DNA from: Terriglobia bacterium | GTDB taxonomy: Bacteria; Acidobacteriota; Terriglobia; Bryobacterales; Bryobacteraceae | DNA: 49,837 nt | Reading direction: 5' to 3' | Assembly: GCA_021325235.1 (NCBI GenBank) | Contig: JAJPHN010000039.1 | Location: 1-49,837 of the forward strand | In this document: positions 1-49,837 of the stretch, piece by piece | How the letters are laid out: each line of letters opens with the position of its first letter | How positions within the stretch are numbered: the stretch's first letter is position 1 | Position numbers and translations under genes: made by a program | The notes under the pieces: generated by a model | Database searches by the model: none | What the model was told of the DNA's origin: nothing | What the model saw: only the letters and a program-made list of their open reading frames with translations

Positions 1-1
1 G

Positions 2-733
2 CTAGGCCGCTTGTTCGTAGGTTTCCGGATCTATTCCCAGGCGTTCTTCACGCAGGAGCTTGGCGTGGATGTATTTTCCGAACTGTTCGGGGTATTCGCA
101 GCGGATGCGGCGGCCTTCAAAGAGTCCAACGCGCTCTTCGATTTCTTCCATTGAAAATTCAAAGCCAAATTCGGACGGCTGGAACTCCAGGTTCTCCTCT
201 TCAAAGCGCTCGTACATCTTGGCGGCGGCGTTCAACAGCTGTTCGCGTCGTTTCAGGCGCTCGGCCTGAAGTTCCTTGAGCTCGGCGATGTGGCGGTCGC
301 GCTTGCGGGTGAGGCGTGCGTCCTGTAGGGCGAGGTTGCGAAGCTCGCGGCCTTTCACTTCGTTGATGTGCGCCTCGAGCATCATGGAGCGGACGGGTTC
401 GGGGTGGTCGGCAAAGAGGTCGGCGAAATTGTGGCGGGCGAGAGCCCAGGTGGCCTCGATCAGAACCGGAATGCGGAGCAGACGCCATTCCGTGTCGAGG
501 ATGGACTGGACGAGAAATTCTTCGGCCTGATTGGCGGGCTGCCAACGGGCATAGGCGTTGCGGGCGTATTGTTCGTAGACGGCGGCGTCGTCGGTCGGAA
601 GCAGGACGGTGGCGCCGGTGAGCGCGTTTTTGACGGCGTTGTGGGAAACCCTGGCTTTGCCTTCGGCGGTCCGGGGACCCGTCGAAAGTTGCGCATTGGC
701 CTGATTGGCCTGTATCTGAGCGGGAGTCGACAT
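2..733 (-). CDS. conserved protein of unknown function, STGPRTAEGKAR family
   Basis: The 243-residue product begins with a Gln/Asn/Ala-rich stretch followed by the signature STGPRTAEGKARVSHNA. From memory this signature marks a small unnamed family common in Acidobacteria and some Planctomycetes. The rest is largely helical, Arg/Glu-rich and free of membrane segments or a signal peptide; residues about 120-175 look coiled-coil-like. I chose the ATG at 731-733 because the conserved signature begins just after it. The longer reading back to 904 adds 57 residues that look like translated non-coding sequence. No function is known to me. The stop codon lies at the very left edge, so the gene is complete. 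It stands alone, with TrmB-like regulator next on the same strand. Confidence 0.75.
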   Translation of the reverse strand: MSTPAQIQANQANAQLSTGPRTAEGKARVSHNAVKNALTGATVLLPTDDAAVYEQYARNAYARWQPANQAEEFLVQSILDTEWRLLRIPVLIEATWALARHNFADLFADHPEPVRSMMLEAHINEVKGRELRNLALQDARLTRKRDRHIAELKELQAERLKRREQLLNAAAKMYERFEEENLEFQPSEFGFEFSMEEIEERVGLFEGRRIRCEYPEQFGKYIHAKLLREERLGIDPETYEQAA

Positions 734-917
734 GCACAGGCTATAGCATGTGCGGCGCGGAGAACGAACTGTGCCAAAGGAGAGAAGAATTTGTAAGTTG
801 GCGGAAAAAGGAGTGTTGAGGCTTGGAAAAAATATTTCAGAAAGCTGTGAACGAATACGCAGGTCCTGGCGCAAGGTGCGGACAAAACCACTCGCTTTGC
901 TCATGGCTCGGAACGAG

Positions 918-1763
918 CTAGGCGGGGACGGCTTCGGGGTTGAGCTCGCCGTGAGCGCGGTTCCAGTAACTCTCGAAGAGTCCGGACATGGCTTCGGCGA
1001 ATCCTTCGTGTTCGAAGATGACTGAGGTCCAGGAGGGGCGGGTCAGCACGGGATCGAGGAGAGCGACCATGCCGCGGTGGCCATCAAAGAGGGCGAGTTT
1101 GAGGGGAAGCCGATCGAGGAAGCGGATTTCGACGCCGGCGTGACGATATTCATGGAGACGGTCGCGGTGCTCGGGATCGAGATCGCGGGTTTCAATCAAC
1201 AGACGAGCGCGAACGCCGCGAGAGGCTGCATCTTTGACGAGTTGTTCATCGAGCGGATCGACTGCGAAGGGTGCGCGCGAGAACTCGACGTAGTGATCGT
1301 TGACGGAGGTCAGCATGCGGCGGTACTGAATGGCGGTCTGGGTGGGATCGTTGACGAGGCTGAGGAAATCGAGCGTGCCGCGGCCATCCTGACCTTCGAG
1401 AAATGCAGGGCGGAGATCTTCGATCAGGCCGCTGGCGAGGCGTGCCTGCTCGGTCAACTCGCCTTGCAGAGCGCGGCTGCGGCGGGCGAGATAGCTAGGA
1501 ATGGCGACACTCGGATCGACGGCGGAGAACAACTTGGTCTTTTCCTGAATAACCTGAGCGAAGCCCTTTTCGACCAGGCTGTCGAGCACTTCGTAGATCT
1601 TCTGCCGAGGCACGTGTGCCCGAGCGGCGAGTTCGAGCGCTTTGAAACGCGGATGTCCCATGAGGACGAGGTAGGAGCGTGCTTCGTAGGCATTCAATCC
1701 CACTTGCTGGAGCTTGCGCCAGTTGACCTGATAGTCGGTTACGACGCCTTCGCGGCTTCTCAT
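918..1763 (-). CDS. TrmB-family transcriptional regulator
   Basis: The 281-residue protein has an N-terminal winged helix-turn-helix (about residues 12-85) typical of the TrmB family, including LNAYEARSYLVLMG and the recognition region VPRQKIYEVLDSLVEKGF. A linker helix follows, then a C-terminal domain (about 120-270) resembling the phospholipase-D-like effector domain of TrmB proteins; 'GVRARLLIET' and 'EIRFLDRLPLKLALFDG' are strand-like. Known TrmB proteins bind sugars and control sugar transport or metabolism genes; no effector can be named here. The ATG at 1761-1763 is preceded by an intergenic stretch holding a repeat element. Its divergent neighbour is the AAA+ ATPase gene, so it could control that promoter, but this is only inference. 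Confidence 0.85.
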   Translation of the reverse strand: MRSREGVVTDYQVNWRKLQQVGLNAYEARSYLVLMGHPRFKALELAARAHVPRQKIYEVLDSLVEKGFAQVIQEKTKLFSAVDPSVAIPSYLARRSRALQGELTEQARLASGLIEDLRPAFLEGQDGRGTLDFLSLVNDPTQTAIQYRRMLTSVNDHYVEFSRAPFAVDPLDEQLVKDAASRGVRARLLIETRDLDPEHRDRLHEYRHAGVEIRFLDRLPLKLALFDGHRGMVALLDPVLTRPSWTSVIFEHEGFAEAMSGLFESYWNRAHGELNPEAVPA

Positions 1764-1768
1764 TCTTA

Positions 1769-1829
1769 TTTAGTCTTCGCCTCGCTGATAGAGCGCGGGG
1801 TCGTCCTTGTCTTCGCCTCGCTCATCTTG
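1769..1829. repeat. REP-like dispersed repeat, one near-full and one partial copy
   Basis: Positions 1771-1799 read TAGTCTTCGCCTCGCTGATA followed by a GAGCGCGGG tail. This closely matches the 35-base repeat found twice in the RNase P RNA gene (20605-20680). A second partial copy with the core GTCTTCGCCTCGCT lies at 1809-1822. The core can form a GC hairpin. It sits between two divergent genes, where palindromic repeats typically accumulate. Only these two loci were found by eye in the window. Confidence 0.6.
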
Positions 1830-1901
1830 AATCGAGAACATATCACATTACGGATTGATTTTGGCGAATGTAAGGAGAAAAATCGGGGCTCGATCGAGCG
1901 C

Positions 1902-1910
1902 TGGTATAGT
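1902..1910 (+). promoter_or_regulatory. putative extended -10 promoter of the AAA+ ATPase gene
   Basis: TGGTATAGT matches an extended -10 element (TGN plus TATAGT). No good -35 is visible, as expected for extended -10 promoters. Predicted transcription would start near 1917. That rules out the TTG at 1910 as the translation start and supports the ATG at 1943 or a later one. Confidence 0.4.
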
Positions 1911-1942
1911 TGGGACAGAAACGAGGTTCCGCGAGTCCTCTC

Positions 1943-3487
1943 ATGCACCACTCCGACTTGCCCGAAACGCTCGGCGCGCTGCGATCGAGCCGTTTCATGG
2001 ATCAACTCCAACCCGAGCGAACGATCAAAGAAGAGCTGCGCACAAACCTGATCTGCAAGCTCAGCCGCGGGGAAACATTATTTCCCGGCGTAATGGGATA
2101 TGACGACACGGTTGTGCCGCAGATGGTGAATGCGATTCTGTCGCGGCATAATTTCATCCTGCTCGGCCTGCGCGGGCAGGCGAAGACGCGGCTGGCACGG
2201 ATGCTGACGCGGCTGCTCGATCCGCAGATGCCGTATGTAGCGGGCTGCGAGATTCGCGACAATCCACTGCGGCCGATCTGCCGCGCGTGCCGCGAGAAGA
2301 TTGCCGAGCTTGGGGATGATACGCCGATCGCGTGGGTGACGAGTGAAGAGCGGTATGTGGAGAAGCTGGCGACGCCCGACGTGACAGTCGCCGACATGAT
2401 CGGCGATATCGATCCGATCAAGGCGGCGCGCACGGGACAGGCAATCAGCAGCGAGCTGACGATGCATTACGGGCTGGTGCCGCGCGCGAATCGCGGGCTG
2501 TTCGTGATCAACGAGCTGCCGGATCTGGCGGGGAAAGTACAGGTCAGCCTGTTCAACATCATGCAGGAAGGCGACGTGCAGATCAAAGGGTATCCGGTGC
2601 GGCTGCCGGTGGATGTGATGCTCGTCTTCACGGCGAATCCGGAAGATTACACAGCGCGCGGGAAGATTATCACGCCGCTGAAGGACCGTATTGGAAGCGA
2701 GATACGCACGCACTATCCGATGACGGTAGCGGAAGGCATTGCGATCACGAAACAGGAAGCGTGGACACGGCGGCGCTCGCCGATCGCGGTGGAAGTCCCG
2801 CCGTATGTACACGAGGTGGTCGAGCAGGTGGCGTTTCTGGCGCGCGAGGATAAACGGATCGACAAGCGCTCGGGCGTTTCGCAGCGACTGCCGATTACGG
2901 TGCTGGAGAACGTCGTCTCGAATGCCGAAAGGCGGGCGTTGCGAGCGGGCGAGACGGAGGCAGTGCCACGCATTCTGGATCTTTATGCGGCGCTGACTTC
3001 CATTACCGGAAAGCTGGAACTGGAGTACGAAGGCGAGCTGAAAGGCGGCGATGCGATCGGACGCGAGCTGATTCGCAATGCGGTGGGCAAAGTTTATAAC
3101 TCTTATTTCGACGGCGCGAATTTGCGGGCGGTGGTGCAGTGGTTCGAGCTGGGCGGATCGCTGAAGCTTGACGAAGACATGCCGGCGGCGCAGATGGTGC
3201 AGGAACTGGGGCGGATTCAGGATCTGCTCGCATCGACGAAGAAACTGGGTCTGAGCGAAAGCGAGAGCGATGCGCTGCGGGCTTCAGCAGGCGAGTTCAT
3301 TCTGGAAGGATTGTACGCGCACAAGCGGATCAGCCGGAATGAAGAGCTGGCGTTTGTGGCGGGCGAGCGCAGCTCACGCGAAGAGCGCGGACGGGATGAA
3401 CGGGACGATTTCCGGCGCCAGAGCGGCTACGATCCGCGCGATCCGAGGCGCGGGGGACCGGGCGGCGGGCGCCGAAACCTGAACTGA
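1943..3487 (+). CDS. MoxR/magnesium-chelatase-I-like AAA+ ATPase
   Basis: The 514-residue AAA+ protein resembles the ChlI/BchI-like ATPases that pair with a VWA protein. Walker A is GLRGQAKTRLARM (about 75-87), Walker B is LFVINELPD (about 187-195), the sensor-1 region is VFTANPEDY, and an arginine-finger region PLKDRIGSEIRTHYP follows. The stretch PDVTVADMIGDIDPIKAA is characteristic of this subfamily. Three cysteines sit close together after Walker A (about C102, C113 and C116 in PICRAC). The C-terminus is a disordered Arg/Gly/Asp-rich tail. The VWA gene starts 17 bases downstream, so the two form an operon. Such pairs act as ATP-driven remodelling or metal-insertion machines; the client here is unknown. 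There is no corrin or chlorophyll pathway nearby. Start: the ATG at 1943 is preferred, but 1997 is possible and neither has a clear ribosome site. Confidence 0.88.
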   Translation: MHHSDLPETLGALRSSRFMDQLQPERTIKEELRTNLICKLSRGETLFPGVMGYDDTVVPQMVNAILSRHNFILLGLRGQAKTRLARMLTRLLDPQMPYVAGCEIRDNPLRPICRACREKIAELGDDTPIAWVTSEERYVEKLATPDVTVADMIGDIDPIKAARTGQAISSELTMHYGLVPRANRGLFVINELPDLAGKVQVSLFNIMQEGDVQIKGYPVRLPVDVMLVFTANPEDYTARGKIITPLKDRIGSEIRTHYPMTVAEGIAITKQEAWTRRRSPIAVEVPPYVHEVVEQVAFLAREDKRIDKRSGVSQRLPITVLENVVSNAERRALRAGETEAVPRILDLYAALTSITGKLELEYEGELKGGDAIGRELIRNAVGKVYNSYFDGANLRAVVQWFELGGSLKLDEDMPAAQMVQELGRIQDLLASTKKLGLSESESDALRASAGEFILEGLYAHKRISRNEELAFVAGERSSREERGRDERDDFRRQSGYDPRDPRRGGPGGGRRNLN

Positions 3488-3503
3488 CAGCCGGAGGCGG
3501 CAC

Positions 3504-4742
3504 ATGCGGCGCATCTCGTATTCCAAATTTTCCGAAGACGATCTCGGCATCGGGATGGAAGATCTGCTGCGCGCGCTGGCGGATTTTCTGCTGCAGAGCG
3601 GATATCAGAATCCGTACATGCAGTTCACCGAAATGAACGAGCATACGCTTGAAAACCTGAAGGAGGCGATCGAGCGGGCGCTCCAGAGCGGCGAGCTGTT
3701 TGATCCGGAGCAACTGGAGCAAGCGCGACAGAAGCTGCAGCAGATGTCGAGCCAGGAACGCGAGCAGCTGGTGGAGCGGCTGATTGAAAAGCTCGAAGAA
3801 GCTGGCTATCTGAACACGCAGGGCGAGCCGCCGGAGAGTCCATCGGCGCCGGGCTCGCAGGGTGGGCCGGAAGGCGAGATGAAGTTTGAGGTCACCGATA
3901 AGGCGATCGATTTTCTCGGCTTCAAGACGCTGAAGGATCTGCTCGGTTCGCTGGGTAAATCGAGCTTCGGCGCGCATGATACGCGCGACCTGGCGACCGG
4001 CATTGATGCAAGCGGCGGGGCAAAAGAATATGAGTTCGGCGATGTGTTGAATCTGGACATCAGCGCGACGCTTTTTTCGGCGATGGCGCGCGAGGGCCTT
4101 CGGCTGCCGCTGGATCTCGAATATTCCGATCTGCACGTGCACCAATCGGAGTATCAAAGCTCGTGCGCGACGGTGCTGATGCTGGATTGCAGCCACAGCA
4201 TGATTCTGTATGGCGAAGACCGGTTCACACCAGCGAAGAAAGTCGCGCTGGCGCTTTCGCATCTGATACGGACGCAGTATCCGGGCGATTCGCTGCGCTG
4301 CGTGCTGTTTCACGACAGCGCGGAAGAGATGCGCTTGTCGGAGCTGGCGCGGGTGCAGGTGGGTCCGTATTACACGAACACGCGCGATGGTCTGATCCTG
4401 GCGCAGCGCTTACTGGCGCAGGAAAAGAAAGACATGAAGCAGATCATCATGATCACGGACGGCAAGCCTTCGGCGCTGACGCTGGAAGACGGGCGGATTT
4501 ACAAGAACGCTTTTGGGCTCGATCCGCTGGTGATCAGCCAGACGCTCGAAGAAGTTGCACGCTGTAAGAAACGCGGGATTCTGATCAACACCTTCATGCT
4601 GGCGAGCGATTTCGGGCTGGTTCAGTTTGTGCAGAAAGTAACGCAGATGTGCCGGGGGAAAGCGTATTTTACGACGCCGTATACGCTGGGCAATTATCTG
4701 CTGATGGACTACATGAATCGCAAGACGCGCACGATACACTGA
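3504..4742 (+). CDS. VWA-domain protein, partner of the AAA+ ATPase
   Basis: The 412-residue protein carries a C-terminal von Willebrand factor A domain (about 215-400). Its MIDAS motif DCSHS starts at about D228, and the later MIDAS aspartate lies in ITDGKPS (about 315-321). The N-terminal half (about 1-200) is helical and Glu/Gln-rich, with [12 protein letters not shown] coiled-coil-like. No signal peptide or transmembrane segment is visible, so it is cytoplasmic. A strong ribosome site, GGAGG, precedes the ATG. Immediate linkage to the ATPase gene matches the ChlI/ChlD-like or MoxR/VWA pair arrangement, in which the VWA protein binds a metal ion and recruits the substrate. The substrate cannot be deduced. 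Confidence 0.88.
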
Positions 4743-4767
4743 ATCTGGAGATTTCTGGAACGAGAAT

Positions 4768-4788
4768 GAGTTGGGACTAATCCAACTC
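4768..4788 (+). other. stem-loop just upstream of the STAS-like gene
   Basis: GAGTTGG and CCAACTC form a perfect 7-bp stem around a 7-base loop, ending 7 bases before the ATG at 4796. No U-run follows, so it is not an intrinsic terminator. It occupies the place where a ribosome-binding site would be expected. It could modulate translation of the next gene or stabilise the upstream mRNA end. Confidence 0.35.
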
Positions 4789-4795
4789 AAGTGAT

Positions 4796-5209
4796 ATGAC
4801 CGAACCCGCCGAGCCGAGCAAACGTCCCGGAAGGCCGCTGCGCTCCTCCAGTTTTAAGTACTACATACACGACGGCGTTGCCAACTGCCGTTTGCAGCTG
4901 ATCGGCGAACTCAGCGAGGCGGATCTTGGCGAATTGAACGGCTGCTGGCGGACCGCGAAGACGACACTTGGGAAGAGGCCTCTGATTCTGGATCTGCGAG
5001 CGCTCGAGAGCGTGGATGAAGCGGGCAAGCAATGGCTGGCGGGCATGGCGCAGGAAGGCGCGAGTTGTTTGCCGGAGAATTACCTGCGGGATCTGGTGGC
5101 CGGCAAGCATATTGCAGGAGCAGCGCTGCCGCAAGCCGCGCCGAAGCCGGGGCTGATCGGGCGGATCGTGGGGCTGTTTCGCGGCGGAGACGTCGCAGCG
5201 GCGAAATAG
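4796..5209 (+). CDS. STAS-like domain protein
   Basis: The 137-residue protein has a central region (about 25-100) with the alternating strand/helix pattern of STAS/SpoIIAA-like domains. It includes VANCRLQLIGELSEADLGEL and RPLILDLRALESVDEAGKQWL, where the 'LxVDEAG' position corresponds to the usual STAS loop. The usual phospho-acceptor Ser/Thr is not obvious. A basic, Pro/Ala-rich tail with a short hydrophobic stretch (GLIGRIVGLF) ends the protein. It lies 53 bases after the VWA gene and may be co-transcribed. STAS domains act as anti-sigma antagonists or transporter regulators; I cannot say which applies. It converges with the TPR gene. Confidence 0.6.
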   Translation: MTEPAEPSKRPGRPLRSSSFKYYIHDGVANCRLQLIGELSEADLGELNGCWRTAKTTLGKRPLILDLRALESVDEAGKQWLAGMAQEGASCLPENYLRDLVAGKHIAGAALPQAAPKPGLIGRIVGLFRGGDVAAAK

Positions 5210-5223
5210 GCTGGCTTCGCTTT

Positions 5224-6267
5224 TTATTGCGGACCGCTTACTTCCATGAGCGGCTTCTCGGTCTTCTCCTCATGCAGGCGCTTGACGATAGCCAGTTCTT
5301 TTTCGGCCTCGGTTGAATTATCCATTGCTTTGTACACGCGCGCCAGGCGGTAGTGCGCGTCGAAGGCGCTGGGGTCGAGTTGAATCGCTGCTTTGAGGTG
5401 TGAGACGGCCGCGGGGTAGTCTTTGCGCTTTTCATAGATTGCAGCGATATCGACCTGAGCGATGCGTAATTTGCTGTCGAGGGCAAGCGCTTTGCTGAGG
5501 GAAGCGAACGCTTCGGCTTCCCTGCCCGTTTTGAACTGTACATCGCCTAAATAGGCTCGGGCGCGCGGATCGGATGGATTGAGCTCGAGCTCGCGGGCGA
5601 ATTCGCGCTCGGCATTTTCATAGTCGTGGAGCTCCCAATAGAGATAGCCGAGGCCGAAGTGCAGGTCGGGCTGCGAGGGATTCGCTTTGAGCGCGGCTTG
5701 AAACTCGGCGACAGCTTCGGAGGTGCGGCGGTCGGCGTCGAGAGCTTCGCCCATGAGCAGATGAACGGCTGCGGAATTAGGATCGCGCGCGAGTAGCTGC
5801 TGGAAAAGATCCATTGCTTTGGTGGTTTGCTTCGACCAGAGGTAACACTTCGCGAGCAGATAGGAGAGCTCGGTGTTTTCGGGCTCGGCGGCTGCGAGCG
5901 GCTCGAGCAAGTTGGCGGCTTCGCGATACTGGCCGAGTCCGAAGCGGCTCATGGCGAGCAGGGTTTTGGCACGGGTGCTGGGGGAGCGCTTGTCTTCTTT
6001 CTCGAACGCCTCGGCGGCGGGGCGGAACTCGCCGGCTTTGAAATAGGCGAGGCCGAGGTTGAGATAGATGTCAGGCAATTGCGGATCGAGCGCGAGGGCG
6101 CGCTGATAGGCGCGAATGGCATCGCGGTAACGGCCCTGGCGCGAAAGAGAGACGCCGGTATTGGCTTCGGAGACGGCGCGATCGTGTGCGGAAGACTGCG
6201 GGCGAAGCGGGGCTGCGGAGAGCAGCATGAGAAACGCAAAGACAAAGAGACGATTTCGCCGCACCAC
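5224..6267 (-). CDS. exported tetratricopeptide-repeat protein
   Basis: The 347-residue protein begins with a signal peptide (RNRLFVFAFLMLLSAAPLRP) and continues with eight or nine TPR units to about residue 330. Repeats such as AIRAYQRALALDPQLPDIYL and AVSHLKAAIQLDPSAFDAHY show the canonical A/Y/L/P spacing. It is expected in the periplasm or at the outer membrane as a protein-interaction scaffold. A GTG start at 6265-6267 is used. It is the last gene of the minus-strand run, 23 bases after galT, which suggests co-expression with the TonB-dependent receptor group. Its partner is unknown. Confidence 0.85.
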   Translation of the reverse strand: MVRRNRLFVFAFLMLLSAAPLRPQSSAHDRAVSEANTGVSLSRQGRYRDAIRAYQRALALDPQLPDIYLNLGLAYFKAGEFRPAAEAFEKEDKRSPSTRAKTLLAMSRFGLGQYREAANLLEPLAAAEPENTELSYLLAKCYLWSKQTTKAMDLFQQLLARDPNSAAVHLLMGEALDADRRTSEAVAEFQAALKANPSQPDLHFGLGYLYWELHDYENAEREFARELELNPSDPRARAYLGDVQFKTGREAEAFASLSKALALDSKLRIAQVDIAAIYEKRKDYPAAVSHLKAAIQLDPSAFDAHYRLARVYKAMDNSTEAEKELAIVKRLHEEKTEKPLMEVSGPQ

Positions 6268-6290
6268 TGCTTACCGTATCGTAGCGGGCG

Positions 6291-7340
6291 CTATTGTTTC
6301 TGCTCTTGGAGGTAGTGGATCTCGGGTTGCGCGCGCAAACGCTCGGCGGCGGACTCGGCGGTGATATCGCGCTGGGGCGAACCGAGCATTTCGTAACCGA
6401 CCATGAATTTGCGGACAGTGGCCGAACGCAGCAGCGGCGGATAGTAGTGCGCGTGCAGGTGCCATTCGGGGTGCTCGCGGCCATCGGCGGGCTGCTGATG
6501 GAAGCCCATGGTGTAGGGGAAGCTGACGCGGAACAGATTGTCGTAGCGGGTGGTGATGCGTTTCAGGATTTCGGCCAGATCGCGCGCGGCATTCCGGTCG
6601 AGACCTTCGAGCGAGGGCGTGTGGTGCTTGGAAAGAAGCAGAATTTCGAATGGCCAGATCGCCCAGAACGGGACAAGCGCGGCGAAGTTTTCGTTTTCGC
6701 AGACGACTCGTTCGCGCAGCTGCAGCTCGAGCGACACGTAGTCGCAGAGCAGACAGCGATTGTGCTGCTCGAAATACGCGCGCTGAGTCGTCTGCTCTTT
6801 GAGCATTTCGTTGGGAAGCGATTCGTTGGCCCAGATCTGGCAGTGCGGGTGGGGGTTGCTCGCGCCCATCATTTCGCCGCGATTTTCGAAGATCTGGACG
6901 GATTGAATGAAAGGAACGGCGGCGAGATCGCGATATTGCCCGGTCCAGACATGGACGACTTTTTCGAGATCGGGAATGCTCATGCGCGCGACGGTCAGGC
7001 TGTGATCAGGCGAGAAACAAACGACGCGGCAGATGCCCTTTTCCGAGCGGGCGACGAGTAATCCATTCTCGTTCAGCTCGCCGGGCGCGGTGTCGGGGCG
7101 AAGCGCGGCGTAGTCGTTATCGAAGACGAAGGTGGAGGTGTAATTCGGATTGCGTGCTCCGCCGGCGCGCGCATTGCCGGGACAGAGATAACAGGCCGGA
7201 TCGTATTGCAGCCCGACAGGAGCGGCGGTGGTTTCCACCTGCCCCTGCCAGGGCCGCTGAGTACGGTGCGGCGAAACGAGAATCCATTCGCCGGTCAGCG
7301 GATTAAAGCGTTTGTGCGGTTGCTCCTTCAGGTTGATCAA
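6291..7340 (-). CDS. galT: galactose-1-phosphate uridylyltransferase
   Basis: The 349-residue enzyme of the Leloir pathway exchanges UDP-glucose and galactose-1-phosphate. The zinc cysteines C50 and C53 are seen in CYLCPGN, and the HPH active site with the nucleophilic histidine (about H164-P165-H166) lies in [10 protein letters not shown]. The C-terminal HIT-like half contains [24 protein letters not shown]. Length matches the family. The start is a TTG at 7338-7340; no ATG or GTG fits between it and the upstream stop codon. It follows the TonB-dependent receptor gene by 24 bases on the same strand, which hints that the operon handles a galactose-containing compound. That substrate assignment is inference. 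Confidence 0.93.
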
Positions 7341-7364
7341 ATAGCGATGATACTCAAGACCGCA

Positions 7365-10300
7365 TCAAAAACTGGCCTTCAGGCTGAACTGGATGTTGCG
7401 AGGATCGTTGCGGGTGCCGGTCCATTGACCGAACGGGCCGCCGTTGGTGAGCGCGAGATTGATGTTGTAGTTGCCGCCGAAGATCGGGGTATTGAAGGCG
7501 TTGAGAAATTCGCCGCGGAACTGGACGCGGAATCTCTCCGGACCGAACGATTTCGCAACGGATAGGTCGACGTTCTTGGTCCATTCCTCGCGCAGGTAGG
7601 GCATGCGGTTGGGCGTGTCGCCATAGCGCGGCTGGTTGTAGGTCGAAACAAAGGCGTTGGGGTTGATCCAGTTGTCGGGCGTCTGATGCGCGGGAACGGG
7701 ATTGCCGATGATGTCGGGGATTTCGCCGTTGCCGTTGCCCGGGAAGCCGTAGAAGTAAGTGAGCGGTGTGTAGTTGCCGTCGCTGATGCCGAAGAGCGGG
7801 AGCCCGCTGGCGACGCGGACGTTAGAGGAAAGCTGCCAATTGCCGAGCACCTGCCTGACAAGCCAGGGAGCGGTTGCGCCCCAGCGCTTGCCGACGCCGT
7901 AGGGCAGATCGTACACGGCGGCGACGGCGAAGCTGTGCGGCTGATCGTGCTCGCTGACGCCGTAATCGAGCTTGGTGTTGTAGGAATCGCGCCACATGTT
8001 GCCGACGGCCCAGCCGATCAGATCTTCGGAACCATCGTCGAGGGCTTTAGACCAGCGATAGGTGACGATGGCGCTCAGGCCGTTGGTGAAGGCGTGGTTG
8101 TATTTGAGATCAAGCGCGTTGTAGCTGGACGTTGCGCCGGGCAGCGAACGGGTCCAGTTGAGATTGGAGAACTCGGGATAGGGCAGCAGCAGTTGATACT
8201 GATAGACGGTTGGACCGCTGAGGCCGCTGCTGGGGTCGGTGATGACGCCGTAGAACGGATTCGCCACTTGCGTGTTGAGGTAGTTGAAGCCGAGCGCGAG
8301 ATCCTGGGTGGGCAGCTGATTGGCGTTCAGGTTGGGATTGCCATACATGAGCTTGCGGCCGTTGACGCCGGTGTAACCGGCTTCGAAGACGGAATGCGAG
8401 TCGAGCTGATACTGGATATCGAAGCTCCATTGCTCGGAGTAGCCGACCGGATGCGAGCCCTTTGGCCAGATCTGGCTGGCGCCGAGACCGACATAGGTAT
8501 TGAGACCCTGCGAGCTTCCGGTCTGCTGATTGAGGCCGGACGGAAATGGATTCAACATGGTCTGCACGGGATAGACACCCTGTGCATCGACGCTGCCGAA
8601 GGTGTTGGTGGTGGAGCCGTAGCCGAGGAACTGGCCGCCATCGAAGCTGAGCATGGCGGAGGTTGGACTGTAGAAGATGCCGGCTCCAGCGCGCACCACC
8701 ATACGATCGGAGGCGCGGTAGGCGATGCCGAGACGAGGCGCGAAGTTGGTGTTATCGGGCGCCCAGGCGTAGCGATTCTTTGAATTCGCGTATTCAAAGC
8801 CGCCGCGCACGGTGTATCCGACTTGCGAGCTGATCGGATTGACCACGGTTGGATCGAACCACGCGAGGCGGTTGTAGCGTTCGGTGGCGGGGCGCTGGTT
8901 TTCATAACGCAGGCCGATGTTGAGCGTGAGCCGCGGCGTGACGCGCCATTGATCCTGTACGTAACCGCCGTAGGCGTGCTGGCTCATGGCGGGATCCATG
9001 TCGGTGGTGGAATTGATATCGCCGATGCCGAGCAGGGTTTCGACGAGGCCGCTGCCGCTCAGGTTTGAGCTTTGGCCGGGCGTGGCCTGGCAGGAGGCGA
9101 AGCCGGTGGGATCACAGGCGCTCAGGTAATTCGAGAAGTACACGCTGCCGACGCCCTGCTGATTGTTGTTGATGAGAAAGACGTCGTAGTTGGCGCCGAA
9201 CTTCAGGCTGTGCTTGGAGAACTCTTTGGAGAGGTTGATCTGCGCAGTTTCGGAATAGCGGACGTAGTTGGCGTAAAAGCCGTTGCCGAGGCCGCTGTAA
9301 TCATCGATGCTGACGGTGGGCAGCACGGGCGCCTGAAAATCGGAGACGGGCAGACCGATGGTGGAGGCATCCGCTTTACCGACGCCGACGGGCAGATGCG
9401 TTTCGCGCCAGCGGCTATAGCCGACGTAGGCGTTGATGACCCAGCTCGGCGAGGGCGTGAAGGTGTCGTTGACGACGACCTGAAAAGCAGCGTCGTCGTT
9501 GTTGTTGCCCTGATCGGCACCATTGCAGAAGAAGCAGGCGGGAATCTGCTGCTCGCGGACACGGTCGGACATGCGGACGAAGACGCGATTTTTGGAGTTG
9601 CCGTCCCAGTCGATGCGCCAGTCGAATTTATCGTTGCTGGTGCTGCCGCGCCCTTGTGAGTAGTAGTTGTCGCTGTCGTAGGGTTGGTCGCTGGGGCGGT
9701 TTGGCAAGGGGAAGAGATTGACGACGGCCTGGCCCTGCGGCGTGATCAGATTCGACGGAATTTTGTTGCCGGCGAAGGGTGTGCGCGTGTAGTAGGTGCT
9801 GCCGGTGGCGGGATCAGTGGCCTGTGTTGTCGAGAACGGATTGTAGATGGTGCGCAGCTGGCCGTTCTGATTCAGGGTCTGTGAAAAATCGCCGGAACGC
9901 TCGAGGGCGGTGGGGACGGTCTGCAGGCCGCTGTTTTCGGTATCGGGCTGGCGCAGGCCCTCATAGGCGCCGAAGAAGTAGAGGTTGTAGCGCTTCAGAA
10001 TCGGGCCGGAGATGTTGCCGCCGAACTGGTTGCGTTTCAGTTGATTCTTGGGCAGGCCGTATTTGTTGTTGGACCAGAGATTCGCGTCGAGGGCGGAATT
10101 GCGCAGGTAATCGTAGGCTTCGCCGTGGAAGGAATCGGAACCGCCTTTGGTGATCAAAGTGACCACGCCCATGCCGGAGCGTTCGTACTGCGAGTCGTAG
10201 ACATTGGTCATGACCTGCTGCTCCTGGACGGAGTCGTTCATGGGCGAGACCATGAGTCCGCCCCAGTCCATGGCGGTGGAGGGTGCGCCGTCGATCAGGA

Positions 10301-10898
10301 TCTGGGCATCGCCGGCGCGACCGCCGTTCAAACCGAACATGCTGAAGAGCTGATCGAAGGTCTGCGAGCGCGAGGTCATTCCGCCCTGCGCCTCGGTGGT
10401 TCCGGCCAGCGAAAAGACGAAGTTGAGCGGATTGCGGGTGTTGTTGGGCAGGGCCTCGATCAACTGACTGTCCATGGTGACGGAGTTATTGGCGCTTTGG
10501 GTATCGACCAGGACGGCTTCGCCGGTCACTTCGACTTTCTGCTGGGTATCGCCGACTTCGAGCGAGACGTCGACGGTGGCTGATGTTTCGGCGCGCAGCA
10601 GCATGTTCGAGCGCTCGAAGGTTTTGAAGCCCCTGGCATCGACGGTGATCTGGTAGGTGCCGGGAATGAGGTTGTCGAATTTGTAGGTGCCGTCGCCGGT
10701 GGTGGTGTAATCGCGGACGTCGTGCGTGTCCATATTGGTCAGCTCGACTTTGGCGCCGCTGGTAACAGCGCCGCTCGGGTCGCGCACGATGCCCGAGATG
10801 GACGCCGAAAAAGTCTGCGCCAGCAGGCTGGGTGCAGCGGCCAGCGCGAGTATCACAAAGCACGCCATCGCGGTTGCGATCCGGTGCGTTTTTTTCAT
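7365..10898 (-). CDS. Oar-like TonB-dependent receptor with carboxypeptidase-regulatory-like domain
   Basis: The 1,177-residue outer-membrane protein has a signal peptide (about 1-27, ending PSLLAQ). An Ig-like carboxypeptidase-regulatory domain follows (about 32-115; SGIVRDPSGAVTSGAKVELT, GTYKFDNLIPGTYQITV). The plug lies at about 120-260 (GGRAGDAQILIDGAPS), and a long beta-barrel ends in a C-terminal phenylalanine (FSLKASF), the usual barrel-assembly signal. These large receptors are abundant in Acidobacteria and are thought to import oligosaccharides or other bulky ligands using TonB energy. The ATG at 10896-10898 has an AAGGGG ribosome site. The gene sits 30 bases after the PQQ dehydrogenase gene and 24 before galT. 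The ligand is unknown; the neighbours suggest a sugar or polyol. Confidence 0.92.
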   Translation of the reverse strand: MKKTHRIATAMACFVILALAAAPSLLAQTFSASISGIVRDPSGAVTSGAKVELTNMDTHDVRDYTTTGDGTYKFDNLIPGTYQITVDARGFKTFERSNMLLRAETSATVDVSLEVGDTQQKVEVTGEAVLVDTQSANNSVTMDSQLIEALPNNTRNPLNFVFSLAGTTEAQGGMTSRSQTFDQLFSMFGLNGGRAGDAQILIDGAPSTAMDWGGLMVSPMNDSVQEQQVMTNVYDSQYERSGMGVVTLITKGGSDSFHGEAYDYLRNSALDANLWSNNKYGLPKNQLKRNQFGGNISGPILKRYNLYFFGAYEGLRQPDTENSGLQTVPTALERSGDFSQTLNQNGQLRTIYNPFSTTQATDPATGSTYYTRTPFAGNKIPSNLITPQGQAVVNLFPLPNRPSDQPYDSDNYYSQGRGSTSNDKFDWRIDWDGNSKNRVFVRMSDRVREQQIPACFFCNGADQGNNNDDAAFQVVVNDTFTPSPSWVINAYVGYSRWRETHLPVGVGKADASTIGLPVSDFQAPVLPTVSIDDYSGLGNGFYANYVRYSETAQINLSKEFSKHSLKFGANYDVFLINNNQQGVGSVYFSNYLSACDPTGFASCQATPGQSSNLSGSGLVETLLGIGDINSTTDMDPAMSQHAYGGYVQDQWRVTPRLTLNIGLRYENQRPATERYNRLAWFDPTVVNPISSQVGYTVRGGFEYANSKNRYAWAPDNTNFAPRLGIAYRASDRMVVRAGAGIFYSPTSAMLSFDGGQFLGYGSTTNTFGSVDAQGVYPVQTMLNPFPSGLNQQTGSSQGLNTYVGLGASQIWPKGSHPVGYSEQWSFDIQYQLDSHSVFEAGYTGVNGRKLMYGNPNLNANQLPTQDLALGFNYLNTQVANPFYGVITDPSSGLSGPTVYQYQLLLPYPEFSNLNWTRSLPGATSSYNALDLKYNHAFTNGLSAIVTYRWSKALDDGSEDLIGWAVGNMWRDSYNTKLDYGVSEHDQPHSFAVAAVYDLPYGVGKRWGATAPWLVRQVLGNWQLSSNVRVASGLPLFGISDGNYTPLTYFYGFPGNGNGEIPDIIGNPVPAHQTPDNWINPNAFVSTYNQPRYGDTPNRMPYLREEWTKNVDLSVAKSFGPERFRVQFRGEFLNAFNTPIFGGNYNINLALTNGGPFGQWTGTRNDPRNIQFSLKASF

Positions 10899-10928
10899 AG
10901 AAGTACCCCTTTTCCTTCCAATCAGAAT

Positions 10929-13037
10929 CTATTTTTCGCGCAGCGCGAAGGCGACATAACTGCCGCCGCTCGGCGCGCCCCACTTGCCGCCGCCGGCGCC
11001 GATCAGAACGTATTCGCGGCCATTCACTTCATAGACAGCGGGCGTGGCGTTGCCAGCGGCCGGCAATGTGGTCTCCCAGAGCAGATCGCCGGTCTTTTTG
11101 TCGAACGCGTGAAATTTCCTGTCGTAATTGGTGGCGCCGATGAAGAGGACGCCACCGGCAGTGAGAATGCTGCCGCCGTAATTTTCCGAACCGGTTTTGG
11201 TCATGCCCTGCGCAGCGAGCTTCGGATATTCGCCGAAAGGCTCTTTCCAGACAAACTTTTTCGTATTCAGATCAATTGCGTTCAAGGTGCCCCAGGGCGG
11301 CGCGACGGCAGGATAACCATCGGGATCGAGCCAGCGGTTGTAGCCGTCGATGCCGTATTTGAGCGGCGAGAGATTTGTGACCTTCATGTGCTCGGCGCCA
11401 TCGAGCGGCACGTCTTTGCCGGTCATCAGAAAATCGACGATCACGCGGACGGCGCCGTCTCCGAGACGGCCGAAACCGGGCATCCGTCCGCCACCGTGCT
11501 GGATCATTGCGGTGATCTGATCGCGGTTGAGCCGGGAGCCAATGTTAACGAGCGATGGAAATTCGGGCGGGCTGCCCTGCAGGTCGGGGCGATGGCAACC
11601 GGAACAGTTCTGGCGGTAGAGCGTGGACCCGGTAATCGCTCCCGTGCCAAGGCTACGTGGAATGATGCGCAAGATCCAGGCCATCTCGTTGGAATTCACA
11701 TAGAGGACGCCGGTTTCCGGATCCCAGGCTGCGCCGCCCCACTCGCCGCCGCCGTCGAAGCCGGGGAAGATTACGGTGCCTTGAAAACTGGGCGGAGTAA
11801 ATTGCGGCCCGACGCGCAGCTTCTGATACTGCGCGAGCACCGCGGCATGCGCTGCGGGCGTGCGGTTGGTGAGGATGTCGGGCGTGACTTCCTGGCGCGC
11901 ATAAGGCGGCGGCTCGGTAGGCAGAATCTGCTCTTTGGCGGTTACTTCGCCATCGACATCGCTGGGCGGGGCTTTGATTTTGCGGTAATGCACCAGCGGC
12001 TTGCCGGTTTTTTCATCGAAGATCCAGACCCAGCCGTATTTGGTGATCTGCGCGACGGCATCGATAGTCTTGCCGTTCTTGTGCAACTGGACGAGCGTGG
12101 GAGCGGCTGGAAGGTCGCGATCCCAGATGTCATGCTTGACCAGCTTGAAATGCCAGATGCGCTTGCCGGTGGCGGCATCGAGCGCCAGCAGACAATTGGC
12201 AAACAGGTTATCGCCGAGCCGGTTGGCACCGTAGAAGTCGAACGAGGCTGAACCGGTGGGCGCGAAGACGATGCCTCGTTTCTCATCGAGCGTGAGTCCA
12301 GCCCAGGAATTTGCTCCGCCCAGCTTTTTATAGCCGTCTTTGGGCCAGGTGTTGTAGCCGTACTCGCCGGGAAGCGGAATGGTGTGGAAAATCCAGCGCA
12401 TCTGGCCGGTGTGAACGTCGAAGGCGCGGATGTGGCCGGGCGCGGCGGGCAGATCTTCGGCAACGAGCGTGCCCTGAATCAGCAGATCCTTGTAAACGAC
12501 TCCGGGGCTGGTGGCCTGCACCGTGAGATCTTTGAATTCGTCGCCCAAGCCGACGTGGAGGTCGATGCGGCCGTGGTCGCCGAAGCTCTCGACGGGCTTG
12601 CCGGTCTTAGTGCTCAGCGCGTAGATATATTGATCGATGCCGACGAATAACCGGCGCTCATCGCCCGCGCCCCACCAGGCCATGCCGCGATTGCGGAGCT
12701 TCTGCGTGATCTTCTCACCGCGATGGGCATCGAAATCCCAGATCAGCTTGCCGGTTGCGCCGTCGAGCGCGACGACTCGCAGACGCGGCGTGGTGGCGTA
12801 GACGACGCCATCGAGCACCAGCGGATTGCACTGCATCTCGGAGCCTTCAAACTGATCGTTGGAATCGAACTGCCAGACGCGCTCGAGTTGCTTGACGTTG
12901 TTGCAGTTGATCTGATTGAGCGGTGAGTAATGCGTGCCGTGGTATCCGCCGACGATCGGCCAGTCGGCGTTGCGATTGCCGCCCGCCGCCACTGTCAGCA
13001 CGGCGCCAGCGCACAGAAACAGGATCTGAAGCTTCAT
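10929..13037 (-). CDS. exported PQQ-dependent dehydrogenase with internal cytochrome c domain
   Basis: The 702-residue quinoprotein has a signal peptide (LQILFLCAGAVLTVAAG) and an eight-bladed PQQ propeller containing blade motifs such as LVALDGATGKLIWDF-type repeats (TGKRIWHF, TGDLLWET). The haem c motif CSGCH is at about residues 476-480, inside a 75-residue insert (about 465-545) between propeller blades rather than at a terminus. Such enzymes oxidise alcohols, sugars or polyols in the periplasm and pass electrons to haem c. The substrate is unknown. The start codon ATG at 13035-13037 overlaps the ThuA-like gene's stop by four bases, showing tight translational coupling. The C-terminus, EYVLIGAGGGKWGAPSGGSY, is typical of this family. 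Confidence 0.9.
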   Translation of the reverse strand: MKLQILFLCAGAVLTVAAGGNRNADWPIVGGYHGTHYSPLNQINCNNVKQLERVWQFDSNDQFEGSEMQCNPLVLDGVVYATTPRLRVVALDGATGKLIWDFDAHRGEKITQKLRNRGMAWWGAGDERRLFVGIDQYIYALSTKTGKPVESFGDHGRIDLHVGLGDEFKDLTVQATSPGVVYKDLLIQGTLVAEDLPAAPGHIRAFDVHTGQMRWIFHTIPLPGEYGYNTWPKDGYKKLGGANSWAGLTLDEKRGIVFAPTGSASFDFYGANRLGDNLFANCLLALDAATGKRIWHFKLVKHDIWDRDLPAAPTLVQLHKNGKTIDAVAQITKYGWVWIFDEKTGKPLVHYRKIKAPPSDVDGEVTAKEQILPTEPPPYARQEVTPDILTNRTPAAHAAVLAQYQKLRVGPQFTPPSFQGTVIFPGFDGGGEWGGAAWDPETGVLYVNSNEMAWILRIIPRSLGTGAITGSTLYRQNCSGCHRPDLQGSPPEFPSLVNIGSRLNRDQITAMIQHGGGRMPGFGRLGDGAVRVIVDFLMTGKDVPLDGAEHMKVTNLSPLKYGIDGYNRWLDPDGYPAVAPPWGTLNAIDLNTKKFVWKEPFGEYPKLAAQGMTKTGSENYGGSILTAGGVLFIGATNYDRKFHAFDKKTGDLLWETTLPAAGNATPAVYEVNGREYVLIGAGGGKWGAPSGGSYVAFALREK

Positions 13038-14047
13038 GGTTTCAATGCCAGATCCGATGGTTTCACACCCTGCGTGAATTCTTCCGAGGTGTAGGCGTGC
13101 GGATGATAGTCGCCGACCAGCCGCACATCGGCGCGAGCCGGAATTTGCGCCTCCATGCCGAGCGTCCAGTAGGCGGCGTTGACGAACAAGCGGCGCAGCG
13201 CTTCGCTCAGCAGATCGTCGGCTGCGCCCATGGTGGAGACGAAGACGCGCGCGTCTTTACCGGAGGCGGAGTGGTAGGAGTTGGTCCAGGCGACCGGCAT
13301 CATCGGATCGTTCACTTTGCCGGAAACGGGCGGATCGTCGGGATGAAGACCGGAGAGCACCTGGCCGAGCAGCAGAGGCTTGCAGGTCGGTTTCATGGGC
13401 AGCGTTACTTCATAGACTTCGGTGGGAACCCAGATTTCACCGTTTTTGATGCCGCGCAGAATCGGACTGCCGGCGGCGCCCGGAGCGAAGAAGGCGCGCG
13501 TGCTTTGCTTGCCGTGAGCGCCGTGATGCGCCACCCAGGTTTCGCCGAGCACGTGACGTCCAAAGCCACCTTCCCAGCCAGGAATTTTACTGTCCCAGGA
13601 CCACTTCTCGTATGTTTTGCTGATGCGGAGCTGGAACGGATGCGTGCCGGTACGAATGGCGAAGACGGGGCGTCCGGATTCGACGTAGTCGAGAATCCTT
13701 TTCATCTGATCGTCGGGCAGATCGCGCCAGCGCATGAACAGGACCAGCAGATCCGCATTCTCGAGCGGTTCGAGGCCGCGCAGGTCTTTGTTCTGGTGGG
13801 GATCGATGGTGCCGTCGGGCGCGAGCGGGAAGATGACGGTCGTCGAAAAACCGTGGCGGACAGAAAGAATCTTGGCGAACTGCGGCAGCGCTTCTTCGGA
13901 GTGGTACTCGCCGTCGTCGCCCGCGATCATGACGATGTGCCTGCCGCGTCCGGGGCCGTGCGTACCGGCGTAACTCACGCTTTGCGCGGTAAGCGGCGCG
14001 AGGGCGAGCGAGACAAGAATCGAGCAGGCGGCGAGCGAGACCTTCAT
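13034..14047 (-). CDS. exported ThuA-like domain protein
   Basis: The 337-residue protein begins with a signal peptide (about 1-22, VSLAACSILVSLALAPLTAQ). A ThuA-like, class I glutamine amidotransferase-like fold follows (about 30-240). Visible motifs include GRHIVMIAGDDGEYHSEEAL near the N-terminus, and NADLLVLFMRWRDLPDDQMK and GRPVFAIRTGTHPF in the middle. The C-terminal part contains VAWTNSYHSASGKDARVFVS. ThuA proteins are linked to disaccharide (trehalose/sucrose) oxidation. Placed directly before a PQQ dehydrogenase, the protein plausibly supports sugar oxidation. The ATG at 14045-14047 is preferred over an adjacent TTG. It is the first gene of the minus-strand operon; no clear promoter was recognised in the 170 bases upstream. 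Confidence 0.85.
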   Translation of the reverse strand: MKVSLAACSILVSLALAPLTAQSVSYAGTHGPGRGRHIVMIAGDDGEYHSEEALPQFAKILSVRHGFSTTVIFPLAPDGTIDPHQNKDLRGLEPLENADLLVLFMRWRDLPDDQMKRILDYVESGRPVFAIRTGTHPFQLRISKTYEKWSWDSKIPGWEGGFGRHVLGETWVAHHGAHGKQSTRAFFAPGAAGSPILRGIKNGEIWVPTEVYEVTLPMKPTCKPLLLGQVLSGLHPDDPPVSGKVNDPMMPVAWTNSYHSASGKDARVFVSTMGAADDLLSEALRRLFVNAAYWTLGMEAQIPARADVRLVGDYHPHAYTSEEFTQGVKPSDLALKP

Positions 14048-14215
14048 CAACGAGGACGATTGTATCCAGATGTAAGCGAAACAACGACCGAAGTCAATCG
14101 AAACTTACAGTTCCATGAAATTTTATCGGACGTTCATGAAGTTTAGCAGGTGGGTTTGGTACAGGTGGTTCGTACTAAAGCCGCGAGTGACCGCAGAGGC
14201 GGAGGAAATTGCGTG

Positions 14216-14764
14216 TCAGCCGAGCGCGGCGGCGTTGACATTAGCGCGGCGCAATCGTTCGGCAAGCAGCCGGTTCTCGAGCCGTTTTTCGATCAGGCCG
14301 ATGGTGATGCCGGCGAGTTCTTTGAGCGCGTGGCGGTCGATGCTGCCGGGAGCGCGCGGTTCGCGATCGATGACGCAGAGCGTGCCGACGGCGTAGCCAT
14401 CGCTAGTGACCAGCGGTGCACCGGCGTAGAAACGAATGAAGGGTGGCCCGGTGACGAACGGGTTATCCCAGAAGCGCTGATCATCGAGCGCGTCGTGCAC
14501 AATCATGACGTCCTTCTGCGTGATGGCATAGCCGCAGAAGGCTGGCTCGCGCGCGGTCTCACGAGTGTTGAGCCCGACGCATGCCTTGAACCACTGCCGG
14601 TTGGCATCGATCAGAGAGATGGTGGAGATATCGGTCTTGTAGAGGCGGGCGGCGAGCCGCGTGATGGCGTCGAAGAGCGGCTCGGATCCGGAGTCGAGGA
14701 TCTCGAGGCGGACCAGCGCCTGCAGGCGTTGTGCTTCTTCGACCGGTATGGTTGCCTTTATCAT
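14216..14764 (-). CDS. GAF-domain protein
   Basis: The 182-residue protein is almost entirely one GAF domain (about 20-160). Visible features are LFDAITRLAARLYKTDISTI, a cluster around AFCGYAITQKDVMIVHDALD, and the ligand-pocket region FVTGPPFIRFYAGAPLVTSD followed by GTLCVIDREPR. There is no output domain; the C-terminus is a short coiled-coil-like helix. A good ribosome site (TGAGGT) precedes the ATG at 14762-14764. It lies 25 bases after the hybrid kinase gene on the same strand, so the two are probably co-transcribed, and the GAF protein may be an accessory input. The bound small molecule is unknown. Confidence 0.85.
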   Translation of the reverse strand: MIKATIPVEEAQRLQALVRLEILDSGSEPLFDAITRLAARLYKTDISTISLIDANRQWFKACVGLNTRETAREPAFCGYAITQKDVMIVHDALDDQRFWDNPFVTGPPFIRFYAGAPLVTSDGYAVGTLCVIDREPRAPGSIDRHALKELAGITIGLIEKRLENRLLAERLRRANVNAAALG

Positions 14765-14789
14765 CTCGGTACCTCAGGTTGAATTTGCG

Positions 14790-17700
14790 TTAGACCGGGC
14801 TCTCGGGCAGCACGCTCTCGGAAGCGAAGGCGACGTAATCCCTCAAGTCGCGCAGGTGGCGCTGGAGGGCGATCAGGTCTTCACGCTTTGCGGCTGCTTC
14901 GATGGCCTCTCCGATCCAGGTGATTTCGTCGAAGCCGAACGACTCCCCGCTGCCTTTCATGTTGTGGCCGAGCGTGCGCAGCTCAGCGAAATTGCGCTGG
15001 CGGATGAGGGCTTCGATCTTTATGAGCTCTTCGCGCCGGGCGGCAAGATAGCGATGCGCAATGGCTTCCAGTCCGATGGGAATTTCGGGCGCTTTCCGCT
15101 GGCGCGAGCCGGAACCCGAGGCAGCGAGCCCGGCCAGTTGCTCGGTGAAACGGGCGGAACGGTAGCCCTCGACGGCCTCGATCAATCTGGCTTTCGAGAT
15201 CGGTTTCGAGAGATGCCCGTTGCAGCCAGCCTGATAACTGCGCGCGGCGTCTTCGACCAGGGCGTTGGCGGTGAGAGCGATGACCGGCACCTCGGGCGCT
15301 TCCTGCTCGCGTTCCCAGGCGCGGATGGCTTTTGTTGCCGACAAGCCATCGAGGAGCGGCATGTGCATGTCCATCAGGATCAGATCGAAGTTTTGGCTTT
15401 TGCGGCGTGCGATGGCATCGAGACCGTTTTCAACGAAAGTCAGCGCGTACCTGCTCTTATCGAGATAAGCGGCGATGAGGAAGCGATTGTCTTCTGAATC
15501 ATCGGCAACCAGGACCCGCAGGGGTGGTTCCGGGGCGACTGGCTGCGCGGCGTTGGTGTATTGGGCGGGTGTGCTCGCGGCATGGCTCAAGGTGTAGGTA
15601 TGGCCAGATTCGAAAGCCGCTGGCGGGTTGTCGCGCGCGGGCACGATCGGATTTTCCGCGCGGCCGAAAATCGCATCGAAACGGAACGTGCTGCCTGCGC
15701 CGGGCGTGCTTTCGACCGAGATCTGGCCGCCCATGCGATGGATCAGGCGACGGGCGATGCCGAGGCCGAGTCCGGTGCCGCCGAAGCGGCGGGTGGTGGA
15801 GCTCTCGGCTTGTGTGAAGTCTTCGAAGATAGAGGCTAGTTTGTCTGCCGGAATGCCGACGCCGGTATCGATGACGGTGAACTCCAGATGCACGGCCGAC
15901 TCAGCGGGACGCTGACGCACTTCGAGGGTGACGCCGCCCTGGGAGGTGAATTTCACGGCGTTGCCGAGCAGGTTGAGCAGAATCTGCTGCAGGCGCGCGG
16001 GGTCGCCCGAGAGCGCGGTGCATGTGCCGGGCTCGATGCGGGCTGCCGCGCTGATCTGCTTTGCCTTCGCCCTGGGAACGACCAGTTCCATGGTTCGCTC
16101 GATGGTGTCTTCGAGAGCGAAATCGGTCTGCTCGAGCTCGAAGCGCCCCGATTCGATTTTGGAGAGATCGAGGATGTCGTTGATCAGCGTTAAGAGCGTG
16201 GATCCGGCGCGGCGGAAGCGTCCGACGTACTCGCGCTGTGCGGGGTCGAGATTGGTGTCCCAGAGCAGGTCGGCCATGCCCAGGATGGCATTCATGGGCG
16301 TGCGAATCTCGTGGCTCATAGCGGCCAGGAAGCTGCTTTTGGCTTCGTTGGCGGATTCGGCGCGCTCGCGTTCTTCGATCAGCAGATCTTCGATCTTCTT
16401 TTGATCGCTCAGGTCGCGCGTGATTTTGGAAAAACCGGTCAACTCGCCATCTGAGTTGCGGATGGCGGTGATGAGTATATCGGCCCAGAAGCGCGAACCG
16501 TCCTTGCGGATGCGCCAGCCCTGCTCGCTGTATTGATCATGGGTCGCCGCAAACTCCAGCTCGAAAGCCGGATGACCGCTGGCGGCGACGTCTTCGGGAT
16601 AAAAGATCGAGAAATGCCGGCCGATAATTTCCTCGGCCTGATAACCTTTGAGGCGCTCAGCGCCCGCGTTCCAGGTGGCTATGCGGCCGTCGCGATCGAG
16701 CATGAAGATGGCGTAGTCCTTGACGCCTTCGACCAGCTGGCGGTAGCGACGCTCGCTTTCGGCGAGCTGTGCAGAGCGCTCTTCGACGCGGCGCTCAAGC
16801 TCGCTGTTCATGCCAAGTATTCGGGCTTCGAGCTGCTTGTAGTTTTCGACGTCGGTGGAGGTGCCGAACCAGCGCATGACCGCTCCGGCCTGATTGCGGA
16901 CGGGAACGGCCCGCGAGAGGTGCCAGCGATAGACGCCATCGGAGCGCCTCAGCCGCACCTCGCATTCGAAGAGAACGCCGCACAGGAAAGCTTCGCGCCA
17001 TTCGCCCTGATAGCGATCCAGGTCGTCGGGATGAATGACGGATAGAGCCTCTTCGAGGCGGCTGGTACCGGTGTACTCATACCAGCGCCGGTTGAATTGC
17101 TGAACATTGCCGTCGGCGCCGGCGGTCCAGACAATCTGGGGCATGGCATCGGCCATCTCGCGCAGCTCGCGTTCGCTGCGGGCCAGGCCCAGTTCGGCGT
17201 GCTTGGAGGCGGTGATGTCGAAATTGACACCCGCCATGCCGATGATCTGCTGCTTCTCGTTGCGCAGTACGTCGCCGCGGCCTGCAATCCAGCGGGTCTT
17301 GCCGCCGGGAGTGGTGATGCGAAATTCGGCGCGATATTCGCCCGTGCCGGCGAGGGACCTTCTTAGCTTGGCCTCGAGCTCGGGAAGATCTTCGGTGAAG
17401 ACGATAGAGCGAAACGCGCCGAAACTGGGGAGTTTCTCAGCCGGTTTGCCGAACACTTGCTCGACGGGACCGGTCCAGCTGACGCAGTCGTTCTCGGGAG
17501 TCCAGGACCAGAGCGCGACCTCGGAGAGATCGAGACCGGTTGCGAGCTGCTGTTCGGCGCGGGCGGCGACAGCGGAGGCCTCAACTCGTGCCAGTTCGGC
17601 GAGCTTGCGTTCGGTGATGTCGAAATTGACGCCGTTCAGGCCTACCGGACGGCGCGCCTCATCGTAGGTGACGGTGGCTTTACAGGCGACCCAGCGCATT

Positions 17701-20240
17701 TCGCCGGAGGGCCAGAGGACGCGGAATTCGATATCGAGCGGCTTGCCGGTGGCGAAAGAGGCGTCGGTGGCCTGCTTGTTGGCCTGTACATCGGCGGGAT
17801 GCTGGCGGGCGCGGAACCAGGAGCCAGGCCCTGAGCCTTCGCGGCCCGGTTCGCCATAGAGTGCCCAGACCATGGGATGAGCGGTGACCTGATCGGTGGC
17901 GGCGTTCCAGCTGAAATCGCCGATGGCGGCGGCGCGGAAGACTTTCTCGAGGCGACGTTCGCGTTCGCGGGTTTCGGATTCGGCGGCGGTGCGGGCTTCT
18001 TCTGAGCGCTCGAGTGCGCCGGCACTACTCCAGATCAGGAAACTGAAGACGAGCGCGTTGGCGAGCGCAAAAAGGGCCAGGCCGAAGAAGGTGTCGTAAA
18101 AACTATGGAGCTGTCCCTGGAGGCGCAGCCAGCCGAGCGCGACCGGAATGAGCAGGCCGGCGGGGAGCAGACGGCGAGCGGTGATTCCACCGGGCCCGGA
18201 GGCCGAGACGACGCGCATCAAGCCTTGTCGCGGAGATTCGAACAGAATCGCCAGGCTGAGCAGATAGAAGCAAAGCGCGGTGGGCGCCGACATCACCGAT
18301 TGCGAAGTAAGCCGGTACTCGAGCGATGCGCCGTACAGGCGGATCAGAAAATCGAAGAGGCTGAAGACAGAGGTGAGGACGGCAAAGCCGTGGGCCAGGG
18401 CGACTGCCCGCCGGGACTGCACGAGCAAGATCGCCGAGCCGGTCAGCACCGCGGCGAAAGCGGTGGCGAGCGGCATGCGTCCGGGCTGTGGCGTCAGGGG
18501 GAGAATGCGGTGGAGGAGAGCCGCGATGCCGAGAGTGATGCCGGTCAACTGCTCGATGCAGCCGGCGATGCCGAAGAAGAGAACGATGGCGGGAAACAGC
18601 TGCCAGCCGGTGCGGCGTTCGCGTCCGGCGAGGAGTCCGGCTATTGCGGCGAGCAGCATCAGAACGGTGCTCGGACCGACGAGTCCGGTGCGGGTGTTCA
18701 ATATGCTGCTGCCCGAGAGCTCGAGAACACAAACCGCGAGTACAACCAGGGCAGCCGCAAAGATGAGAATGCGCGCGCGACGCTGAAAGATGGGCTGCAT
18801 GTCGCGCTGGGGCAGCAGCGGGACGGAGACACGCTTCTGGAAATACCAGACGGCCAGCATCCCGAGTCCCGTGATGGCCGCCAGCAGAACGAGAAACAGG
18901 AGCGCCACGCTCGAATAGGCCGATCGCACGATTTGAACATCCTGTATCGATCGCAACAGGATGCGGGTGGAGGGCGCGCCGTCCACGGTGGTTCGGGTGG
19001 TGCAGATACCCGTTACGAGAAGCTGCGTCCCTGCCTCAAAACCGATTCCTCCGGCGGGAAGAGTGCCGGCAAGCAGCATCTGGAAAGTACGGGAGCCGGA
19101 TCGCAGACGCCAGAGTTCGCCGCGGCTGCTGGCCAGCCGGTCGACAACCGTTCCCTGCAGACGAACCAGCCTGGCCTCATATGGAGTGAAAGTGAAGCCG
19201 TCGCGCTCAACGACCAATTGCGAGGCCTCAATCGAAACCGGTTGCGGCTCGGCGACGCGGCCGATGGGCGTGATGGTGGTGTTGACGAGCGTCGGCATCC
19301 GTTCGGCGGGCGAGACGAAGCCCAGGACGGAGACGCGCGCACCGGGAGTGAACGTCGGGTTCAAACTGTCGGCGATTCGCATTGCGCCGGTTTGGTCCTG
19401 GAGATAAAGGACATGCTCGGGGGGATCGTAGGTGACGGTCGCTTCGATGCGCACACGGTGGGCGGGCGCTCCATCCTGCCCGAAGCGCAGTAATTTCGCG
19501 ATGGGCGACACGGGCAGGACGGATGGTTCGGGCGCGGGCTTGAGAATTTCGATGTCGGTCAGCCTGGGTGCGAAAAGCCGGATGCCGACCAGTTGCTGAT
19601 TGTCGTTGAAGATGGTTCCTGCGACACCGGCAATGCGCACTTCGCTGTCGACCAGTTTTCCGGCGAGATCCTCCGCGTCCTGACCGGTGAAGTTCAGAAC
19701 GTGAACCGCGATCGAACCGCCGTCGGTCTGCAGATCGGCACGCAGGATATTGCGGCCCCAGATGTTTTCGATTTTGGCCGAGCGAATCACACCGGTTACA
19801 GTGACGCGGGTGCTATCGAGCGATCCGGTTACCAACTGGCGATAAGAAACCGGGCGTGCTTCGGGGAGCGTGGCGGTCCGAACAATATCGATGTGTTGGC
19901 TGAGGATGATCGGTGCAAACAGCCCGGGCTGAACGCGGCCGGTGAGGTCGATTTCGTCGCCGATCTGGACCGGTGCTGACTCCTGTCGGTCGATCGAGAT
20001 GGCGCCCGAGGCATCCTGCAGAAAGAACGAGTTTTTCCAGCCGGAGAATGCGGTGATGACGCCGTGGACGCGGATCGGGCGTGCGCTGCCGGGTTTTTCC
20101 GGGCCGAGCTTGCGGACTTCTCCGAGTGGGCTTTGGACCTGCGCCGTGGCCGGGCGTGTGCCGCCCAGAATGGCGAGTATGAGCAGGGCTTGAAATAACC
20201 GCGAACAGTGAGACAGAACGGTGACTATCCTTCGTCTCAA
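14790..20240 (-). CDS. multidomain hybrid sensor histidine kinase
   Basis: This is a 1,816-residue membrane kinase. Order: signal-like segment (about 12-34); a periplasmic region (about 38-435) of repeated OB-fold-like modules, with recurring patterns such as FFLQDASGAISID and LYLQDQTGAMRIA; a membrane helix (about 440-465); a multi-helix membrane sensor region (about 490-735); four PAS domains (about 765-1290); HisKA with SHEIRTP (His near 1309); HATPase with DTGVGIPADKL and a GGTGLGLGIARRL G-box; a receiver with phospho-acceptor Asp near 1623 (LILMDMHMP); and an HPt domain with LGHNMKGSG (His near 1758). It therefore carries a complete internal phosphorelay, although no DNA-binding output is encoded next to it. 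The start is a TTG at 20238-20240; the exact start is uncertain. Confidence 0.92.
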   Translation of the reverse strand: MRRRIVTVLSHCSRLFQALLILAILGGTRPATAQVQSPLGEVRKLGPEKPGSARPIRVHGVITAFSGWKNSFFLQDASGAISIDRQESAPVQIGDEIDLTGRVQPGLFAPIILSQHIDIVRTATLPEARPVSYRQLVTGSLDSTRVTVTGVIRSAKIENIWGRNILRADLQTDGGSIAVHVLNFTGQDAEDLAGKLVDSEVRIAGVAGTIFNDNQQLVGIRLFAPRLTDIEILKPAPEPSVLPVSPIAKLLRFGQDGAPAHRVRIEATVTYDPPEHVLYLQDQTGAMRIADSLNPTFTPGARVSVLGFVSPAERMPTLVNTTITPIGRVAEPQPVSIEASQLVVERDGFTFTPYEARLVRLQGTVVDRLASSRGELWRLRSGSRTFQMLLAGTLPAGGIGFEAGTQLLVTGICTTRTTVDGAPSTRILLRSIQDVQIVRSAYSSVALLFLVLLAAITGLGMLAVWYFQKRVSVPLLPQRDMQPIFQRRARILIFAAALVVLAVCVLELSGSSILNTRTGLVGPSTVLMLLAAIAGLLAGRERRTGWQLFPAIVLFFGIAGCIEQLTGITLGIAALLHRILPLTPQPGRMPLATAFAAVLTGSAILLVQSRRAVALAHGFAVLTSVFSLFDFLIRLYGASLEYRLTSQSVMSAPTALCFYLLSLAILFESPRQGLMRVVSASGPGGITARRLLPAGLLIPVALGWLRLQGQLHSFYDTFFGLALFALANALVFSFLIWSSAGALERSEEARTAAESETRERERRLEKVFRAAAIGDFSWNAATDQVTAHPMVWALYGEPGREGSGPGSWFRARQHPADVQANKQATDASFATGKPLDIEFRVLWPSGEMRWVACKATVTYDEARRPVGLNGVNFDITERKLAELARVEASAVAARAEQQLATGLDLSEVALWSWTPENDCVSWTGPVEQVFGKPAEKLPSFGAFRSIVFTEDLPELEAKLRRSLAGTGEYRAEFRITTPGGKTRWIAGRGDVLRNEKQQIIGMAGVNFDITASKHAELGLARSERELREMADAMPQIVWTAGADGNVQQFNRRWYEYTGTSRLEEALSVIHPDDLDRYQGEWREAFLCGVLFECEVRLRRSDGVYRWHLSRAVPVRNQAGAVMRWFGTSTDVENYKQLEARILGMNSELERRVEERSAQLAESERRYRQLVEGVKDYAIFMLDRDGRIATWNAGAERLKGYQAEEIIGRHFSIFYPEDVAASGHPAFELEFAATHDQYSEQGWRIRKDGSRFWADILITAIRNSDGELTGFSKITRDLSDQKKIEDLLIEERERAESANEAKSSFLAAMSHEIRTPMNAILGMADLLWDTNLDPAQREYVGRFRRAGSTLLTLINDILDLSKIESGRFELEQTDFALEDTIERTMELVVPRAKAKQISAAARIEPGTCTALSGDPARLQQILLNLLGNAVKFTSQGGVTLEVRQRPAESAVHLEFTVIDTGVGIPADKLASIFEDFTQAESSTTRRFGGTGLGLGIARRLIHRMGGQISVESTPGAGSTFRFDAIFGRAENPIVPARDNPPAAFESGHTYTLSHAASTPAQYTNAAQPVAPEPPLRVLVADDSEDNRFLIAAYLDKSRYALTFVENGLDAIARRKSQNFDLILMDMHMPLLDGLSATKAIRAWEREQEAPEVPVIALTANALVEDAARSYQAGCNGHLSKPISKARLIEAVEGYRSARFTEQLAGLAASGSGSRQRKAPEIPIGLEAIAHRYLAARREELIKIEALIRQRNFAELRTLGHNMKGSGESFGFDEITWIGEAIEAAAKREDLIALQRHLRDLRDYVAFASESVLPESPV

Positions 20241-20308
20241 CAGTGGCGCAGGGTCGGAAATTATTGCTCCCGGATTTTGAGAGGGTTACGGGAAAAAGAG
20301 GAAAAAAC

Positions 20309-20317
20309 TGCGATAAT
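20309..20317 (+). promoter_or_regulatory. extended -10 promoter of rnpB
   Basis: TGCGATAAT is an extended -10 element. It would start transcription near 20324, just before the P1 helix of RNase P RNA at 20326. A poor -35 (TTACGG, 20286-20291) lies 20 bases upstream. Confidence 0.5.
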
Positions 20318-20604
20318 GGATGCTGCCTGCGCAGCCGGGCGGCCGCTGGCCATGCGAATGGCGAGAGGAAAGTCCGGTCTTCCCAGGGCAGCATGCCGGC
20401 TAACGGCCGGGGGTGCGCGCTCAAAGCGCGTGTCACGGAAAGTGCCACAGAAAAGATACCGCCTTGCCTGGCGAGAGTCGGGCGGGGTAAGGGTGAAAAG
20501 GTGCGGTAAGAGCGCACCGCGAGGCGAGTAATCGTCCTTGGCAGGGAAAACCCCATGTGAAGCAAGACCAAATAGGGGAGGAGGAGCGGCCCGCTCCGTC
20601 TTTT

Positions 20605-20639
20605 TTGAGTCTTCGCCTCGCTGAGAGGCGCGGGCTCAT
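20605..20639 (+). repeat. hairpin repeat copy 1 inside rnpB
   Basis: This 35-base copy starts TTGAGTCTTCGCCTC and ends GAGGCGCGGGCTCAT. It folds as TGAGTCT/GGGCTCA plus CGCCTC/GAGGCG with one mismatch and a GCTGA loop. It is identical to copy 2 and related to the repeat near position 1771. Confidence 0.9.
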
Positions 20640-20645
20640 TATTTG

Positions 20646-20680
20646 TTGAGTCTTCGCCTCGCTGAGAGGCGCGGGCTCAT
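20646..20680 (+). repeat. hairpin repeat copy 2 inside rnpB
   Basis: It matches copy 1 at all 35 positions, with a 41-base period. The two copies are separated by TATTTG, and together they make up most of the P17/P16 insertion. Identity between copies implies recent duplication or strong homogenisation. Confidence 0.9.
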
Positions 20681-20948
20681 ACCACTCCCGGGTAGGTCGC
20701 TGGAGCCGTTCAGTAATGGACGGCCTAGAGGAATGGCTGCCGCCGCCGGCAGAGATGCGGGCGGGACAGAAACCGGCTTACAGGCTGCGCAGGTTTTTTG
20801 TTTTATATCGAGGCTCGATGACGTGAGCCTCAACTCACCCTTTCCGAGCCGATATCGCACAACAAAAGCAAGGCATTTGTCAGTGCCGCGCGGGCGACAG
20901 TAGCCGAATGCGCCTGTATGAGTGCCTAGACAACTCCACTTCGCCTGA

Positions 20949-21758
20949 TCACTGCGTGGGCTTTAGGGCGTATCCCATATAAAGAATTTTCAAATCGTTG
21001 CTCTCGACGAGCTTGAACCTTTGGCCAAACTCCTTATAGCCGATTTTGCCCTTCGCCCTCTTTCGGAGGATGCTGATCATTGCTGGCATGCTTACGTTTG
21101 GAGATGTCCCACGAAATTCCTTGAACTCGAAGCCGGTCTGCACGAGCAATCGTTTCAATTCTTCCGGCCGGATGAACATTTTCCAGTGGTGAAGCCGCGG
21201 CGGCATGAAGGCCGTTGTCCTCCATTCCTGCCAGATCTTGATAGCAACCAGCTTGCTGAGGAACGTGCGGTTCAGCGTGTCGAAAAAGAACACGCCGCCC
21301 GGTGCCGTCACCCGGTAAATTTCGCTGATCACCTTGGGCAAATCGCGCACGTGCTCCAGCACGTCGCAACAATACACAACCGGATAAACGTCGTTGGGAA
21401 AAGGAATAGATTCTCCGGTTCCCCTCTGGTACTGTATCGGCAACCCCGCGGATTGCGCATGTTGTCTGGCCGTATTCAGCGATTGTTCCGAAGGATCAAT
21501 GCCAGTCACGCGAAAGCCGATCGCGGCAAATTCCTCCGCAAGAATGCCGCCCCCACAGCCAACATCCAGCGCCGCTGTACCCTGAACTTTGAGCCTCAAC
21601 GCCTGGTCCAAGATTCTTCGGAAATATCCAACACGGGCCGGGTTCACCGAGGATTTGAGCAGGTGCAGACATTGATTTTCATCCCACCAGATATCGCCTG
21701 CCTCGTCGTAGAGGGCATTGTTGATTTGCGCGTAGATGTCATCCGAAGCGGGTTGCAT
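20949..21758 (-). CDS. class I SAM-dependent methyltransferase, UbiG-like
   Basis: The 269-residue protein has the SAM-binding motif ALDVGCGGGILAEEFA (about 63-78), the acidic post-I residue in VTGIDPSEQSLNTARQ, and VYCCDVLEHVRDLPKVI and YRVTAPGGVFFFDTLNRTF further on, as in UbiG-type O-methyltransferases. Acidobacteria generally use menaquinone, so a ubiquinone role is doubtful and I give no symbol. The ATG at 21756-21758 has a GGAGCG ribosome site six bases upstream; the longer reading to 21866 lacks one. The gene and the neighbouring helicase use visibly more A/T-ending codons than the surrounding genes, which may indicate a different origin. The substrate is unknown. Confidence 0.85.
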   Translation of the reverse strand: MQPASDDIYAQINNALYDEAGDIWWDENQCLHLLKSSVNPARVGYFRRILDQALRLKVQGTAALDVGCGGGILAEEFAAIGFRVTGIDPSEQSLNTARQHAQSAGLPIQYQRGTGESIPFPNDVYPVVYCCDVLEHVRDLPKVISEIYRVTAPGGVFFFDTLNRTFLSKLVAIKIWQEWRTTAFMPPRLHHWKMFIRPEELKRLLVQTGFEFKEFRGTSPNVSMPAMISILRKRAKGKIGYKEFGQRFKLVESNDLKILYMGYALKPTQ

Positions 21759-21967
21759 CAGGGGCGCTCCAGTATTACTGGCTTGCGAATCCAACGGCCG
21801 TGAGGGTAGGTTCGAGATTTTAGCAAACCGGCTGTGTCGTCGGCGATCCGGACAGAACTCCGGCATTATCCAACGCCGGTAGTCCGACGGCGTAGATGTA
21901 TGCTCCGCGCACAGAGCGGATAACGATAGCTGGCGCTAACGCGATCTTTCCGCTTTGCGCCGCGCCG

Positions 21968-23257
21968 TCAGCGTCCGCGATGACCGCGCTTCGGGCGCGT
22001 TCCCGCCGTCCGTTTACCGGCACTATCACCGGGAAAGGAGCGATGAACACGCCTGTTCGGAGCCGCGCTATCGGGATGTGCGTTGGCTTTGGCCAACTCG
22101 GCCGCTTCCTGCACTATGTCCGCCGTTACCGTCCGCCGCTCAAGCAAAACCTTGCATTCTTGCTCGATACGGCGCACCGCGCCTCGCTCCGACTTCATAC
22201 TGAAGGTGGATGCGGCTCCTCTTTGGCCAGCGCGCCCTGTGCGGCCTACACGATGGATGAAATCCGTCGGCGCTTGCGGAAGGTCATAGTTCACAAGATG
22301 GGCCACGCTGTCGATGTGGATGCCCCGAGCTGCAACGTCAGTCGCCACCAAAATTCTGTACCGGCCGTCGCGAAATCCCGCCAAAGCTTGATTCCGCTGG
22401 TTCTGTGTGCGGTCACCGTGCATCGCTACGGCGGGTAAGCCCAGCCGCGAGAGCCGCTTTGCAAGCCGGTCGGTTCCGCGCTTGGTTCGAGCGAACACCA
22501 TAAATGATCCGTCGTTCTGACCCAGCATGTGACGCAGCAAGGCAAGCTTTACGTGATCCTCCACCTCATACACATGCAAGTCAACTACATCGGGCGTAGC
22601 CATCTTCGATCCGCCGACGGAAATGCGAACCGGGTTCTTAGAGTGACGGGTGATGAGGCGCTCGACGTCCTTCTCCATCGTGGCCGAAAAGAACAAGCTC
22701 TGCCTCGCACTTGGCAACACGGATAGAATCCGTTCGATTGCCGGAAGAAAACCCATATCCAGCATGCGGTCCGCTTCATCCAAGACCAGCACTTCGACAG
22801 CGTTGAGTTTCACCAGTTTCCGATCGAGGAAGTCCTCGAGCCGCCCAGGCGTTGCAATTACCACGTGCGCGCCTCGCCGTATCGCGCTTAATTGCCCCTG
22901 TTCGCTCAGGCCGCCCACAGCTACAGCCGCCCGCAAGCCGGTGTTCAGCGAAAGCTTTGCGAAAGCGTCCGAGATCTGAACTGCTAACTCTCGTGTTGGG
23001 CTCAGGATCAGAGCTCGTACCGACGCTACAGCCGGAACGTTTTTTTCCGCGTCCAAGGCTTTAAGCAGGTTTTCGATCAGCGGAAGCAAAAAGGCGAGAG
23101 TCTTGCCAGTGCCTGTCTGTGCAGTGGCGATCACATCGGCGCCAGTCAGCGCCGGCGGAATCGCTCGGGCTTGCACCGGCGTCGGTTCAGTCAAGCAGTT
23201 CCGGTTCAGATTCACCTGAACGGGCTGCGACAAGGGTAATTCGTTGAATCGTGTCAT
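21968..23257 (-). CDS. DEAD-box RNA helicase, RhlE-like
   Basis: The 429-residue helicase carries all the core motifs: Q-motif region (PTPVQARAIPPAL), motif I AQTGTGKT (46-53), Ia PTRELAVQI, Ib TPGRLEDFL, II LDEADRMLDMGF, III FFSATM, IV-V VFARTKRGTDRLAKRL and VATDVAARGIH, and VI HRVGRTGRAGQ. A basic tail of about 50 residues (HRSFPGDSAGKR...) follows and probably aids RNA binding. Such enzymes remodel rRNA or mRNA, often in the cold. The ATG at 23255-23257 starts the conserved TRFNELPLS; the longer reading uses a TTG three codons upstream. It is on the same strand as, and 209 bases upstream of, the methyltransferase gene. Confidence 0.92.
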   Translation of the reverse strand: MTRFNELPLSQPVQVNLNRNCLTEPTPVQARAIPPALTGADVIATAQTGTGKTLAFLLPLIENLLKALDAEKNVPAVASVRALILSPTRELAVQISDAFAKLSLNTGLRAAVAVGGLSEQGQLSAIRRGAHVVIATPGRLEDFLDRKLVKLNAVEVLVLDEADRMLDMGFLPAIERILSVLPSARQSLFFSATMEKDVERLITRHSKNPVRISVGGSKMATPDVVDLHVYEVEDHVKLALLRHMLGQNDGSFMVFARTKRGTDRLAKRLSRLGLPAVAMHGDRTQNQRNQALAGFRDGRYRILVATDVAARGIHIDSVAHLVNYDLPQAPTDFIHRVGRTGRAGQRGAASTFSMKSERGAVRRIEQECKVLLERRTVTADIVQEAAELAKANAHPDSAAPNRRVHRSFPGDSAGKRTAGTRPKRGHRGR

Positions 23258-23605
23258 AGTTTGCAAAAGGATGTACGCCGAGTACCGGAATGACGCCCTT
23301 AAGCCAACAATTCAGAGATTCAACTTTGCTGAACCTGGAGAATTCGAGGTAAGTGAAGAAGACTCACTTGACGAAGGACGAATAGAACGGAAGGCCTCTT
23401 GAGTATACCAGCAGTTCGATTGGCCCGAGGACGGGGACGTACCTACTCAGGACGTATTCCACTTGACACGCCCGTCGAATCGGTACCATTCATCACTAGG
23501 AATTCCGGATGGCCGCGGTCGCCTCGGCCCTTTACAATTGTGCAGTGCGCGCGCCCCGGGGCCAGGAAGTCCGCCGGGCCGTGAATTGATAAAATTGAAA
23601 CTCGC
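23258..23605. other. 348-base intergenic region between divergent genes
   Basis: No convincing ORF is present. I see a small inverted repeat AAGTGA/TCACTT (near 23352-23374). A TTGACA at 23463-23468 has a 15-base spacer to TACCAT, a sub-optimal promoter that would read toward the Trm112-like gene. A/T-rich GATAAAATTG lies just before the gene. Nothing else stands out. Confidence 0.4.
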
Positions 23606-23779
23606 ATGGCAATCAGCAAAGAGCTGCTGGACATCCTGGTCTGTCCGGTGTGCAAAGCCAAGGTTCTGCTGAAAGAGGATGGCAGCGGGCTGAAGTGCGT
23701 CGCCTGTCATCGTGTCTATCCGGTGCGTGACGATATTCCGATCATGCTCAAAGACCAGGCCACGATCGAACCGGAGTAG
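23606..23779 (+). CDS. Trm112-family small zinc-binding protein
   Basis: This 57-residue protein has two CxxC pairs, CPVC (13-16) and CVAC (31-34), and the family pattern LLDILVCPVCK...LKCVACHRVYPVRDDIPIML, matching the YcaR/Trm112-like family. Trm112-type proteins bind and stabilise methyltransferases or other enzymes. In many bacteria the gene accompanies lipid A and lipopolysaccharide genes, and here it starts a run with a GT9 glycosyltransferase and an MsbA-like exporter. The ATG at 23606 is in frame with the whole motif set. The stop lies nine bases before the next ATG, so the genes are co-transcribed. Confidence 0.9.
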   Translation: MAISKELLDILVCPVCKAKVLLKEDGSGLKCVACHRVYPVRDDIPIMLKDQATIEPE

Positions 23780-23788
23780 GCGAGGGTC

Positions 23789-24703
23789 ATGACTGTTCTC
23801 GACAAGCTGCCTGAGCGTGCGCGCGTCGCCATTATCCGGCTGCGCTCGCTGGGCGATTGCGTACTCACCACGCCCGCGATCGCGCTGCTCAAGGAGGCGC
23901 GGCCCGACCTCGAGATCGGCGTGGTGGTCGAAGACCGCTTTGCGGAAGTGTTCGCGGGCAATCCGGCCATTGCGCAGATTATCGAGCCGACCTGGCAGGC
24001 GCTGCGGCGCTGGAAGCCCGCTCTATGCGTGAATCTGCACGGTGGAACGCGCAGCCAGGTGATGACTGCGCTTTCGGGCGCCCGCTGGCGTGCGGGATTC
24101 GCGCATCACTCGACCACGCTTGCCTACAACATCCGGATCCCGCGGGCGCAGCGGATTTTAGGAGTGCATCGGCGGGTGCACACGGCCGAGCATCTGGCTT
24201 CGGCCTTTTTTGCGCTGGGCGTTCCGATCAAAGCCGTTCCGCGGGCGCAGCTTTTCGCGCGTGAGACGCCGTTGAGCGATAAGCACGCCGTGCTTCACCC
24301 TTTCGCCTCTGCACCGGAAAAGCAATGGGCGGCCGAGCGCTTCACCGAAGTCGCGCGCTACCTGCAACTGTGGAACATTACGCCCGTGTTTCTGGCCGGG
24401 CCGAATGACGACACGGCTCCGTTTGCGCCGCATGCCGTGCTCAAAGGCTCGCTCGAACAGGTGAAGGGGGTGCTCGCCAATGCCGCGCTGTTCATTGGCA
24501 ACGACAGCGGTCCGGCGCACATGGCGGCGGCGTTCGGCGTGCCGTCGCTGGTTCTTTTCAGCACCTCGGATGCGGCGATCTGGGGTCCGTGGCAGACCGA
24601 ATCGGAAGTGATCGTGACGCGCGACGGGATTGATAAAGTGAGCGTGTCGCGGGTGATTGCGGCGCTCGAGCGGCTGCTGACCTTCACCGAGGCGCACGCT
24701 TGA
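23789..24703 (+). CDS. glycosyltransferase family 9, heptosyltransferase-like
   Basis: The 304-residue GT-B enzyme has an N-terminal RVAIIRLRSLGDCVLTTPA, the classic ADP-heptose:LPS heptosyltransferase start. A C-terminal acceptor/donor region holds ALFIGNDSGPAHMAAAFGVP, the GT9 D-S-G-P-x-H motif that grips the nucleotide sugar. It probably adds a heptose or related sugar to the lipopolysaccharide core at the inner membrane. It is followed with a four-base overlap (TTGA) by an MsbA-like transporter, fitting an LPS assembly role. Which heptosyltransferase it corresponds to cannot be told. Confidence 0.9.
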   Translation: MTVLDKLPERARVAIIRLRSLGDCVLTTPAIALLKEARPDLEIGVVVEDRFAEVFAGNPAIAQIIEPTWQALRRWKPALCVNLHGGTRSQVMTALSGARWRAGFAHHSTTLAYNIRIPRAQRILGVHRRVHTAEHLASAFFALGVPIKAVPRAQLFARETPLSDKHAVLHPFASAPEKQWAAERFTEVARYLQLWNITPVFLAGPNDDTAPFAPHAVLKGSLEQVKGVLANAALFIGNDSGPAHMAAAFGVPSLVLFSTSDAAIWGPWQTESEVIVTRDGIDKVSVSRVIAALERLLTFTEAHA

Positions 24704-26520
24704 AAGAGCTCTCGCGGCTGCTCCGATACGCGCGGCCGTACCTGGCGGCGCTGGCGGTTTCGGCGATCCTGATGTCGATCGTGGGCATGTCGCAGGCCAT
24801 GATCCTGCGCCTGATCCCGCTGGTGTTCGATCGCGTGCTCGATCCCAACAAGCCCGATACACCGGCCAAACTATTTTCGATACCGCACACTCACTTTACC
24901 GTTTACCTGCAGGATCTCTTCCCTGCCACGGTACACAACATCTGGACGATTGTGGCTTTCAGCCTGATCGCCTGCTTTCTCGCCAAAGGGTTGAGCGACT
25001 ATGCCGGAAACTACTTAGTGAATTACGCCGGCATCAGCGCGGTGAACGATCTGCGGCAGGAAGTCTTCGATCGCGTGCTGCATCAGGACGCGCATTTTTT
25101 CGAAGATCATACGACCGGGCAGATCATGTCGTCGATCATGAACGACATCGATCGGATCCAGGTTTCGACTTCGACCATGCTGGCCGACTGGCTGCGGCAG
25201 TTCTTCACGGCGCTGTTTACGCTGCTGTTTATTGTGTCGGTGAACTGGAAGCTCTCGCTGATCAGCCTGCTGATTGTGCCGGTGGTGGCGGTGCTCACGA
25301 CACGGCTCGGGCGGCGCATACGCAAGACGACGCGGCAGGTGCAGGACCGCACGGCGAGTCTGAACCAGATTCTGCAGGAGACGATCAGCGGGCACCAGGT
25401 GGTGAAGAGTTTCGGAGCGGAAGATTTCGAGTCGAAGCGCTTCCGGCTGGCTTCGGCGCGCTGGAAGAGCGGGAATCTGAAATACACGGCGCACCAGGCG
25501 CTGGCTTCGCCCATTATCGAACTGTTTGGGGCGTTTACCGTTTTGATGCTGCTGTACCTGGCGCGCCAGCAAGCCAAGCACACCGGGATGACGGCAGGCG
25601 ATTTCACTGCGTTTGTGGTGGCGCTGGTGATGCTGTATGAGCCGATCAAGCGGCTGACCAACATCCACAACATTTTCCAGCAGGGGCTGGGCGCGGCGCA
25701 GACGGTGTTTCGCTATCTAGACACGCAGCCGGATGTGATGGATGCGCCCGACGCCAAGGAACTGGCCCGACTCGAAGATTCCATTCGCTTCCGCAAGGTT
25801 GTGTTCTGCTACCCGGGCGCGCCGGACCGCTGCATTCTCGACGGGGTGGATCTGGAGGTGAAGGCGGGCGAGATCGTGGCCGTGGTGGGTCCGAGCGGTG
25901 CGGGCAAGACGACGCTGGTGAACCTGGTTCCGCGCTTCTATGACGTGACGGCGGGCGCGATCCAGATAGACGGCATCGATCTGCGCGATTACAAACTGAG
26001 CAGCCTGCGTGAAAACATCAGCATCGTTTCGCAGGAAACATTTCTTTTCAACGATACGGTTTTCGACAACATCGCTTATGGCAAGCCGGATGCGAAAGAA
26101 GAGGAAGTAATCGCGGCTGCGAAAACGGCGCTGGCGGATGAGTTTATCGAGCGGCTGCCGGACGGCTACCGGACGGTGATTGGCGAGCGCGGAGTAAAGC
26201 TCAGCGGCGGACAGCGGCAGCGGCTCGCGATTGCGCGCGCGCTGCTCAAGAACGCGCCGATTCTGATTCTGGATGAGGCGACATCCCATCTCGACAGCGA
26301 ATCGGAGCGGCTGGTGCAGGCGGCGCTGACCGAACTGATGAAGAAGCGCACGGTGCTGGTGATCGCGCACCGGCTCTCCACGGTGCGTGATGCGAGTCGC
26401 ATCGTGGTGCTCGATCAGGGACACATTGTCGAAACGGGCACGCACGAAGAACTGCTGGCCGGACGCGGCTTGTACCGGCATCTATACGAGCTGCAGTTCG
26501 CCGGAACCAGCGCCGGATGA
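24700..26520 (+). CDS. msbA: lipid A exporter-like ABC transporter, MsbA family
   Basis: The 606-residue half-transporter has six predicted transmembrane helices in the first ~330 residues and a C-terminal ATPase. Walker A is VGPSGAGKTTLVN (about 393-405), signature LSGGQRQRLAIARAL (about 498-512), Walker B ILILDEATSHLD, and H-loop IAHRLST. It would flip lipid-linked core LPS across the inner membrane as a homodimer. The symbol is by family and context, next to GT9; other lipid exporters of the same fold are possible. Translation appears to start at a TTG (24700-24702) overlapping the upstream stop, indicating coupling. Its own stop overlaps the yicC start (ATGA). Confidence 0.85.
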   Translation: MKELSRLLRYARPYLAALAVSAILMSIVGMSQAMILRLIPLVFDRVLDPNKPDTPAKLFSIPHTHFTVYLQDLFPATVHNIWTIVAFSLIACFLAKGLSDYAGNYLVNYAGISAVNDLRQEVFDRVLHQDAHFFEDHTTGQIMSSIMNDIDRIQVSTSTMLADWLRQFFTALFTLLFIVSVNWKLSLISLLIVPVVAVLTTRLGRRIRKTTRQVQDRTASLNQILQETISGHQVVKSFGAEDFESKRFRLASARWKSGNLKYTAHQALASPIIELFGAFTVLMLLYLARQQAKHTGMTAGDFTAFVVALVMLYEPIKRLTNIHNIFQQGLGAAQTVFRYLDTQPDVMDAPDAKELARLEDSIRFRKVVFCYPGAPDRCILDGVDLEVKAGEIVAVVGPSGAGKTTLVNLVPRFYDVTAGAIQIDGIDLRDYKLSSLRENISIVSQETFLFNDTVFDNIAYGKPDAKEEEVIAAAKTALADEFIERLPDGYRTVIGERGVKLSGGQRQRLAIARALLKNAPILILDEATSHLDSESERLVQAALTELMKKRTVLVIAHRLSTVRDASRIVVLDQGHIVETGTHEELLAGRGLYRHLYELQFAGTSAG

Positions 26521-27419
26521 AATCGCCCGTTCGCAGCATGACCGGCTTTGCCTCGCACCGGGCGCAAACGAGCGCGGGCGAGCTGACGATCACGCTGCGC
26601 AGCGTGAACCATCGCTCGCTCGATATTCATTTCCACGCGGGCGCGGATTTCGCGGCCTTTGAGAATGAGATCCGGGCAGTGCTCAAGCAGCACGTGGCGC
26701 GCGGCCATCTAGAGGTGCGGCTGTCGCTTGAACGCCGCGCGGAGAGTGCGCGAGTTGGGCTAAACCGCGAGCTGCTGAATGCCTATGTCGCGGCGTTCCG
26801 GGAAGCAGCGTACGAGCTACAGCTGATCTCGCAGCCGGATCTGAACGTGATGCTCGGGTTGCGCGGGGTGGTGGAAGAAAGCAGCGGGCGTGACGAACTT
26901 CCCGAGAATTTTCTGCCGGAGCTATTGGCCGGCCTGGAGCAGTGCGCGCGAGAGCTCAACGAGCATCGTGAGCGGGAAGGCGAAGCGCTGCGAGAAGAGA
27001 TCAGCCGGCAGCGGGCAGATATCGCCGCTGCTACCAGGCGGATTGCGGAATTGCGGGAGCGGATTTTGCAGGAGTTTCAAGAGCGGCTGCGCACGAAACT
27101 CGGCGAACTGCTGGCTGCGGCAGAGATCAGCCAAGCGCGCGTGCTCGAGGAAGCGGCTCTGCTGGCCGACCGCTCCGATATTCAGGAAGAACTGGTGCGG
27201 CTCGGAGCGCACCTCAACGAGCTTGAAAAGCTGGTGACCGAAGGAGGCGAGATCGGCAAGCGCCTCGATTTTCTGGCGCAGGAGATGAACCGGGAGGCGA
27301 ACACAACACTTTCCAAGAGCGCCAATGCAGGCGAACCGGGGCTGGCGGTGACTACTCTGGGATTAGAGATCAAGGCTAAGATCGAAAAGATACGGGAACA
27401 GGCACTCAATCTTGAATAA
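26517..27419 (+). CDS. yicC: YicC-family endoribonuclease-like protein
   Basis: The 300-residue protein has the YicC N-terminus (RSMTGFASHRAQTSAGELTI, IRAVLKQHVARGHLEVRLSL) and the conserved C-terminus with RLDFLAQEMNREANTTLSKS and IKAKIEKIREQALNLE. YicC proteins form oligomers and were shown in E. coli to be ribonucleases that affect small RNA turnover. The middle is long coiled coil (about 150-250). Its position directly upstream of guanylate kinase is conserved in many bacteria. The start ATG overlaps the exporter stop by four bases. Confidence 0.93.
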   Translation: MKSPVRSMTGFASHRAQTSAGELTITLRSVNHRSLDIHFHAGADFAAFENEIRAVLKQHVARGHLEVRLSLERRAESARVGLNRELLNAYVAAFREAAYELQLISQPDLNVMLGLRGVVEESSGRDELPENFLPELLAGLEQCARELNEHREREGEALREEISRQRADIAAATRRIAELRERILQEFQERLRTKLGELLAAAEISQARVLEEAALLADRSDIQEELVRLGAHLNELEKLVTEGGEIGKRLDFLAQEMNREANTTLSKSANAGEPGLAVTTLGLEIKAKIEKIREQALNLE

Positions 27420-28107
27420 ACAGCCTTATTCCATGACGGTGCCGGAAGGGGACCGCCTGGAGCCGACCGCCCGGCGCAGGACCACGGTATTCATCATCTC
27501 GGCACCCTCGGGCTCGGGCAAATCGACGCTCGTGGCACGCCTGCTGGCAAGCAATCCTTCGCTGCGCTTCTCGGTTTCCTACACGACGCGCAAGCCGCGA
27601 GGCAACGAGAAGCCGGGCGAGAGCTACGTCTATATCACGCGCGAGGAGTTTTTGCGGCGCATCGATCGCGGCGAATTTCTGGAATACGCGGATGTCTTCG
27701 GGAACTACTACGGCACGCACCGCGAAGTACTGGAACAGGCTCAGGCCGAGGGCAAGGACCTGATTCTCGACATCGACGTGAAAGGTGCGCGACAATTAAA
27801 GGAGCGGATCCCGGAAGCGGTAACGATCTTCATTCTTCCCCCTTCGCGTGACATACTGGAGCAGCGGCTGCGCGCGCGCTCGGAGGACGCCGAAAGCGTC
27901 ATTGAGCGACGATTGCAGGAAGCGGCCGAGGAGTTGCGCAATTACCGGCAGTACGATTACGTGCTGGTGAACCATCAGGTAGAGGAATCGACCTCGACGC
28001 TCGCGGCTATTGTGCGGGCCGAACGCAACCGGCGCATTCGCATGGAAGAGCAGATCCGGCCGATTCTCAAGAGTTTCGAGGAGCGGCCGCCGTCGCTGTT
28101 CCGTTAA
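27412..28107 (+). CDS. gmk: guanylate kinase
   Basis: The 231-residue enzyme phosphorylates GMP to GDP. The P-loop APSGSGKSTL (about 30-39), the GMP-binding SYTTRKPRGNEKPGESYVYI and EFLEYADVFGNYYGT, and DIDVKGARQLKE are all present. The N-terminus is about 20 residues longer than usual. A TTG at 27412 overlaps the yicC end, and an in-frame ATG at 27433 gives 224 residues; neither has a clear ribosome site. The order yicC-gmk-rpoZ-coaBC is a well-known conserved cluster. Confidence 0.95.
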   Translation: MNKQPYSMTVPEGDRLEPTARRRTTVFIISAPSGSGKSTLVARLLASNPSLRFSVSYTTRKPRGNEKPGESYVYITREEFLRRIDRGEFLEYADVFGNYYGTHREVLEQAQAEGKDLILDIDVKGARQLKERIPEAVTIFILPPSRDILEQRLRARSEDAESVIERRLQEAAEELRNYRQYDYVLVNHQVEESTSTLAAIVRAERNRRIRMEEQIRPILKSFEERPPSLFR

Positions 28108-28134
28108 GCAACAAGTTTGGAGAGTATTCGATTT

Positions 28135-28377
28135 ATGGCAGACAGACCCAGGCCGAACGCGACCTACAGCATCCCGGAAGACGAGAGCGCGAGCACGTAC
28201 CGCTTCATCATTGTGGCGGCCAAGCGCGCGCGCCAGTTGCAGAACGGGCAGCGCAGCGTATTGCCGGCCGCCAATCGCAAGCCGACTACGCTGGCCATGG
28301 AAGAGACGCGGCGCGGACTTGTTCCCTTCACCGATCTGGCGCGCGAGCAGGAACAGGCACCCGCAGAAGCCGAGTAA
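28135..28377 (+). CDS. rpoZ: RNA polymerase omega subunit
   Basis: This 80-residue protein contains STYRFIIVAAKRARQLQNGQ and KPTTLAMEETRRGLVPF, which match the omega core (helix with AAKRARQL and the E-E-x-x-x-G-x-V element). It assists assembly of the beta' subunit. The ATG at 28135 follows a GGAGAG ribosome site; a TTG further upstream is unlikely. It sits between gmk and coaBC as in many bacteria. It lacks the usual N-terminal 'R-V/T-x-E-D' pattern but is otherwise normal. Confidence 0.88.
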   Translation: MADRPRPNATYSIPEDESASTYRFIIVAAKRARQLQNGQRSVLPAANRKPTTLAMEETRRGLVPFTDLAREQEQAPAEAE

Positions 28378-28389
28378 ACGCTCTCGCAT

Positions 28390-29613
28390 ATGCGCGTTGT
28401 TCTCGGAGTCGGCGGCGGGATCGCGGCATATAAAGCCGCCGAACTGGTTCGGCAACTCGAGCAGCGCGGGCACGACGTTCAGGTCGTGATGACGCGCGCC
28501 GCGCGGGAGTTTATTCAGCCGCTCACCTTCGCCGCGCTGACGGGCAAAAAGGTCATCACCGATCTTTTCTCGGGCGAAAATGCCAACGATACGCTGGCGA
28601 GCGCGGTGGAACACATCGGCGTGGCACAGAATCACGACGTGCTCGTGGTAGCGCCTGCAACGGCCGACCTGCTGGCGAAGTTCGCGACCGGGCAGGCCGA
28701 CGATTTTCTGACGACGCTGCACCTGGCCTTTACCGGCGCGGTGGTGCTGGCGCCTTCGATGAATACGGCGATGTGGGAGCATCCGGCGACGCAGCAAAAT
28801 CTGGAAACGCTGCGTGCGCGCGGCTGCTTTGTCATTCAGCCGGACGAAGGCTGGCTGGCCTGCGGCACCACGGGCGCGGGGCGGTTTCCGGATCCAGAGC
28901 GCATCGCTGCGGAGGTCGATCTGCTGACGGAACAGAAGAAGGATCTGGCCGGGGAATCGGTGCTCATCACGGCCGGGCCCACACAGGAGGCGCTCGATCC
29001 GGTGCGCTATATCAGCAATCGCTCGAGTGGGAAGATGGGTTTTGCGCTGGCCGAAGCAGCTGCCCGCCGTGGCGCGCGCGTCACTCTCGTGGCCGGGCCG
29101 GTGCATCTGAACGCGCCGCCTAATGTGCGGCTGATCCCGGTGCGCACGGCGCAGGAGATGCGCAGAGCGGTGCTCGAGAGTCTGGAGAGCGCGACGATCA
29201 TTATCAAGAGCGCGGCGGTGGCTGATTATTACCTGGCTGAGGTGCCGAAACAGAAGCTCAAAAAAACCGCGACGCGGCTCTCGCTCGAACTCGATCCGAC
29301 GCCGGATATTCTGGCCGAAATTGGCGAGAAAAAAGGCGACCGGCTGCTGATCGGATTCGCGGCCGAAACCGATAACCTCATCGGCGAAGCGCGGCGCAAG
29401 ATGGCGGCCAAGCACTGCGACATGCTGGTGGCGAACCTGGTGAACCGCGAAGGTCTCGGCTTCGACTCCGACCGGAACGAAGTGGATATCATCACAGGCT
29501 CGGGGAAGACGGTGCACGCGGGGCCGGCGGATAAGAAGGAAGTTGCCGAAAAGATTCTGGATCAGGTCGCGATGCTGCGGCTTTCGCTGAGCACGGCGGA
29601 AACGAAGAGTTGA
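28390..29613 (+). CDS. coaBC: bifunctional phosphopantothenoylcysteine decarboxylase / phosphopantothenate-cysteine ligase
   Basis: The 407-residue fusion has an N-terminal flavin decarboxylase half (about 1-185), with GVGGGIAAYKAAELVRQLEQ, the PSMNTAMWEHPAT active-site region and the substrate flap GRLACG-like LACGTTGAGRFPD. The C-terminal synthetase half (about 190-405) has VLITAGPTQEALDPVRYISN, SSGKMGFALAEAA and AAVADYYLAE. Together they make 4'-phosphopantetheine in coenzyme A synthesis. Length and motifs are typical. It follows rpoZ by 12 bases. Confidence 0.95.
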   Translation: MRVVLGVGGGIAAYKAAELVRQLEQRGHDVQVVMTRAAREFIQPLTFAALTGKKVITDLFSGENANDTLASAVEHIGVAQNHDVLVVAPATADLLAKFATGQADDFLTTLHLAFTGAVVLAPSMNTAMWEHPATQQNLETLRARGCFVIQPDEGWLACGTTGAGRFPDPERIAAEVDLLTEQKKDLAGESVLITAGPTQEALDPVRYISNRSSGKMGFALAEAAARRGARVTLVAGPVHLNAPPNVRLIPVRTAQEMRRAVLESLESATIIIKSAAVADYYLAEVPKQKLKKTATRLSLELDPTPDILAEIGEKKGDRLLIGFAAETDNLIGEARRKMAAKHCDMLVANLVNREGLGFDSDRNEVDIITGSGKTVHAGPADKKEVAEKILDQVAMLRLSLSTAETKS

Positions 29614-29631
29614 CATTTCGAGCGATCGAAC

Positions 29632-30375
29632 GTGCGAATGACCGCGGAACAACTTCGTAGCCGGCTCGAGTTTTATCGGGACCTTGGTATTGAATACATC
29701 TACAACCGCATTGGACAGACGCTTGCCGAAAGCGCGCCTGAACCGGTGCCTGAACCCGTAAAGGTTGCGCCCGTGACGGTTCTGCCCACGCTGGAACCTG
29801 CCGGCGATTCGCTCGACCAGATCCGGCTCGATATCGGCGAATGCCGACGCTGCCGGCTGGCGGAAGCGCGCCACTCGATTGTGTTCGGCTCCGGGAATGA
29901 GAAAGCGCGGATTGTTTTTGTCGGCGAGGGACCGGGCGCGGATGAGGACGAACAAGGGCTGCCGTTCGTGGGGCGCGCCGGGCAACTGCTCACCCAGATG
30001 ATCGACAATACGGCGGCCAAAGAAGGCATCCCGATTCGACGCGCCGATGTTTACATCTGCAACGTGGTGAAGTGCCGCCCGCCGGAGAATCGCACTCCCC
30101 TTCCCGACGAGATGCAGACCTGCGGCCAGTTTCTCTACCGGCAACTGCTCGCCATCCGGCCCAAAGCAATTTGCGCGCTGGGTGCGACTGCCATGAAAGC
30201 TCTACTCGATACCAAGGAGGGCATCACACGGCAGCGCGGGAGATGGCACAAGTGGCGCGACATTCCGGTGATGGTGACCTATCATCCGTCCTATCTGCTT
30301 CGTCAATATAATCAGCAGGCCCGGCGCGAAGCCTGGGAAGACTTGAAGACGCTTTTTCATTACGTCTATGATTAG
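29632..30375 (+). CDS. uracil-DNA glycosylase, type 4 (Fe-S)
   Basis: The 247-residue repair enzyme removes uracil from DNA. After an N-terminal extension of about 65 residues, the family 4 core has the motif GEGPGADEDEQGLPFVGRAG, the iron-sulphur cysteines in CRRCRLAEAR and CNVVKCRPPENR plus MQTCGQ, and the C-terminal HPSYLLR. Four cysteines fit one 4Fe-4S cluster. Start is either the GTG at 29632 or the ATG at 29638. The N-terminal extension with a Pro/Val-rich linker occurs in many family members. It lies between coaBC and tmk in one operon. Confidence 0.93.
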   Translation: MRMTAEQLRSRLEFYRDLGIEYIYNRIGQTLAESAPEPVPEPVKVAPVTVLPTLEPAGDSLDQIRLDIGECRRCRLAEARHSIVFGSGNEKARIVFVGEGPGADEDEQGLPFVGRAGQLLTQMIDNTAAKEGIPIRRADVYICNVVKCRPPENRTPLPDEMQTCGQFLYRQLLAIRPKAICALGATAMKALLDTKEGITRQRGRWHKWRDIPVMVTYHPSYLLRQYNQQARREAWEDLKTLFHYVYD

Positions 30376-30387
30376 CCGGCATTCGAG

Positions 30388-31035
30388 ATGAGCTTCGCTG
30401 GCGGGCTTTTTCTGACGTTTGAAGGCATCGAGGGCTGCGGGAAGACGACGCAAATGCGCTTGTTAGTCGAGCGGCTGCGCGGGCTCGGGTATCGCGTGAC
30501 GGAGAATCAGGAGCCGGGCACGACCGCCATCGGTAAACAGATTCGCCGCGTTCTGCTCGATCCGGAGAACAGCGAGATGGCGCCGGTCGCCGAGCTGCTG
30601 CTGATGTTCGCGTCGCGCGCGCAGGCTGCGGCCGAGATCATCCGGCCGGCGCTGGCACGCGGGGAGATTGTGGTGAGCGACCGCTTCACCGATTCGACTC
30701 TGGCGTATCAGGGTTACGCGCGCGGGCTCGGATTTGATCTGGTGCGGACCGCTCATAGACTGGCTCTGGATGAGCTGCAGCCGCAGCGTACGATTGCGAT
30801 CGATCTGGATCTCGAGACGGCGCTTCGCCGGGCTCATCGGCGTAACGCGGCAACGAGCGATGAGGAGTCGCGCATTGACCGGCAATCGTTTGATTTTCAT
30901 GCGCGGGTGCTGGAGGGGTATCGCCGCGTCGCCGAGTTGGAGCCCGAGCGTTTCCGTTTTGTCGACGGCTCGGGGAGTGAACAGGAGATCGCGGGACGAG
31001 TCTGGGCCGAGATCGAACCGCTGTTGAGGAAATAA
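30388..31035 (+). CDS. tmk: thymidylate kinase
   Basis: The 215-residue enzyme phosphorylates dTMP. The P-loop is EGIEGCGKTTQ (about 11-21), the DRF motif is in SDRFTDSTLAYQGYARGL, and the lid region holds RRAHRRNAATSDEESRID. It is followed three bases later by the holB-like gene, a frequent pairing in bacteria. Length is normal. Confidence 0.95.
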   Translation: MSFAGGLFLTFEGIEGCGKTTQMRLLVERLRGLGYRVTENQEPGTTAIGKQIRRVLLDPENSEMAPVAELLLMFASRAQAAAEIIRPALARGEIVVSDRFTDSTLAYQGYARGLGFDLVRTAHRLALDELQPQRTIAIDLDLETALRRAHRRNAATSDEESRIDRQSFDFHARVLEGYRRVAELEPERFRFVDGSGSEQEIAGRVWAEIEPLLRK

Positions 31036-31038
31036 GCA

Positions 31039-32082
31039 ATGTTTCCGGATTTTTATGGCAACCGTTTCGCAGCGGAAACGCTGGCCCAGATGATCGAGCG
31101 CGGCCGGATTGCGCAGACCATTCTGCTGGCTGGACCCGAGGGCGTCGGGAAAGCCACGCTGGCACGCCGTTTCGGCGCGGCGCTGCTGGGCGATGCGCGC
31201 AAGATCGAGCAGGATGATCTGAGTCTCGAAGGCAATCGCGAGATCATCGAGCAACGCGAGAAATGGACGGCGGAAAAGCGCAACGAAGATCCGCTGCTCT
31301 TCTCGACGCATCCCGATTTTGTAACCTTTGCGCCGGAAGGACCGCTGCGGCAGATCGGCATCCCGCAGATGCGGCTGCTGCGGGAGCGGGCGTCTTTCAA
31401 ACCGACGCGCGGCGCGCATCGCGTGTTTCTGATCGACCATCTGGAGCGCGCCAACGAGCAGGCAGCCAACTCGCTGCTGAAAGTTCTGGAAGAACCGCCA
31501 GAGCACCTGGTGATTATCGCCACCGCTGAAAATCTGTACGATCTGCTGCCTACGATTCGCTCGCGGGCGGTGGTGCTCGAAATGCGCCGACTTGATGCGG
31601 AGGAAATGGCTGCTTTTGCCGCGGCTCGAAAGCTGCCGGATGCAGAGCTGCGGAGTTTGCTTGCGGAGGGAGCTCCGGGGGTTGCGGCAACGCTTGATCT
31701 CGGGGTGTATCAGGCGCGCCGGGAACTGCTTGTCAAAGCTTTCGAGTGCGCGGCCGGGGTTTCGCCGTTTGCGAGCTGGATCCAGCACTCGGAAGGTTTT
31801 TCCATGAAGAAGTCGGAAAAGCTCGAGTTTTACCTGAAGCCGGCCTACGATCTGCTGGAAGATCTGCTGGCAGCGGTTTGCGGCCGGGAGCTGCGGCGGA
31901 ACCGGGACATCCGCGGGGAACTGGGCCGTATTGCGGCCAAGGTGAATTTCGACTGGCTGGAAGAAGCCGCGCGCGCTCTGGATGAACTTGTACTGATGGT
32001 ACGCCGAAACATTCAAAAAACAGCAGCGCTGGACGCTATGATTATTAAATTGCGAAACCGCTTGCAAACGGCAGGCACCTGA
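31039..32082 (+). CDS. holB: DNA polymerase III delta' subunit-like clamp-loader protein
   Basis: The 347-residue protein has an AAA+ fold with P-loop LAGPEGVGKATLARRF (about 32-47). Downstream it has the conserved HRVFLIDHLERANEQAANSL (Walker B position), LKVLEEPPEHLVIIAT and TIRSRAVVLEM, the SRC-motif position in delta' (here S-R-A, so the Cys is missing). No cysteine cluster lies between the P-loop and Walker B, so the usual zinc module is absent or reduced. It would act in the clamp loader. The conserved neighbour tmk supports the call. Confidence 0.9.
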   Translation: MFPDFYGNRFAAETLAQMIERGRIAQTILLAGPEGVGKATLARRFGAALLGDARKIEQDDLSLEGNREIIEQREKWTAEKRNEDPLLFSTHPDFVTFAPEGPLRQIGIPQMRLLRERASFKPTRGAHRVFLIDHLERANEQAANSLLKVLEEPPEHLVIIATAENLYDLLPTIRSRAVVLEMRRLDAEEMAAFAAARKLPDAELRSLLAEGAPGVAATLDLGVYQARRELLVKAFECAAGVSPFASWIQHSEGFSMKKSEKLEFYLKPAYDLLEDLLAAVCGRELRRNRDIRGELGRIAAKVNFDWLEEAARALDELVLMVRRNIQKTAALDAMIIKLRNRLQTAGT

Positions 32083-32126
32083 ATGGACAAGGTTGGCGCG
32101 CCGGGCTGCGGATGAGGGAGACGGAT

Positions 32127-32444
32127 ATGGAGGAGGGGCGTTTGGAATCGCTCAATCGGAAGCCAGCCCGGGTCATGTCGGGCGATATGAAGGATGCGGG
32201 GCGCAGACCGCCGACCGCCAAGAAGTCGGCTCCTCCCGATCAGACCAACGCCGAGCAGTTCTATTACGCGAAGCAGATGCAGGGGAAGACGCACATGGTT
32301 GTTTTGCTCACAGACGGCGAGCAACTGGAAGGCGTGATTGAGTGGTACGACCGGGATTGCCTGAAGCTGAACCGTATTGGGGCGCCGAATCTGTTGCTCT
32401 ACAAACACTGCATAAAGTACATGTACAAGGCAGGTCCGGAATAG
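32127..32444 (+). CDS. Hfq/Sm-like RNA-binding protein, divergent
   Basis: The 105-residue protein has a basic, probably disordered N-terminal stretch of about 45 residues and then a 60-residue Sm-like domain. QFYYAKQMQGKTHMVVLLTD aligns with the Hfq Sm1 beginning, GEQLEGVIEWYDRDCLKLN with the G-x-x-L-x-G-x-I-x-x-x-D core, and LLLYKHCIKYMYK with the Sm2 motif YKHAIS. Hfq chaperones small RNAs. The usual short acidic C-tail is missing and the Sm2 Ala is replaced by Cys. I chose the ATG at 32127 because an AGGGAG ribosome site precedes it; 32112 is also in frame. It lies between holB and rplU on the same strand. Confidence 0.75.
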   Translation: MEEGRLESLNRKPARVMSGDMKDAGRRPPTAKKSAPPDQTNAEQFYYAKQMQGKTHMVVLLTDGEQLEGVIEWYDRDCLKLNRIGAPNLLLYKHCIKYMYKAGPE

Positions 32445-32532
32445 AGCGATCGTTGAGTAGCATCCGGTAAACGTTTTCGCTATCATATAGGGGTTCGGAT
32501 TCACATCCAGCATCGCGGACGGGCCCGCTCGG

Positions 32533-32564
32533 CCAGGTTACTGCGCGGCAGGCCGGTCACCTGG
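32533..32564 (+). promoter_or_regulatory. possible structured leader of the rplU-rpmA-obgE genes
   Basis: CCAGGT and ACCTGG form a 6-bp stem around 20 GC-rich bases that can pair internally (GCGC, GGCC), inside a 161-base gap before the rplU ATG. The TATCATATAG region at 32481-32490 could be a -10 box. Ribosomal-protein leaders that bind L21 are known in other phyla; this one is unproven. Confidence 0.35.
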
Positions 32565-32605
32565 ACGGTAAAACCCAAATAGAGTTTCAAGAAGGCTTTC
32601 TGGAA

Positions 32606-32917
32606 ATGTACGCTGTAATAGAAACAGGCGGCAAGCAATACCGCGTCACGCCGGGACAGATGATTGAAGTGGATACACTGGCGGGCGATGTCGGCTCGGC
32701 GGTGGAGTTCGACCGCGTTCTGGCAATTTCGAACGAATCGAATGAGTTAAGCTTCGGCGAGGCGCTCGGTAACGCGCGCGTGCGCGGCAAGATTGCGGCT
32801 CACGGCCGGGGCGATAAAGTGATCGTGTTCAAGTTCAAGCGCAAGAAGCAGTACAAGCGCACGATCGGCCACCGCCAGAATTTCACGCGGGTGCAGGTGG
32901 AGGAGATCGTAGCCTAA
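32606..32917 (+). CDS. rplU: 50S ribosomal protein L21
   Basis: This 103-residue protein starts MYAVIETGGKQYRVTPGQ and contains VIVFKFKRKKQYKRTIGHRQ with the C-terminal TRVQVEEI, all classic L21. It binds 23S rRNA in the large subunit. The cluster order rplU-rpmA-obgE is conserved across bacteria. A weak AAGGC ribosome site precedes the ATG. Confidence 0.97.
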   Translation: MYAVIETGGKQYRVTPGQMIEVDTLAGDVGSAVEFDRVLAISNESNELSFGEALGNARVRGKIAAHGRGDKVIVFKFKRKKQYKRTIGHRQNFTRVQVEEIVA

Positions 32918-32938
32918 GCGCTGCGAGCAGGGTCGTCA

Positions 32939-33199
32939 ATGGCACATAAAAAAGGTTTAGGCAGTTCCAAAAACGGTCGCGATTCGAATTCGCAGCGGCT
33001 GGGCATCAAGGTCTTCTCAGGCGAATTTGTAACGGGCGGCTCGATCATCGTGCGGCAGCGCGGGACCCGCTACAAACCCGGAAAGAATGCCGGACTTGGC
33101 AAGGACGACACGATCTTTGCCACTGTGCCCGGCACGGTCGAGTTCCGCGACCGCGGGCGACTCGGAAAGTTCGTTAACATTATTTCGGAACAGAGCTAG
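32939..33199 (+). CDS. rpmA: 50S ribosomal protein L27
   Basis: The 86-residue protein begins [20 protein letters not shown], whose basic N-terminus reaches the peptidyl transferase centre. It continues with [20 protein letters not shown]. It has no N-terminal extension needing cleavage. It sits 21 bases after rplU. Confidence 0.98.
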
Positions 33200-33251
33200 T
33201 CTAAACCGATGTGCGCCAGGTTGTGCGCCGCGGTTCAGGGCAGGTTTCCTC

Positions 33252-34277
33252 GTGTTTATTGATGAAGTAGTCATCTCCGTGAAAGCCGGCGACGGAGGGA
33301 ATGGCTGTTCAGCGTTCCGGCGCGAGAAGTTCGTGCCCAAAGGTGGACCGAGCGGAGGGGACGGAGGGCGCGGCGGCGATGTCAAGCTGGTCGCCAGCGA
33401 ACACTACAACACCCTCCTGCACTTCCGATTCAATCCCGAACACACGGCCGAGCGCGGGCGGCATGGCGAAGGAAGCAACCGCACGGGCCGGGATGGAGCC
33501 GGGGTGGAACTGCCGGTACCCGTTGGGACGATCGTTTACAACGACGAGACGGGCGAGCAGATTTTTGACTTCACCGAACCCGGGCAAACGTTCGTGGTTG
33601 CGAGCGGTGGACGGGGCGGTAAGGGAAACGCGCGGTTCGCAACCTCTACAAATCAGGCGCCGACTGAATGCGAAGAAGGAAAACCGGGCGATGCGGTACG
33701 GCTGCGGCTGGAACTGAAGCTACTGGCCGATGTTGGCCTGGTCGGTTTCCCGAACGCCGGAAAGTCGACCCTTATTTCCCGCCTCTCGGCCGCCAAGCCG
33801 AAAATTGCCGATTATCCTTTCACCACCCTGCAGCCCAATCTGGGTGTGGTGCAGGCGGGCGATCACACCTTCGTGCTGGCCGATGTTCCGGGGCTGATCG
33901 AAGGCGCCCACGAAGGACACGGTTTAGGAACGCAGTTTCTGCGGCATATCGAACGCACGCGGCTTTTAGTGCATCTGGTCGATTCCGCCGAGGCGAGCGG
34001 GCGCGATCCAGCCAACGATTTCGACGTGATCATGGGCGAACTGGCCAAGTTCAACGCCGACCTGCTGCGCAAACCGATGCTGGTCGCGGCAACCCGCATC
34101 GACATGTGCACGGATCCGGCGAGAATCGAAGCGATCCGGCGCAAGGCGGAGGAGCGGCATCTGCCGTTTTATGCGATCTCCTCGGTGACCGGCAAAGGTC
34201 TCGAGGAACTGCGCTTTGCGATGAGCTCGCAGCTCTTTCCCGCCCACGAGACGGCCGAAGTTCCCGTCGGAAGCTAA
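33252..34277 (+). CDS. obgE: GTPase ObgE/CgtA
   Basis: The 341-residue ribosome-assembly GTPase has a Gly-rich Obg domain (about 1-158; [34 protein letters not shown]). The G domain has G1 [10 protein letters not shown] (near 164), G2 region [12 protein letters not shown]3 [20 protein letters not shown], and G4 as VAATRIDMC, unusually R-I-D in place of NKxD. There is no C-terminal OCT domain. The GTG at 33252 begins the canonical [10 protein letters not shown]; the longer reading from 33087 only overlaps rpmA. The last nine bases, including the TAA stop, are also the first nine bases of the tRNA-Sec gene. Confidence 0.95.
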
Positions 34278-34363
34278 ACTCTGCCGGTGCAGGGCCCGGT
34301 CTTCAAAACCGGAGTGCGGCACTTCGTGTCACGGGTGGGTTCGACTCCCATTAGCTTCCGCCA
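34269..34363 (+). tRNA. selC: selenocysteine tRNA, anticodon TCA
   Basis: The gene spans 95 bases, as in E. coli selC. An 8-bp acceptor GGAAGCTA/TAGCTTCC and a 5-bp T stem GTGGG/CCCAT with loop TTCGACT give the 8+5 arrangement of bacterial tRNA-Sec. The long D stem is CTCTGC/GCAGGG around CGGT, the anticodon loop is CTTCAAA on a CCGGT/ACCGG stem, and the variable arm is long (GGCAC/GTGTC). Discriminator G and CCA are encoded. It reads UGA as selenocysteine with SelB. It starts inside obgE and likely shares its transcript. No selA, selB or selD is in the window. Confidence 0.95.
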
Positions 34364-34379
34364 AAAAACATGGCAGCAC

Positions 34380-34468
34380 TGGTGCTGGAGGAGGGGGTCG
34401 AACCCTCATGACCAGTGAAGGTCGCCGGATTTTGAGTCCGGTGCGTCTGCCAGTTCCGCCACTCCAGC
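34380..34468 (-). tRNA. tRNA-Leu, anticodon CAA
   Basis: On the minus strand the gene begins GCTGGAGTGGCGGAACTGGC and ends with CTCCAGC-A-CCA. The acceptor is GCTGGAG/CTCCAGC, the anticodon stem is CCGGA/TCCGG with loop CTCAAAA (anticodon CAA), and a class II variable arm precedes the GGGTTCGACCCC T arm. CCA is encoded. It faces the tRNA-Sec gene, with only 16 bases between the two 3' ends. A possible -10 (TATACT at 34486-34491, minus strand) lies upstream. Confidence 0.97.
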
Positions 34469-34485
34469 CTGAGTCGGTATCTCCG

Positions 34486-34491
34486 AGTATA
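34486..34491 (-). promoter_or_regulatory. possible -10 box of tRNA-Leu
   Basis: TATACT on the minus strand lies about 18 bases before the tRNA 5' end. A 12-base palindrome GAAAGCGCTTTC (34494-34505) is next to it. No convincing -35. Confidence 0.35.
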
Positions 34492-34753
34492 ACGAAAGCG
34501 CTTTCGCCTTCGCTCTGGTTCCGTATTTCGGGAAGGCGAATATCCCTCGAAAATAGAACGTTTTACTACCGTAAAACTGGCCAGGGCAAGTTTGCGGCGC
34601 GCTCGATTGCGCTATGGTAGTCAGGGGAGCTTTGTATTTGTTTTTACAGCCCCAGATGGAGCGTCTGCGCATCTCTGCGGCAGATGCTGCACGCCTGCGC
34701 CGCCGTACCGGAACAGCCCGGGTTGAGCGGCGCATTTGGAAGTTGAGCCCCCT

Positions 34754-35830
34754 ATGACGTCAGAGAAAAAACCAGCTCAGCCAATCCTTAATCAAACCCT
34801 GTTTCATACGGCTTATGTTCCTTCGCCTACCTGGCGGAGCTACCTGACCAGCACGGTCGTGCACGGCGCGATTCTGCTCGCCTTACTTCTGATCACAGTC
34901 CCGGCGATTCAGGAAGTGCAGAAGCGCCGAGTTGAACATATCACGCTGATCGCACCGCCGCCGCTGCCGACCTATCATCCGAAGATCGTACCGCGTGTGA
35001 CTCGTAATATCGAGACGCCGCGGCTGATCGTCAAAAACGAACCCAAACCGAAGATCGAGCCGATCAAGCCGATTGAAGTGAAGCCCATTACAGTTCCGAA
35101 GCGAGAGCTGGCGGCTGCCCCCGAAATCAAACCCACGGTAACTCCGCCGCACGCGCTGCCCGATATCAAGGCGGAGATGCCCGCTCCCAAGCCGCCGGTG
35201 CAGACCGGGGTCTTTCGCAATACCGAGCAAGCCAAGGGCGCGGTGGTCCCGAAAGAAACCAAGCTGGGCGGCTTCGGCGATCCTCACGGGGTTCCTGCCT
35301 CGGCTGACTCCCATCCGTCGCAGCTGACGATGGCACAGGTCGGTTCGTTCGACCTGCCGCAAGGGGCCGGTCATGCGGGCGGAGGAGGCCACGGTGCTGC
35401 GGGCGGCGTGCGGCAAGGCTCGTTCGGCGCGATCGGCGATCCTTCCGGAGTTCCGGGCGGCACCGGGCGAGGTCCCGGAAGAGTTCAGACGGGCGCTTTT
35501 GGAGAAGCTACAGCGGGTCAGGCGACGGGACCGGTGGCGAAAGCCAAACCGGTCGAGCCGGCGACAACGCCAGTCGAGATCCTTTCCAAGCCGAAGCCCC
35601 GCTATACCGAAGAAGCTCGTAATCTGAAGCTCGAGGGCCAGGTATCGCTCGACGTTGTCTTTCAGGCGAACGGATCGGTCCGGGTGGTGCGCATTGTGCA
35701 CGGCCTGGGCCACGGTCTGGATGAGGCCGCCGAGGAAGCCGCCACACAAGTCCGATTCCGGCCCGCAACCCGCGACGGCGTTCCGGTGGACAGCAACGCC
35801 ACCATTCGAATTACTTTTCAGTTAACGTAA
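34754..35830 (+). CDS. TonB-family energy transducer
   Basis: The 358-residue protein has an inner-membrane anchor (about residues 31-48, VVHGAILLALLLITVPAI). A long Pro/Lys/Glu-rich periplasmic spacer (about 60-260; repeats such as EPKPKIEPIKPIEVKP) follows, and then a Gly-rich section. The C-terminal TonB domain (about 275-358) contains KPRYTEEARNLKLEGQVSL and the end VPVDSNATIRITFQLT. It would transfer proton-motive energy to TonB-dependent receptors such as the one at 7.4-10.9 kb; ExbB/ExbD are not in the window. The ATG at 34754 is preferred; a TTG at 34736 is possible. The upstream 34469-34753 region holds no other gene. Confidence 0.9.
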   Translation: MTSEKKPAQPILNQTLFHTAYVPSPTWRSYLTSTVVHGAILLALLLITVPAIQEVQKRRVEHITLIAPPPLPTYHPKIVPRVTRNIETPRLIVKNEPKPKIEPIKPIEVKPITVPKRELAAAPEIKPTVTPPHALPDIKAEMPAPKPPVQTGVFRNTEQAKGAVVPKETKLGGFGDPHGVPASADSHPSQLTMAQVGSFDLPQGAGHAGGGGHGAAGGVRQGSFGAIGDPSGVPGGTGRGPGRVQTGAFGEATAGQATGPVAKAKPVEPATTPVEILSKPKPRYTEEARNLKLEGQVSLDVVFQANGSVRVVRIVHGLGHGLDEAAEEAATQVRFRPATRDGVPVDSNATIRITFQLT

Positions 35831-35861
35831 ACGATTATTTCAGTATTTGAGCAGCAACCGC

Positions 35862-37619
35862 ATGGTTTTCTTCAGCCGTAAGGCATTCTTAACAAATCTG
35901 ACGCTTCTATTGCTGGCCGCGCCGTTCGCGTTCGCGCAAACGGCTCCGGCTCAGAACCCGGCTCCGGCCCAGGCGGCCCCGCAGGACCCTTCGCAGGAGA
36001 TGAACCACATCCTCTGGCGCTCGAATTCGACTCCCGCGCACAATCTGGATGAGGTGATCGATCGCGCCATCAACAGCGAACACGTGCTGGTGGACCGGCT
36101 GCGTACCAAAGAACCGGTTCTCGAGACGTATATCCAGGAAATGAAGAAGGACCCCGATCTTGGGTTCGTTCCTCAACATGACTTCTACTTTCTTGGAAAG
36201 CTGAACATCACCAACGGTATTGTGGATAACTCGTTTCTTCCGAGGCGGCCTGTTTACAAGCGCATCCCTCAATACTTCACGACCTTCTTCAGCACCGAGT
36301 ATTATCCGAACGGCTTCGCTGACGAGATGTTTCTCGACCCGACGGGGTTCGATCGCAGCCATTACGATTTCGAATTCGTCAAGAAGGAGTTTCTGGGCGA
36401 AGTACGCTGTTTTGTGCTCGACATCAAACCGAAGCCGGAGAGCGGGAAGCGGCGTTTCGAAGGGCGTATCTGGATCGAAGACCAGAACTACAACCTGGTT
36501 CGGTTCAGCGGCCGTTATGTGCCGGCCCCGCACAACGAGTTTTCGCATTTTGAATGCTGGCGGGTGAACTCGGGCGGATTCTGGCTTCCGACCTATATCT
36601 ATGCGCAGGACGAAGGTTATCGCTGGGGTCCGGTACACACGGCGCCGATGCGCGCACAAACGCGTTTGTGGGACTACGAAACCTCGCGCGACCGGGCGCA
36701 GCAGGCGTTCACGGAGTTGACCGTCGAGAGCCCGCAGGGCGTAAAGGATGAGAGCCAGTCGAACACCAACGGCTATTCGCCGACTCAGGCGGAGCGGATG
36801 TGGGAGACGCAGGCTCAGGAGAATATCGTGGACCGCCTGCAGAAGGCTGGACTGGTGGCGCCTTCCGGCGAAGTCGATCAGGTGCTCGATACGGTGCTGA
36901 ACAATCTGGAGGTAACCAACAACATTTCGCTCGACCCTCCGGTGCATGCGCGGATCCTGCTGACGACGCCGCTCGAATCGGTAGCGGTGAACCACGTGAT
37001 TCTGATCAGCCGCGGCTTGATCGACGTGCTGCCGGATGAAGCTTCGCTGGCGGCGGTACTGGCGCATGAACTGGCGCATGTGGTGCTCGGCCACTCGGTG
37101 AACACGAAGTACTCCTTCGAGGACCGGCTGCTGTTCGATGATCCGCAGACACTCTCGAAGATCTCGGTGAGCCGTACACGCGATGAAGAAGAGGCCGCCG
37201 ATGCCAAAGCGATCGAGCTGCTAAAAAATTCGCCCTACAAGGACAAGCTGCCCAAAGTGGGCCTGTTTCTGCGCATGCTGTCGACGCGCAGCGATGAGGT
37301 GCCGCACCTGATCAAGCCTTTGCTCGGCAATCGCATGGCGGATACCAAGAAGGATCTGCGGATGTCGGGGCTGATGGAAATGGCGCCCGAGCTCGAGATG
37401 CGCGACAAGAATCAGATTGCCGCTCTGCCGCTCGGATCGCGCATTATCGTCGACCCGTGGTCCGATCGTCTGAAGCTCCTGAAGGCGCCGCCGGTCGCGC
37501 TCGCTTCCGCCAAAGAAAAGATGCCGTTCCAGGTGACGCCGTTCATGGTGTATTTGACGCGTGAAAACGGGAACGAGAATACGCCGGCGAGCGCGGAGAA
37601 TCAGCCGCCTTCGAAGTAG
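35862..37619 (+). CDS. exported M48-family metalloprotease with N-terminal LolA-like region
   Basis: The 585-residue protein starts with a signal peptide (FLTNLTLLLLAAPFAFAQ). A region of about 240 residues (about 35-290) contains RRFEGRIWIEDQNYNLVRFS, reminiscent of outer-membrane lipoprotein-sorting folds. The zinc-protease domain follows, with HELAH in AAVLAHELAHVVLGHS (about 398-413) and the third ligand region DEEEAADAKAIELL (about 440-455). It likely acts in the periplasm on outer-membrane or exported proteins. The ATG at 35862 starts the signal peptide; a TTG five codons earlier is less likely. It follows the TonB gene by 31 bases and may be co-transcribed. The substrate is unknown. 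Confidence 0.85.
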   Translation: MVFFSRKAFLTNLTLLLLAAPFAFAQTAPAQNPAPAQAAPQDPSQEMNHILWRSNSTPAHNLDEVIDRAINSEHVLVDRLRTKEPVLETYIQEMKKDPDLGFVPQHDFYFLGKLNITNGIVDNSFLPRRPVYKRIPQYFTTFFSTEYYPNGFADEMFLDPTGFDRSHYDFEFVKKEFLGEVRCFVLDIKPKPESGKRRFEGRIWIEDQNYNLVRFSGRYVPAPHNEFSHFECWRVNSGGFWLPTYIYAQDEGYRWGPVHTAPMRAQTRLWDYETSRDRAQQAFTELTVESPQGVKDESQSNTNGYSPTQAERMWETQAQENIVDRLQKAGLVAPSGEVDQVLDTVLNNLEVTNNISLDPPVHARILLTTPLESVAVNHVILISRGLIDVLPDEASLAAVLAHELAHVVLGHSVNTKYSFEDRLLFDDPQTLSKISVSRTRDEEEAADAKAIELLKNSPYKDKLPKVGLFLRMLSTRSDEVPHLIKPLLGNRMADTKKDLRMSGLMEMAPELEMRDKNQIAALPLGSRIIVDPWSDRLKLLKAPPVALASAKEKMPFQVTPFMVYLTRENGNENTPASAENQPPSK

Positions 37620-37657
37620 GCAGATTTCAACGACCCGTACAATGTTGTCTCGGACCT

Positions 37658-38014
37658 ATGACCGAGACGGAAGCGCAAACATTCGCTCACGAATGGGTGA
37701 CGGCGTGGAATTCGCACGACCTGAGCCGGATTCTGAGCCATTATGATCCGCAAGTGGTTTTGACATCGCCGGTCGCCGCACGGCTGCTGAACGACTCCTC
37801 CGGCAAAGTGGCCGGCAAAAACGCGCTCGAAGCCTATTTCCGCAAGGGTCTCGAAGTTTTCCCGAATCTTGCGTTTCAGCTGCTCGGAGTAATGAACGGC
37901 CTGTCGAGTATCGTGCTGCAATACCGCAACCAGAACGGGAAGGTTTGCGGCGAGTACATGGAATTCGGCCCAGACGCGAAAGTCGTGCGAGTGGTGGCGC
38001 ACTACGCGGATTGA
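37658..38014 (+). CDS. NTF2/SnoaL-like small protein
   Basis: The 118-residue protein has the cone-shaped NTF2-like fold pattern. It has an N-terminal helix FAHEWVTAWNSHDLSRILSH and the typical 'W-N-x-H-D' plus 'Y-D-P-x-V' (SHYDPQVVLTSPVA), then a helix KNALEAYFRKGLEVFPNLAF and strands at the end. Such proteins can be isomerases, hydrolases or ligand binders; nothing assigns an activity here. It starts 38 bases after the M48 gene and converges with the metallo-hydrolase gene. Confidence 0.8.
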   Translation: MTETEAQTFAHEWVTAWNSHDLSRILSHYDPQVVLTSPVAARLLNDSSGKVAGKNALEAYFRKGLEVFPNLAFQLLGVMNGLSSIVLQYRNQNGKVCGEYMEFGPDAKVVRVVAHYAD

Positions 38015-38051
38015 TCTCCGTTAAGCGCGATCGCCGCTATACGGCCGCGTC

Positions 38052-39011
38052 TTAGCGAAGCGAAAATTCCGCGCCGATCTCGCGCAGGCAGACGCGTTCG
38101 GGAGCCGATCCAGCGGCCGTAAGCAAGCGCTCAATGGGCTCGAGTTTAGGCTCGCGGCTTAATTGAAATGTCTGGTGATGCACGGGCAGGATAAACTCTG
38201 CGCCGGCATCATTGGCCATGCTGAGGGCCTGCTCCGGATTGCAGTGTACGTGAATCCAGGGATCGTAAGCACCGATCGGCATAATGGCCAGATCGACAGG
38301 CCTGGCGGATCGCACGTCGCGGAAATGGGATGTCTGCGCTGTATCCCCACCGAACACGATGCGCCTCGATCCGATCTCGAGCAGGTAGCCGTTAAAGCCG
38401 CGATAGACATCGCTGCGCATGCGGGCGCCCCAGTGCGCCACCTGAAAGGCCTTCACGCAGGCCGGCCCGATCTGCACGCTTTGATTCCAGCGCAGCTCGT
38501 GCGCGCCGGCGTATCGCTTCGGCCGCAGCAGATCGCAGGTATGCTGGGCCGTGACAACCTGGGTGCGGGGGTTCTCGAGTGCGCGCAGGCTCGGCAGATC
38601 GAAATGATCCATGTGGGCGTGGGAGAGCAGCACGAGATCCACCGGAGGCAGCGCTTCCAATTCGCAGGCGGTCGCGATCAGGCGCTTGATGCCGAGCGTT
38701 ACGGGTCCGATATTCAGCCCGACGCGCAGGCTGAAGACGGGATCGGTGAGAACGGTGAAGCCGTCGATTTTCAGCAGGACGGTGCTATGCCCCAGCCAGG
38801 CCGCGTGCAGCCCGGTATCCGGCCACAAGAGCGGTTCGGGACGAAGCGGCGCAGGTGCGGTCTCGCGCCGGTACTCTTTGGCCATCTCGCGGAAAAAGGC
38901 GGGTGCGGCTCGCCGCAGGAAACGGGCGGTTTCGGGCATGCGCGCGTGCCGTCCCGGACGCGGATGCCGTGGTAAATGCCGGGAATGGCGAAATCGGGGT
39001 GCCTCTGCCAT
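38052..39011 (-). CDS. MBL-fold metallo-hydrolase, NAPE-PLD/UlaG-like
   Basis: The 319-residue protein has the metal motif HAHMDH in LVLLSHAHMDHFDLPSL, a second metal-ligand region around VTAQHTCDLLRPKRYAG, FGGDTAQTSHFRDV (third-ligand Asp), and VHCNPEQALSMANDAG and LPVHHQTF near the C-terminus. These resemble bacterial relatives of N-acyl-phosphatidylethanolamine phospholipase D. It has no signal peptide and an Arg/His/Pro-rich start, so it is probably cytoplasmic. It would hydrolyse a phosphodiester or lactone; the substrate is unknown. ATG at 39009-39011. Confidence 0.85.
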   Translation of the reverse strand: MAEAPRFRHSRHLPRHPRPGRHARMPETARFLRRAAPAFFREMAKEYRRETAPAPLRPEPLLWPDTGLHAAWLGHSTVLLKIDGFTVLTDPVFSLRVGLNIGPVTLGIKRLIATACELEALPPVDLVLLSHAHMDHFDLPSLRALENPRTQVVTAQHTCDLLRPKRYAGAHELRWNQSVQIGPACVKAFQVAHWGARMRSDVYRGFNGYLLEIGSRRIVFGGDTAQTSHFRDVRSARPVDLAIMPIGAYDPWIHVHCNPEQALSMANDAGAEFILPVHHQTFQLSREPKLEPIERLLTAAGSAPERVCLREIGAEFSLR

Positions 39012-39077
39012 CGCTTATTTGATGCTCGCACGCCCGGGACTGGGCCGCGCGTTTTGTGGCGCGATGCTAGCCGCCGC

Positions 39078-40229
39078 TCAGCTCGCGGGAACGAAGAAGA
39101 CGTCCACCGGCGAGGGTGTCTCGATCTTTTTCCCGGCGGGGGTCAGTTTCCCGGTAGACGGATCGACCTTGAAAACCACCAGCGTGTTCGATTTCTGATT
39201 GCCGGCGAGCAGGAAGCGGCCTGTCGGATCGAGCGCAAAACCGCGCGGCTGCTGGCCTTCGGTGGAAATGTTCTGGACCTGGTTCAGCTTGCCGGTAGCG
39301 GAGTCGATGGCGAAGACCTGGATGCTGTCCTCGCCGCGATTGGAGGTGTAGAGGAATTTTCCCGCTGCATCGATCCGAATCTCGGCGCCGGTGTTCTCTT
39401 TGGTGAAATCGCGGCGGATGGTACGGACTTCCTGAATCCGTTCGAGCGCGCCAGTTGCCGGGTCGCGCCGGAACACCGAGACAAACGGTTTCAGCTCGTG
39501 CATCACGTAGGCGTAGCGCTCGTTGTGATCGAAGACGATATGCCGGGGCCCGGAACCGGCTTCGGCTTTCGCGTTGGGTGGATCATTGGGCGTCAGCTTC
39601 GCCGTCGCGGGATCGATTTTGTAGATACGAATTTCGTCGAGTCCGAGATCGGGAACATAGACGCGCGTATTGTCGCGGGTGATCACCGCCTCGTGGGCGT
39701 GCGGGCCCTCCTGACGCTCCTTGTTCGGACCCGAACCATGGGCTTTTTCGATCGAGACCGCCTCACTGAGCGAGCCGTTCTTCTCGATGGCGAACGAAAC
39801 TGCATCGCCCGTGGTGTAGTTGGCCACGACGATCATGCGGCCGGTGGCATCCACCGAAGCGTGGCAGGGCGCCTTACCCTTCGAACTGACCTGATTCAAT
39901 GACGTCAGCTTGCCCGACTTTCGATCGATGGCGAAGCTGGCTACACCGCCGTTCTGATTGCCCTGCAGCTCGCTCACGGCGTACAGGTGGCGGTAGTCGC
40001 GATCGGCGGTGATCCACGACGGGTTCTCCACTTTTCCAGCCAAGCCGATCGATTCGAGCGCGCCATTTGCGGCATCGAAGCGATAGCCCTGAATTCCCTG
40101 CCCGTAACTGCCGAGATAGACGAAATAGCTTTGCTGCTGTGCGCCGGTTGAAGCGCCCGAGAGATGGGACGAGGTCGACATAGTCGTACTTAAGACGGCA
40201 AAAAGCGGAATCGCGAAACAGGTTTTCAC
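39078..40229 (-). CDS. lactonase-like seven-bladed propeller protein, exported
   Basis: The 383-residue protein has a probable signal peptide (CFAIPLFAVLSTTMSTSSH) and a seven-bladed propeller of the 6-phosphogluconolactonase (Pgl) type. Recurring FAIDRKSGKLTSLN and FAIDSATGKLNQVQ units are the blade ends, and conserved pieces include YAVSELQGNQNGGVASF, GPHAHEAVI and GSGPRHIVFDHNERYAYV. Cytoplasmic Pgl proteins open 6-phosphogluconolactone; this exported one may act on another lactone. GTG start at 40227-40229. It lies 66 bases upstream of the metallo-hydrolase gene on the same strand. Confidence 0.85.
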   Translation of the reverse strand: MKTCFAIPLFAVLSTTMSTSSHLSGASTGAQQQSYFVYLGSYGQGIQGYRFDAANGALESIGLAGKVENPSWITADRDYRHLYAVSELQGNQNGGVASFAIDRKSGKLTSLNQVSSKGKAPCHASVDATGRMIVVANYTTGDAVSFAIEKNGSLSEAVSIEKAHGSGPNKERQEGPHAHEAVITRDNTRVYVPDLGLDEIRIYKIDPATAKLTPNDPPNAKAEAGSGPRHIVFDHNERYAYVMHELKPFVSVFRRDPATGALERIQEVRTIRRDFTKENTGAEIRIDAAGKFLYTSNRGEDSIQVFAIDSATGKLNQVQNISTEGQQPRGFALDPTGRFLLAGNQKSNTLVVFKVDPSTGKLTPAGKKIETPSPVDVFFVPAS

Positions 40230-40262
40230 GGTTCCTATCCTGTCACAACCGAGATTTGTAAT

Positions 40263-40733
40263 TTACTGCTTCTTGCGCTTGCGGGCGTCTTCGAGCTCTT
40301 TACGATATTCCTTGTAGAGCACGAGACGCACTTTGATCTGCGGCATATCCATCGACATGAGTTTCTTGTCGGTGTCGATGTCGATGGTGTACGGGCCGTC
40401 GCGGGTGCCGAACTCGTCGAAAAATGCGAGCTGGTTTCCGTCGAGCTGATACGTGCCGTGGCGCGCAACGGTCTGGTGCTGAATCGAGACCTGCTGGATG
40501 AAGCGGTTCTGGCGCGTGAAGGTCAGCCGCCCGCTGCATTCGTCCGGATGCGGGTTGCCATCGAAGCAGGTGTGCTGGCGGGGAAAGCCGTTCTGGGCAT
40601 CGTCCATACTGACATACTCCCAGCCGGTCGCATCCTGCAGCAGTGCGAGCTTTTCGGGGCCAAGCGTATCATCGGCAACGATTCCGAGAGGAAACGCGAG
40701 CAGAGCCGTGGCGAAAAGGGCGCGAACGCACAT
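40263..40733 (-). CDS. exported protein of unknown function
   Basis: The 156-residue protein has a signal peptide (VRALFATALLAFPLGIVAD) and a short beta-rich mature part, with CFDGNPHPDECSGRLTFTRQ containing a likely disulphide pair. The C-terminus is basic (KELEDARKRKKQ). I do not recognise a family; a lipocalin-like small beta-barrel is possible from the strand pattern. It lies between the lactonase gene and the DUF4159 gene on the same strand with 9 bases to the latter, suggesting a shared transcript. Confidence 0.7.
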   Translation of the reverse strand: MCVRALFATALLAFPLGIVADDTLGPEKLALLQDATGWEYVSMDDAQNGFPRQHTCFDGNPHPDECSGRLTFTRQNRFIQQVSIQHQTVARHGTYQLDGNQLAFFDEFGTRDGPYTIDIDTDKKLMSMDMPQIKVRLVLYKEYRKELEDARKRKKQ

Positions 40734-40742
40734 AACTGAATC

Positions 40743-41606
40743 CTAGTGTGTCATGGAATAGACGATGTAATTCACGCCAATGCGTATGCCGAGCGCCGAA
40801 TATTCTTCCGGGTACTCGGGATCGTCGGCCCACTCCCAGGAATCGCCCAGATCGGAATTGAAACTGATGGCGACCATGAGGCGCCCTTTGTCGTCGTAGA
40901 TGCCGCGCCAGTGGGCGACGTAGCCATCGTTGCGAAACGGCACGCCGGTGCGCACGCCCCATTCACCGGGCACCTGGTAACGATTTTCGAGATCGTAGAC
41001 GGTGTGAAAAATCGGGTCTGAATCGGGGATCTCCACCACCGCGCGGTTGGGGAAAATGCGCTTCATGCTGTTTTCGAAGATGGTCCAGTCGCGGCTGCCC
41101 CAGAAATCGTCGCACATCAGAAAGCCGCCGCGCAGCAGATATTCACGCAAGGTGTGAGCCTGCGCATCGGTGAGATCCCATTCGCCAACAAAGACGGCGT
41201 AGAGCCACGGATAATTGTAGACATCGAACGGATCGTCGAGGCTGACTGGCTGCTCGACCGAGCGCACGTGCAGACGAGTGAGGCGGCGCACGGCTTCGAG
41301 AAAATGCCGGTCGGCGCGCGGATAATCGTTGGTCCAGCTCGAGCGGCCCTGAGTCCAGTCCCAGCCGGCGTGGCGGAAGCGGGCGTCGGGAATGGAAGGA
41401 TACATCAGCCGCGCAAAGACGAGCTCGGTGCGCTCGTCGAAGTCAGGAGGAAGCGGGAATCGAGCGGCCTGATATTCGTCGCCCGGGTATTCGCGGAACG
41501 GCCGCGGAAGCGTGCGATCGGCCGCATAGAGCAGGGTGATGAGCAGCGTGAGCAGCGCCAGCCCGCAGGCGAATTGCCGCAGAAACTTCAGGCGACCGGT
41601 ACGCAC
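40743..41606 (-). CDS. DUF4159-domain protein
   Basis: The 287-residue protein starts with a membrane-anchor or signal segment (QFACGLALLTLLITLLYAAD). The DUF4159 domain follows (about 55-285): FARLMYPSIPDARFRHAG, WTNDYPRADRHFLEAVRRLT, NYPWLYAVFVGEWDLTDAQA and LREYLLRGGFLMCDDFWGSR. The family has a flavodoxin/glutamine-amidotransferase-like fold and often sits near VWA and MoxR genes; the function is unknown to me. A GTG start is used. It is 30 bases downstream of the large permease gene on the same strand. Confidence 0.85.
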   Translation of the reverse strand: MRTGRLKFLRQFACGLALLTLLITLLYAADRTLPRPFREYPGDEYQAARFPLPPDFDERTELVFARLMYPSIPDARFRHAGWDWTQGRSSWTNDYPRADRHFLEAVRRLTRLHVRSVEQPVSLDDPFDVYNYPWLYAVFVGEWDLTDAQAHTLREYLLRGGFLMCDDFWGSRDWTIFENSMKRIFPNRAVVEIPDSDPIFHTVYDLENRYQVPGEWGVRTGVPFRNDGYVAHWRGIYDDKGRLMVAISFNSDLGDSWEWADDPEYPEEYSALGIRIGVNYIVYSMTH

Positions 41607-41636
41607 AGGCCCTCGCCCGTGAGGATAGCATCGACG

Positions 41637-44300
41637 CTATTGCTCGCGAAGCGTTATAGCCGGATCGATGTGGATGGCGCGAAGGGCCGGATGCCACACA
41701 GCAGCGAGGGCAACCGCGAGCATGAGCAAGAGCGCAGTGGCGTAGGTGAGCGGATCGCGCGGACTCACTCCATAGAGGACAAACGAGAGCAGACGCGCCG
41801 AAGCCAGCGTCAACAACGTGCCGGCTGTTACGCCTGCGCTGCAAAGAATGACGGTACGCTTGAGCACCGCCGAGAGTACTTGATGCGGATTGGCGCCGAG
41901 TGCCATACGAATGCCGATTTCACGCGAGCGCCGGGAGACGGCATACGCCATTAATGCGAAAAGGCCGGTGGCGGAGAGAAGCATGGCGAAGATTCCGAAG
42001 CTGCCAAGCACGATCGCGGCCGCACGCGCAGGGAAAAGCTGGAGCGAGAGCTGATCTTTCAAGCTACCGACGTTCGAGAAGCTGAGATCCGGATTGAGAT
42101 CGAGAGCGGCTTTTTGTAACAGCGGAACGGCGGCGGATACAGCGAGATGCGTACGGGCGACCAGTGTGGTCCAGCCAGTGCCGGTTTGCGCGATCGGCAG
42201 GAAAACAGCGGGATGTGGATCTTCACCCAGGTATTCATATTTTCCGGTCTCCACTACGCCGACGATCTCGAATCCTTTATCTGCGGGGTTGTCGCTCAGG
42301 CGTACATGGCGGCCCAGGGGATCCTCGTTCTGAAACAACGCTCGGGCTAATGCTTCATTCACGAGGCCCATTGGCGGTGCATGTTCGTTATCGTGCTCGT
42401 TCAGATCGCGGCCGCTGAGAAGTTTTGTGCCGGCGGCGCGAAGATAGCCGGGAGAAATCGTATAGATGGTCGCGCCCTGCCGTTCAGCAGGCGGCGGCAC
42501 GGGACGGTCTGCGCGCGAGATGATGCTGTTATTGCCGTGATCGACGCGCAAGGGCATATTGTCGATGATTCCTGCCGCTTCGATCCCCGGAATCGCAGCC
42601 GCCTTCTGGAGTAGCGCTGCATCCAATCGACGACTGAGCGCAGGTGTGTAATCTTTGGAGCGCTGCTCAAAAGACAGCGTGACCACATTTTCGGGATTGA
42701 AGCCCAGATTGAGCGAGAGCGCGTGCCGCAAACTGCGCACCACCAGTACGGAAGAAACGACGAGTACGACCGAAAGCGCGATCTGGCCGGCGACCAGCAG
42801 ATCTCGCATGTTCAAACGCCGGAAACGTCCGGGCAGCGCAGCCTCTCGCAGGCCCGCAATGACGCTGGCTCGCAGGGAATGGAGAGCGGGAGCAAGGCCG
42901 AACAGCAGAACCGCCAGGCAGGCAAGTCCAAGCGTGTAGAAGAGGACCGCCATGTCAGGCTGCAGCGAGTGATTGAACGGAAGGTCGATGCCGAATCCCA
43001 GCGAGCTGAACCAGCGGCAGGCGATAAAGGCAAGTGCGAACCCGACCGCACCTGCCGAGAGTCCGAGCAGCGCGCTTTCTACGAGGAATTGCCGTAGCAA
43101 CTGGCGTCGGCCCGCACCGAGCGCAAGACGGATGGCCACTTCCCGGCCGCGATCCGAGGCGCGCGCAAGCAACATGCCGGCCAGATTGACGCAGGCCAAC
43201 AGAAGCGCGAGCGTAGCAATGATCGTGAGGACGATGCCGAAGCCGGTGATGGGGCTGCGCAATGCCTGCCCAACCAGTCCGGGCTTACTGAGGTGGAATT
43301 TCGCCCTGGCGTCGAACTGATTCGGGTATGCGTGCGCGATCTGTTGCGCAATGCGATCAAGATCCGCCTCCGCTTGCGGGCGCGAAACTCCCGGCTTCAA
43401 ACGGCCCAATACCCAGATATCGCCTGCCATGCGCTGATGCAGCCAGTCGCTGCCGGGCTCCGCTTCGAGTTCCATCGACATCGGGATCCAGAATTCAGCA
43501 TTGAAGAGGAGTTCCGTGCCGCCAAACTCGGGCGGCGCGATGCCGATGATGGTGAACGGATAGCCGCTGATTTTTATCGTGCCGCCGACAGCACCGGGGT
43601 TGCTGGCGAAGTGCGTCTGCCAGTATCGGTAACTGAGCACGACCACCGGATGCGCATTAGGCTTGTCGTCGTCCGCCGGCCCGAAAAAGCGACCTGAGAA
43701 TGGATGCACGCCGAGCGTCTGAAAGTAGTTGCCCGACGCCTCGAAGCCCCAGCTAAGGAAATTTTCGCGGGAGCGCAGACTGAGATTCGCCTGGATAAAA
43801 CGGTGCGCCGCGAGACTCGAAAATACCTGATTGCGGTCGCGGAAATCGACGTAGTTTGGATACGACATGTTCGCCGACTCGCCCCAGTTGACCGCAACCA
43901 GCTGTTGCGGATTCATAACCGGCAGCGAGCGCAGCAGAATGTTTTCGACAAAAGTGAACACGGCGGTGTTGGCGCCGATTCCGAGCGCGAGAGTTGCAAT
44001 GGCCGATGCGGTAAACAAGGGCGTGCGGCGCAGCATGCGGAAGGCGTACCGGAAATCGCGCCCAGCCGTATCGAGGAGCCGTGTCGCGCGCGCGTCGCGG
44101 CATTCTTCCTGATACAGCGCCACCGGGCCGATGGATTTTCGCGCCGCTTCGCGCGCCTTATCCGGAGTCATGCCGGCGGCGATGTTCTGTTCTATTTCGC
44201 GCGCAAGATGATCTTCCAGCTCGGCGTGGAGCTCCGCTTCGAGAGACGTCCGCCGAAAGAGCGAGCGCAACAGCATTTTGAACCGATCGGGCCAGCGCAC
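41637..44300 (-). CDS. ADOP-type ABC transporter permease (MacB/FtsX-like)
   Basis: The 887-residue protein has the acidobacterial permease prefix region (about 1-85; SLFRRTSLEAELHAELEDHL, AARKSIGPVALYQEECRDAR). Two MacB-type periplasmic/permease modules follow: RMLRRTPLFTASAIATLALG with VFTFVENILLRSLPVMNP first, then an FtsX domain, another periplasmic domain and a final FtsX domain ending in IHIDPAITLREQ. Each half has four membrane helices. No ATPase gene is adjacent. The GTG at 44298-44300 has a strong AGGGGGG ribosome site nine bases upstream; the ATG at 44276 is an alternative. The padR stop is only 17 bases away, so both are expected on one transcript. Confidence 0.87.
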   Translation of the reverse strand: MRWPDRFKMLLRSLFRRTSLEAELHAELEDHLAREIEQNIAAGMTPDKAREAARKSIGPVALYQEECRDARATRLLDTAGRDFRYAFRMLRRTPLFTASAIATLALGIGANTAVFTFVENILLRSLPVMNPQQLVAVNWGESANMSYPNYVDFRDRNQVFSSLAAHRFIQANLSLRSRENFLSWGFEASGNYFQTLGVHPFSGRFFGPADDDKPNAHPVVVLSYRYWQTHFASNPGAVGGTIKISGYPFTIIGIAPPEFGGTELLFNAEFWIPMSMELEAEPGSDWLHQRMAGDIWVLGRLKPGVSRPQAEADLDRIAQQIAHAYPNQFDARAKFHLSKPGLVGQALRSPITGFGIVLTIIATLALLLACVNLAGMLLARASDRGREVAIRLALGAGRRQLLRQFLVESALLGLSAGAVGFALAFIACRWFSSLGFGIDLPFNHSLQPDMAVLFYTLGLACLAVLLFGLAPALHSLRASVIAGLREAALPGRFRRLNMRDLLVAGQIALSVVLVVSSVLVVRSLRHALSLNLGFNPENVVTLSFEQRSKDYTPALSRRLDAALLQKAAAIPGIEAAGIIDNMPLRVDHGNNSIISRADRPVPPPAERQGATIYTISPGYLRAAGTKLLSGRDLNEHDNEHAPPMGLVNEALARALFQNEDPLGRHVRLSDNPADKGFEIVGVVETGKYEYLGEDPHPAVFLPIAQTGTGWTTLVARTHLAVSAAVPLLQKAALDLNPDLSFSNVGSLKDQLSLQLFPARAAAIVLGSFGIFAMLLSATGLFALMAYAVSRRSREIGIRMALGANPHQVLSAVLKRTVILCSAGVTAGTLLTLASARLLSFVLYGVSPRDPLTYATALLLMLAVALAAVWHPALRAIHIDPAITLREQ

Positions 44301-44317
44301 GTCGAAAATCCCCCCTG

Positions 44318-44647
44318 TCACATCGCTTCGATAACCTGGCCGATGGCACCCGAGAGCCGCCGCCAGTTCTCCAGCTCCGATTTCAGCTGCCTGCGTCCGG
44401 CGGCCGTGAGCGAGTAGTATTTTGCGCGGCGATTGTTCTCCGATTCGCGCCATTCGGCTTTGATCCAGCCCTGATGCTCCAATCGGTGAAGCGCGGGATA
44501 CAGCGAGCCCTGCTGCACCTGCAGCACTTCATTTGAGATCTGCACAATGCGCTTGGCGATCGACCAACCGTTCATTGGTTCGAGCGAGATGGTTTTAAGG
44601 ATCAGTAAGTCGAGCGTGCCCTGCAGCAGATCGGTCGGTTTTCCCAT
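44318..44647 (-). CDS. PadR-family transcriptional regulator
   Basis: The 109-residue protein starts with GTLDLLILKTISLEPMNGWS, the typical PadR winged-helix entry, and has the recognition region QGSLYPALHRLEHQGWIKAE and the wing NRRAKYYSLTAAGRRQL. The C-terminal helix (RQLKSELENWRRLSGAIGQV) makes the dimer. It lies between two large permeases and directly beside a 20-base inverted repeat that overlaps its promoter. It probably represses itself and the permeases; the inducer is unknown. Such PadR genes routinely accompany ADOP permeases. Confidence 0.93.
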   Translation of the reverse strand: MGKPTDLLQGTLDLLILKTISLEPMNGWSIAKRIVQISNEVLQVQQGSLYPALHRLEHQGWIKAEWRESENNRRAKYYSLTAAGRRQLKSELENWRRLSGAIGQVIEAM

Positions 44648-44660
44648 AAGCGAGTGGGAT

Positions 44661-44712
44661 CTCCTCTCGACTATCTACAATACAGCAGAACTTTGTAGAT
44701 AGTCAAGAGGAG
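44661..44712. promoter_or_regulatory. long inverted repeat with padR promoter, probable PadR operator
   Basis: The left arm 44661-44680 (CTCCTCTCGACTATCTACAA) and right arm 44693-44712 match in 19 of 20 positions, separated by 12 bases. On the minus strand it contains -35 TTGACT (44701-44706) and -10 TATTGT (44677-44682) with an 18-base spacer. A regulator bound across it would block padR and could affect the divergent permease. PadR operators are commonly inverted repeats like this. Confidence 0.75.
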
Positions 44713-44746
44713 CGTCGTGGAACCCGCATAATACGCTGGAACTATC

Positions 44747-47194
44747 ATGCTGCAGGATCTTCGTTTCGGCTTGCGGCTGCTGGAGCGAAGTCCGATTTTC
44801 ACCGCGACCGCTATTCTGCTGCTGGCGCTCGGCATTGGCGCGACGACCGCGATCTTCAGCCTGGTGAACGCGCTGCTGCTACGGCCGCTGCCCGTCCGGC
44901 ATCCCGAGAACCTGGTGCGGCTGGTCGAGGTACATCCGAATAACTTTTTGACCTGGGACCTGCCTTACCGGGTTTGTGAGCGTGCTCGAGATCAGGATCC
45001 GGATCTGGCTGAGGTTCTGTGCCAGGGCGAGGCCGATCTCGCATTTGCATTGGGCGATCGGAGCGGGCGGGCGCGTGTGCATCTCGTGTCTGCGAATTTC
45101 TTCTCATCGCTCGGAGTGAGCGCTGCCTTGGGCCGCGTTCTGAACGCTGACGACGAGCGTACGAGAGCGCCGGTGGCTGTGCTTAGTTATGGCTTCTGGC
45201 GACGCGAATTTACCGCCGATGGCAGCGTGGTCGGCAAGAGCATCCGGGTGGGCGGCCACGTGCTGACCATTGTGGGTATTTCGCCCGATTGGTTCAACGG
45301 CTTGAGTGCCGATACCAGTCCGGATCTGCGCGTACCGGCTTCGCTCGACCGATTGCTGCTCAGCGAGCAGACAGACGATCCACGTCCGCTCTTTGCGCAG
45401 ATTTTTGCACGCCTGCGGCCCGGCGTAACCGCTGAAGAAGCGAGCGCACGCGCCGACCGGCTGCTGCACCGGGTGTTCGATGAGGAGATGAACCGGCTGT
45501 ATCCGAAACAGAGAGGCAGCGGCGTAAGCCATTCCCGTTTGCGTCTCGAATCGATTACGAACGGCGTCTCCACGTTGCGAACTCAATTCTCTCGCGGCCT
45601 CGAACTCCTGATGGCCGGTGTGGCGCTGCTACTTTTGATGGCCTGCGCCAACGTAGCGGGGCTGTTGCTCGCGCGATCGGCTGCCCGCGCACCTGAGATG
45701 AGTATCCGGCGCGCGCTCGGCGCCAGCCCGGGACGGATCGCGCGCCAATTGCTGACCGAGGGCTTGCTGCTTGGGATGGCCGGAGGCATTATGGGCGTGC
45801 TGCTCACTTTTGCCGTACTCCCGTTGTTCGTACGCGCCTTGCCTCCGATCCGGGATCGAGCGGCGGTGCTGCAGCCGCTTGCGGTGCATGTCTCAGTCGA
45901 CGGGCGCGTGCTCGCATTTGCACTTGCGGCCACCGTAGTGTCGGCGATTCTGTTCACGCTTTCTCCCGCGCTCGGTTCCGCGCGAGTGGACACGCGTTCC
46001 GTAACGAGCCGCATGGCGGGGCGCAACCTGATCGTAGCGGGACAGGTAGCCATTTGCACAGTTATTCTGCTCTGTGCGGTACAGCTCGTACGTACGCTCG
46101 AACGAATGCAGCGGATGGATCCGGGCTTCAATCCGGACCGAGTCGTGACGTTCACACTCGATCCTTCTTTGCGGGGCTATAAACCGGATCAGGCGCGCGC
46201 TTTCAGTAAAGAACTGCTGGAACGCGTCAAACAGCTGCCGGGAGTTAAAGGCGCCGGTATGTCGTCCCGGCCTCTGATGCGCGGCACGGGTTTGAAGGCC
46301 ACGCTCGGAGCAGCCGGCCAGCATCTGAGCGCCGGCGATTTTCTGAACAGCAGTTTAAACAGCGTTACACCGGACTACTTCGAGGCGCTCGCCATTAAGT
46401 TGCTAGCAGGCCGTTCGTTCACCTGGTTCGATCGGTCGGCCAAGCCTCCGGGGCGCGCGATCGTAAATGAGACCTTCGCGCGGCATTTTTTTCCGGGAAA
46501 GAATCCGATTGGCGAGCGCTTCGGACCGCCGGGGCCATCTGGCGTGGCCGGTGGTCAGGATGAAATCATCGGGATTGTCAGCGATGCGAGATACCGGTCG
46601 CTGCGTGAGCCTGTTCCGCCTACCGCCTATAGCCCGGCGGTGGACGGCTTCGATTCCGATTTTATCCTTTACGTCAGGACGCCTCGAAATCCAGAAGCGA
46701 TGGAAGAGCCGGTACGAAAGCTGGTGCATTCGCTCGATCCGGCGATGCCGCTGATCGAAGTGCATACACTCAAAGCGGAAATAGAAGCTTCGCTCTGGCA
46801 GGAGCGGCTGCTGGCTGTACTCGCCTCGGTTTTCGCTTTGCTGGCGGCGCTGCTCGCGGCTATCGGGCTTTACGGAACGCTTGATTACGCGGTACGTTCG
46901 CGAACACGCGAGATCGGGGTCCGCATGGCAGTCGGTGCCGGTTCGGCGCGTATTGCCGGCCTGTTCTCGCGAGGCGCGGCGCGCATTGTTGTCTCGGGTC
47001 TGGCACTCGGATTGGGCTTGTATGCGCTGATCGCCTCGAGCCTGCGCAGGTTTCTGTACGAGCTACGGCCCTGGGACACAATTGCGCTGGTGGTCACTGC
47101 TCTGTTTGTCTTCTGGATCGCGCTTGCGGCGGTCGCCCCAGCCATTCTGCGCGCCGTGTATCTTGATCCGGCCGAGGCGCTGCGGCGCGAATAA
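44747..47194 (+). CDS. ADOP-type ABC transporter permease (MacB/FtsX-like), second copy
   Basis: The 815-residue protein starts directly with [20 protein letters not shown] and lacks the prefix region seen in the copy on the other side. The first module has [18 protein letters not shown]-like [20 protein letters not shown] and an FtsX core with [20 protein letters not shown]. The second module ends [20 protein letters not shown] and [12 protein letters not shown]. Eight membrane helices are expected. It is divergent from padR and probably controlled by the shared inverted repeat. No ATPase gene is adjacent; the exported substrate is unknown. No good ribosome site precedes the ATG. Confidence 0.88.
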
Positions 47195-48223
47195 TCAACG
47201 CGGCCTTTGCGCTAAGTCAATTCGTATGTTCATCCCGCCAATGCGCTTGTCGGCCGCTCCGTAATAGCCGAAGAGCTGAAGACCGCGGCTCTCGGTTCTC
47301 GATTGCGGTACAGCGCCTTCGAGGAAAATCACATTGGGCACATTTCCGTTGATCTCCCACGGCAATTTTGGCGCGATGAAGGGTTTCGAGGCGCGCGCGG
47401 CAACCCTGGCCGGATCTTTGCGATCGAACAGCACCCAGCCGGGGCGATAGACTAACCGCTCGTCGGCCCCATTGTAGAGCAACAGAATGCCTCGATCGGT
47501 GTAAAACGGCGGCGGACCGGGCTCCATAACGCGCGAATCAAAAGCATCGGGATGCCGTTCGAGCACCGGCTGAGACGTTGCGTCCGACCAATGCAGCAAA
47601 TCGGCCGACGAGGCCACGCCCATGTAGTCGCGCGGTTTGCCATCGGAGTCGGTACGCGTGCCGAGATAATACATCCACCATTTGCCCGCGATCTTGCGAT
47701 CGAGAATCGCGCCCGATTTTGTCCACTGCGTATTCCACGTGCCTTTGTATGCGGGCAGGATCACTCCTTTGCGCGTCCAATGGCGCAAGTCGTTCGAGGT
47801 TGCAAGACAGAGTTGAGCAGCATGCAGATCGTAGCCGGTGTAGGTGAGATAGTACGTGCGGTCGATGCGTACAACTCGCGGATCCTCCAATCCCCCGCCC
47901 TGCTCGTAGTTCGCCTCCGGGGAGAGAACGGGTTCCGGGCGAACCGAGAAATGAACGCCGTCGGTACTCTCGGCATAGCCGATGCGCGAAGTGTGGTTCC
48001 GATCCTGAGCGCGAAACAGCAGCACGATCTTGTTCTCAACACGAATCGCGGCGGGATTGAAGAGGCCAAGTTCGGCCCAGCTGCTGTTTGGCTCGAGCAA
48101 AGGCTTTTCAGAAAGGCGTTCGGCCGAGACCGTGACGACTTGGGCCGCGAACGCTGAGACCAGCAGAGCGCAGAGAACTCCGGAGGCAATGGCAAGCGTG
48201 CGTTTTCGTATTTTGCCGAACAT
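47195..48223 (-). CDS. exported GH130-like five-bladed propeller protein
   Basis: The 342-residue protein has an N-terminal signal or anchor (TLAIASGVLCALLVSAFAAQ), then a five-bladed propeller resembling glycoside phosphorylase family 130 and GH43-like proteins. Visible are ELGLFNPAAIRVENKIVLLF, IGYAESTDGVHF, GGGLEDPRVVRIDRTYYLTY, LATSNDLRHWTRKG, and KSGAILDRKIAGKWWMYYLG. GLEDPRV holds the conserved substrate/acid positions of this fold. GH130 proteins mostly act on mannosides; export would be unusual for a phosphorylase, so a hydrolase or binding role is possible. Its stop is next to the second permease's stop, tail to tail. Confidence 0.8.
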   Translation of the reverse strand: MFGKIRKRTLAIASGVLCALLVSAFAAQVVTVSAERLSEKPLLEPNSSWAELGLFNPAAIRVENKIVLLFRAQDRNHTSRIGYAESTDGVHFSVRPEPVLSPEANYEQGGGLEDPRVVRIDRTYYLTYTGYDLHAAQLCLATSNDLRHWTRKGVILPAYKGTWNTQWTKSGAILDRKIAGKWWMYYLGTRTDSDGKPRDYMGVASSADLLHWSDATSQPVLERHPDAFDSRVMEPGPPPFYTDRGILLLYNGADERLVYRPGWVLFDRKDPARVAARASKPFIAPKLPWEINGNVPNVIFLEGAVPQSRTESRGLQLFGYYGAADKRIGGMNIRIDLAQRPR

Positions 48224-48376
48224 CCCAACAAGGGGTATATCACGATCGTGTGAAAGGTGTGTTCTGGCCCATTTTGAGGAGTCTTTTTGAACAATGCGGC
48301 TGGTACGCCTGGCCCTGCCAAGCTATTGCCGCGAGTTGCCGCCCTACCGTATCATGAAGCGAATCACTCGCCTACG

Positions 48377-49837
48377 ATGAACCCAAGTTATTTACGGATT
48401 GGTGACGAACTGTTAAGCGATGCGCTGCTCGACAGCGTGGTTGTTACGCAGGCGCTCAACCGGCACTGGTGGCTCGAGGTGGAATGCCGGCAAACGCAGG
48501 ACCAGCGCCTGCGATTTGAGAGTTTTCTGGGCAAGCCGTGCACGCTGTTCACCTACGATCAGAACGGCGCCGAAGTGGTGACCTTCCAAGGTTTCGTGCT
48601 GAAATCGCAGCTCGAATACAAGGTCTACGGCAACTATGGCGGGAAGATCGTGGCGGTATCGGATTCCTACAAGCTGGATTTAACTCCGCGGCTGGCCTGC
48701 TACACCACAAACGCGCTGAATACGCTTGCTTCACAGGTCTGCGGCTGGACGGGTGTTTCGGCCAAGGTGCAGGCCAGCCGGCAAACGCCGCCCAAACAGT
48801 ACGTTCAGTGGGGCGAAACGGATTTCGCGTTTCTGCACCGGGTGGCGGATGATCATGGCGCCTGGCTTCGTCCAGTGAGCGGTGGCTTGGAGATTTTCGA
48901 CCAGTTTCAGGCGGGCGTAGGGCTTTCCTTTAAGGACGAATTTGGGCTACTCACGTTCGATGTGAGCGGTGAACTTGGGCAGCCGTCGTTCAACGGCGCG
49001 CATTACGATGCGCGGCCCATGCAGAGCCAGACGTATACGCAGGTTGCGCAGCAGCCCGGGTTCACGGGTGCGAGCGGGCCGCTGGTTTCTTCGGTGCTCA
49101 GTCAGTCGCAATCGGTCCTGCCGCCGGGATATCTGTATGAGCGCAATCGCGTGCCAGCGCTCGCCGATTACGAGCAGCGGCTGAAATTCGAGAGCGCGCG
49201 TGCGCTCGGCTCAAAGATCGTGGCTCACGGAATTAGCCGGGAACTGCGCGTCAAAGCGGGCAATCAGGTTTCGATCAGCGGTCCGATCGATGCGGAAGGG
49301 AGCTACGGTGTCACGCGCGCGGTGCATCGCTGGACGAAGCAGGGCTACGAAAACGAATTCTGGTGCACGCCCTGGACGAGCTGGATCGATCCGGAGGCGC
49401 CGAGCCCGCGTAAGTGGTATGGCGTGGTGCCGGCACGCGTGGTCGAGCACAGCGACGCGGCCAGCATGAATCGCTATCGCATTCGCTTCTACTGGCAGGA
49501 GCAGGGCGAGCCGATGCTGTGGGCGCGCATGATGACGCCGCATGCCGGCCAGAACCGCGGATTCTTCTTTCAGCCGGAAGTGGGCGATGAAGTCGTGGTG
49601 GCGTTCGAGGATGGCGATCCCGAGCGGCCCATCATTCTCGGCTGCGTGTGGAACGGAGTAGATACGGCGCCGAGCGAGGATTTCTGGGGCGGTGAATATG
49701 CGCCGAATGACGTCAAGCGCATTATCACCAAGAGCGGCAACCGGATTCAGATCGTGGATAAGCCGGGGAAGCAGTCGATATCGCTGGCCACGCCGAATCA
49801 TCTCAAGATTTCGCTGTTTGAGAATGCGAATGAGACC
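48377..49837 (+). CDS. VgrG-like spike protein, partial at the right edge
   Basis: The first 487 codons are open to the window end. The N-terminal part (about 1-220) resembles the VgrG/gp27-like hub: MNPSYLRIGDELLSDALLDS, and the YVQWGETDFAFLHRVADDHG motif typical of the second hub domain. After a Gly/Ser/Gln-rich linker, a second hub-like section follows. A gp5-type OB domain then appears with NRYRIRFYWQEQGEPMLWAR, FFFQPEVGDEVVVAFEDGDP and ERPIILGCVWNG. The beta-helix spike begins (KSGNRIQIVDKPGKQSISLA) and runs off the edge. Such proteins cap type VI secretion or other contractile injection machines. Upstream the 153-base gap holds no clear promoter or ribosome site. Confidence 0.85.
   Translation, partial: MNPSYLRIGDELLSDALLDSVVVTQALNRHWWLEVECRQTQDQRLRFESFLGKPCTLFTYDQNGAEVVTFQGFVLKSQLEYKVYGNYGGKIVAVSDSYKLDLTPRLACYTTNALNTLASQVCGWTGVSAKVQASRQTPPKQYVQWGETDFAFLHRVADDHGAWLRPVSGGLEIFDQFQAGVGLSFKDEFGLLTFDVSGELGQPSFNGAHYDARPMQSQTYTQVAQQPGFTGASGPLVSSVLSQSQSVLPPGYLYERNRVPALADYEQRLKFESARALGSKIVAHGISRELRVKAGNQVSISGPIDAEGSYGVTRAVHRWTKQGYENEFWCTPWTSWIDPEAPSPRKWYGVVPARVVEHSDAASMNRYRIRFYWQEQGEPMLWARMMTPHAGQNRGFFFQPEVGDEVVVAFEDGDPERPIILGCVWNGVDTAPSEDFWGGEYAPNDVKRIITKSGNRIQIVDKPGKQSISLATPNHLKISLFENANET

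Follow-up and report, generated by a model that had tools for sequence, protein, structure and literature searches.

The RNase P RNA gene of a soil acidobacterium carries an 80-nt insertion holding two units of a dispersed, hairpin-forming repeat, and we consider it highly probable that a structured repeat of this kind entered an essential ribozyme recently, in one lineage. The gene was examined in a stretch of 49,837 nucleotides (the window) from the genome G000, a 60-contig draft of one strain that is 95.72% complete and 4.77% contaminated.

The RNase P RNA Gene and Its Helices

The rnpB gene, which encodes an RNase P RNA of bacterial type A, occupies positions 20327..20796 of the window on the + strand and is 470 nt long including the insert. 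It matches the RF00010 model over its full length (model positions 1-367) with 269.7 bits and an E value of 5.2e-87, compared with a gathering score of 100. The letters GGGTA in L15, together with complementary letters for P15, P16, P17 and P6, place the molecule among class A RNase P RNAs, and the description in the earlier note of a type A gene with GGGTA and intact P15, P16 and P17 was borne out. Both the cmscan alignment and the letters pair the 5' strand of P15 (GACC, 20566..20569, + strand) with GGTC at 20695-20698. By their letters, the 5' strand of P16 (GGGAG, 20576..20580, + strand) has the partner CTCCC at 20685-20689, and P17 is the hairpin GGAGC-GGCCC-GCTCC at 20583..20597 (+ strand). 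The P17 loop letters GCCC (20589-20592) can pair with GGGC at 20386-20389, a pairing that we take to be P6 by comparison with the E. coli structure, from which the helix names beyond those of the covariance model alignment are likewise taken. Perfect pairs in the P1/P2-side arms, counted by eye, number 11.

Repeats cause misjoins during assembly, and in the relative G128 arrays of the repeat found in the rnpB insert sit at contig ends, raising the possibility that two contigs, or the DNA of two organisms, were joined artificially at the repeat. However, the two halves of the gene are complementary in P1, P15, P16 and P6, and the match of the P15, P16 and P6 partners across the insert, added to the 11 pairs on the P1/P2 side, argues against a chimeric contig. 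Furthermore, this rnpB was the sole RF00010 match when the whole 5.03-Mb genome was searched, and we regard an assembly artefact as very unlikely. The same search found no second rnpB in G000. An intact second gene, beside which this one might be a copy in decay, would in the view of the earlier note have counted against its reading.

The neighbor of rnpB is an open reading frame of 1816 aa on the - strand (window 14790-20240), with several PAS domains as well as HisKA, HATPase, response regulator and Hpt domains, and a selenocysteine tRNA gene lies at window positions 34269-34359 (RF01852, 73.1 bits).

An Insertion in the P17-P16 Linker

The 3' strands of P17 (GCTCC, ending at 20597) and P16 (starting at 20685) are separated by 87 nt, exactly as counted in the earlier note. 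The net insertion is smaller, 80 nt, because several members of the genus read GTTACCA in this linker. Alignment with the genus members and within the set of 168 family rnpBs places the insertion at 20600..20679 (+ strand), in the order GT / insert / TACCA, such that the insertion point lies between the two Ts of GTTACCA. The insertion is clean, with the letters of the flanking helices kept, and no target-site duplication was visible when it was compared with the linkers of genus members. Unit 1 of the repeat, TTGAGTC...GGGCTCAT, is 35 nt long and lies at 20605..20639 (+ strand), and unit 2, whose final T may have been part of the linker before the insertion, lies at 20646..20680 (+ strand). 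The letters of the two units are identical, as had been claimed, with a spacing of 41 nt, and Tandem Repeats Finder reports a period of 41, 2.0 copies and 97% matches.

An rnpB match was present in 185 of the 200 family genomes drawn, and in 13 of the 17 genomes of the genus. Counting G200, G201 and G203, 188 genomes had a match, and 181 loci were fetched, those of 7 genomes not being retrieved. The alignment holds 168 of these 181 loci; left out were L054, a genus member with a run of N at the P17-P16 junction, and 12 partial or contig-end matches (L122-L133). Among these 13 loci, a regular expression read the junction as ordinary, with 31-33 nt, in 8 (L122 and L127-L133), a stricter expression did so in 3 of the 13, and the rest were unreadable.

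In the other 167 aligned rnpBs, the P17-P16 linker measures 6 nt (108 sequences), 7 nt (57), 8 nt (1) or 10 nt (1), compared with 87 nt here. The family's own linker is thus mostly 6-7 nt, a correction to the earlier note, which had pointed to essentially no extra bases at this junction in E. coli. When the genus members with a readable junction were considered, 10 of 11 had a linker of 7 nt (GTTACCA and variants of it), and L046 had one of 10 nt. Within the family sample aligned, the insert is alone at its place in rnpB.

The inserted stretch folds better than shuffled versions of it (z -5.1), as might be expected if it were a structural helix peculiar to this lineage that arose within RNase P RNA itself, with no repeat involved. 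However, comparison with relatives, which the earlier note had proposed as a check, showed linkers of 10 nt or less in 167 of 167 other aligned rnpBs, none with a comparable insert, and the unit is present elsewhere in the genome, so that a helix evolved in place is already contradicted by the dispersed copies. We rejected this explanation, to which we attach next to no probability, in favor of entry of a dispersed repeat.

Inserts at Other Places in Family rnpBs

At the same P16/P17 junction, though on its 5' side, inserts of 32 nt (L097, from G092) and 23 nt (L221, from G031) were detected, the shorter of which carries the hairpin CGCGCGC-TTCG-GCGCGCG. The presence of these inserts in two other members suggests that the P16/P17 junction tolerates additions. 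Other inserts of at least 12 nt were found in P12 (two, in L047 and L048) and in the P13 region (15 sequences), the longest P13-region insert being one of 120 nt (L093, G122:C34:3395-4880) with inverted ends TGCTGAAAAA/TTTTTCAGCA, which appears to resemble a small MITE. The occurrence of inserts at several sites among the family rnpBs suggests that the gene takes additions at variable places in this family.

Six rnpB inserts were compared with two consensus strings of the repeat, giving 12 tests, and their scores were evaluated against those of shuffled inserts. The score of the P12 insert of G174 (L047, 25 nt) was reached by 0 of 2000 insert shuffles. When whole rnpBs were searched, G174 scored 26. 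For 1000 shuffled rnpBs the 99% point was 23.5 and the highest score 27, so that over the 168 genes compared the score of G174 is only suggestive. The exact sequence of this insert is single-copy in G174, and it may represent a second entry of the repeat family into rnpB, decayed and deleted at its center, an idea that remains only suggestive. For the other inserts, the fraction of shuffles reaching the score was 0.026 (G166, P12), 0.0075 (G166, near the 3' end), 0.04-0.05 (G031) or above 0.1 (G092 and G108), and none of them stands as a copy of the repeat after allowing for 12 tests. The sequence of the G166 P12 insert is single-copy.

Dispersed Copies of the Repeat

The earlier note had proposed that a dispersed element entered a catalytic RNA, and the copy numbers agree with this. 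Copies with at most 3 mismatches to a 31-mer number 14 in G000, and those with the 35-nt family pattern number 23, including the two in rnpB, with no match to the reversed control in either search. The 35-nt pattern was found in 11 of 237 family genomes, comprising 9 of the 17 genomes of the genus, G068 and G008. With a looser pattern, G000 had 30 copies and 1 control match. In the other 16 genomes of the genus the control gave 0-2 matches, which is similar to the counts of 0-5 in relatives with few matches, so that among the relatives weight can be given to the larger counts only. The exact 35-mer of rnpB also occurs on contig C45 of G000 and in G203, and its presence on C45, together with the identity of the two rnpB units, suggests that the event was recent.

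Copies are single or in tandem, with a spacing of 37-46 nt, and are often tandem in family genomes; in G128, one array, with 13 copies or more, stops 4 bases short of the end of a contig, and a second array begins at base 5 of a contig. Within the window, two degenerate tandem copies with a spacing of 36 lie outside rnpB at 1769..1828 (+ strand; copies at 1774 and 1810), where a repeat of the same type, near 1.77 kb, had been noticed previously. When ORFs were chosen by a crude procedure, 17 of the 29 copies examined in G000 overlapped none of them, and of the other 12 several overlapped an ORF only at one end. Exact matches to a 28-nt core pattern with 26 fixed bases were present on 9 contigs of the genome collection, titled Acidobacteriaceae, Bryobacteraceae or Acidobacteriota. 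A phage or plasmid as vehicle for the repeat was set aside, there being no match at E 0.01 in the phage or plasmid collection.

The dispersal of the repeat and the empty site in relatives suggest that it is mobile, as the earlier wording had it, and the element in rnpB would have come from elsewhere in the genome by a transposition-like or a recombination route.

The Hairpin of the Repeat Family

To follow the structure of the repeat across its copies, we retained 91 of the 101 copies with at most 2 mismatches. They comprise 66 distinct 30-mers, among them at least one, from G196, that might have matched by chance. The family hairpin is GCC-U-CGC/GCG-GGC with an 8-nt loop, formed by columns 6-8/24-26 and 10-12/21-23 with a bulged U. 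The highest mutual information was found for column pair 7-25, both columns of which were left open in the search pattern, with CG in 36 of the 66 distinct copies, GC in 23, UA in 3, and 4 unpaired; pair 10-23 shows three GC replacements and pair 8-24 shows one UA. Paired cells amounted to 94.4% (85.5% in shuffled data), covariation was 0.217 (0.068 shuffled) and 30 cells were changed on both sides, each value being reached by 0 of 500 shuffles, although the cells are not independent because copies from one array are related. Two measures were weaker: pairs with changes in both partners numbered 3, a value reached in 46 of 500 shuffles, and further pair types numbered 9, reached in 54 of 500. 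At the level of sequence, the family hairpin is supported by compensatory changes.

This hairpin differs from the stem of about 13 bp per unit that had been proposed in the earlier note. The rnpB unit alone can indeed fold 13 bp (7+6 with a 1x1 mismatch, -22.0 kcal/mol, matched by 0 of 2000 mononucleotide shuffles), which is possible because the variable center of the rnpB copies reads GG. As the conserved structure of the family, however, the 13-bp hairpin failed, since over the 9 of its 13 pairs that fall within the 30-mer, 70.0% of cells were paired compared with 70.0% in shuffled data, and covariation was absent. The proposed stem therefore stands for the copies in rnpB, whereas the covarying hairpin of the family is shorter and different.

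Predicted Folding and Expression of the Interrupted RNA

When the insert was folded alone, the predicted minimum was a helix between unit 1 and unit 2 (28 pairs with mismatches, -46.0 kcal/mol), and a near-equal alternative had two hairpins of 13 pairs each (-44.0 kcal/mol). When only 20570-20690 was folded, P16 and P17 were both formed, enclosing the long helix between the units. The unconstrained minimum for the whole RNA is without P16: the inserted U-run takes up part of its 5' strand, and its 3' strand has other partners. Enforcing P16 costs only 1.8 kcal/mol. Given this cost, and given that P16 is likewise missing from the predicted minimum in 7 of the 11 genus relatives that lack the insert, whole-RNA folds are a weak guide.

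We propose that the only rnpB detected received, in its short, single-stranded P17-P16 linker, a two-unit array of a tandem-prone, dispersed hairpin repeat that belongs to Bryobacteraceae-type acidobacteria, or alternatively a single unit that was duplicated afterwards. The units would fold on themselves, either as two 13-bp hairpins or as the 28-bp helix with mismatches, and would project from the junction, such that P15, P16, P17 and the P6 pseudoknot could still form. The insertion would persist because the linker is peripheral. The kept structure and the single copy suggest that the insertion has been survived, as the earlier note had put it; presumably the transcript retains the insert, P16 is formed in vivo and the ribozyme is active.

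A different fate for the transcript would follow if the insert behaved like a 23S rRNA intervening sequence, with RNase III cutting the helix between the units and leaving a two-piece RNase P RNA, its halves held together by P15, P16, P1 and P4. RNase III prefers about two helical turns and cuts 23S intervening sequences, and pairing of unit 1 with unit 2 is what the predicted minimum contains. However, the two-hairpin fold is less stable by only 2 kcal/mol, mismatches interrupt the long helix, and a transcript folds its local hairpins first as it is being made; we consider cleavage quite unlikely.

The insertion also places TCTTTTTT immediately 3' of the P17 hairpin, making a terminator-like site at 20583..20607 (+ strand) in which the P17 stem is followed at once by GTCTTTTTTG. 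From one P16 strand to the other, the richest 8-nt T stretch has 7 T, compared with 2-5 in the other 165 rnpBs that were parsed by regular expression. P17 might thereby have become a weak intrinsic terminator, rnpB being attenuated, with expression leaky or compensated. However, the site is a consensus match only, and the consensus scan of the 821-base region returned 3 terminator-like sites where 0.7 were expected; a terminator-like site inside rnpB should harm expression, if it works, and termination within an essential gene would be selected against. Attenuation is accordingly doubtful in our view. The broader model, that the RNase P RNA is naturally split by an RNase III cut and/or attenuated because P17 and the U-run end some transcripts, is to be taken as tentative and rather improbable, and we continue to favor a repeat that projects from an uncut RNA.

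Relation to Known Elements

As a stem-forming insert in an essential structured RNA, the insertion resembles the intervening sequences of 23S rRNA, which are usually larger and are excised by RNase III. It can also be compared with the STRR sequences of cyanobacteria, another phylum, which reportedly consist of 7-nt repeats. These sequences were described within rnpB of heterocyst-forming cyanobacteria (Vioque, 1997; title cited in PMC2858038). The rickettsial precedent named in the earlier note was confirmed: according to a review, M1 RNA and tmRNA of Rickettsia contain a palindromic element, the RPE (Ogata et al., 2002, cited in PMC2229807). The same review describes RPEs as 105-146 bp long and as occurring in Rickettsia within protein genes as well. 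The likeness lies in a dispersed palindromic repeat that has entered essential RNA genes, including the one for RNase P RNA; in contrast, the unit described here is about 35 nt, well outside the RPE range, and is in tandem and in Acidobacteriota.

Since the RPE and STRR precedents exist, this kind of event is already known. The present case differs in its phylum, in its repeat family, for which neither a REP tag nor a transposase link was found, and perhaps in where the insert lies within the RNA. The literature matches listed contained no published description of a covarying hairpin repeat family in Acidobacteriota, and the present analysis documents one. Nature has in effect run an insertion experiment on an essential ribozyme: should this gene prove functional, an addition of 80 nt is tolerated by the P17-P16 linker of type A RNase P RNA, and the strain offers a clean test of whether RNase P RNA works in two pieces or with an internal terminator-like site.

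REP elements, to which the repeat also bears a likeness, are GTAG-/CGTC-tagged palindromes, short hairpin repeats of 20-40 bp that are dispersed or tandem (PMC3733652). However, the 35-nt unit in rnpB, read on either strand, contains neither tetramer, and no copy lies beside any Y1 transposase gene examined. With up to 4 substitutions allowed, the repeat was near 0 of 23 Y1_Tnp loci in 6 genomes (one locus in G000 and 22 in 5 relatives, a sixth relative, G174, having no Y1_Tnp match), within about 1.5 kb or less at contig ends, a result that speaks against mobilization of the repeat by a RAYT. The only Y1_Tnp match in G000 (L234, on C23 around 66546) is flanked by a different repeat, by eye about CGAGCCGCGACCAAAGGGAGCGGT, which is possibly a REP or TIR family of its own.
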